Assembly (NCBI GenBank): GCA_002706365.1
Contig: PALM01000031.1
Coordinates: 1-36,209 of the forward strand
Length of the DNA stretch: 36,209 nucleotides
Direction: 5' to 3'
DNA from: Flavobacteriales bacterium
GTDB taxonomy: Bacteria > Bacteroidota > Bacteroidia > Flavobacteriales_E > Vicingaceae
This document shows positions 1 to 36,209 of this stretch, in pieces (position 1 is the first letter of the stretch; every line of letters starts with the position of its first letter). The position numbers were made by a program, and so were the translations under genes. The notes beneath the pieces are model-generated. The model did not search any database and had not been told where the DNA came from. It saw only the letters and a program-made list of their open reading frames with translations.

Positions 1-686
1 CTTCCGATCATTACTCCATCAACACCGTATTTATTCTTTTTCTCCAGCGCAATTTCTGGTGAATACACATCTCCATTACCGAAAACCGGAATATGCATGC
101 GTGGGTTGTTCTTCACATCGGCAATTAATGACCAGTCGGCTTCGCCTTTATACATCTGCTTTCTAGTTCTGCCGTGAATTGAAATAGCCTGAATACCCAC
201 ATCTTGGAGTCGCTCTGCCACTTCCACAATGTATTTGGTATTGTCGTCCCAGCCTAAGCGGGTTTTTACAGTAACGGGTAGTTTAGTCGATTTAACGATC
301 TCTGCCGTCATTTCAACCATCTTTGGAATGTCTTGCAAAATTCCGGCACCTGCACCTTTGCAAGCTACTTTCTTAACCGGACAACCATAATTGATATCGA
401 TCACATCCGGTCCAGCTTCTTCAGTCACTTCAGTGGCACGCTTCATAGAGTCGATCTCGGAACCAAAGATTTGTATCCCAATAGGTCTTTCGTATTCGAA
501 AATATCGAGCTTCTGCACACTCTTGGCCGCATCTCTGATCAAACCTTCTGAGGAGATGAATTCAGTGTACATCATATCCGCTCCATTCTCCTTGCAGAGC
601 CTGCGAAAAGGAGGATCACTAACGTCTTCCATAGGCGCCAGTAAAAGAGGGAAGTCACCCAAGTCTATGTTTGCTATCTTTGCCAT
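1..686 (-). CDS. dusB: tRNA-dihydrouridine synthase (DusB-like), C-terminus cut by window edge
   Basis: Reading from the ATG at 686 leftwards gives an open frame that reaches base 1 without a stop, so about 228 residues of a normally 320-340 residue enzyme are present. Dus enzymes are FMN-dependent and reduce uridine to dihydrouridine in the tRNA D-loop. Visible family marks are the N-terminal LAPMEDVSDPPFR segment (about residues 16-28), INYGCPVKKV with the catalytic Cys at about 102, and the FMN/phosphate-binding KTRLGWD and IHGRTRKQMY segments. It is divergent from the CPBP gene with a 44 bp gap, and an exact TAACTTTG -7 box lies just upstream. Family call is firm; DusB rather than another Dus subtype is from overall similarity. 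Confidence 0.93.
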   Translation of the reverse strand, partial: MAKIANIDLGDFPLLLAPMEDVSDPPFRRLCKENGADMMYTEFISSEGLIRDAAKSVQKLDIFEYERPIGIQIFGSEIDSMKRATEVTEEAGPDVIDINYGCPVKKVACKGAGAGILQDIPKMVEMTAEIVKSTKLPVTVKTRLGWDDNTKYIVEVAERLQDVGIQAISIHGRTRKQMYKGEADWSLIADVKNNPRMHIPVFGNGDVYSPEIALEKKNKYGVDGVMIG

Positions 687-700
687 AATTAATCGATTTG

Positions 701-708
701 CAAAGTTA
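701..708 (-). promoter_or_regulatory. Putative Bacteroidetes -7 box for dusB
   Basis: On the minus strand these bases read TAACTTTG, an exact match to the Bacteroidetes -7 consensus TAnnTTTG, about 15 nt before the dusB ATG. I do not see a clear TTG -33 element at the usual spacing, so this is a likely rather than certain promoter. Confidence 0.4.
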
Positions 709-730
709 CTTATTCTAGTTTTTCTCGATT

Positions 731-1660
731 TTGATCCAACTAAACGGCGCCTTTTCCAAACTTCTAGTCCTTTTTGGTTTTTGTCTTCTCTTCGGAGCAA
801 TTTTTAGTCTAGCAGGCCTAGCGCTGATCAAGCCGCTATTTGGCTTAGAATTTTCAGATGTAGCAGCAGTAATGAGCGACCTCAGTAGCAGAAATAGTAT
901 ACAGGTCTTAAAGTTCCTTCAGCTCTTAAATTCCATAGGATTATTCCTTCTGCCTGCTTTACTCTTTTCACTACTATTCATTGCTCAACCTAAAAAGGAA
1001 TTAAGGTTAGATCAGCCGATCTCGCTTTGGCAGATTGGTTTCATATTCATTCTTTATCTGTCATTGATTCCCCTTATCAATTTGATGGTAAGCATCAACG
1101 GAGAACTCAATCTTCCAGAATCTTTAGAGGCCTTAGAATATTGGATGAGAGATGCAGAAGATCGAGCGAAGGCTCTTACAGAAGCCTTTTTGCAGATGGA
1201 AGGAAATGGCGATCTATGGGTTAATGTGATGCTCATGGGGTTATTACCAGCAGTGGGTGAAGAGCTAATCTTCAGAGGGATTATGCAGCGCACCATCCAG
1301 AAATCAACGCGCAATCATCATATTGGTATTTGGGTAGCGGCCTTCTTTTTCAGCGCCCTACACTTTCAATTCTATGGCTTCCTTCCAAGAATGGTTTTGG
1401 GAGCATTCTTTGGATACCTGCTGGTATGGACAAACAGCCTTTGGGCGCCAATTCTCGCCCATTTCATCAATAATACAATGGCCTTATTGATTGCCTACTA
1501 TTACGGCTCTGAAAGTTTGGAAACAGAGATCGATAGTCTGGGAAGCACCACAGATACACTTTGGATCAGTGGGATCTCATTAGTGGTATTCTCCTATTTC
1601 ATCTATCGCTTCCGACAGCTTTCGCATAAGACGGGTAAGGTGGACATGGTTAGAGATTAA
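731..1660 (+). CDS. CPBP family intramembrane metalloprotease
   Basis: This is a 309-residue multi-spanning membrane protein of the CPBP/Abi (CAAX prenyl protease-like) family, intramembrane endopeptidases whose bacterial substrates are usually unknown. The diagnostic motifs are present: GEELIFRG (Glu177, Glu178, Arg182), SALHFQ (His211) and AHFINN (His244, Asn247/248), all inside predicted membrane helices. Additional hydrophobic helices lie near residues 9-35, 65-85 and 100-120. The start is a TTG at 731: a TAG lies in frame at 716-718, no ATG precedes residue 48, and starting later would remove the first helix. It faces the ExbD operon tail to tail across a shared terminator. Confidence 0.88.
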   Translation: MIQLNGAFSKLLVLFGFCLLFGAIFSLAGLALIKPLFGLEFSDVAAVMSDLSSRNSIQVLKFLQLLNSIGLFLLPALLFSLLFIAQPKKELRLDQPISLWQIGFIFILYLSLIPLINLMVSINGELNLPESLEALEYWMRDAEDRAKALTEAFLQMEGNGDLWVNVMLMGLLPAVGEELIFRGIMQRTIQKSTRNHHIGIWVAAFFFSALHFQFYGFLPRMVLGAFFGYLLVWTNSLWAPILAHFINNTMALLIAYYYGSESLETEIDSLGSTTDTLWISGISLVVFSYFIYRFRQLSHKTGKVDMVRD

Positions 1661-1689
1661 GATAATCTAGTAGAAACTCTAGCAATAAA

Positions 1690-1718
1690 AAACCCCTCCA
1701 GTAAAACTAGAGGGGTTT
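1690..1718. terminator. Bidirectional rho-independent terminator
   Basis: A perfect 9 bp stem (AAACCCCTC at 1690-1698 pairing with GAGGGGTTT at 1710-1718) sits between two convergent genes and has A-rich/T-rich flanks on both sides, so it can serve the CPBP gene and the ExbD operon. A further AGT/ACT pairing lies inside the loop. Confidence 0.85.
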
Positions 1719-1740
1719 CTATATCTATTATGATGAAATC

Positions 1741-2223
1741 TTATTGGTCCTTAAAGATATCGTCGGTCTTGTATGTCGAGTAATTGATCTTAAGCGCATT
1801 CGCTTTTCTCAATTCCTGTTTTACATCGGTTACGATACCCATTTTGGCTTCCTCATCTACTTTGAATGAGAAAGTCATCAGTGGAACCTCAGCAGGATCT
1901 CTTTGCTCTCTTTCAGCTTCAACGAACTGAATGATATCTCTCTTAGTTGCGAAAGCATCATTAAGCTGAATACGGTCCGCAGAACCATATTGTCCTTGGT
2001 ACATTTGCTTAGGCTCTCCAATGTAGATATAACTTACAAGGGATTTACGTTCCAACTTATTTACTTCAGTTGCTTTAGGACGCTTCACCTCAACTTTCAA
2101 AGTTACCTCTCTCATTACAGTGGTAACCATAAAGAAGAAGAGCAACATAAATACGATATCAGGTAATGAAGCCGTAGAAATCGCCGGCTGTCCTCCACCT
2201 TTCTTTTTCTTAAACTTAGACAT
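1741..2223 (-). CDS. exbD: ExbD/TolR family biopolymer transport protein (second copy)
   Basis: The 160-residue protein has a short basic N-terminus (KFKKKK), one membrane helix at about residues 21-42, and a periplasmic domain. The helix begins LPDIVFMLLFFFMV, with Asp22 at the position of the proton-conducting aspartate of ExbD/TolR. ExbD proteins work with ExbB in the inner membrane and pass proton-motive force to TonB-dependent transport. It is the last gene of a four-gene minus-strand operon; the gap to the preceding exbD is 1 bp, which suggests translational coupling. It differs from its neighbour in length and periplasmic sequence, so it is a diverged paralogue, as is usual in Bacteroidetes. 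Confidence 0.9.
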   Translation of the reverse strand: MSKFKKKKGGGQPAISTASLPDIVFMLLFFFMVTTVMREVTLKVEVKRPKATEVNKLERKSLVSYIYIGEPKQMYQGQYGSADRIQLNDAFATKRDIIQFVEAEREQRDPAEVPLMTFSFKVDEEAKMGIVTDVKQELRKANALKINYSTYKTDDIFKDQ

Positions 2224-2224
2224 C

Positions 2225-2836
2225 TTATTGATCTCCTACATTTTTAGGCTCTGCTTCTGAAATACGCTGAGGATAAAAATCCTTTACCGCATCCACTTGC
2301 ATTTCAGCCTTCTTAGAATTTGCAGATTCTTTTTCCAATTGATCCAATGACTTGCCGAATTTTCTCAGAGCATATTCATTTCTCACTTCATTATAAGCCG
2401 CTACCAATTCGTTTTGTACAGTAATGTACATTCCATAATCAGTTCCACGGTCATTCTGAAGAGAAACGATTTGCTTTGAAACCATCACAGTTCCCAACAA
2501 TGGAATAGTCTCTTCCTTTCCTTCTGGATATTCTTCATTCAAGAAGTTAGGATCGCCAATGATAAACTCTTTGGCAGCCTCTCTAAGGTCACTTACATCC
2601 ATTATATCGCCTTCAACCAATAGATCGTTATTGGCATTCACCAATACCTGGAAGATATTACGTTGTTTAACCTTAATATCTTCATTCTCGATTGGCTCTT
2701 CCGGCATAGGAGGAAGCTTTCTCGTAAGACCGGTATCCACATCCATAGTAGTGGTTACCAGGAAAAAGATCAGCAAGAGGAAGGCGATGTCCGCCATGGA
2801 ACCCGCATTAATCTCCGGTGCTTGTCTTCTTGCCAT
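2225..2836 (-). CDS. exbD: ExbD/TolR family biopolymer transport protein (first copy)
   Basis: This 203-residue ExbD paralogue starts MARRQAPEINAGSMAD and has one N-terminal membrane helix (about residues 14-32) with Asp16 in the conserved MADIAFLLLIFFLV segment. The periplasmic part is longer than in the neighbouring copy and ends in a charged tail. The expected role is the ExbD subunit of a proton-driven ExbB/ExbD motor. Paired, unequal ExbD proteins are common in Bacteroidetes and may form hetero-oligomers (inference). The gene follows the 138-residue membrane protein by 14 bp and is followed after 1 bp by the second exbD. Confidence 0.9.
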   Translation of the reverse strand: MARRQAPEINAGSMADIAFLLLIFFLVTTTMDVDTGLTRKLPPMPEEPIENEDIKVKQRNIFQVLVNANNDLLVEGDIMDVSDLREAAKEFIIGDPNFLNEEYPEGKEETIPLLGTVMVSKQIVSLQNDRGTDYGMYITVQNELVAAYNEVRNEYALRKFGKSLDQLEKESANSKKAEMQVDAVKDFYPQRISEAEPKNVGDQ

Positions 2837-2850
2837 AATCTATGTTATAA

Positions 2851-3267
2851 TTACTTGATCAGTTTACTAATCGATGAATACACCGTGGCAGCAATCGCTC
2901 CCAAAGCGAGGATATAAAAAGCAATTAAGCCCATACCCACCATTTTGGAATCTTCTGGTCCATCGATGAAATTCTCGTATTTCGGTAACATCTCGTCGCC
3001 GGCTAGTACCCAAGAAAGCAAGAAGATTACGATTAATGCAACCAGACCGATAACTGCACTCTTGGCTCCTTGAGGATTCTTGGCAAGGCTTATCAATGGT
3101 AAGATGATCGCAGATGCAACTCCTACGAAAAATAGGAAGTAACACCAGTACATGATCGTATCTACGCCCACTACCTCGCTAAATAAGAATAACGCACCCA
3201 GCAATGCACTTATACCCAAAAGGGCATAAAGCGCGATGTTTAATATTTTAGATAGTCCTTCAGACAT
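2851..3267 (-). CDS. Four-helix membrane protein in the ExbB/ExbD operon, function unknown
   Basis: I do not recognise a named family. The 138-residue protein is almost entirely hydrophobic, with four apparent membrane helices at about residues 9-30, 36-61, 68-90 and 107-130. It sits between the ExbB-like gene (5 bp gap) and the first exbD (14 bp gap), so it is almost certainly co-transcribed and co-translated with the channel subunits. The position suggests an accessory or assembly subunit of this motor, but that is inference from context only. The start ATG at 3267 is well placed. Confidence 0.8.
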   Translation of the reverse strand: MSEGLSKILNIALYALLGISALLGALFLFSEVVGVDTIMYWCYFLFFVGVASAIILPLISLAKNPQGAKSAVIGLVALIVIFLLSWVLAGDEMLPKYENFIDGPEDSKMVGMGLIAFYILALGAIAATVYSSISKLIK

Positions 3268-3272
3268 ATTTC

Positions 3273-4151
3273 TTATTTTTTGTTGTTCAACTCATGCTTC
3301 ACCAATAGGTCGATCAAAGTGATAGAAGCATCTTCCATATTGTTCACGATGCTATCAACCTTAGCGATGATGTAGTTGTAAAAGATTTGAAGGATGATCG
3401 CAACGATCAAACCGAATACAGTGGTCAAAAGTGCAATCTTAATACCACCGGCAACCAATGATGGAGAGATATCTCCAGCTGCTTCGATAGCGTCGAATGC
3501 TTCGATCATACCAATTACTGTACCCATGAAACCAAGCATAGGAGCTAGGGCGATGAAAAGAGATACCCAAGAAACACCTTTCTCCAATAGTCCCATTTGA
3601 ACACTACCGTAAGAGATAACTGATTTCTCAACCATTTCAATTCCTTCATGACTTCTGTCGAGACCTTGGTAGAAAATACTAGCAACAGGTCCTTTAGTGT
3701 TTCTGCAAACTTCTTTAGCAGCATCCACACCACCTGAGTTCAATGCATCTTCCACATTGTCTAACAACTTCTTAGTGTTAGTTGTAGCCATGTTCAAGTA
3801 GATGATTCTCTCGATCACGATAGCCAAACCAAGGATCAAACAAAGAAGTACGATACCCATGAAAGAAGGGCCACCTTCGATGAACTTACCTTTAAGTACT
3901 TGGTGGAAAGATCTTTCAGCTTCTGCTTCTTCTTCCCCTTCACCTTCAGCTTCTGTATCAGCTGCAGCTTCGTCGATAGAAGTAGTTTCTTCAGCAGGCT
4001 CTTCAGCAGCTGTAGAATCTTCAGAAGACATAGTAGTGTCTGCCATTTCTTCAGTGGAAGTTGATTCCATATCTTCCTGAGCGTATGAAACTCCGTAGAA
4101 GCCAACTGTCAAGAAGGAAGCCAGGGCGAATAAAGTGAGTAACTTTTTCAT
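3273..4151 (-). CDS. exbB: MotA/TolQ/ExbB family proton channel protein with acidic N-terminal linker
   Basis: The 292-residue protein begins with a signal-peptide-like hydrophobic segment (residues 1-24, ending SYAQ), then a Ser/Thr/Glu-rich acidic stretch to about residue 80, then the channel core. Membrane helices lie near 94-117, 196-218 and 234-260. The second carries the conserved LAPMLGFMGTVIGMIEAF signature of ExbB/TolQ/MotA. With ExbD it would form the inner-membrane proton-driven motor. It is the first gene of the operon, so the promoter should lie in the 4152-4260 region. The low-complexity acidic insert is longer than in enterobacterial ExbB; similar N-terminal extensions are known in Bacteroidetes homologues. 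Confidence 0.92.
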   Translation of the reverse strand: MKKLLTLFALASFLTVGFYGVSYAQEDMESTSTEEMADTTMSSEDSTAAEEPAEETTSIDEAAADTEAEGEGEEEAEAERSFHQVLKGKFIEGGPSFMGIVLLCLILGLAIVIERIIYLNMATTNTKKLLDNVEDALNSGGVDAAKEVCRNTKGPVASIFYQGLDRSHEGIEMVEKSVISYGSVQMGLLEKGVSWVSLFIALAPMLGFMGTVIGMIEAFDAIEAAGDISPSLVAGGIKIALLTTVFGLIVAIILQIFYNYIIAKVDSIVNNMEDASITLIDLLVKHELNNKK

Positions 4152-4340
4152 AATAGATGTATTAAAATCTGGTTTTTAGTTTTTGATTTCGTCTTAATGC
4201 CTGCGAATTTAGTGTACTTATTTGAAAACTTCCAACTCTTAGTATTAATCTTTTATGAAAAACTGCTGATTTGGTCGTTTTATTGTCGGCTATGGGACTT
4301 AGACAATGGTTTTAAGAGGAATGTGGCCTGGTGTTCTTCA

Positions 4341-4370
4341 GGACGAGGACGAAGACGAGGACGAGGACAG
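4341..4370. repeat. GGACGA hexanucleotide tandem repeat
   Basis: Five consecutive 6 bp units run GGACGA, GGACGA, AGACGA, GGACGA, GGACAG. It lies outside any credible gene. Purine-only on one strand apart from the C, it could be a slippage-prone tract. Confidence 0.7.
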
Positions 4371-4409
4371 AGGATTGGTTCTCAATTGAATAATATAAGT
4401 TCAATTGCC

Positions 4410-4455
4410 GCTTGTCGAGTGATTCCGATGAAATCGGAATAGTATCGAGACAAGC
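4410..4455. repeat. Long two-part inverted repeat (hairpin)
   Basis: An inner perfect 8 bp stem (ATTCCGAT at 4422-4429 with ATCGGAAT at 4433-4440, loop GAA) lies inside an outer 7 bp stem (GCTTGTC at 4410-4416 with GACAAGC at 4449-4455). There is no T-tract, so it is not a simple terminator. It resembles the small palindromic dispersed repeats common in Bacteroidetes intergenic DNA. Confidence 0.75.
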
Positions 4456-4460
4456 ATTAG

Positions 4461-4527
4461 TGGCTATTTCACAAAGGTTCACGAGGTAGCCCCGATTACA
4501 TCGTGGCTAGCGCAAAGGTTCACAAGG
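4461..4527. repeat. Two copies of a CAAAGGTTCAC-type dispersed repeat
   Basis: TGGCTATTTCACAAAGGTTC (from 4461) is echoed from 4504 by TGGCTAGCGCAAAGGTTCAC. The same motif set recurs at about 17692-17770 in the other large spacer, so this is an interspersed, decayed repeat family. Confidence 0.6.
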
Positions 4528-4563
4528 TAAAATCTGGATTCTGGATTCCGGCATCTAGAATCC

Positions 4564-6408
4564 TCAACGCCATTTCTCTTCCTCAAAAAACAGAGCCCTA
4601 TACTTCTTTTGCTCTTCAGTGAATCGGTAATAATTTACTTTCATCTTCTCATACTTTACCTTTTCAAGTTTCGGACTGCCTTCCGCTTCAATGACCTCAC
4701 CGTCGCGTTTGATAGTCATTTTAAGGCTATCACTAGCTTGAGGATATGCCACTTCATGGTAGTATGAGCCCTTCTCAGCTTTATTAAAGTACTCTTTCAA
4801 GGGCTGATTATTGATACTTAATACCGTGTCGCCCTTTTTCAAGCCCAAGGCATTCTTCTTTCTAGCTGAGCCGATATAATATCGGTCGGCTTCACGGTCT
4901 TTGTATAAATAGATCCCATAAGATTGGATCTCCGACTTTTTAGGATAGAATGTCCAGCCGAGTTTTTCAAAGTATTCCTCAAATGGGGGATTCTCTGTTC
5001 CTTCGATATAGGGAGCAAATTGCTCTTTGAATCCTTCATAGGTGTAGCTTTCAAGAATGCTGAGTAGACTGTCATCGTCGAAGTAAGAGCCTTCATAATC
5101 ACGCTTCATTTCTAGCATTACATCCAGCAATCTCTTCTCTCCATTGGTCCGTTCCATCAATTCCCAGTCCATCGCCATCGCTATGATCTTGCCCTTTTCA
5201 TAGTAGTTCATGATGTCAAAAACCTTTCGTATCCAACTCACCATATTGCGCCTTGCAATAATGTCTGTGGCACTTTCTGTCATCGACTGCTTATCGCGAT
5301 TGATAGCAGATTGAGCAGCAAAGGCGAAATCTTGAGTATAAGAACGCCTTAAGTTAGAGGCTTCGGCATTGAGCATGAGAGCTAGATAGTCTGTGATGCC
5401 TTCATACATCCAGACATGGGCCGACATATCACTCTCTCTGTAATTGAAGTTTGCTATCTTCTCACTGTGCAGATTGAGCGGAGTAATGGTATGAAAGTAT
5501 TCATGAGGTCCTACATAATTGTAGTAAGAGAATGTAGAATCAAACACTTTATCCATACCATAATAGACAGATGAATTCTTATGCTCTAATGCTGAGCCCG
5601 AACCAAAGGTTTTAAACATTCCCTTTAGCTTATCCTTATCGGCAAAGTATAAAAGGAAATGATAATCTCTATCAGTAGTAAATCCCGAGAAAGTATCAAT
5701 GGCATGCATAAAGGCTTCAAAACGGGGTTTTAGAAGATTGGCATTGATGTTTCCAGCCTGAGCATAAACTGCGATCTTAAATGTATTCTCCTTTATCTTG
5801 AATGAAGCGGTGTCGGCTTTGGCGTAAAGAATGGGATGATCTATCAGTTCATTGTAATTGGGTGCACTAAGTATATCCAATTCATCCTCAACGGATAACT
5901 TCTCTATTGATGAAGCTCCATAGAACTCATTGGGTTTCTTTACTTCAATTTTAAAAGGTCTCTTTTCAAAGCCTTCAAAATATCCATTCACCATTTGAAA
6001 ATTGATGAGCGCACTGCCTGAAGTATACGCACTACCTCCACAGACTAGTGTATTATCCCAAATCTTCCCATCTCCTAAAGTTGGTTTAACAGTGTAAGTG
6101 ATCTTACACAGAGGCTGCTTCCCTTTGATCTTGACAATATTCTTTTTGCGCTTTAGCTTGAGCTTATTCCCTTCCTTATCGAAGGCTTTCACCTTTTTGT
6201 AAAAACGCTCATACCTAACCTTCATATAAGTCCCCGGCACTATCTCTGGAATCACATACTCCCACTCCTTTTGCTCTGTTGGTGGATAGACTTCAACAGC
6301 AACCGTCTTGCTTTCCAGATTAGTTAGATCCAAAACGACATTAGTGGTGTCTTGGGCGGTGAGGATGGTGGTGAGGAGGAATGATATGATTAAAAGTAGG
6401 CGACGCAT
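4564..6408 (-). CDS. M61 family (glycyl aminopeptidase-like) peptidase with PDZ domain
   Basis: The 614-residue secreted metallopeptidase has a signal peptide at residues 1-19 (ending LTAQ), an N-terminal beta-rich domain as in M61 peptidases, a zinc site HEYFH at 302-306, and a downstream Glu in YEGITDY (Glu336) as the likely third ligand. A PDZ-like domain follows at about 510-590, with KKGDTVLSINNQPL as its core. M61 enzymes cleave peptides with small N-terminal residues; the role here is not known. The start was placed at the ATG at 6408: the frame runs open to a TTG at 6513, but the extra 35 residues would put a non-signal-like segment before a good signal peptide. A RBS-poor, A/T-rich leader precedes it. 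Confidence 0.88.
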   Translation of the reverse strand: MRRLLLIISFLLTTILTAQDTTNVVLDLTNLESKTVAVEVYPPTEQKEWEYVIPEIVPGTYMKVRYERFYKKVKAFDKEGNKLKLKRKKNIVKIKGKQPLCKITYTVKPTLGDGKIWDNTLVCGGSAYTSGSALINFQMVNGYFEGFEKRPFKIEVKKPNEFYGASSIEKLSVEDELDILSAPNYNELIDHPILYAKADTASFKIKENTFKIAVYAQAGNINANLLKPRFEAFMHAIDTFSGFTTDRDYHFLLYFADKDKLKGMFKTFGSGSALEHKNSSVYYGMDKVFDSTFSYYNYVGPHEYFHTITPLNLHSEKIANFNYRESDMSAHVWMYEGITDYLALMLNAEASNLRRSYTQDFAFAAQSAINRDKQSMTESATDIIARRNMVSWIRKVFDIMNYYEKGKIIAMAMDWELMERTNGEKRLLDVMLEMKRDYEGSYFDDDSLLSILESYTYEGFKEQFAPYIEGTENPPFEEYFEKLGWTFYPKKSEIQSYGIYLYKDREADRYYIGSARKKNALGLKKGDTVLSINNQPLKEYFNKAEKGSYYHEVAYPQASDSLKMTIKRDGEVIEAEGSPKLEKVKYEKMKVNYYRFTEEQKKYRALFFEEEKWR

Positions 6409-6552
6409 TGAAAGTTTATTTGCTACTAAAATAAGCAGGCATGAGTCAATTACGAATTGGGAATGGAGTTGAGTGGAGTTTAGACTTGTGTACAGAGATT
6501 GAAGACTGGCCAATATACTCCGCTCTGGGAGACTATTCTGGAAAGAGGAAAA

Positions 6553-7059
6553 CTAGAACTCCTCATTAAGTATCTCCTGGCGCAATCTCATATGCATCTT
6601 TGTCCCTTTGGGTCTTATAAAGGTCTTGAAATCCTCGTTTTTCGACTTTAGAAATTTCACAAAAGTTATAAATGACTCTCCATACTCAACCGGATCTGTA
6701 TGCAGTTTGTTGCTATTCCCATTGGAAAAGAAGACGAACTTATTGGAACTAGGCGCACTTGAGCCCGAAGTATCATTGAAATGCACTTCTTTTAGCTGAT
6801 CGTAGCTGAAGATCACCTCCTTATTCCCGAATTTCTTGCGAAATATGATCTTATCAGGATAGAAAATAAGTTCAAAAGCAGATCGCCTATGCCATCGAAT
6901 CAACAGTCCAAAGAAGATCATTTCGGCAATGAACAGAGCAGTCAGCAAAGCCAGTTCATCCTTCGACAAAAAGAAGTAAACGATGGTGGGGGCCAATATG
7001 ATGAAGATAAAGGCAAGCTTTAAGGAGTTCTGTTGCTTGTTGGTGGCTCTGTAAAGCAT
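6553..7059 (-). CDS. Two-helix membrane protein with PH-like C-terminal part, unknown function
   Basis: The 168-residue protein has a basic N-terminus, two membrane helices at about residues 13-31 and 36-54, and a soluble C-terminal portion. The stretch from about 60 to 120 (FELIFYPDKIIFRKKFGNKE, then a TYR/ASP strand) looks like the bacterial PH-like strands found in YcxB-type membrane proteins; that is a weak resemblance from reading only. It is the first gene of the accessory block to the right of the M61 gene and is read in the same direction as the genes that follow. No partner is obvious. Confidence 0.65.
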   Translation of the reverse strand: MLYRATNKQQNSLKLAFIFIILAPTIVYFFLSKDELALLTALFIAEMIFFGLLIRWHRRSAFELIFYPDKIIFRKKFGNKEVIFSYDQLKEVHFNDTSGSSAPSSNKFVFFSNGNSNKLHTDPVEYGESFITFVKFLKSKNEDFKTFIRPKGTKMHMRLRQEILNEEF

Positions 7060-7131
7060 TGTAGATCAATTTTTAGTAAATTGAAAGCAGTGAATAGATA
7101 GCATAGTTGCATCGGTGATATCATTTGTTCT

Positions 7132-7767
7132 TCAATTATAGTCTATTGTTCTCAATCTATCAGATTCAAACATAGCAGCCGGAGATATGACTAACTCATC
7201 CATGGGTATGTTACTTCCATATCTCTCTTTCATCTTTGCTTTAACAGCTTCATGACTAAGGTTGAAGTCGGACAGCTTTTCAACTTCCCCGATTTCAATT
7301 CCCAATGCTTCCTTGTAGATCTTCCAAACCAACTCTGAACAATAGATCCTATCATCAGACCATTCAAAATAGATGTCGTATGGTTTTCCTTTGAATTTTT
7401 CGCCAATTTGCTTCATCTTCTTCAAGGCCTCTGCCGACAAAAGCTCTTTGGAATTATTCAATCGCTTTACAATATAATGTTGGTCCTTACCTCTATTGAT
7501 CCAGTCTTGTAAAGGGGTTAGCCTAACGGTTTGAACCGCCTCATAGACGAAAAACTTTCCTTCCTGCTCATAAATAACACCCATATGACTGTATTTGGAA
7601 CTCGTCGCCAGCTGAATTGCCTTGCTTTGATTGGATGTGGAAGTTTGGAAGATGATATCGCCGTTTTGAAAATGAAATTTAGCATCTATTGAACTGCTTT
7701 CATTGTTAGAGTTTGAGCAAGAAAAAAGCAATAATAATCCAACGATAAGAAAGAGTTTACTTTTCAT
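7132..7767 (-). CDS. YiiX/YebB-like NlpC/P60-superfamily cysteine hydrolase, predicted lipoprotein
   Basis: The 211-residue protein has a lipoprotein signal (hydrophobic residues 6-16, then LFSC with Cys17). The core matches the permuted papain-like YiiX/DUF830 family: an NGDIIFQ strand (35-41), SHMGVIY with His61 as the candidate catalytic histidine, a YDIYFEWSDD segment, and RIYCSELVW with Cys143 as the candidate nucleophile. Family members are thought to act as amidases, peptidases or acyl-transfer enzymes at the envelope; the substrate here is unknown. Its ATG follows the TAA of the GldM_C-like gene with no gap, so the two are co-translated and may act together. Confidence 0.83.
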   Translation of the reverse strand: MKSKLFLIVGLLLLFSCSNSNNESSSIDAKFHFQNGDIIFQTSTSNQSKAIQLATSSKYSHMGVIYEQEGKFFVYEAVQTVRLTPLQDWINRGKDQHYIVKRLNNSKELLSAEALKKMKQIGEKFKGKPYDIYFEWSDDRIYCSELVWKIYKEALGIEIGEVEKLSDFNLSHEAVKAKMKERYGSNIPMDELVISPAAMFESDRLRTIDYN

Positions 7768-8415
7768 TTATTTAATTGTAAACCTGATAGACTCTAAAGT
7801 CCTTTCGCCTTCAGGAGCATTTATTATTATAGGAGAAAAGTCAATTAAATCTCCAACTCTAATTAGTTCCTTGAATTCATTAGAATAAGTAGCATTTTTC
7901 ATCTGCTCTGAATAGATAAACTTATTATTTCTAATGACTGTTATATGGATTGATCTTACTAATATTCGAACATCATATTCAAAATATGATAATCTCAAAA
8001 TAAAACCGAGTGATTCTTTTATATCATTCAAATTGACAAATCCATTTTCTATTGGAACTTCCCATACTGGATCAGGTATCAGGTCTAGTCTTGATGTGAT
8101 ATCGAATTTTCTATGACCAACTTCAATGAAGCTTGAAGTAAGCTGGTTTCTGGGCTTCACATAATATACACAGGAGTCTTTGCTGTAATTAATTTCAATG
8201 TTCGAAGATGCATTCAATCTAACACCACAAAGAGTATCATCCCCTTCAATCAGAATTACCGGATTATCTATTCCAATAAAATATTGGGGGAGTTTTGTGT
8301 TTACTAATTCAATCTGACAAAATGAATTTAGACCATAGGAGTTTAGACTTAAAAGCAATAGAACTCTAACTCCAAATTTGAACTTTGTGTATAATGGGAA
8401 GACAATAGATAACAT
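7768..8415 (-). CDS. GldM C-terminal-domain-like secreted protein
   Basis: The 215-residue protein has a hydrophobic N-terminus (about residues 15-34, ending SFCQ) that looks like a signal peptide. The rest resembles the periplasmic C-terminal domains of GldM/PorM, the type IX secretion and gliding motor subunit. Matching features are a YFIGIDNPV start strand (about 46-54), a PDPVWEV turn with conserved Pro residues, a long F-x-F-D-like strand (SYFEYDVRILV), a hydrophobic GDLIDFSPIIINAPEG loop and a terminal ESIRFTIK strand. The transmembrane helix and N-terminal GldM domains are absent, so it is not GldM itself (normally over 500 residues). It directly precedes the YiiX-like gene with zero spacing. 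Confidence 0.7.
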   Translation of the reverse strand: MLSIVFPLYTKFKFGVRVLLLLSLNSYGLNSFCQIELVNTKLPQYFIGIDNPVILIEGDDTLCGVRLNASSNIEINYSKDSCVYYVKPRNQLTSSFIEVGHRKFDITSRLDLIPDPVWEVPIENGFVNLNDIKESLGFILRLSYFEYDVRILVRSIHITVIRNNKFIYSEQMKNATYSNEFKELIRVGDLIDFSPIIINAPEGERTLESIRFTIK

Positions 8416-8433
8416 TCTCTATTCAAATAACTG

Positions 8434-9069
8434 TTAATTCATCTTCAATATTTTGTTGATTGCTGCACTCACCTCATCCGCCCTATCAACGATCATAAAA
8501 TGTCCACCACCTTCAACTTTAAATGTGCTATCATCTTTTGGTAAGGGGATTAGTTTGTCGTTGGTGCCGTGAATTTTATAGCAGTTTTTATGTCTACTCT
8601 TATTCTGCCATTTTAAAAGTTGATTCAGCGCCCATTTTAGAAAGATTGGATCGGTATCTTGTATTATTTGATCCAATAATGCGGTATTTTCTGCTCCAAA
8701 TAGAAACTGAGCAATTGCTTTTGGGGGCTTAATGATCTTTGAAGGGACTACCTTCAGCAGATTGCTATTGCCAAGCTTCCGATACAAATACCTCAGATCA
8801 TTTTTTGTCTCTACAGAAGAAATGAGAATGGTGATCTTCGGATCGAGAATCTTTGAAAGTTCAACCGCTATCAATCCACCAAAACTAACTCCCAAAAAGC
8901 CATAGTCGCTACTCTGATCTATGGATTCGGAAAGCCGCTTTGCATACTCTTCAATTGATTCATCTTTTAATGGCTGGATCCATTCTACAGCGATAAGTTC
9001 CGCATCTAAATTAAGATACTTGAACACCCTTTTATCAGCCCCTAAGCCACTAAATCCGTAAAGCATCAT
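8434..9069 (-). CDS. Small alpha/beta hydrolase
   Basis: The 211-residue protein shows the alpha/beta hydrolase fold marks: an N-terminal oxyanion region MLYGFSGLGADKR, the nucleophile elbow GVSFGG with Ser62, an acidic residue in HGTNDKLIP, and a C-terminal catalytic His in GGGHFMIVD. No lid or signal peptide is evident, so it is probably cytoplasmic. Substrate cannot be assigned; such proteins include carboxylesterases and thioesterases. The gene ends 18 bp before the GldM_C-like gene, so it probably belongs to the same transcript. Confidence 0.8.
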   Translation of the reverse strand: MMLYGFSGLGADKRVFKYLNLDAELIAVEWIQPLKDESIEEYAKRLSESIDQSSDYGFLGVSFGGLIAVELSKILDPKITILISSVETKNDLRYLYRKLGNSNLLKVVPSKIIKPPKAIAQFLFGAENTALLDQIIQDTDPIFLKWALNQLLKWQNKSRHKNCYKIHGTNDKLIPLPKDDSTFKVEGGGHFMIVDRADEVSAAINKILKMN

Positions 9070-9139
9070 TAGGTTTTAGTTAAATTAGAACAACTGCTAG
9101 AGCTAAGAAGAAGTAAGCGATCCTTGAATTTCAAAATAG

Positions 9140-9568
9140 CTAGTCGTCTTTCTTATTGTTTAGCTTTTCTTCAAGTTCGCCTTGTTGTTCTAATATCTTC
9201 TGTTGTTCAACCCCCTTACTATATGTGCGGATACCATAAGCTATTATTCCAGAGGGAATAATCAAGACACCTATGCTGTTCACATTAAATAAGGTAAGTA
9301 GCAAGATAACAATACCAATTATGGAAATTATGGCTCCGTTTTGCTTATTACTCGCGGGATCTATTGAATCACTGGCATCTTGGTGACCTGCACTATCTAG
9401 GCTTTGATGAAGTTTTCTTGCCTTTTCAGCTTCATCTAGTACAAAGCTTTCACATTCCCCCTCAAATTCTGCATATTCATTTGTTAAGTCGCATAGAAGT
9501 CCCTTTTGCATATCCAACTTTCGATGCTCACAAATTGTACAAAACTGAAGTCGTTCTTTTCTTGTCAT
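9140..9568 (-). CDS. Small cysteine-motif membrane protein, unknown function
   Basis: The 142-residue protein starts with a compact Cys-rich module: FCTIC (Cys10, Cys13), then Cys26 in GLLCDLTNE and Cys39 in EGECESF. I recall the pattern FCxxC...GxxCxLT...C as widespread in Bacteroidetes, probably a small metal-binding knuckle. A Glu/Ala/Asp-rich linker (45-72) leads to two hydrophobic helices at about 77-93 and 97-113 and a charged C-terminal tail with a short coiled-coil-like KILEQQGELEEKL. Function unknown. Spacing to neighbours is 33 bp upstream and about 70 bp downstream. Confidence 0.68.
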   Translation of the reverse strand: MTRKERLQFCTICEHRKLDMQKGLLCDLTNEYAEFEGECESFVLDEAEKARKLHQSLDSAGHQDASDSIDPASNKQNGAIISIIGIVILLLTLFNVNSIGVLIIPSGIIAYGIRTYSKGVEQQKILEQQGELEEKLNNKKDD

Positions 9569-9601
9569 TTTAATTGATCTCTTTTTTAAGCCAACTGCAA
9601 A

Positions 9602-10378
9602 TTATGGTTCAGTGTTGGGGCGTGTTTTTCCTCCTTTATAATCAAGCTTATGCAGCTTTTCATATGTCCAATTCAATTCATTGAGTTTCCATTCATCCAG
9701 ATTTCGTGGATTCATTAGCAATTCTTCAAATACAGGCTTTAGGTTGGCCAATTGATAATCGTTATTTAACCAATCATGTGTGACTTCTGAAATCCTCTTA
9801 TCAGCAAATCCACTAGAGAGGATATTATTATCCATTCCTTTAAAGCCATTACAAACTAAGTCACTTAAGTGCAGTATGCTTGATTCAGTCTTAATGCTGC
9901 TCCAGCTCTGAAGTAGCTTAATAATGTCAACCTTCGCTTTGTATAGCATTATGATAATTGAGTCAATCTTCTCCAATTCAGGGAGAGGGTAAACTGAAAG
10001 TATATGAAGAAATAGCTTTTCTGCATATTCTTGGATTAGATCGAGCTCTTCAACTGTCCATTCATCTATTGAGTAATACTCAAAACGACTAAGAGTTAGT
10101 TCCGCAGAATGATGCAGGAACTTCAATTCAGCTGTTAACTCAAGAAAACGTGGTAGAAAGTGTTTGAATTCTTCAATGCTTGGGTGTGTCGTCTTTGCTG
10201 CATTGTTATATTCATATAGCAATTCAAATGGTATCTGATTTACGGGTAAGCTTACAAGCTCTGATTCTTGACTCTTAGTCAGACAACAGTCAGTGCAAAC
10301 GTCAAGTGGTGATTTAACTTTATACTTCTTGAATAGTTGGTAAGACCTAGCTATTATATCTTTTAGTTCGTCTGTCAT
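9602..10378 (-). CDS. Hypothetical helical protein with CTDCC motif
   Basis: The 258-residue protein looks soluble and mostly helical, with no signal peptide. Near the N-terminus it has DVCTDCCLT (Cys28, Cys31, Cys32), followed by ELLYEYNNAA and FKHFLPRFLELTAE. From memory, a C-x2-C motif followed by an LPRxLEL helix marks a widespread uncharacterised family that often lies near polymorphic toxins as possible immunity proteins. I cannot confirm that here and no toxin is visible. Its start follows a copy of the accessory-block gap repeat (10395-10443). Confidence 0.6.
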   Translation of the reverse strand: MTDELKDIIARSYQLFKKYKVKSPLDVCTDCCLTKSQESELVSLPVNQIPFELLYEYNNAAKTTHPSIEEFKHFLPRFLELTAELKFLHHSAELTLSRFEYYSIDEWTVEELDLIQEYAEKLFLHILSVYPLPELEKIDSIIIMLYKAKVDIIKLLQSWSSIKTESSILHLSDLVCNGFKGMDNNILSSGFADKRISEVTHDWLNNDYQLANLKPVFEELLMNPRNLDEWKLNELNWTYEKLHKLDYKGGKTRPNTEP

Positions 10379-10394
10379 TTAAAATTGCACTCAA

Positions 10395-10443
10395 CTTAGG
10401 GTTAAAGTAATAAAATTGAGGATAAGAAAGATAGAGAACCCTA
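10395..10443 (-). repeat. Gap repeat copy E (most diverged) with inverted-repeat arms
   Basis: In gene direction the core reads TCCTCAATTTTATTACTTTA and aligns with copies A-D. Arms TAGGGTT (10397-10403) and AACCCTA (10437-10443) form a perfect 7 bp stem around the core. It lies between the 85-residue gene and the CTDCC-motif gene. Confidence 0.5.
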
Positions 10444-10463
10444 GCTCATTAGAGGATATAATC

Positions 10464-10721
10464 TCATTTTAGTATAGCAAACATCTTATCAACTATTCTC
10501 TCACACATCCGTCCATATTGATTTGGTTCATAATCTGCATTGAAACCTCGATAAAGTAATTGGTCTTTGATGAATTCATCAAAAACTAATGCGCACTCTT
10601 CATCCTTGAAAAAGAGCAAAACTTCATGATCATTTTTCCAATTAGCTTGAAAAAATTGATGCTCATCCTCTAAATATCGATTTAAAAGATCGAAGTCTGA
10701 TTTTTGAAGACTAATTTGCAT
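10464..10721 (-). CDS. Small hypothetical protein
   Basis: An 85-residue soluble protein of no family I recognise. It is acidic and aromatic-rich (DEHQFFQANW, LLFFKDEECALVFDEFI) with no membrane segment or signal peptide. The size and composition would fit a small immunity or antitoxin-type protein, but nothing proves that. It lies 40 bp after the small membrane protein gene and before gap repeat E. Confidence 0.55.
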   Translation of the reverse strand: MQISLQKSDFDLLNRYLEDEHQFFQANWKNDHEVLLFFKDEECALVFDEFIKDQLLYRGFNADYEPNQYGRMCERIVDKMFAILK

Positions 10722-10761
10722 TGTAAATGCTTATTTGGACCAAAGTAGTATACCCCCTTTT

Positions 10762-11055
10762 CTAAATAAAACATTGCCAAATTTCAAGAAAGGTTACTAG
10801 AATAGAGATTATGCAAATTAGGACTGATACAATTATTCTATTCGTCTTTTCTTTTTTAATAGCTGCAGCTAAACTAGCCAAAAGACCTAACGCTCCTATT
10901 AGGCCGTAATTGTAACGATCCAATCTCGTGAGGCCAAATAATGCTCTTGTTTTGCCACTTGCCAATTCATAATCTAAGGCCATCTCATAATTGATCTTGA
11001 TCGCAATCAATAGACAGAAGAGTCCTAAGACAAAAGCAATTGAACTAAATTTCAT
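10762..11055 (-). CDS. Small three-helix membrane protein, unknown function
   Basis: A 97-residue protein starting MKFSSIAFVLGLF, with three hydrophobic helices at about residues 4-22, 45-62 and 70-93. The frame is open upstream to 11154, but that would overlap most of the end of the preceding gene. Starting at the ATG at 11055 leaves an 11 bp overlap with that gene, typical of translational coupling. Function unknown; it is probably paired with the 120-residue protein encoded just upstream. Confidence 0.55.
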   Translation of the reverse strand: MKFSSIAFVLGLFCLLIAIKINYEMALDYELASGKTRALFGLTRLDRYNYGLIGALGLLASLAAAIKKEKTNRIIVSVLICIISILVTFLEIWQCFI

Positions 11056-11407
11056 TTTGATCAAGTATGCTTGAAACTTCTTTAAGAATGAAATCAGCGC
11101 AGGCTTCAGCAGAGCTATTAAATTCTTTCTTAACGCTTTTAGATCCGTTTTCATAGAAACCTACTATGGGTTTACTACTAAGCTGTAAATAGTACCCTCT
11201 GGAAACTCTCTTATCAAGCGACCAGTTTTGCCAAGCCTCAATTAGGTCAGGGTTTGCATTTAGATATTCTTCTATCTGCTCCGCATTAATAGTTTGGTGG
11301 ACTTCTTGAAAACCTGATTCTTGCGCCAATTCAAGAGAAGACTTCTCCCCATTTCTGAAGTCTATAGGGATATTACATATACGTTTTATGAAATCATTCT
11401 TTAGCAT
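11045..11407 (-). CDS. Hypothetical protein, immunity-like in appearance
   Basis: A 120-residue soluble protein. It contains a helical segment (INAEQIEEYLNANPDLIEAW), then NWSLDKRVSRGYYLQ, then KKEFNSSAEACADFILKEV at the C-terminus. This layout recalls small single-domain proteins often found beside bacterial toxins, but I cannot name the family. The ATG at 11407 is preferred over the in-frame TTG at 11428, because the latter lies inside gap repeat D. The gene overlaps the following small membrane protein by 11 bp, so the two form a two-gene unit. Confidence 0.55.
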   Translation of the reverse strand: MLKNDFIKRICNIPIDFRNGEKSSLELAQESGFQEVHQTINAEQIEEYLNANPDLIEAWQNWSLDKRVSRGYYLQLSSKPIVGFYENGSKSVKKEFNSSAEACADFILKEVSSILDQNEI

Positions 11408-11425
11408 ACTATTGTCGCAAATGCA

Positions 11426-11474
11426 CAACTAAGCTCTAAAGTAATGAATTGGGGATTGGTTGGAGTTAGTGTTG
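11426..11474 (-). repeat. Gap repeat copy D with imperfect inverted-repeat arms
   Basis: The core in gene direction is CCAATCCCCAATTCATTACT followed by TTAGAGC. On the plus strand the arms CAACTAAGCTC (11426-11436) and GAGTTAGTGTTG (11463-11474) can form 10 base pairs with small bulges, an arrangement like the folded ends of integron attC sites. Confidence 0.55.
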
Positions 11475-11506
11475 GCAGCTTGATTCTTACATAATTTTTC
11501 CAAGTT

Positions 11507-12556
11507 CTATTGCTTGATGGCGAAGCCATACACTCGACCTAAATCATATCCTCCAATATGGATCTCTCTTGTTTTTTTAGTAATTATACTAACGGCAAAC
11601 ATTCTAGATTCATAGTCATCAAATTTACCTACCGCACAGAAAAACATTTCCTTGGTTGGTGGATAAAAGAAAGTTTTTAGACTACTGCTACTCAAATCTA
11701 TATTAGGATACTTAGCCAGGATAAAGGGAAAGAAATCCGTATCTATGAATCTAAAGGATTCTGTAACTGGATTGATTTCATACAATCCTTCATCTCTTAG
11801 ATAATATAAAAGGCCATTTGCTTTATCGTATTTCAAGCCAGTCCAATTCATTGTACTTCTAAATGGAGGCAAATATGGACTAACAGCAGGACCACTTGTA
11901 ATTACTTTCCTTAATGCATATGTGTTTGCATCAACCACTGCAATTCTAATTTGATGTTTCCCTAGAGCTTCAGCAGCAATGAATGCATCTATACTTTCGA
12001 TATAAATGAAATCTGAAATAGGAAAACCCAAAGCTAAAGGAGCAGATTCATAGGTAATTCCAGAATCTAGATTTAATTCTTGAAAAATGACTTCGTAAGT
12101 CTGGCCAGGTTTTATCGGAATTAATTTGTTGTGTTTGGTATTAAGAATTACATCACTATAATTGCTTCTTGGATCTTGATCGATATACACTTTTTCTCTA
12201 ACTCCACTAGCCGGATTATAGCTCTCGTAAGAAGTTCCATCGTCATTGAAATAATAGTAATGTGTGTAACCAAAAAAAGTAGAGTCAGACTCATTATAGG
12301 CAATGCTGTAGATCTCTCTAGTAAGATTGTTATTACTCACTTTCAAGAAAGTCCCACTGGTGTCGCTTAAGTTTAAGCTCATCAAATTGTATTCCTTAAA
12401 AAAATATATTGCCGTATCCTTTACTCCTTGATTTGAGGTCACATTTGAGTCAGAAGGTGAAGGATTAGCTGGTGAATCAACTTCTTCTGAACATCCTATT
12501 AAAATGAGTAGAATAAATGTCAGAAGAAAATGCTTGGGTATAATCGAGTTTATCAT
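11507..12556 (-). CDS. Predicted lipoprotein, beta-rich, unknown function
   Basis: A 349-residue protein with a lipoprotein signal (hydrophobic FLLTFILLILI, then GCSEE with the lipidated Cys at about 22) and a Ser/Pro/Asn-rich linker to about residue 45. The remainder alternates short hydrophobic strands with turns and has several LYxxRDEGLYEINP-like and SYNPASGVRE-like stretches, suggesting a beta-propeller. I do not recognise the family. It is an accessory gene between gap repeats C and D. Confidence 0.65.
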   Translation of the reverse strand: MINSIIPKHFLLTFILLILIGCSEEVDSPANPSPSDSNVTSNQGVKDTAIYFFKEYNLMSLNLSDTSGTFLKVSNNNLTREIYSIAYNESDSTFFGYTHYYYFNDDGTSYESYNPASGVREKVYIDQDPRSNYSDVILNTKHNKLIPIKPGQTYEVIFQELNLDSGITYESAPLALGFPISDFIYIESIDAFIAAEALGKHQIRIAVVDANTYALRKVITSGPAVSPYLPPFRSTMNWTGLKYDKANGLLYYLRDEGLYEINPVTESFRFIDTDFFPFILAKYPNIDLSSSSLKTFFYPPTKEMFFCAVGKFDDYESRMFAVSIITKKTREIHIGGYDLGRVYGFAIKQ

Positions 12557-12640
12557 TTCTTAAAAGTATCGAATCTTAGCTGCAAAGATGACTCATCATT
12601 AAATGTGAAGAGAAGATTTTTTTGTAAAAACTAGAACTGG

Positions 12641-12672
12641 TTAGCCTCTAAAATAATCAATTGGGAGCTTGG
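12641..12672 (-). repeat. Gap repeat copy C
   Basis: In gene direction it reads CCAAGCTCCCAATTGATTAT then TTTAGAGGCTAA, nearly identical to copies A and B. It lies 84 bp before the ATG of the 349-residue lipoprotein gene and 25 bp after the stop of the gene before it, so it tracks the preceding stop more closely than the next start. Confidence 0.65.
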
Positions 12673-12697
12673 CAGTGTATGGTGAGAATTAGAAGGG

Positions 12698-13078
12698 CTA
12701 TCTTATTTTCATTTTAAGACCAGTATTGAATAAACCTGTGATTCTCTTCGGCAACATTGCTTGTAGGGTTTCTGGATCATTGATGATTGTTGTATCACCT
12801 TTGTCTATATATTTTACTTCCTTAAATGATTCGTGCAATTGAGCTAGCCTTTGGGGAGGATGTCCACCGAATCCATAAATGAATGTGATTTTTGGGTTTT
12901 CTTTAGTTAAATGAATTGCAGACATGTCAAATGATTGGTGTAAAGCACCAGTAGGAAAAGAATCAAGATTTACAATTACATCATAGTCTGATTTATTGAC
13001 GATCACTAAACGACCAGGCATATCGCAGCCTGTTAGACAAATACACAATATGATTAGTGAACTTAGTTGCTTCATCAT
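12698..13078 (-). CDS. Small predicted lipoprotein, unknown function
   Basis: A 126-residue protein with a lipoprotein signal (LSSLIILCICLTGCD, lipidated Cys at about 18) and a beta-strand-rich body starting RLVIVNKSDYDVIVNLD. That opening recalls small immunoglobulin-like or carboxypeptidase-regulatory-like folds, but no family is recognised. Two start ATGs are adjacent (13078 and 13075). It lies between gap repeats B and C. Confidence 0.6.
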   Translation of the reverse strand: MMKQLSSLIILCICLTGCDMPGRLVIVNKSDYDVIVNLDSFPTGALHQSFDMSAIHLTKENPKITFIYGFGGHPPQRLAQLHESFKEVKYIDKGDTTIINDPETLQAMLPKRITGLFNTGLKMKIR

Positions 13079-13084
13079 TTAATT

Positions 13085-13155
13085 GCCCCTACTTAGCCTC
13101 TAAAATAATCAATTGGGGATTGGTTTTCGGCAATTGGGTTTGGCCAGGGTTGGGC
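13085..13155 (-). repeat. Gap repeat copy B filling the whole gap between two genes
   Basis: In gene direction the gap starts directly after the TAA of the RhuM-Fic gene with GCCCAAC, which fits the integron R'' consensus RYYYAAC, and carries the core CCAATCCCCAATTGATTATT then TTAGAGGCTAAG. Outer arms GCCC (13085-13088) and GGGC (13152-13155) and inner arms GCC (13096-13098) and GGC (13142-13144) pair. The 71 bp length is in the attC range. The opposite end has GTAGGGGC rather than GTTRRRY. Confidence 0.6.
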
Positions 13156-14181
13156 TTAATTTTTTATCAAGTTAATTATTAGTTTCTGCATAGTTTCTCT
13201 TTGTTCAGGTAGACTCTGAGCAACTGCAAGAGCTAATGTGACCAAAGTATTTTCATTTATTTTTCTCACTCCATTTTTATTCAGGTGATGCCCGTTTTGT
13301 TCAAGAAACCATACAAACATAAATGAACCAATTCGTTTGTTGCCATCACTAAATGGATGACCTTTAATGATTGAGTATAGTAGTTGTGCTGCCTGTTCTT
13401 CTATTGTTGGATACGCAAGCTCTCCAAAAACTGTCTGGGAGATACTTCCTAAAATACCTCGGAATGAATCATCTTTCTCCTTTCCAAATAAATCGCTGGC
13501 CTCTCCCTTATCAACTAAATCAGATTTGAGCTGCTGGATTGCTTTTTTGACGTCATTGTATTTAATTACATAGATAAAGTCTTTGTTCAGATTTTCCGAT
13601 GACAGTTCGTCTTTGTCATATTTATCTAATAACTCGAAGGACTTTGAATAGTTTGAGATAATTGATAATAATCCATCAGTCAAGGTTTTCTGAGTTTGAA
13701 ATAACTCTTCATTAAGTTGGCTGATTTCTTGTTGTAATACTTCTACTTTCTGCTGTTCTGTTAGAAGTAGTTTTTGATTTATCGAGTATCCTTTGAGTAA
13801 GTATTCTTTTAGTCTTTCAGTTGCCCACTGTCTGAATTCAGTGGCTAGAGGTGATTTAACTCTATATCCAACCGATATTATCACATCAAGATTATAATGA
13901 AGAATTTCTCTTTCTATTTCTCTATCCCCTTCTTTTCGAACTTGTGCAATTTTTGCACTAGTTGCTTCTTGATCAAGTTCACCCTCTTTGAACGCATTCT
14001 TGATATGCCTATTAACAACGGTTCTATCTCTTCCAAAAATTTCAGCTATTTGAAGTTCAGTAGCCCAAATTGTGTCTGCACCTTTGTCAAGAATTACTTG
14101 ATATTCAGTAACTCCTTGAGCAGGTTTAAATGCTACAAGAGCTTTGCTATCATCATTAGCAATAGTAATTTCTTTACTCAT
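13156..14181 (-). CDS. RhuM-family N-terminus fused to Fic/Doc domain
   Basis: The 341-residue cytoplasmic protein has an N-terminal RhuM-type region (about residues 30-135), with TIWATELQIAEIFGRDRTVVN resembling a DNA-binding helix pair and HYNLDVIISVGYRVKS as the family hallmark. A coiled-coil-like linker (140-170) follows, then a Fic/Doc domain (about 200-341) with HPFSDGNKRIG at 275-285. Fic proteins transfer AMP or other phosphate-containing groups to target proteins. The motif keeps His275, Asp279, Asn281 and Arg283 but reads GNKRIG, not GNGRxxR, so the activity is uncertain. No separate antitoxin gene is next to it. Such fusions are known in databases as RhuM/Fic/DOC proteins. Confidence 0.86.
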   Translation of the reverse strand: MSKEITIANDDSKALVAFKPAQGVTEYQVILDKGADTIWATELQIAEIFGRDRTVVNRHIKNAFKEGELDQEATSAKIAQVRKEGDREIEREILHYNLDVIISVGYRVKSPLATEFRQWATERLKEYLLKGYSINQKLLLTEQQKVEVLQQEISQLNEELFQTQKTLTDGLLSIISNYSKSFELLDKYDKDELSSENLNKDFIYVIKYNDVKKAIQQLKSDLVDKGEASDLFGKEKDDSFRGILGSISQTVFGELAYPTIEEQAAQLLYSIIKGHPFSDGNKRIGSFMFVWFLEQNGHHLNKNGVRKINENTLVTLALAVAQSLPEQRETMQKLIINLIKN

Positions 14182-14206
14182 TTCGTTTTCTTCAAATTAA
14201 TCCTAA

Positions 14207-14238
14207 CTAGCCTCTAAAATAATGAATTGGGAGCTTGG
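14207..14238 (-). repeat. Gap repeat copy A
   Basis: In gene direction it reads CCAAGCTCCCAATTCATTAT then TTTAGAGGCTAG, upstream of the RhuM-Fic gene. It is the rightmost copy found and marks the right limit of the accessory array as seen. Confidence 0.65.
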
Positions 14239-14315
14239 AGCAGGGTGAAAATTTCTGATCTCTGATTTCAGATTTCTGATTTGGAATGATTGCATCGCGT
14301 GATGCCTATTAAAAA

Positions 14316-14374
14316 GGATTCCAAAACTTCTATTTGTCTTCTCGCTTTGCTCGAATCCAGAAGTTTTGGCATCC
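14316..14374. repeat. 16 bp inverted repeat, one mismatch
   Basis: Arms GGATTCCAAAACTTCT (14316-14331) and AGAAGTTTTGGCATCC (14359-14374) are complementary apart from one position and enclose 27 bp. This could be the footprint of a small non-autonomous element or a long structured transcript end. Confidence 0.6.
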
Positions 14375-14572
14375 CACTGAAGAAGACCTTGCAAGCAAAA
14401 GCCATTTCTGATTTCAGATTTCAGATTTGCTAAGGATTCCCTCCTTTCAGTCGGGCATCCCGAAATGGTAGCCTTGCAAGCAAAAGCTACCAGAGCGCCT
14501 TGCGCTCTGTTCTTTTTTTATGCCTTCACTGCGCGCTGAAGCGAGCTTCGCGCTTGTTCTGGCATAAAAAAA

Positions 14573-14593
14573 GCCAACAGCTGTGCTGTTGGC
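14573..14593 (-). terminator. Rho-independent terminator of tRNA-Ser
   Basis: A perfect 9 bp stem (GCCAACAGC at 14573-14581 with GCTGTTGGC at 14585-14593, loop TGT) is followed on the minus strand by a run of seven T. It lies 10 bp beyond the 3' end of the tRNA. Confidence 0.88.
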
Positions 14594-14602
14594 TTTTGCT
14601 TG

Positions 14603-14687
14603 CGGAGAGGAAGGGATTCGAACCCCCGATACATTGCTGTATACACGCTTTCCAAGCGTGCGCCTTAAGCCACTCGGCCACCTCTCC
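14603..14687 (-). tRNA. tRNA-Ser (anticodon GGA)
   Basis: The minus strand gives an 85 nt class II tRNA: acceptor GGAGAGG (complement of 14681-14687) pairing with CCTCTCC (14604-14610), discriminator G at 14603, D-arm GCCGAGTGGCTTAAGGC, anticodon stem ACGCT/AGCGT with loop TTGGAAA giving anticodon GGA, a long variable arm, and GGTTCGAATCC in the T-arm. CCA is not encoded. It marks the edge of the accessory block, a common integration site, but no duplicated tRNA 3' end was found at the other side of the block. Confidence 0.96.
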
Positions 14688-14744
14688 AGGATTGCCCTCT
14701 CTGACTTTGAGGGCGCCAAAAATACGATTTTTTTGAGCTTGAAT

Positions 14745-15797
14745 TTAGGACAACTCCCCGCGGATGCTCTGACCTAGATACGACTTCACATCAGCAGTTG
14801 TTAGCTCCTCACAAGCTAAAAGATACATCAGCTTGCAAATGGCCGCTTCAAAGGTCATATTGCCTCCGCCAATTACTCCCATGCGCTCTAAATGAATGCC
14901 AGTCTCATACTTCTCCTGAATCACCTTCCCGCTTACACATTGAGTGATGTTTACCACCACTACATCCTTCTTAATAAGCTCTTCTAACTCTTCCCTCAAC
15001 CACAATTCTGTTGGTGCATTTCCACTTCCAAATGTCTCGATCACCAAACCTTTCAAATTTGGCAAGGAGGCTACTGCATGAAATACCTCTCTGCGCATTC
15101 CAGGGAAGAACTTGATGCTGGCTACGTCTGTGCAGACCGACTTCCGACAAAATAATGCAGGTGCATCCAAGCTGGGATTGTTAATGGCAAATCGATTGTA
15201 CTTAATGTGCACTCCCGCCTCTGCCAATAATGGGTAATTGGGCGACTGAAAAGCTTCAAAATGCTCTGCGCTGATCTTCTTGGTGCGATTGGCGCGATAT
15301 AATGCATACTCAAAATAGACCGCCACCTCAGGAACCATGGGTCGCCCCCCTTCATAATCCCCAGCGATCTCAATGGCGGTGATCAGATTCTCTTTACCAT
15401 CGGTACGCAGCTTACCAATTGGCAACTGACTACCGGTAAAAATGATGGGCTTCTGATTGTGCTCTAATAAAAAACTCAAAGCCGAAGAGGTGTAAGCCAT
15501 GGTATCCGATCCATGCAAGATCACAAAGCCATGGTAAGCATCGTAATTCTTCTCAATAAGCTCAACGAGTTCTAACCAGACTTCCGGACTCACATTCGAT
15601 GAGTCTATGGGGTTTGAGATGGACGTCACATCCAGATCAATGGGCAACTTCTCCAACTCGGGCACCTCTGTAGATAGATGATTAAAATCCAAAGGGTGCA
15701 ATGAGCCACTGGTGGCATCTTCTACCATACCAATGGTTCCTCCGGTGTATATGATCAGGACTTTAGTTTGACTCAATTTCTTTATGATTTGGCTCAA
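14745..15797 (-). CDS. ansA: Type I L-asparaginase
   Basis: The 350-residue cytoplasmic enzyme hydrolyses asparagine to aspartate and ammonia. It has the N-terminal IIYTGGTIGM motif (catalytic Thr21), the second motif HGSDTMAYT (Ser98, Asp99), and GSQLPIGKLRTDGKENL with the conserved Lys/Asp region. The Ser in HGSDT stands where most relatives have Thr, a conservative swap. The start is not an ATG: the first possible codon is the TTG at 15797, after a TGA at 15804-15806; another TTG lies at 15773. The gene overlaps the end of tatD by 35 bp, so it is translationally coupled to it. Confidence 0.93.
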   Translation of the reverse strand: MSQIIKKLSQTKVLIIYTGGTIGMVEDATSGSLHPLDFNHLSTEVPELEKLPIDLDVTSISNPIDSSNVSPEVWLELVELIEKNYDAYHGFVILHGSDTMAYTSSALSFLLEHNQKPIIFTGSQLPIGKLRTDGKENLITAIEIAGDYEGGRPMVPEVAVYFEYALYRANRTKKISAEHFEAFQSPNYPLLAEAGVHIKYNRFAINNPSLDAPALFCRKSVCTDVASIKFFPGMRREVFHAVASLPNLKGLVIETFGSGNAPTELWLREELEELIKKDVVVVNITQCVSGKVIQEKYETGIHLERMGVIGGGNMTFEAAICKLMYLLACEELTTADVKSYLGQSIRGELS

Positions 15798-16560
15798 AAA
15801 TACTCAAGGCATTGCTTCGACTGATCTCCCCGACTTCCTCTACACTTTTTCCAAAGATATCTGCCAGCTTCAAAGCTACTTCTTTTACATAAGCCGCCTC
15901 ATTTCGCTTGCCGCGATAGGGATGTGGTGCTAAATATGGAGCATCGGTTTCAAGTACTAGATCATCCATTGACAATTGTCCTACCACCTTATCCAAACCG
16001 GCATTCTTAAAAGTGACTACTCCGCCAATTCCCAGTTTAAAACCTCCATATCCTAAAATATGCTTCGCTTGTTCAATGCCGCCAGTAAAACAATGGAAGA
16101 TCCCCTTCAAATCATCATCATTCACCTCATCCATTATGGCCAAGATCTCATCAAAGGCATCTCTACAATGAATCACAATTGGCAATGATCTATCCTTCGC
16201 CCATTGAATCTGCTCTCTAAAAGCCCATTCCTGCTCGGCTAAATGTGTTTTATCCCAATAAAGATCAATACCGATCTCTCCCACCGCATAATAATCGGAT
16301 CCATCTTCCAAGAAAGCCTTGATTTGTGGCAATACCTCTTTCACATTGGCATCCACTGAACATGGATGCAAACCCATCATCATCAAACATCTGTCGGGAT
16401 ACATATCATGTATCTTCTTCATCGCATCAACCGAATCTAGATCGATATTGGGCATGTAGATCTTCTCTACTCCAAGATCAAATGCACGCTGGATCATCGC
16501 TTCATGCTCGCCTTCAAAGGCTTCTGAATAAATATGGGAATGGGTATCGATCAATCGCAT
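15763..16560 (-). CDS. tatD: TatD family metal-dependent hydrolase
   Basis: The 265-residue TIM-barrel protein has the TatD metal-binding set: DTHSH (His7, His9) at the N-terminus, GEIGIDLYW with the metal-bridging Glu, HCRDAF and HCFTG histidines, and ETDAPYLAP with the C-terminal Asp. TatD proteins are 3'-5' exonuclease-type DNases or deacylases. The ATG at 16560 is clear. It is divergent from the GT9 gene (65 bp gap) and overlaps ansA downstream, forming a two-gene unit. Confidence 0.94.
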   Translation of the reverse strand: MRLIDTHSHIYSEAFEGEHEAMIQRAFDLGVEKIYMPNIDLDSVDAMKKIHDMYPDRCLMMMGLHPCSVDANVKEVLPQIKAFLEDGSDYYAVGEIGIDLYWDKTHLAEQEWAFREQIQWAKDRSLPIVIHCRDAFDEILAIMDEVNDDDLKGIFHCFTGGIEQAKHILGYGGFKLGIGGVVTFKNAGLDKVVGQLSMDDLVLETDAPYLAPHPYRGKRNEAAYVKEVALKLADIFGKSVEEVGEISRSNALSIFEPNHKEIESN

Positions 16561-16625
16561 TTTGCAAAAGTAGCATTTCGAAACAGGCTGAAAGGGATCG
16601 TTTGGAAATGATTTACTTTGCCTGC

Positions 16626-17615
16626 ATGTCGGACAAGGTGAAAATTCTGATCATTCGCTTTAGCTCTATCGGAGATATAGTGCTCTGTACTCCAGTGATC
16701 CGCTGTTTGAAAAATCAAGTAGATGGCGATGCAGAGATCCACTTCCTCACCAAAGAGCAATATCGACCTATACTGGAACACAATCCCTATTTAGACCAGA
16801 TCCACTGCATCGATAAAACCACTGATGAAGTTATTGAGACCCTAAAAGACCTCAACTTCGACTATGTGATCGATCTGCATCATAACCTGAGATCGGCTAG
16901 AGTAAAATCCCGACTTCAAGGACTCTCATTCAGCTTCAATAAACTGAATATCCAAAAGTGGTTGCTAGTGAACTTCAAGATGGACCGCATGCCGGATGTG
17001 CATATTGTGGATCGCTATATGGATACTACCAAAGCATTGGGAATTGAAAATGATGGTCAAGGGCTCGACTACTTCCTACCTCCAAATCTGGAAGCTGTTC
17101 AATTACCGTCAAACTTCTCGAGCAATTATCAAGCGATCGTACTCGCTGCCACACACAATACCAAACGCCCATTAGAAAAACACTTTCAAAAACTCGTAGA
17201 AGGCATTCAAAAACCAATGATCCTCATCGGTGGAAAAGCCGAAGAAGAAATGGGGGAGCGTCTAGCTGAGCTTCATCCTGAAAAGGTCTTGAATATGGCT
17301 GGAAAAAGCAGTTTAGCACAATCGGCCTTATTGATCAAGAACTCTGAACTGGTCATCACTCCCGACACCGGAATGATGCATATTGCAGCGGCCTTCGACA
17401 AGCCTATACTTTCTATTTGGGGGAATACGGTTCCTGAGTTTGGGATGTATCCTTACTACGCCAAAGATTCAAAAAACAAGCTCGAGATCTACGAAGTAAA
17501 AGACCTCAGTTGCAGACCTTGCAGTAAGATCGGTTATGCTAAATGTCCGAAAGGGCATTTTATGTGTATGGAAAATCAAGATTGGGGCGAATTAGTTAGA
17601 AGAACTAATTCTTAA
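16626..17615 (+). CDS. Glycosyltransferase family 9 (heptosyltransferase-like)
   Basis: The 329-residue protein starts MSDKVKILIIRFSSIGDIVL, the classic N-terminal strand and SSIGD loop of ADP-heptose:LPS heptosyltransferases. The C-terminal nucleotide-sugar half contains TPDTGMMHIAAAFDKP and a CxxCSKIGYAKCPKGH Cys-rich tail. It probably adds a sugar to the LPS core; the exact sugar cannot be read. The frame is open back to 16326, but that region overlaps tatD on the other strand, so the ATG at 16626 is used. A 8 bp inverted repeat (17590-17610) sits over the stop region but lacks a T-tract. Confidence 0.9.
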   Translation: MSDKVKILIIRFSSIGDIVLCTPVIRCLKNQVDGDAEIHFLTKEQYRPILEHNPYLDQIHCIDKTTDEVIETLKDLNFDYVIDLHHNLRSARVKSRLQGLSFSFNKLNIQKWLLVNFKMDRMPDVHIVDRYMDTTKALGIENDGQGLDYFLPPNLEAVQLPSNFSSNYQAIVLAATHNTKRPLEKHFQKLVEGIQKPMILIGGKAEEEMGERLAELHPEKVLNMAGKSSLAQSALLIKNSELVITPDTGMMHIAAAFDKPILSIWGNTVPEFGMYPYYAKDSKNKLEIYEVKDLSCRPCSKIGYAKCPKGHFMCMENQDWGELVRRTNS

Positions 17616-17971
17616 ACTGGAAACTGGCCCTTTAACAAGCTCAGGGCGGGCATTAAACATTAATCATTCATAATTAACGCTCTTGCGAGTTTTGGCTATT
17701 ACACAAGGGGTCTCTAAGGTCACGCAAAGGTTCACTAAGAGGAAATCTTCAAAAACTTTGTGAACCTTCGTGAGAGCGAAGCGCCTTCGTGAAACTTTGT
17801 GACACAGCCAATAAGACTAAATTCTCAAAACACAATGATGTCCTTCAGTACTCTGTACACTTAAAATCTGTACTCTTTTCTCTCCCGCAGATTTACGCAG
17901 ATTACAACTCTAAATACTCCGAACTCATAATAACTCTAGTTGCACTTTAGATGCACTTTAGCGCACTTCCT
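17616..17971. other. Gene-free spacer of 356 bp with decayed dispersed repeats
   Basis: No gene is seen. GGCCCTTTAACAAGCTCAGG (17626-17645) resembles the CCCTTCGACAAGCTCAGG dispersed motif common in Bacteroidetes. From 17692 a TTGGCTATTACACAAGG element with CAAAGGTTCAC runs into oppositely oriented ACTTTGTGAACCTTCGTGA copies and ends AGCCAA (17806-17811), so the outer TTGGCT/AGCCAA ends are inverted. The same motifs occur at 4461-4527. Confidence 0.55.
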
Positions 17972-18505
17972 TTACTTCTTCTCAGCAGCAGCCTCTACCT
18001 TCTTAAAAAGTGCTGCCAATTCCGTCGCATCTTCAGGCTTCATTCTACCGGCTAGGATCAGGCTAAGCTGACGTCTTCTCAAAGCCGCCGCATAGCGCTC
18101 TTTTTCAAGATCGGTTTCAGGTAAAAGTTCAGGCACTTCAATAGCCGAACCATTCTGATCTACAGCTACAAAAGTGTAGATGGCCTCATTGCACTTCTTG
18201 CGCTTGCCGCCTACCATGTCTACATACACATCAAGAAAGACTTCCATAGATGAAGTAAAGGCTCTGGAAACTTTAGCTTCAATAGTCACCACATCGCCCA
18301 ATTTGATAGGCTGATTGAAGGATACGTTGTTCACTGAAGCCGTTACTACAACCCTTTGTGAATGTCTTTGAGCGGATATACCGGCGGTAATATCCATCCA
18401 ACTGAGTAGTTGTCCACCCATTAAGTTACCCAACACATTGGTGTCGTTAGGCAATACGATCTTGGAAGTTTGGGCAAAGGTTTCTTTTGCAGTTCTCGGC
18501 TTCAT
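17972..18505 (-). CDS. Acyl-CoA thioesterase (hotdog fold, YciA/BACH-like)
   Basis: The 177-residue protein shows the hotdog thioesterase pattern: LPNDTNVLGNLMGGQLLSWM near the N-terminus (with the conserved Asn and Asp), then VVTASVNNVSFNQPIKLGD. A charged C-terminal helix follows (AAALRRRQLSLILAGRM). It hydrolyses acyl-CoA to free acid and CoA; the chain preference is unknown. The frame is open to a TTG at 18526, but that codon lies inside a perfect -7 promoter box (18524-18531), so the ATG at 18505 is the start. Confidence 0.9.
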   Translation of the reverse strand: MKPRTAKETFAQTSKIVLPNDTNVLGNLMGGQLLSWMDITAGISAQRHSQRVVVTASVNNVSFNQPIKLGDVVTIEAKVSRAFTSSMEVFLDVYVDMVGGKRKKCNEAIYTFVAVDQNGSAIEVPELLPETDLEKERYAAALRRRQLSLILAGRMKPEDATELAALFKKVEAAAEKK

Positions 18506-18523
18506 AGCATCTGTTTTGGGCCG

Positions 18524-18531
18524 CAAAAGTA
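18524..18531 (-). promoter_or_regulatory. Putative -7 box for the thioesterase gene
   Basis: The minus strand reads TACTTTTG, an exact TAnnTTTG match 18 bp before the ATG at 18505. A clear TTG at -33 is not seen. The position argues against the upstream TTG start. Confidence 0.45.
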
Positions 18532-18550
18532 CCTATAAAACAGCGATAAA

Positions 18551-19624
18551 CTAGAAATTTCGCTCGAGGATCCAGGCTTTTGGATTGTGCTCATTTTGCA
18601 CCTTGCGAAGCATTCTAACTGCATCTTCTCTATTGCTAAAGCTAGCGTAGCTAACCGCAGTCAAATTCTTGAATTTGCCCAAAATTTGAGAGCTATATCC
18701 AAGCGACTGAAGGCTAGACTGAAGCTTCTTAGCATTGTTCTCTTGAGCAAAGCAGCCTCCCATCACATGGAATGAACCGCTAGATTTTGCAGAAGTTGCC
18801 ACTTTGGTATTATCGATCCTTTTGTCTTCTTCCACCCAAATATTGGTGGTTTCTCCTTCAACCGGAGTATACCGGAATGCTTCACGCTTCTCAAAATCCG
18901 GACTGGCAGCCAATGTTGTTTCGCTTTGATCGAATTCTTTTGCTTCGCTCTTTTCGTAAGTACTTTCAGCATCTACACTAGGTGATAAAAAGCCCAACTC
19001 CAAATCATCGAAGGTGCCTTTATCATACTGCATGGTCAATAGGAAACCTGCCGCTACTAGAAGTACAACTCCTGCTACTGCCTTCCAAATGAATGTATTG
19101 CTTTGTTTTTCCTTTTTTTCTTTCTTTTCTTTTTCCATAGCCTTGTATGCTTTTACTGAACTAAGTTTTTCCTGAATTCTATTTTCAACGGTATCTCTAG
19201 CAACTGGTAGGGCGCGGAAAGATTGCAATCCAAAGGAATCCAATAGGAAGTCGTTTTGCTCCTCTTCATTGAATTGGATATTCCCCTCAGGGTCCAAATA
19301 GAGCTCACCCACCTTATCGATCTTGATCTTATCTCCATTCTTCAGTCCGGTAAGCGATTTATCTACAAATGCTCTGATCAATTTATTGGCCTCTTGAAAA
19401 GAGATCTCTCTTCTTTGCGAGATGTGGTTCGTGAGCAGTCCGTCGTTATTCTTTAAGTTCTTATTGAAAGAAATCTGCTTGGATGGCGGCAGGAACTGAT
19501 GCTGCACCTCTTTGATCTTCGCCGGCGCATAATTCGCCACAAAGCCACCAAACTCAGGCACGATCACACAATCGTAACTGTATAGTAGGTCGGAAATATA
19601 GATATCGATCTTAACTGCCTCCAT
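18551..19624 (-). CDS. HU-CCDC81 and SPOR domain protein
   Basis: The 357-residue protein has an N-terminal HU-like module (about residues 1-130, starting YISDLLYSYDCVIVPEFGGF), a basic Lys/Glu stretch, one membrane helix (about 178-198, KAVAGVVLLVAAGFLL), a periplasmic linker and a C-terminal SPOR domain (about 282-357, FHVMGGCFAQENNAKKL). SPOR domains bind denuded peptidoglycan at division sites; HU-CCDC81 domains are thought to bind DNA or protein. Such a protein could link nucleoid and septum, and is typical of Bacteroidetes. The start is the ATG at 19624, one codon after a TTG. It follows kdsB by 14 bp. Confidence 0.9.
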   Translation of the reverse strand: MEAVKIDIYISDLLYSYDCVIVPEFGGFVANYAPAKIKEVQHQFLPPSKQISFNKNLKNNDGLLTNHISQRREISFQEANKLIRAFVDKSLTGLKNGDKIKIDKVGELYLDPEGNIQFNEEEQNDFLLDSFGLQSFRALPVARDTVENRIQEKLSSVKAYKAMEKEKKEKKEKQSNTFIWKAVAGVVLLVAAGFLLTMQYDKGTFDDLELGFLSPSVDAESTYEKSEAKEFDQSETTLAASPDFEKREAFRYTPVEGETTNIWVEEDKRIDNTKVATSAKSSGSFHVMGGCFAQENNAKKLQSSLQSLGYSSQILGKFKNLTAVSYASFSNREDAVRMLRKVQNEHNPKAWILERNF

Positions 19625-19638
19625 CAATGCGAATATAG

Positions 19639-20385
19639 TTAATCTTCTATTTTCATTTGATTCAATTTCTCCAAATCTTGCGGTGTGTCTACACTCAAGG
19701 CTTCATCTTCTGTAATGGCCGTTCTAATTCTGTAGCCATTCTCAATCCAACGCAATTGCTCCAAAGATTCTGCTCTTTCCAAGCGGGAGATCTTTAGTGA
19801 GGTAATTTCTTTTAGCGTCGCAGCGCGATAGGCATACATTCCTATATGCTTGTAGAAGTTAAAATGATCGATCCATTCTTCCTCGGGCACTTTCTGCAAG
19901 TGCGGAATGCATTGCCTGCTGAAATAGATCCCATAATCGTCTTCATCCACTACCACCTTCACCTTATTTGGGTCTTTAAGCACAGCAGGGTCTTCGATCA
20001 ATTTTATCAAGGTGGCGATTTCCGTATTCTCTTGATTGAAACAGCTGCAGATCAAATTGATCTGATCGGGCTTTATATAAGGTTCATCACCTTGAATATT
20101 GACCACTACATCATAATTTTCATCCAATTGCTCAAGCGCTTCAAGGCATCGGTCGGTGCCGGATTGATGATCTGCCGATGTCATCACCACTTCTCCACCA
20201 AAGGCCTTCACCTCATCGAAAATGCGCTGATCGTCGGTTGCTACCACCACATACTTTAAAGAAGTTGCTTTAGAGGCTTGTTCATACACTCTTTGGATCA
20301 TGCTTTTACCATGGATCTCTGCCAGGGGTTTGCCGGGAAAACGGCTACTTTGATATCTGGCTGGTATGATGCCTACGCTTTTCAT
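19639..20385 (-). CDS. kdsB: 3-deoxy-manno-octulosonate cytidylyltransferase
   Basis: The 248-residue enzyme makes CMP-Kdo from CTP and Kdo, an essential step of LPS inner-core synthesis. The nucleotidyltransferase signature IPARYQSSRFPGKPL is at residues 7-21, NIQGDEPYI at about 94-102 and VVVNIQ just before it; the C-terminal LEQLRWIENGY is conserved in KdsB. Length is normal. It is the first gene of a minus-strand pair with the HU-CCDC81/SPOR gene and is divergent from dprA. Confidence 0.95.
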   Translation of the reverse strand: MKSVGIIPARYQSSRFPGKPLAEIHGKSMIQRVYEQASKATSLKYVVVATDDQRIFDEVKAFGGEVVMTSADHQSGTDRCLEALEQLDENYDVVVNIQGDEPYIKPDQINLICSCFNQENTEIATLIKLIEDPAVLKDPNKVKVVVDEDDYGIYFSRQCIPHLQKVPEEEWIDHFNFYKHIGMYAYRAATLKEITSLKISRLERAESLEQLRWIENGYRIRTAITEDEALSVDTPQDLEKLNQMKIED

Positions 20386-20457
20386 TGTGATCTATAGAAG
20401 CAAAGAAAAGCAATTTCAAGATGTCAATTGGTATATCAATTAGAATATGATTTCCTC

Positions 20458-20488
20458 TTGTGACTCAAAGCAGGATGACTTAACTTTA
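20458..20488 (+). promoter_or_regulatory. Putative dprA promoter (TTG, 20 bp, TAACTTTA)
   Basis: A TTG at 20458-20460 is followed after 20 bp by TAACTTTA (20481-20488), which fits the Bacteroidetes -33/-7 pair with one mismatch in the -7 box. Transcription would start only a few bases before the TTG start codon at 20500, so a near-leaderless mRNA is possible. Confidence 0.45.
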
Positions 20489-20499
20489 AGAGAAAAGCC

Positions 20500-21594
20500 T
20501 TGAAAGAGATTCAATATTTGATCGCCTTGAGCATGGCTCCGGGTATCGGACATGTGGGTGGTAAGAAGTTGATAGAGAAGTACGGTTCGGCGAAAATGGT
20601 CTTCGAAGAAAAGGCCGATCTCTTGCAAAAACTCAATCGCTTCAAAAACAAAGAAAAGGAGGATATCAGTCCGCCCAAACTACTTGAACTAGCCGAAAAA
20701 GAACTGGAATTTGCCAAAAAGCATGAGATCGCAGTGCTTGGAATCGATCATGAAGACTACCCTCAGCGCTTAAAGCATTGTCAGGACGGCCCAATCGTAC
20801 TCTATTTCAAGGGCGACACGAATCTCAATCCACAAAAAGCGATCAGCATAGTGGGTAGCAGAAAAGCAAGCTTAAGAGGAAAGCAGTTCTGCGAAAAATT
20901 GATCAAAGACTTGGCTGTTCATCGCCCCACCATCATTAGTGGTTTGGCATTTGGAGTGGATATATGTGCACATCAGGCTGCAATAGAATTGGGACTACCC
21001 ACTTTGGCAGTATTGGGCATGCCATTGAATACCATTTACCCTCCCCAGCATCGCAAATATGCCGAGCGCATGCTTGAAAATGGTGGTTGGCTATCAGATT
21101 ATTACAGCTCAGCTCCTCTGATTCCTTCCAATTTTGCCGAACGCAATAGAATTGTAGCGGGCATGTCGGATGCCACCATAGTGATTGAATCGGGTAAAAA
21201 AGGGGGCTCAATGATCACTGCCGGCTTGGCGGTGGATTACAACAGGGATGTATTTGCAGTGCCCGGCAGACCTGAAGATGAGCTCTCTGAAGGCTGCAAT
21301 CACTTGATCAAGAGTCAGCAAGCGGCATTGATCGACTCGGCAAAAGATGTAGAATATGTGTTGAATTGGAAGAAAGATGGAAAGAAAAAGGTGAAGCAAA
21401 CTGCTCTTTTTCAAGAACTGGATCCAGAAGAAAAGGAGTTGATTGGCATATTCTCGACAAGTGAACCCAAAGCGATCGATGAAATTAGCGTAGAAGCAGG
21501 TATCCCAATGAGCAAAACAGCTACGATTTTATTGGGATTGGAGCTGAAAGGAGTGGTACTTTCACTACCTGGCAAAATGTATCAGCTGAACTAA
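20500..21594 (+). CDS. dprA: DNA-processing protein DprA
   Basis: The 364-residue protein has an N-terminal helix-hairpin-helix-like segment (MAPGIGHVGGKKLIEKYG), the Rossmann-like DprA core (SIVGSRKASLRGKQFCEKL, ISGLAFGVDICAHQAA, GMPLNTIYPPQHRKYAE, SNFAERNRIVAGMSDATIV, KKGGSMITAGLAVDYNR) and a C-terminal winged-helix-like part. DprA loads RecA on incoming single-stranded DNA during natural transformation. The start is a TTG at 20500; the later Met at residue 12 would cut the HhH. Presence supports competence for transformation, though no com genes are in view. Confidence 0.94.
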   Translation: MKEIQYLIALSMAPGIGHVGGKKLIEKYGSAKMVFEEKADLLQKLNRFKNKEKEDISPPKLLELAEKELEFAKKHEIAVLGIDHEDYPQRLKHCQDGPIVLYFKGDTNLNPQKAISIVGSRKASLRGKQFCEKLIKDLAVHRPTIISGLAFGVDICAHQAAIELGLPTLAVLGMPLNTIYPPQHRKYAERMLENGGWLSDYYSSAPLIPSNFAERNRIVAGMSDATIVIESGKKGGSMITAGLAVDYNRDVFAVPGRPEDELSEGCNHLIKSQQAALIDSAKDVEYVLNWKKDGKKKVKQTALFQELDPEEKELIGIFSTSEPKAIDEISVEAGIPMSKTATILLGLELKGVVLSLPGKMYQLN

Positions 21595-21626
21595 GTCTAA
21601 TAACCTTAGAATAAGCGGCTTTTTTT

Positions 21627-21634
21627 TACATTTG
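21627..21634 (+). promoter_or_regulatory. Putative -7 box for gdhA
   Basis: TACATTTG matches the TAnnTTTG consensus exactly and would give a leader of about 33 nt. A -33 TTG is not evident. Confidence 0.4.
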
Positions 21635-21661
21635 CCCTCATTATTATTTACAGCCTCTTAA

Positions 21662-23050
<1,389 letters not shown>

Positions 23051-23069
23051 GTTGTTTTAAAATCAAAAA

Positions 23070-23095
23070 GCCCCGATCCGTTCGGGGTTTTTTTT
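23070..23095 (+). terminator. Rho-independent terminator of gdhA
   Basis: CCCCGA (23071-23076) pairs with TCGGGG (23082-23087) around TCCGT, followed by a run of T on the plus strand. Confidence 0.9.
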
Positions 23096-23114
23096 GCTCA
23101 AAATCAAAGATATT

Positions 23115-24302
23115 ATGTACGGAAAGATCAAAGACCATTTAAGTGAAGAGCTAGCCAATATTGAAGATGCTGGCTTATTTAAGAAAGAAAGAATCATCAC
23201 CTCTCCTCAAGGTGCTTCTATCAAATTGGATAGCGGCAAAGAGGTTCTGAACTTCTGTTCTAATAACTATTTGGGACTCTCATCACACCCTAAAGTGATT
23301 GAAGCTGCCAAAAAAGCCCTCGACACCCACGGTTTTGGTATGTCTTCTGTGCGTTTTATCTGCGGGACACAGGATATCCATAAAGAATTAGAGCAAAAGA
23401 TCGCCGATTTCTGTGGAACCGAAGACACTATTCTCTATGCTGCTGCTTTTGATGCCAACGGTGGAGTATTTGAACCTATTCTAACAGCTGAAGATGCAAT
23501 TATCAGTGATTCCTTGAATCACGCTTCCATTATTGATGGAGTGAGATTGTGTAAGGCTCAGCGCTATCGCTATCAGAATAGCGACATGGCAGATCTTGAA
23601 GAGCAATTAAAGAAAGCACAGGATCAGCGTTTCAGAATCATCGTTACTGATGGCGTATTCTCTATGGACGGTTATGTAGCTCCATTAGGTAAGATCTGTG
23701 ATCTAGCCGATAAATACGATGCCATGGTAATGGTAGATGATTGTCATGCACACGGATTCATTGGCGCCCACGGAAAAGGAAGTCCGGAATACAATGATGT
23801 ATTGGGCAGAATTGACATCATCACAGGCACATTAGGTAAAGCTCTTGGAGGCGCTATGGGCGGATTCACCACCGGCAAGAAAGAGATCATTGAAATGCTT
23901 CGTCAGCGTTCTCGTCCCTACCTATTCTCCAATTCCCTTGCTCCAGCAATTGTTGGTGCATCCATTGCTGTTTTCGATCTATTGAGCGGTAGTACTGAGC
24001 TTAGGGATAAGCTGATGGATAATGTAGCTTATTTCAAGAAGGGAGTAAAAGAAGCTGGTTTTGATATAAAGGATGGCGATTCTGCCATTGTTCCAATTAT
24101 GCTTTACGATGCCAAGCTTTCACAGAAAATGGCAGATATGCTTTTAGATGAAGGCATCTATGTGATCGGCTTCTTCTATCCGGTGGTTCCCAAAGAGCAA
24201 GCGAGGATTAGGGTTCAGTTATCTGCCGGACATAGCATAGAGCATCTCGACAAAGCTATTGCAGCCTTTACCAAAGTGGGTAAAGAGCTTGGAGTGATCT
24301 AA
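23115..24302 (+). CDS. kbl: Glycine C-acetyltransferase (2-amino-3-ketobutyrate CoA ligase)
   Basis: The 395-residue PLP enzyme of the alpha-oxoamine synthase family cleaves 2-amino-3-ketobutyrate with CoA to glycine and acetyl-CoA in threonine breakdown. Visible are [43 protein letters not shown] and the PLP lysine in [13 protein letters not shown] (Lys242). The start is the ATG at 23115; an in-frame TTG at 23094 lies inside the gdhA terminator. No tdh gene is next to it. An 8-amino-7-oxononanoate synthase is the alternative, but the sequence fits Kbl better. Confidence 0.93.
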
Positions 24303-24362
24303 TATCACCTTCAGAACATATTGCTATCTAAGTAATTAGTAGATTTTTCTTAATTTTTCAAG

Positions 24363-24764
24363 ATGAAAAAACTACTACTAATTGCCCTACTCTTAATTGG
24401 AGTTGGTGTAGGTGTTGGACTATATCTCTTCAATAAGAAGGTTCCCTCATTAGAGAACACCGAAGCGGCTTATACATTAACTGCAGATCAACTCTTCAAT
24501 GAGTTTGAAGCAGATGAATCAGCTGCTCAAACGAAGTATGTAGATCAGGTATTGGAAGTGAGCGGAACCATTGCCCGTACAAAATCCACCGATAGTATTT
24601 CTTCGATCGTCCTCATCGCAAAAAATGCAATGATGGGAGGTGTGAATTGTTCCTTCAATGGACCTATAACTGATTTTGCTGATGGCACACAAATTGTAAT
24701 CAAAGGTCGCTGTCAGGGCTACCTCATGGATGTGGTCCTAAATAATTGTGTGATAGTTGAATAA
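24363..24764 (+). CDS. Membrane-anchored OB-fold (tRNA_anti-like) protein
   Basis: A 133-residue protein with an N-terminal signal anchor (residues 4-24) and a C-terminal OB-fold like the tRNA_anti-like family common in Bacteroidetes: DQVLEVSGTIARTKST, SSIVLIA, then GTQIVIKGRCQGYLMDVVLNNC. The biochemical role of such proteins is unknown; despite the family name they are not known to bind tRNA. It ends 13 bp before the next gene and probably begins the cytochrome/YceI operon. Confidence 0.82.
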   Translation: MKKLLLIALLLIGVGVGVGLYLFNKKVPSLENTEAAYTLTADQLFNEFEADESAAQTKYVDQVLEVSGTIARTKSTDSISSIVLIAKNAMMGGVNCSFNGPITDFADGTQIVIKGRCQGYLMDVVLNNCVIVE

Positions 24765-24777
24765 CTCCTATTTCAAA

Positions 24778-25131
24778 ATGAATTCAAAAGGCATCATTCT
24801 TGGAATGATCTGCCTTGCTTTATCTTCATGTTATTATGATAAGGAGGATTTATTATACGGAAATGATGATTGTGTGGTGCAGTCGGTGAGTTTCGCCAAC
24901 GATATAGAACCAATAATCAGTAATTCCTGTGCTAAAAGTGGTTGCCACGTACAGGGTGGCTCAGGAAATGGGATCTTCGATTCCTATGCGGCTATAAAAG
25001 CCAAAGTAGACAACGGCGCCTTAAGAGAAAGAGTGGTCGTACAGAGGACAATGCCTCCGGATGTACCCTTAACTAACTGTCAGATCAAGTATATAGAACA
25101 ATGGCTCAATGATGGAGCTCCAAATAACTAA
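24778..25131 (+). CDS. Predicted lipoprotein cytochrome c-like protein with CX4CH motif
   Basis: A 117-residue protein with a lipoprotein signal (IILGMICLALSSCY, lipidated Cys18). The core has SCAKSGCH (Cys51, Cys56, His57), a CX4CH variant of the haem c site, and a downstream TMPPD (Met92) plus YIEQWLNDGAPNN, the same order as in the planctomycete-type cytochrome c domain. Covalent haem binding is likely but needs proof, since CX4CH is unusual. The start is the ATG at 24778, since the earlier frame start at 24757 is a TTG inside the previous gene. It lies 17 bp before the YceI gene. Confidence 0.8.
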   Translation: MNSKGIILGMICLALSSCYYDKEDLLYGNDDCVVQSVSFANDIEPIISNSCAKSGCHVQGGSGNGIFDSYAAIKAKVDNGALRERVVVQRTMPPDVPLTNCQIKYIEQWLNDGAPNN

Positions 25132-25148
25132 ACATTAAATCAAAACCA

Positions 25149-25700
25149 ATGAACACCATTAAAAAACTTAGTCTAGCGCTAATTGGCGGTCTATTCTGCC
25201 TAAACGCAAATGCGCAAAAGTATATGACACAGAATGGAACTATTCAGTTCTTCTCAGAAACTCCGGTTGAGAATATAGAAGCTGTGAATAATCAGGTTTC
25301 ATCTGTGATCGATATGGAGACGGGAAATCTTGTATTCAAGTTACTAATGAAGGCTTTTACCTTTGAGAAAGCGTTGATGCAAGAACATTTCAACGAAAAA
25401 TATGTGGAAAGTGAGAAATTTCCAAGATCCACTTTCAAAGGACAAATCAAGGATTTTGATAAATCCAAATACACAGAAGGCAAACATGAAGTGATTGTTG
25501 TTGGTGAACTTACCATCCATGGCGTAACTCAAAAAGTTGAAGCCCCTGGCACAATTGAGATCAAAGGAGATCAACTTATTGTAAACTCAACTTTTACTGT
25601 AGAAGTAGCTGATTATGAGATCAAGATCCCTTCAACGGTGAGCGACAATATTGCAAAGACCATTGAAATACAAGTAGAGGCCGAATATGACGCTATGTAA
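25149..25700 (+). CDS. YceI family periplasmic lipid-binding protein
   Basis: A 183-residue secreted protein with a signal peptide (residues 1-23, ending NANAQ) and a YceI lipocalin-like domain. The signs are FEKALMQEHFNEKYVESEKF, PRSTFKGQIKDFDKSKY, VVGELTIHGVTQKVEAPG and the ending ADYEIKIPSTVSDNIAKTI. YceI proteins bind isoprenoid or other hydrophobic molecules in the periplasm. It overlaps the DUF5777 gene by 14 bp and sits between two cytochrome-like lipoproteins, suggesting a shared redox or lipid-carrier role. Confidence 0.92.
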   Translation: MNTIKKLSLALIGGLFCLNANAQKYMTQNGTIQFFSETPVENIEAVNNQVSSVIDMETGNLVFKLLMKAFTFEKALMQEHFNEKYVESEKFPRSTFKGQIKDFDKSKYTEGKHEVIVVGELTIHGVTQKVEAPGTIEIKGDQLIVNSTFTVEVADYEIKIPSTVSDNIAKTIEIQVEAEYDAM

Positions 25701-26604
25701 GACATTGGTCTTCTTTCTGGGTTTTCTGTTGATTCCTTCTCATGCTCTTATGGCTCAGGATGATCTATTTGACATGCTTGAAGAGAATGAAGAACCAGTC
25801 ACGAATTATACATTCGCAACCTTTAAAACCACTAGATTAGTTAGCGGACATTCAGTAGAGACCAATTCTGCTGGTGTTCTTCAATTCATGATACAGCACA
25901 GGTTTAGCAGGATCAATGATGGTTGGAGAAGTCTATATGGAATTGATAATGCCACTATTCGTCTTGGTTTTGAGTATGGAGTTACTGATAACTTGAACAT
26001 TGGTATAGGAAGGTCTTCATTTGAAAAAGTCTTCGATGGTACCATCAAATATCGTTTTCTTCGACAGAAATCTGGTGCTGAGAATTTCCCATTCACGGCC
26101 ACTTGGGTGAGTTCAACATATATAAATTCTCTTGAATGGGCCAATCCTGAAAGAGAGAATTACTTCAGTTCTCGAATGAGCTTTCATCATGCGCTTTTAA
26201 TGGCTAGAAAGTTTGAAGGCTTTTCAATACAGTTGATGCCCACATTGGTGCATAGGAATCTTGTACTTACTGAAGAAGACCAAAACACCATCTTCTCGAT
26301 GGGAGCAGGAGCTTCTATACAGATAACAGGTTCTTTAAGAGCAAATATTGAATACTATTACCTTTTACCTGATCAAATTGCAAGTCCAGTGAATGGGGAG
26401 GAAGTTCAAAATGCATTGTCTATCGGGGTTGATATTGAAACTGGCGGACATGTTTTCCAATTGCACATAACCAACAGCAGAGGAATGACAGAAAGATACC
26501 TTGTTGGGGAAACTACCGGTAAGTGGCTTGATGGTGATATCCATTTTGGCTTTAATGTGAGTAGGGTATTCACATTGAGAAAACCTGAAGAGCTTAGAAA
26601 ATAG
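25687..26604 (+). CDS. DUF5777-like outer-membrane beta-barrel protein
   Basis: A 305-residue protein with a signal peptide (about residues 1-24, ALMAQ) and a beta-barrel-like sequence of alternating strands: TFATFKTTRLVSGHSVET, GVLQFMIQHRFSRI, NATIRLGFEYGVTDNLNIGI. These match the DUF5777 family as I remember it. The protein probably spans the outer membrane; substrate unknown. The start ATG overlaps the end of the YceI gene, so the two are translationally coupled. The gene is followed after 2 bp by a cytochrome-like lipoprotein. Confidence 0.83.
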   Translation: MTLCKTLVFFLGFLLIPSHALMAQDDLFDMLEENEEPVTNYTFATFKTTRLVSGHSVETNSAGVLQFMIQHRFSRINDGWRSLYGIDNATIRLGFEYGVTDNLNIGIGRSSFEKVFDGTIKYRFLRQKSGAENFPFTATWVSSTYINSLEWANPERENYFSSRMSFHHALLMARKFEGFSIQLMPTLVHRNLVLTEEDQNTIFSMGAGASIQITGSLRANIEYYYLLPDQIASPVNGEEVQNALSIGVDIETGGHVFQLHITNSRGMTERYLVGETTGKWLDGDIHFGFNVSRVFTLRKPEELRK

Positions 26605-26606
26605 TT

Positions 26607-27350
26607 ATGAAAACTTCATTTAGAATACTGGGATTATTGTGCCTCATAAGTCTTCTTTGGACTTGTGAGCACGATCCATTAGTTGAAGAGGGTCCAGAAT
26701 TCATTCCACCCCCACGGCCTCCTGAGATCCCTCATGATTCCACAGCAACTGTTTCTGATAGCTGTGCAGGTGATACGGTCTATTTTCAGAATACAATCCT
26801 TCCTTTATTGAACAGCAATTGCTCATTCAGTGCTTGTCATAGTAGTGAGAATACAAATAGACCAGATATTTTAGAGAAGTATAATCCTAGAAATTATGCA
26901 ACCATAATGAATTCTGATAAAGTAGACATTGATATAGGTGACCCCACTAAATCTGGGATTTATGAGGTTCTAGTTGACGACCCACCCGATAGAATGCCCA
27001 GAGGTGCTTATGGTCCCCTAAGCGCAGCTGAGATCGAGTCTATCAGACTTTGGATTGAGCAAGGGGCTAAAAATAATTCATGTAAAGACTGTGACACTAG
27101 CCAATATTCTTTCTCCATGAATATTTTACCTCTAATTCAAACCTATTGTCAGGGTAATTGTCATGCCGGACAATTAGAAGGTCCTTTCCCCTTGACTAAC
27201 CACATTGAAATTTCGGCTAAGGCAGGGAAAATTTATACGGCCATCAATCATACGGGAAGTATATACATGCCGAAGAATCTACCAAAACTAGACCCCTGCT
27301 ATATTTATCAAGTAAAAAGATGGATTGAAAGGAAAACTCCAAATGATTAA
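26607..27350 (+). CDS. Predicted lipoprotein with two haem c-like motifs (CX4CH and CX3CH)
   Basis: A 247-residue protein with lipoprotein signal (LCLISLLWTCEH, Cys20), a Pro-rich linker (PPPRPPEIP), and two repeated cytochrome-like units. Unit 1 has NCSFSACH (Cys72, Cys77, His78) with MPRGAYGPLSAAEIESIRLW behind it (Met130). Unit 2 has YCQGNCHAG (Cys181, Cys185, His186; CX3CH) with a downstream YMPKN (Met221). Both spacings differ from the standard CX2CH. It follows the DUF5777 gene by 2 bp and ends the transcript at a strong terminator. A diheme electron carrier is the likely role. Confidence 0.82.
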   Translation: MKTSFRILGLLCLISLLWTCEHDPLVEEGPEFIPPPRPPEIPHDSTATVSDSCAGDTVYFQNTILPLLNSNCSFSACHSSENTNRPDILEKYNPRNYATIMNSDKVDIDIGDPTKSGIYEVLVDDPPDRMPRGAYGPLSAAEIESIRLWIEQGAKNNSCKDCDTSQYSFSMNILPLIQTYCQGNCHAGQLEGPFPLTNHIEISAKAGKIYTAINHTGSIYMPKNLPKLDPCYIYQVKRWIERKTPND

Positions 27351-27367
27351 AATGACAAAACAAAAAA

Positions 27368-27395
27368 GGCGATGATTTCTCATCGCCTTTTTTTT
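27368..27395 (+). terminator. Rho-independent terminator
   Basis: GGCGATGA (27368-27375) pairs perfectly with TCATCGCC (27380-27387), loop TTTC, followed by eight T. It ends the OB-fold/cytochrome/YceI/DUF5777 transcript. Confidence 0.92.
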
Positions 27396-27492
27396 GCCCT
27401 AATTCTTAAAAGAGAAGATCAATAGACTGAACACAAAGGTTCTTTCCTCTGTTCTTAAGCCAAATACAACATTCTTTTGAAGCTTTTAGAAA

Positions 27493-27927
27493 ATGAAGAA
27501 GCACATTTTCTCGGCATTTGCAGTAGTCGTTTTATTCCAACTTGTTAGCTCTTGTACACATGAGCCTGTAGAAGGTCCTAATAGAGGCGGACTTAGAACT
27601 ACGCTTGACCCATCATGCGATCCTGGAATTGCATACTTCAAAGAGGAAACCGAACCTTTAATTCAAGCCAATTGTGCAGTTACAGGATGCCATGGAAATG
27701 GAAGTTCTAGCAGAGGTGTTAAGTTAGACAGCTATCAAGACATTATAAGTACAGCAGGTATAAATCTGAATAATCCCGAAAGTTCAAATCTCTATCAAGT
27801 TCTAATTGATGAGAATGAATCCAATCGAATGCCCCCAGCTCCAAGAGCCGCATTTACACAAGACCAAATCAATGAAGTATTGCTTTGGATAGAGCAGGGT
27901 GCTCAGAATAATGAATGTCAAGAATAA
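27493..27927 (+). CDS. Predicted lipoprotein cytochrome c-like protein with CX4CH motif
   Basis: A 144-residue protein with a lipoprotein signal (FAVVVLFQLVSSC, Cys21) and one cytochrome-like unit: NCAVTGCHGNG (Cys61, Cys66, His67), then NRMPPAPRAAF (Met113) and EVLLWIEQGAQNN. It is homologous to the first units of the two neighbouring cytochrome-like lipoproteins, so a duplication is likely. It has its own upstream gap (142 bp after the previous gene) and is closed by a terminator shared with the convergent ppiD. Confidence 0.8.
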   Translation: MKKHIFSAFAVVVLFQLVSSCTHEPVEGPNRGGLRTTLDPSCDPGIAYFKEETEPLIQANCAVTGCHGNGSSSRGVKLDSYQDIISTAGINLNNPESSNLYQVLIDENESNRMPPAPRAAFTQDQINEVLLWIEQGAQNNECQE

Positions 27928-27930
27928 AAA

Positions 27931-27951
27931 AACCCCGACAATGCCGGGGTT
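27931..27951. terminator. Bidirectional terminator
   Basis: AACCCCG (27931-27937) pairs with CGGGGTT (27945-27951), with A-rich and T-rich flanks on either side, between the convergent cytochrome-like gene and ppiD. Confidence 0.8.
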
Positions 27952-27977
27952 CCTTTTCAAATAAATTCTTTCTCGGT

Positions 27978-30056
27978 TTAGAAGAACCTTGCTCTGTTAT
28001 CTTCGATCTCAGTTTCTTCTTTAAGTGCGTTGAACACCGCACCATTGTCGATCTGTGTCGACATACCTCTTTCCTCTGTACTTCTTGTCATGGCGATATC
28101 CGGCTCTCCTGGAACATTCTTACTTTCCATATAAACCACATACACTCCATTATCTCCTTGAATTGGAACGCTCATTTGATTCGCCTCAAGGCTAGATGCT
28201 TTTCCAACCACTTTTGGCTCAAGTCCCAAACCTGGGATAGCTGGGTTCGACAAGCTAACGCCGCTAGCATCCTGCACTTCTACTCCAAGGTTCGAAGCTA
28301 AAGTATTTAGGTCGCTACCACCTGCCATTTGCTCTTTAAGCATTGCAGCTTTCTTCTCGATTCTCACCATGTATTCCACACGGTTTCTAACCTTATCCAA
28401 TGGAGAAGGACCTTCTTCATTCACGCTTTCAAGGAATCCAACAGCAAAGGCATCACCAATATCATAAGCCTCCGAGATATCACCCTCATTAGCCTCTCTA
28501 GCCCATCTAACAAGATCTCGACTAGCTTCATTTCCTTCAACAGTGGTCATGTTCTCACTCAATACCACAACTCTTCTTTGGATATTACCTTCATTGATCA
28601 AATTGTTGAAGCTCTCTTCATCATTTGCATCAATTGAGAAGCTATTCGCTTGGTTGAATACTTTCTCATAAGTATCCTTAGATGGATCGATGATGATCTG
28701 CACTGTGGCGATCTGCGCCTTGCGTTTTAATTCTGTGCGATCAGTAACTCTAATAATGTGAAATCCAAACTGCGAACGCACTTTTCTAAGTTCTCCAACT
28801 TCCATGCTGAAAGCTGCATCGCTAAATGGCTTTACCATTACACCTTCAGTAAACCAATCCAATTCGCCGCCATTCTGAGCTGATGTCACATCATCAGAAA
28901 AATCAACTAAGTCGGCAATTGTAGCCTCACCATTCTGGATTACCTCTAATAGACTATCAGCTAATGCTTCCGCTTCTTCAAGCGTTCTTTCTTGTCCGCC
29001 AATTAGAATATGCGAAGCTTTTACTGAATCAGGAGCTTGTTTTACATCTCTGATCTTTTGAATGAAATAGGCATTCTCGATCTTGTAAGGTGCTTTAATT
29101 GAGCCTGAATCCTGAGCCCAGAAAGTAGAATCAATTCCCATAGGAATATCATCAGCACTGTGGTATACAGGATCAAACGGTCCGTCGGAATTCGCATTCA
29201 CAAAAATGCTATCGTTAGAAGCTGTCTTGAATTTTTGGTATACCTCATTAGCCTCTTGATTCACGGCCATGATGTCTTCAGCTGATGGAGCTACAGGCAA
29301 ATATGCATAAAACACTCTGCGACTAGATTCTTGCTGGTACTCATCTTTATGCTCATTGTAGTACTCCTTCAATTCAGATTCACTTACCTCAATTGTACTA
29401 TCTGGAATAGATGAGTATAGTTTACCCACATATTTGAAGTTCAATTGCGTATTCTCATCTGTATATTGATGTTTAGCAAGTGCAGATGGTAAGTAAAGTC
29501 CTTTCTTGATCAAGGTATTGTACTTGTTCGTTTCCTGATTGCTCTTTAGTGCTTTTTCAAAAGCCAACCATTGCTTTTTTGTTTCCGGCTCTTGCTGATC
29601 CAGATTTTGCAAGAATTGAACAACGGCTGCTGAACTGAACTCACCAGTTTGCGGATTGCTGAAAAGCTGACGAACCTGAGGGTGAGGGTTAGGACCCTGA
29701 ACCATATTGAAAAGCTCTTTTGAAGTAACGCTTACTCCAAGATCCTCTCTTTCTTTGCTAATAATGATCTGAGCCAACATCTGATTCCAGACGGTCTCTT
29801 TCAATTGCGACTTGGTTCTAGCATCTAAAGGTTGTTCAGTTCTAGCTTCATAATTCTCATATGCAGTTTGCAATTGCTGATCGTATTCTTCAGGAGAAAT
29901 GGTCTCTTCACCCACTTGCGCAAGAAAAAGAGGACCCTGTCCCTGTCCTGTTCCAGCTGCACTGAAAAGGTCGGTTAATACAAAGGCTACAATTGCTCCT
30001 CCAATAATGATCAACACCAAGGTTGATTTCTCTCTAATTTTTCCAATGATTGCCAT
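27978..30056 (-). CDS. ppiD: PpiD-like peptidyl-prolyl cis-trans isomerase
   Basis: A 692-residue periplasmic chaperone with one N-terminal membrane helix (residues 11-32) and a SurA_N-like helical region, then a parvulin domain at about 340-445 (VKASHILIGG, VDFSDDVTSAQNGGELDWF, FGFHIIRVTD). A second, degenerate C-terminal region follows. PpiD helps fold proteins leaving the Sec translocon. The length is near the usual 620-700. It lies 110 bp after the CNNM-CBS gene and ends at a shared terminator. Confidence 0.93.
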   Translation of the reverse strand: MAIIGKIREKSTLVLIIIGGAIVAFVLTDLFSAAGTGQGQGPLFLAQVGEETISPEEYDQQLQTAYENYEARTEQPLDARTKSQLKETVWNQMLAQIIISKEREDLGVSVTSKELFNMVQGPNPHPQVRQLFSNPQTGEFSSAAVVQFLQNLDQQEPETKKQWLAFEKALKSNQETNKYNTLIKKGLYLPSALAKHQYTDENTQLNFKYVGKLYSSIPDSTIEVSESELKEYYNEHKDEYQQESSRRVFYAYLPVAPSAEDIMAVNQEANEVYQKFKTASNDSIFVNANSDGPFDPVYHSADDIPMGIDSTFWAQDSGSIKAPYKIENAYFIQKIRDVKQAPDSVKASHILIGGQERTLEEAEALADSLLEVIQNGEATIADLVDFSDDVTSAQNGGELDWFTEGVMVKPFSDAAFSMEVGELRKVRSQFGFHIIRVTDRTELKRKAQIATVQIIIDPSKDTYEKVFNQANSFSIDANDEESFNNLINEGNIQRRVVVLSENMTTVEGNEASRDLVRWAREANEGDISEAYDIGDAFAVGFLESVNEEGPSPLDKVRNRVEYMVRIEKKAAMLKEQMAGGSDLNTLASNLGVEVQDASGVSLSNPAIPGLGLEPKVVGKASSLEANQMSVPIQGDNGVYVVYMESKNVPGEPDIAMTRSTEERGMSTQIDNGAVFNALKEETEIEDNRARFF

Positions 30057-30166
30057 GGAGATACTTTAAAAATTTGGCTTGCGAATATACGACTTTGACT
30101 TAAAAAAATTAAATGTAAAAAAGGCTTTATTCCGCCTGTACTCAGAGATGTAGAAAATCGACTGTC

Positions 30167-31435
30167 TTAATCGTCTTCCGGACTGATTTTAAGGTGTACC
30201 AAATCGATCTTATTCTCAAAAACCTTCTTTACAGTGAAGGTGAATTGGCCCAATTTGATCTCTTCATTCATCTGCGGAATATTCTCTGAAGTTTGGATGA
30301 TCAATCCCGCAATAGTTTCATATTGATCGGATTCGGGCAGACTTAATCCGTGTTCTTGATTCAAATAATCCACTTCTATTCTCGCAGAAAGGAGGAATTC
30401 ATTATCTGAAACCTTACTTTCAATAAGCTCTTCCTTATCGTGCTCATCCTCAATCTCACCAAAGATCTCTTCTATTACGTCTTCTATCGTTAGGATTCCC
30501 GCCGTACCGCCAAATTCATCAACCACCACCGCAATACTTCTGTGTTTATCGATGAGGATCTTGAGGATCTCACTGGCCGGCATAGAGATAGGGATCACGG
30601 GAACCGGAAGAAGGATCGATTTAATACTATCCGGTTTCTTGAAAAGCTCAAAAGAATGAGTGTAACCAATAATGTTATCAATATTATCGCGATAGATCAG
30701 GATCTTGCTCAATCCGGTTTCTATAAATGCTTTACTCAAGTCTTCAATACTGGCATCAATTTCTAGTGCGGTGATCTCTGTACGGGGAATCATACATTCT
30801 CTTGCCTTCACCTTATTGAAGTCGAGTGCATTCTGGAAGATCTGGATCTCATGATCAACCTCTTCTCTGTCTTCAGAGAGCTCTGTCCCCTCTTTGATAT
30901 AATGTTCCAAGTCGACCCTACCAAAATTGAACTCTTTATCGGTCTCCAATTTTGGAGCAAAAAGTTTGATCAATAGCTCAGATAAACCAATCACAATGAA
31001 CATTGGAAGAGACAATAACCAATAGAAGATCAACAAGGGTAAGGCAAACAACCTCAACATATTATTCGGATTGATCCTAAAAAGTGTTTTCGGCAAGAAT
31101 TCGGCGGTGATCAAAATGATCAATGTGGAGACTAATGTCTGAGTGAAAAGAATAAGGATTGCAGAATTGGTGTACTGCATGATTACTGGATCAAGCACTT
31201 TGGCCATATAGATCCCATAAACTACCAGGGCAATATTATTACCCACAAGCATGGCCCCAATAAAACGAGAAGGCCTTTTCATGAATCCGGAGATGATTCC
31301 GGCCATAATATTCCCCTGCTTACCATCTAACTCGATCTTGAGTTTATTGGCAGAGACGTAGGCGATCTCCATTCCTGAGAAGAAGGCCGAAAAAAGTAAC
31401 ATGGATAAAATTACACCCCAGTCGAAACTACTCAT
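30167..31435 (-). CDS. CNNM/CBS/CorC domain protein (hemolysin family, GldE-like)
   Basis: A 422-residue inner-membrane protein. An N-terminal CNNM domain has helices near 6-28, 62-82, 93-115 and 130-155 (FSGMEIAYVSANKLKIELD, MLVGNNIALVVYGIYM). A CBS pair follows (about 205-330; ECMIPRTEITALE, VVVDEFGGTAGILTIEDV), then a CorC_HlyC domain (about 345-420). Relatives act in Mg2+/Co2+ transport or efflux control; in Bacteroidetes the closest relatives are often called GldE or hemolysin-like. A -7 promoter box lies just upstream, inside the gap after the 66-residue gene. Confidence 0.92.
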   Translation of the reverse strand: MSSFDWGVILSMLLFSAFFSGMEIAYVSANKLKIELDGKQGNIMAGIISGFMKRPSRFIGAMLVGNNIALVVYGIYMAKVLDPVIMQYTNSAILILFTQTLVSTLIILITAEFLPKTLFRINPNNMLRLFALPLLIFYWLLSLPMFIVIGLSELLIKLFAPKLETDKEFNFGRVDLEHYIKEGTELSEDREEVDHEIQIFQNALDFNKVKARECMIPRTEITALEIDASIEDLSKAFIETGLSKILIYRDNIDNIIGYTHSFELFKKPDSIKSILLPVPVIPISMPASEILKILIDKHRSIAVVVDEFGGTAGILTIEDVIEEIFGEIEDEHDKEELIESKVSDNEFLLSARIEVDYLNQEHGLSLPESDQYETIAGLIIQTSENIPQMNEEIKLGQFTFTVKKVFENKIDLVHLKISPEDD

Positions 31436-31455
31436 GCGCAGTGTTGCAGTCTAAT

Positions 31456-31463
31456 CAAAGATA
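31456..31463 (-). promoter_or_regulatory. Putative -7 box for the CNNM-CBS gene
   Basis: The minus strand reads TATCTTTG, an exact TAnnTTTG match 20 bp before the ATG at 31435. No clear -33 element is seen, so the gene may also be read through from the lptC transcript. Confidence 0.4.
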
Positions 31464-31467
31464 AGAT

Positions 31468-31668
31468 TTATGATTTATCTTGTTTTCTCTCGTGCATTCG
31501 GCGCTGAGATCTACGTATAATGTAGAGTACAATGGCAATTGCAGAAAAGCCGTAAAAATAAAGGGCATCGAAAATGCCATCCTGGATAGACCTCACTACG
31601 GCAATAATGAATGTGACGATGGCTAGCATCAACCACATTAATTCCATGAACCTAATTACTTTGAGCAT
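31468..31668 (-). CDS. Small two-helix membrane protein next to lptC
   Basis: A 66-residue protein with two hydrophobic helices (about residues 8-26 and 33-50) and a basic C-terminal tail (RRSQRRMHERKQDKS). I do not recognise a named family, but small proteins at this position beside lptC are seen in other Bacteroidetes as I recall. It overlaps lptC by 17 bp, so coupled translation is likely and a role with LPS export is possible by context only. Confidence 0.7.
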   Translation of the reverse strand: MLKVIRFMELMWLMLAIVTFIIAVVRSIQDGIFDALYFYGFSAIAIVLYIIRRSQRRMHERKQDKS

Positions 31669-32197
31669 CTTTTAAATTTATTATTCCTCTTGGTTTAAGT
31701 ATACGGTAATCTGTGAAGTCTTGGTTCGATATTAATCCTTCTCCCATCAAAACTTGTTGAGGAGTGGTTATTTTCACAAAAACATCGGAGCGTATCTCAT
31801 CCTTTTCCAGATCCCAGATCAAATGCTCTGTATTCAATGTATCACCTTCATCATTGATCACAACCACATTGTCTTTAGCTTCCATTCTTTTTTCGTGAGC
31901 GATGTCGATCGCATAATTTGCAGTTAATCTGCTACTCACCACCATGGTGGTATCATCATAGATCTCAATATCGACTCCTTCAGGCATTTCATTATAGCTC
32001 TCTTCTCCACCATATTGATGCACAAGAGGAGCTTTCAGTCTGAACTGCACTTCCCCCATAGTGCTATAAAGCACATCTACTCCGCGCATCTCTTGATCCG
32101 GATAGCGTTCCTCATCATTGAGTTCTTCCACTTCCTTAGGATCATTGACACAGGAAAGTAAAATCCCCACAAGGAAGATGCTAGGCATCATTCTCAT
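31652..32197 (-). CDS. lptC: LPS export protein LptC (periplasmic, lipoprotein form)
   Basis: A 181-residue protein with a short signal and lipobox (FLVGILLSC, Cys16) followed by an OstA/LptC-like beta-jellyroll: VLYSTMGEVQFRLKAPLV, MEAKDNVVVINDEGDTLNTE, LIWDLEKDEIRSDVFVKI and VLMGEGLISNQDFTDYRI. This is the standard pattern of LptC, which takes LPS from the LptBFG transporter. The ATG at 32197 was chosen; a TTG at 32230 would start directly at the preceding stop and cannot be excluded. It is followed by an overlapping 66-residue gene. Confidence 0.9.
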   Translation of the reverse strand: MRMMPSIFLVGILLSCVNDPKEVEELNDEERYPDQEMRGVDVLYSTMGEVQFRLKAPLVHQYGGEESYNEMPEGVDIEIYDDTTMVVSSRLTANYAIDIAHEKRMEAKDNVVVINDEGDTLNTEHLIWDLEKDEIRSDVFVKITTPQQVLMGEGLISNQDFTDYRILKPRGIINLKDAQSN

Positions 32198-32230
32198 GGG
32201 GACTCTGATATTGTTCAATAGTTTATTCAA

Positions 32231-33529
32231 TTAGAATCTAGCTGTGGTAGACTCGCCAATCCAACAACCGATCTCAACAGTATCACCTTCTTTGATACCC
32301 AAGAAGAAGCATTCTTCTTTAGTTGGGTAATAAGGCTTATAAGTAGCGATCTTAGCATTGGCTTTATCTGCCATTGAAGGATCTACAGATTTCGCTCTCT
32401 GATAATAATCAGTAGCTAACCAATAAAGTGCCTTTTTCTTACATGCATCGTCAAAATCACAAGCTGAAGAACTTCCAGCGATCATATCACCGATCATGAT
32501 GTATGGCAGTCCATCTCCAGGACGCAATTCTGCAGCTTTTCTAGCATTCTGACGAGCAGCAGAATAAGAGCCCATGCTGCTATATGCCTGAGCAAGCTCA
32601 ATATAGTAATCGGCCATTTTCTTATCGTCTTGAGCCAATTCGATCGCTTGTTTGAAGTAATTGACTGCGTCTTGATATTTCTTGTTCTTCAAGGACATCA
32701 CACCCATTTTCTCAGCAGAAACTGCAGAGGGATTGCTTGCATGCATTGTCTTGGCAATTGTATAGAAGATTGGAGCATCAATACATCCTTTTCTATCCAA
32801 AAGGTTGGCTGTTCTTTCCATCCAATCTGCATTCTCCTTGTTCTTCTCATAGTTATCATTGGCCATTTTTACCAAGATATCACAATTCAAATAAGGTCCG
32901 GCAATATTTTCTACAGCCTCTTGAGCCTTAAGATAGTATTCGCCATTCTTCTGCCCTTCATATTTTGCAATATTGGCAGCAAGGATATCTGAAAGCGTAC
33001 CAAACATAGCTACTACCTCAGCAGCATCATGCTTTTCTTTTTTCTCCATTAAAACAGAAGCATTCATGGCTGAAACAATTGCTCCAGGTCCAGAACCTTT
33101 ACCTTCAAGATCAATAGACTTCTTTAAAGTGGCATATACCTCTTCAATATTCTCCTGATCATATTTTAACATATCGGTACCTTTCCTTCCCAATACATAA
33201 CCCTCTTTACCGAAGTTGGCGATACGCTGATCGTATACCATTTTCAAGCTATCTACATAGGCCTTTTTAGCTTCATCTGTAGTGGCCTTTTTCAATTTGT
33301 ATTCAACCAAATTGGCACCATCTACATACATTCTTTCAGAAGATGCAGGACAGATAGTGTAAACGATCTTCCAAAATTTGTAAGCATCATCATATGACTT
33401 TTGCTTATAGTAATCTCTATACAAAGAGAGGTTTCTCACACACTTAGAGCTATCTGCACCGTATTTACCTTGGGCAAAAGCCATGCTGCTCAACATTAAG
33501 ACAGTGAATAATAGACTGATCTTTTTCAT
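32231..33529 (-). CDS. Secreted tetratricopeptide repeat protein
   Basis: A 432-residue protein with a signal peptide (residues 1-20, ending MAFAQ) and several TPR units, clearest at about 275-345 (MGVMSLKNKKYQDAVNYFKQ, ADYYIELAQAYSSMGSYSAA, NARKAAELRPGDGLPYIMIG). Cys residues occur in pairs along the sequence. The ATG at 33529 is used; the frame is open to 33571 but that part overlaps the end of the outer-membrane protein gene. It sits between that gene and lptC, and presumably acts in envelope biogenesis, though its partner is unknown. Confidence 0.85.
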   Translation of the reverse strand: MKKISLLFTVLMLSSMAFAQGKYGADSSKCVRNLSLYRDYYKQKSYDDAYKFWKIVYTICPASSERMYVDGANLVEYKLKKATTDEAKKAYVDSLKMVYDQRIANFGKEGYVLGRKGTDMLKYDQENIEEVYATLKKSIDLEGKGSGPGAIVSAMNASVLMEKKEKHDAAEVVAMFGTLSDILAANIAKYEGQKNGEYYLKAQEAVENIAGPYLNCDILVKMANDNYEKNKENADWMERTANLLDRKGCIDAPIFYTIAKTMHASNPSAVSAEKMGVMSLKNKKYQDAVNYFKQAIELAQDDKKMADYYIELAQAYSSMGSYSAARQNARKAAELRPGDGLPYIMIGDMIAGSSSACDFDDACKKKALYWLATDYYQRAKSVDPSMADKANAKIATYKPYYPTKEECFFLGIKEGDTVEIGCWIGESTTARF

Positions 33530-33543
33530 TTCAATTAGTTTAA

Positions 33544-34893
33544 TTAATCGTATTTCCGTTTTATGAACCACTTATCATTAATGGTTACTCCTATATGAAA
33601 GTTTATAAATTGCTCTTGAATCAAATCTTGAGCAGTTGTTCCTCTTTGACCAAGCTCTACAGAGAAGCTCAAAGTAGAAAATGACTTTCTCAATGGCATT
33701 ACTATTCCAAAGCTTATGCCAAACTCAGAAATGGCTTCTTCTTGCACTTCAAGAATGGAGTTGGTATAATGTGCTCCCAGTCTGTAACCCAGCTGTTTAA
33801 CATAGGATCCGAAGGCAGATTGAGAGGTGAAATTCTCATATCCTACACTTACTCTATGCTCATCTGTTGCGAAGACATCTTCCTCTAAGGACACATTATT
33901 CTTATCTATAAAGGTGTAATCTGCCATTACGATCCAATCTCCTTTCTTCTCATAGGCGATTCCACCACCAAATCTGCTGCCTATATTGAAATTAATCGCT
34001 TCTTCATCCTGCTGAAAGACTGTGTCTTTAATCTGCTCAAAACCTTCTCTTCCTTCATAAGAACGAATCAATCTGGTTTGTGTAGCACTGATATCTGAAA
34101 GTGGCGAAGCGGTTAATCCAATGATCATACGATAGTCATCCCCAAGGTTTCGGAAGTATTGTAATCCCAGATCAAAGTTAAAATCATTGAAGTTTATGTT
34201 GTTCTGGTCAAGGGTATTGAAGAAACTTCCTCCATTCCCACTGCCGAAGATCACTCTTTTGATCTCGGTTTTTTGACCGAAAAGAAATTTGGCGTTCACT
34301 CCGATCGATAGATTCTTTCCAATTTGAGTTCCTGCTCCCACAAATACTTCATTCACACCTCCGGTTCCATCAAAATCAAAGGTTTGAAGGTTGCCATTGA
34401 TAATATCAGCTCTTTGAAATTCATAGCCGATCAAGCTATAAGGACGAATACCAAAACCCGCTCCCCAGCGATCGCCGATGGGGAATGCTATTGCCAAATG
34501 CGAAAAGCCAGCGTAATTGGCCGTTCTGGTCTGATTCTCATTTTCCAGGAAGTCGGTTTGAGAAAAGAAGCCCACTTCATAGGTAGTCAAACTCAAGTTT
34601 GAGAAGGAAGCTGGATTGGCCGGATTGATGTAGTTGGTATTTCGATCGTTGAATGTTGCCCCACTTTTTGCCAGGGAATCATAGATTGCCGGACGGTAAT
34701 TCGAAGGTCTCCAGGCATAGGCAGATCCACTCAATCCGAAGTTGCCATTAAAAAGTGCCGGACGGTTAATTCCAATTCCGTATCTGGAGTATGGAGATTC
34801 CGTTACTTTCTGGCTGTAAAGATGACTTCCGAAAAGCAGTAGAATGCTAAGCCAGGCCGATTTACGTATGCAGGTTATACAGAAGGATTTCAT
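33544..34893 (-). CDS. Outer-membrane beta-barrel protein (Bacteroidetes FadL/OmpP1-like)
   Basis: A 449-residue protein with a signal peptide (about residues 1-27, HLYSQ) and ESPYSRYGIGINRPALFNG, the N-terminal box I recall in a common Bacteroidetes outer-membrane protein group. The remainder has many alternating amphipathic strands (LAIAFPIGDRWGAGFGIRPY, LSIGVNAKFLFGQKTE). Function unknown. It overlaps coaX by 32 bp and precedes the TPR gene, in a run that I believe is conserved in Bacteroidetes. Confidence 0.82.
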   Translation of the reverse strand: MKSFCITCIRKSAWLSILLLFGSHLYSQKVTESPYSRYGIGINRPALFNGNFGLSGSAYAWRPSNYRPAIYDSLAKSGATFNDRNTNYINPANPASFSNLSLTTYEVGFFSQTDFLENENQTRTANYAGFSHLAIAFPIGDRWGAGFGIRPYSLIGYEFQRADIINGNLQTFDFDGTGGVNEVFVGAGTQIGKNLSIGVNAKFLFGQKTEIKRVIFGSGNGGSFFNTLDQNNINFNDFNFDLGLQYFRNLGDDYRMIIGLTASPLSDISATQTRLIRSYEGREGFEQIKDTVFQQDEEAINFNIGSRFGGGIAYEKKGDWIVMADYTFIDKNNVSLEEDVFATDEHRVSVGYENFTSQSAFGSYVKQLGYRLGAHYTNSILEVQEEAISEFGISFGIVMPLRKSFSTLSFSVELGQRGTTAQDLIQEQFINFHIGVTINDKWFIKRKYD

Positions 34894-35605
34894 TCAAGCC
34901 TTTTAGCACCAAATTTGGGTCTGCAAAGATGCCATTTTTTAGCTCTTTTTCAAAGAATTCTGCATCTCCACCGCTAAGCACCACTTTTAAGTCGTCTCGA
35001 TTTTGTGAATAGTCCTCTATAAACGATAAAACCTCAGCTTTTATTCCATTTACAACTCCTGAAATCATAGAAGTAGTGGTTGTAGTGCCTATATTTTTAA
35101 GATTTTTAACACTTATTGGGTCCCATTTGATCAAAGGCAAGGATGCTGTTCCACTGTTCATGGCATTGAATCGCATTTGAATACCTGGAGAAATTGCGCC
35201 TCCTAAATATTCTCCATTCTCAGTCACAAGATCATAAGTAATACACGTTCCCATATCAATTCCCAATACATCTTTTTCAGGATATAAGGCCTTGCATGCA
35301 ACTGCAATGGCCATTCTGTCTTTCCCGAGAGTTTCCGGACTCTGATACTTGAGTTTTAATGGCAAAGGAGTGTTTTGATCGAGAGTTATGCAGGGATACG
35401 ATCTATCTTTTAGATCAAGGTAATCTGAGACTTTTGAATTCACCGAAGAGATGATCAAGCCCTTCAATTCCATCTCATCGAGCATCATGCGGTTCTTAAG
35501 TACCTCTTCATTTGTAAAATGATGGACTTTTACAAGCTTACTTCCCTTGAACTCGCCAACTTTAGTGCGGGTGTTCCCCACATCTATGCTCAGATAAAAT
35601 GCCAT
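34862..35605 (-). CDS. coaX: Type III pantothenate kinase
   Basis: The 247-residue ASKHA-fold kinase phosphorylates pantothenate, the first step of CoA synthesis. Motifs are SIDVGNTRTKVGEFKG (phosphate 1, Asp7), GIDMGTCITYDLV (Asp119 region), GGAISPGIQMRFNAMNSGTA and VVLSGGDAEFF near the C-terminus. Length is typical. It leads the minus-strand envelope block and is divergent from tRNA-Phe. An exact -7 box lies only 5 bp before the ATG. Confidence 0.95.
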   Translation of the reverse strand: MAFYLSIDVGNTRTKVGEFKGSKLVKVHHFTNEEVLKNRMMLDEMELKGLIISSVNSKVSDYLDLKDRSYPCITLDQNTPLPLKLKYQSPETLGKDRMAIAVACKALYPEKDVLGIDMGTCITYDLVTENGEYLGGAISPGIQMRFNAMNSGTASLPLIKWDPISVKNLKNIGTTTTTSMISGVVNGIKAEVLSFIEDYSQNRDDLKVVLSGGDAEFFEKELKNGIFADPNLVLKGLNEILLYNLHT

Positions 35606-35609
35606 AGTT

Positions 35610-35617
35610 CAAAGCTA
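35610..35617 (-). promoter_or_regulatory. Putative -7 box for coaX
   Basis: The minus strand reads TAGCTTTG, an exact TAnnTTTG match, but the ATG lies only about 5 bp after it, so the transcript would be leaderless or the box unused. Confidence 0.3.
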
Positions 35618-35694
35618 AACAATAGCAGGAGAAATATTTCCCAATCGAATTGCCGGAAGAAGAATATTATTTATAAATTTGCCGACCGATTTTA

Positions 35695-35767
35695 GGTACC
35701 ATAGCTCAGTTGGTAGAGCAAAGGACTGAAAATCCTTGTGTCGCTGGTTCGATTCCAGCTGGTACCA
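35695..35767 (+). tRNA. tRNA-Phe (anticodon GAA)
   Basis: The 73 nt tRNA has acceptor GGTACCA (35695-35701) pairing with TGGTACC (35760-35766), discriminator A at 35767, D-arm GCTCAGTTGGTAGAGC, anticodon stem AAGGA/TCCTT with loop CTGAAAA giving GAA, and T-arm GCTGGTTCGATTCCAGC. CCA is not encoded. Confidence 0.97.
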
Positions 35768-35801
35768 CTAGAGAGTCTTAAAACTCTCTTAAAATCAATT
35801 G

Positions 35802-35831
35802 AAAAGCGAGCCCATAAAAAAGCTCGCTTTT
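35802..35831 (+). terminator. Rho-independent terminator of tRNA-Phe
   Basis: AAAAGCGAGC (35802-35811) pairs with GCTCGCTTTT (35822-35831) around CCATAAAAAA, followed by more T. A smaller hairpin GAGAGT/ACTCTC (35771-35788) precedes it. Confidence 0.88.
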
Positions 35832-35887
35832 TTTATTGGCGAGCGGAGCAATTGATAAGCGTAGCTTAGAGAGTTTTAAGACTTTGA

Positions 35888-35967
35888 CCTCGGGTGAAGC
35901 TGGCAAGGCGAAGCCATTCCAGCTTCGCGAGTTCGAGTCCGTCCTTCTGCGCTTGCATCTCGACTCC
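35888..35967 (+). repeat. 80 bp direct repeat, copy 1
   Basis: Starts CCTCGGGTGAAGCTGG and ends CATCTCGACTCC; identical in all 80 bases to 36130-36209. It contains an 8 bp inverted repeat (GAAGCTGG at 35896-35903 with CCAGCTTC at 35919-35926) and a GTTCGAGTCC segment like a tRNA T-arm. Confidence 0.9.
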
Positions 35968-36129
35968 GCTCGATGTGACAGCTACGAAGGATAAAAGGTT
36001 CGAGTCCGGCATCCTTAATCTTCAATTTTCAGTCTTCAAACTTCAAATAAGAGGGGCAATCCAGCTGGCGCTGGTTTAGAGTTCAGATTTTAAGAGTTCA
36101 GTGTTCAGAGCTTTGAAATTTGGCTTGCT

Positions 36130-36209
36130 CCTCGGGTGAAGCTGGCAAGGCGAAGCCATTCCAGCTTCGCGAGTTCGAGTCCGTCCTTCTGCGCTTGCAT
36201 CTCGACTCC
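36130..36209 (+). repeat. 80 bp direct repeat, copy 2 (cut by window end)
   Basis: Exact copy of 35888-35967 at a 242 bp offset. It runs to the last base, so the repeat may be longer or part of a series continuing to the right. Confidence 0.9.

Follow-up and report, generated by a model that had tools for sequence, protein, structure and literature searches.

Within the window, as we call the whole 36,209-nucleotide stretch of a Flavobacteriales contig that was analysed, three lipoproteins designated CytA, CytB and CytC are best explained as cytochromes with His/Met-ligated haems, and the genes for CytA, a YceI-family protein, a DUF5777 protein and CytB as an operon encoding an outer-membrane-associated electron-carrier module, a reading to which we assign a probability of roughly 0.6. 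Its computed basis, consisting of domain identity, interchangeable haem-site spacing, conserved gene order, a barrel fold and Ccm gene content, is supported. A first-pass annotation of the sequence had proposed a redox module of the outer membrane or periplasm, and this is still the best reading. The relevant features are:

24363..24764, + strand: gene for an OB-fold (tRNA_anti-like, PF12869) protein; PF12869 match 6.9e-22, N-terminal hydrophobic stretch
24778..25131, + strand: CytA, gene for a mono-haem c-type cytochrome lipoprotein; CX4CH (CAKSGCH), lipobox ..LSSC-YYDKED
25149..25700, + strand: gene for a YceI-family isoprenoid/quinone-binding lipocalin-like protein; PF04264 match 7.5e-15
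25687..26604, + strand: gene for a DUF5777 outer-membrane beta-barrel; PF19089 match 1.1e-89
26607..27350, + strand: CytB, gene for a two-domain (di-haem) c-type cytochrome lipoprotein; alignment A1, PSCyt1/CBB3 profiles
27362..27393, no strand assigned: intrinsic-terminator-like hairpin between CytB and CytC; sequence and terminator scan
27493..27927, + strand: CytC, separate gene for a mono-haem PSCyt1-type cytochrome lipoprotein; PF07635 match 2.7e-06

The Pfam matches bear out the earlier placement of YceI and DUF5777 between cytochrome genes. The gene at the left edge of the region codes for the OB-fold protein and not for a cytochrome. CytA was taken to start at the ATG at 24778, with a TTG at 24757 as a possible alternative. 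The annotation had also deduced a single transcript from overlapping genes. The only clear overlap in the cluster is the 14 nt shared by the YceI and DUF5777 frames, which, together with the small gaps between CytA and YceI (17 nt) and between DUF5777 and CytB (2 nt), agrees with co-transcription of these four genes, whereas CytC is probably not included. The latter lies 142 nt behind CytB, and the intervening 14-pair hairpin is followed by a T run on the plus strand, although the terminator scan, which found 5 terminator-like sites against 3.1 in shuffled sequences, reports this hairpin on the minus strand only. Because of the hairpin with its T run and the long gap, CytC is probably transcribed separately from CytA-YceI-DUF5777-CytB.

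All four haem-c-like sites previously ascribed to the three lipoproteins are present, each with two cysteines and an adjacent histidine at wider than usual spacing, and none is of the CX2CH type:

24925..24948, + strand: CytA haem site SCAKSGCH (CX4CH); sequence, DNA pattern match at 24928-24948
26817..26840, + strand: CytB haem site 1, NCSFSACH (CX4CH); sequence
27144..27164, + strand: CytB haem site 2, YCQGNCH (CX3CH); sequence
27670..27693, + strand: CytC haem site NCAVTGCH (CX4CH); sequence, DNA pattern match at 27673-27693

A downstream methionine follows every site (MPP, MPR, MPK and MPP), the MPK having been omitted when only MPP and MPR were listed. The helix described as W-I-E-x-G-A is found at three sites in the looser form W-[IL]-x-x-G-A (QWLNDGA, LWIEQGA and LWIEQGA), but CytB site 2 reads RWIERKT.

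In line with the first-pass annotation, these lipoproteins look like carriers of PSCyt1/CBB3-type cytochrome c domains. CytC matches PSCyt1 with 28.3 bits (cut-off 22), and at E≤0.01 PSCyt1 was detected in 50/52 and Cytochrome_CBB3 in 51/52 CytB members, the window's own CytB reaching 19.3 bits with CBB3, below the curated cut-off of 27 bits. Among 41 CytA/CytC members the same threshold gave 14 matches to CBB3 and 3 to PSCyt1, and the CytA of the window has no Pfam match of its own. A profile of CytB matches the di-haem cytochrome FoxE (6e-8); its matches to cytochromes c6 are weaker. In a VIA comparison of the CytB model (41 chains, 5 entries listed, so that other folds are conceivable), domain 1 aligned to FoxE with a Z of 8.8, although the tool advises caution with helical models below about 13, and domain 2 gave no more than 3.5. 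Foldseek found no match to the CytB model in the PDB at E≤0.001, and phmmer with CytB alone returned one weak PDB match, which runs from the His-adjacent cysteine of site 1, without the other cysteines of the motif. In alignment A1, comprising the 52 two-motif CytB sequences among 56 two-site proteins, M130, M221, W149 and W239 are conserved at 90% or more, and in alignment A2, comprising 41 motif-bearing CytA/CytC sequences among 118 mono-haem proteins, lipobox C18, M92, W109 and G113 are invariant besides the motif. The motif's own C/C/H are invariant in both because the rows were chosen for bearing it. Using lenient patterns, M-[P/A] was found after the site in 118/118 mono-haem proteins and the tryptophan in 111/118. 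The sites of CytA, CytB and CytC are therefore most likely genuine c-type cytochrome domains, with haem attachment predicted from the sequence.

The wide spacing had been regarded as unusual, but it is not confined to the window. At CytB site 1, most proteins have CX4CH (51/56 two-site proteins), and it is frequent in the CytA-type mono-haem proteins, where 46 of the 118 have CX4CH and 65 have CX2CH. At CytB site 2, all 55 other two-site proteins counted carry CX2CH, and the CX3CH of the window stands alone. Corresponding sites in relatives range from CX2CH to CX5CH, with CX6CH or CX7CH in two cases; 29 of the 203 proteins labelled as cytochromes fell outside the one-site and two-site classes and were left out of these spacing counts. 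Alignments to three solved cytochromes place the extra residues between the cysteines. On one DUF5777 FastTree, parsimony gives 15 switches between CX4 and CX2, with 7 independent pairs of differing spacing where branches are supported. At the DNA level, the pattern TGYGCNNNNWSNGGNTGYCAY, which encodes C-A-x-[mostly S/T]-G-C-H, gave 235 matches in 246 genomes of the class, counted irrespective of open frames, compared to 15, counted by eye, for the reversed pattern. Such haem sites thus exceed chance, and within the window's own genome the pattern matches twice, at CytA and at CytC. The wide sites look like ordinary haem sites that vary naturally in length, and not like a new kind of protein.

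According to the first-pass annotation, wide spacing would need a maturation capacity to match. CcmB, C, E and F genes were found in the window's genome, the CcmE being of the CXXXY type (CPSKY), as in all 30 loci read, its own included, among 202 Ccm-type genomes. A search for CcmH found none in 60 genomes, including that of the window (95.7% complete), the control search giving a signal in 4/14 genomes, among them E. coli. By gene content, the predicted Ccm of this genome is thus of the System I* type, with a cysteine-type CcmE and no CcmH found. Excerpts of PMC3601427 and PMC9084895 describe System I*, with CXXXY CcmE and without CcmH, from Desulfovibrio and Archaea; the window's genome shares both traits, CcmH being undetected, but belongs to the Bacteroidota. 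It is conceivable, though doubtful, that this streamlined system is what permits wide spacing and that CcsBA lineages are mostly confined to CX2CH. Besides the CcmE and CcmH results, the raw association is clear: TGYGCNNNNWSNGGNTGYCAY matches occur in 123/202 Ccm-type against 4/29 CcsBA-type genomes (Fisher 1.5e-6), and mono-haem CX4CH in 45/95 against 1/16 (Fisher 0.002, CX2/CX4 only), both with GC content uncontrolled. The 202 genomes were classed as Ccm-type by exclusion, and G048, G075 and G258 each have a single PF01578 match; frame lengths were available for the matches listed, and five locus genomes, all without CcmE, were classed as CcsBA by genus. When phylogeny was considered, a requirement for System I* was not established, since in the 4 independent pairs on supported branches that differ in system, the spacing follows the system in 1.0, goes the opposite way in 0.2 and shows no difference in 2.8 on average. 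As an absolute rule it is contradicted by three CcsBA-classed genomes with CX4CH (G007, G156 and G243). The switching between CX2CH and CX4CH at a corresponding place provides natural paired substrates for a question of cytochrome biogenesis, namely how closely the spacing of the cysteines is checked by Ccm and by CcsBA, and whether a System I* without CcmH is the more tolerant one.

The YceI protein has, in addition to its PF04264 domain, a weak match to the solved YceI structure 5ixg (E 0.0022). Ligands vary within the YceI family. The table of one paper on iron limitation (PMC5429918) contains a YceI-like gene, but this lead was dropped, as the passage seen makes no tie to the cluster. The DUF5777 model (pLDDT 92.4) has 12 long predicted strands and resembles the FapF, KdgM and NanC barrels with Z of about 17, so that a closed transmembrane barrel of the outer membrane is predicted.

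DUF5777 was found in 216/246 genomes sampled from the window's class, and a library of open-licence PMC papers, searched by that name, gave no mention of it, so that a widespread outer-membrane redox module appears to be uncharacterised, at least under this name. Other Bacteroidota carry this gene set as well: among 138 surveyed DUF5777 loci, mostly from high-scoring matches, the same gene run contains a cytochrome in 112, YceI in 95, both in 82 and the PF12869 OB-fold gene in 40. Open reading frame calls, profile labels and the definition of a run (same strand, gaps <400 nt) followed our own mechanical rules, and L063, L148 and L186 were dropped as their calls contained no DUF5777. The genes could be mere neighbours, with YceI and DUF5777 handling lipid and the cytochromes serving an unrelated respiratory chain. 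We consider this unlikely; no cytochrome is present in the run of 26 loci, some of them truncated, and no YceI in 43, so the partnership is not obligatory, but CytA, YceI and DUF5777 stay linked across many families of the class and at a Neomarinimicrobiota MAG locus, and the window's intervals are tight (17, -14 and 2 nt). Cupredoxins (PF00127) also adjoin YceI-DUF5777: in L047 CytA is present as well, and in L043, which has no cytochrome, the cupredoxin takes its place. Pfam searches of ten neighbour proteins returned cupredoxins, a metallophosphoesterase, DUF2141, DUF4271, a multihaem-like protein, Por_Secre_tail and a 348-aa Cytochrom_C/CBB3 protein with two CXXCH motifs, and gave no clue to a substrate. 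Upstream of the cluster are genes that we take to be glutamate-dehydrogenase-like and KBL-like; a functional link to them was not adopted, as the upstream genes differ at most other loci.

That the cysteines form disulphides or bind metal in degenerate, haem-free lipoproteins is very improbable: non-canonical spacing could hamper a standard Ccm, the product having been reported, in a passage of PMC3601427, to contain an additional sulphur atom when the spacing is altered, and one relative, L177, has truly decayed with loss of both His and Met, but C-x2-5-CH is kept in 199/203 proteins labelled by profile and not chosen by motif (the exceptions are one CX7CH, one CX6CH, a cupredoxin-like protein and L177), many relatives have plain CX2CH at the corresponding site, and the disulphide-only reading is rejected because the pocket Met and Trp are conserved and because it is another, optional Cys pair that co-occurs as a disulphide would (both cysteines in 80 of the 118 mono-haem proteins, neither in 33, a single one in 5).

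In the electron-carrier module that we favour, CytA, CytB and CytC would be tethered as lipoproteins, with covalently bound, His/Met-ligated haems most likely attached by the System I*-type Ccm of the genome; the cysteines could stand 3 or 4 residues apart because, as we propose, the loop between them tolerates insertion. CytA, YceI, DUF5777 and CytB would be expressed from one operon, with YceI holding a lipid, an isoprenoid quinone or one like it, with single electrons presumably relayed by CytB and CytA, whatever their direction and final partner, and with the 12-strand DUF5777 barrel as the outer-membrane component. A far more specific and quite improbable extension is a Bacteroidota-wide electron path over the outer membrane without multihaem cytochromes, running from quinone-YceI to a periplasm-facing CytB, through DUF5777 and on to a CytA flipped to the surface by a lipoprotein-export-type signal, with variable-spacing haems made by System I*. 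The candidate signal is C-Y-Y-D-[N/K]-E-E-[E/D]-L, which is common after the lipobox of CytA and was not seen in CytB.

The domains share the C..CH motif, the downstream M-P and the W-I-x-x-G-A helix with PSCyt1 (PF07635) and Cytochrome_CBB3 (PF13442), but the solved relatives in the alignments have CX2CH where the window has CX3CH or CX4CH, and CytA lies below detection. FoxE (PDB 5mab), which takes part in the Fe(II) oxidation of Rhodobacter ferrooxidans SW2, has two haems with Met ligands, as is predicted for CytB. Their kinship is limited to CytB domain 1, domain 2 resembling c6/bc1-type domains instead, and as described in part of PMC10654088, FoxE has CxxCH at both haems, with the Met of haem II preceding the motif, in contrast to the CX4CH and CX3CH of CytB. 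With single-domain kinship and a differing motif, FoxE-type iron oxidation was not adopted for CytB. In Cellvibrio japonicus Cbp2D, according to excerpts of PMC12542752 and PMC8981238, a YceI-like UQ-8 domain is joined to c-type cytochrome domains, much as, in the window, c-type cytochromes accompany a protein of the quinone-binding YceI fold; Cbp2D unites its domains in a single protein that also has a carbohydrate-binding module, whereas the window encodes separate lipoproteins and an outer-membrane barrel. Finally, porin-cytochrome (Mtr/Pcc) conduits likewise combine a beta-barrel with c-type cytochromes at the outer membrane, but these use large multihaem cytochromes, as stated in a passage of PMC4245776, whereas the locus described here has mono- and di-haem cytochromes and a small 12-strand barrel.

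The four haem-like sites that the first-pass annotation had described in lipoproteins around YceI and DUF5777 are borne out by the sequence, with cysteine spacings of CX4CH, CX4CH, CX3CH and CX4CH in place of the usual CX2CH. They lie in three predicted cytochrome lipoproteins, the mono-haem CytA and CytC and the two-site CytB, whose lipoboxes were recognized by eye:

24363-24764, plus strand, OB-fold protein
24778-25131, plus strand, CytA (CX4CH)
25149-25700, plus strand, YceI
25687-26604, plus strand, DUF5777
26607-27350, plus strand, CytB (CX4CH and CX3CH)
27362-27393, terminator-like hairpin between CytB and CytC
27493-27927, plus strand, CytC (CX4CH)

The best-matching named record of the DUF5777 protein is from a Bacteroidia MAG (77% identity over the best segment). 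Elsewhere in the window, the ORF at 13156-14181 (minus strand) may encode a RhuM/Fic-type protein.

In a Pfam search of the window proteins, CytC passed the PSCyt1 cut-off (2.7e-6), CytB gave only a sub-threshold CBB3 match, and CytA gave no match. Taken alone, this evidence is weak, and the family-wide comparison appears to say more. We aligned 52 of 56 two-site and 41 of 118 mono-haem proteins, and because these were chosen for bearing the motif, Cys/Cys/His is invariant in both alignments. Both Met and both Trp were conserved at 90% or more in the 52 CytB-type proteins, and Met, Trp and one Gly were invariant in the 41 CytA/CytC-type proteins. At E<=0.01, PSCyt1 and CBB3 were matched by 50 and 51 of the former, and by 3 and 14 of the latter. 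Among 203 proteins assigned with an iterated CytA profile, without selection for the motif, 199 contained C-x2-5-CH. The exceptions were two CytA relatives missed by the 2-5 spacing filter, with CX7CH (C-YGQGAQT-CH, L188:3061-3444) and CX6CH (C-GSGDAA-CH, L195:5333-5749), a cupredoxin-like protein (L162), and a CytA relative that has lost both His and Met (L177). The latter (L177:3610-4032) reads C-x4-C-Y with LPP, and adjoins an intact CAVPGCH copy.

Among solved structures, the CytB profile matched FoxE (6e-8), with weak matches to cytochromes c6 (5.8e-4) and to bc1-type c subunits (7.8e-4); the CytA/CytC profile weakly matched hydrazine synthase alpha (5.3e-4), the one-haem cytochrome 4rlr (0.0013) and c6. 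The alignments printed for FoxE, hydrazine synthase and 4rlr place the extra-residue gap between the two cysteines. Foldseek of the predicted CytB model (mean pLDDT 83.7) against the PDB gave no match at E<=0.001. With VIA-align (41 chains), domain 1 superposed on FoxE with Z 8.8 over 94 residues (rmsd 3.0) and on hydrazine synthase with Z 7.7, values that, as the tool cautions, can be common for helical models, and domain 2 reached a Z of only 3.5. The window proteins thus belong to a known kind, and their variant spacing is common in the class.

To follow spacing across relatives, 141 stretches including the window were surveyed, mostly around high-scoring DUF5777 hits (DUF5777 seen in 138). 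The 118 mono-haem sites comprised 65 CX2CH, 46 CX4CH, 5 CX3CH and 2 CX5CH. In the 56 two-site proteins, site 1 was CX4CH in 51 and site 2 was CX2CH in 55, the sole exception being the CX3CH of the window. On one DUF5777 FastTree (102 rows), the CX2/CX4 state underwent 15 parsimony changes, and 7 independent pairs on supported branches differed in it; with the spacing counts, spacing therefore looks like an easily altered trait of a haem site that is constant in other respects. A second cysteine pair, complete in 80 of the 118 mono-haem CytA-type proteins, absent from 33 and reduced to one cysteine in 5, probably forms an optional disulphide close to the Met loop.

The window's genome contains CcmB, CcmC, CcmE and CcmF in one cluster (L199:4793-9161, contig C36), in which CcmE has CPSKY in place of HxxxY. 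This Cys-type CcmE was found in each of the 30 CcmE loci inspected, counting the one in the window's genome. Of 60 genomes, 41 had CcmE and none gave a CcmH hit, while the CcmH search was positive in 4 of 14 control genomes. By its Cys-type CcmE and the lack of a CcmH hit, the predicted Ccm machinery is of the System I* type, which may be general in the class outside CcsBA lineages. In other relatives the only PF01578 protein is about 1040 aa long and is read as a fused CcsBA. A C-A-x-x-G-C-H DNA pattern occurred in 123 of 202 Ccm-type genomes (assigned by exclusion) versus 4 of 29 CcsBA-type genomes, a raw association uncontrolled for base composition, and in 3 of 5 genomes with both systems and 3 of 10 lacking any PF13442 hit. 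Since wide sites occur alongside CcsBA (G007, G156, G243), and only 4 supported independent pairs on the DUF5777 tree differ in system, insufficient to decide a link with spacing, a requirement of wide sites for System I* is not established. Judging from gene content, a maturation system for the window's sites is plausibly present in its genome.

Most of the genomes sampled from the class (216 of 246) encode DUF5777. Of the 138 loci, 112 have a cytochrome in the same-strand run, 95 have YceI and 82 have both; the run includes a two-site cytochrome at 50 loci and the OB protein at 40. CytA-YceI-DUF5777 also occurs outside Bacteroidota, in a Candidatus Neomarinimicrobiota MAG (L244). In two Pfam-checked relatives, YceI-DUF5777 adjoins a plastocyanin/azurin-type cupredoxin (PF00127), once without any cytochrome (L043:7505-7882) and once with CytA present (L047:4404-5377); L049 and L050 encode proteins equal to these in length. 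In several genera of one family, YceI is absent from the run and a protein of ~340 aa with two CXXCH follows DUF5777 (L045:4892-5938), with similar proteins, by length and motifs, at L036, L038-L040, L048, L051 and L059. The cluster as a unit did not surface in searches of open-licence papers, so this widespread module is apparently uncharacterised, and it supplies natural material for testing how specific haem attachment is.

In CytA, a strongly acidic stretch often follows the lipobox (CYYDNEEEL type; C-Y-Y-D-K-E-D in the window). A lipobox was found by rule in 89 of the 118 mono-haem proteins and in 37 of the 56 two-site proteins; of these, 66 and 2, respectively, had at least three acidic residues at +2 to +9, a hint that CytA lies outside and CytB inside. 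The DUF5777 model is a confident barrel with 12 long strands (pLDDT 92.4) and a Z near 17 to FapF, KdgM and NanC. Such a barrel is in our judgement too narrow to contain a cytochrome, which makes any conduit through it speculative. The module would act as an outer-membrane-associated one-electron relay.

Several parts resemble known systems. PMC3601427 and PMC9084895 describe System I* for Archaea and Desulfovibrio, and the former reports an aberrant product of E. coli Ccm at altered spacing. The acidic stretch resembles the lipoprotein export signals outlined in PMC5080379, but its position differs. The structure of one YceI-type domain includes ubiquinone-8, and in Cbp2D domains of this type are joined to c-type cytochromes (PMC8981238, PMC12542752); YceJ-YceI has been proposed as an electron route in Shewanella (PMC8981235).
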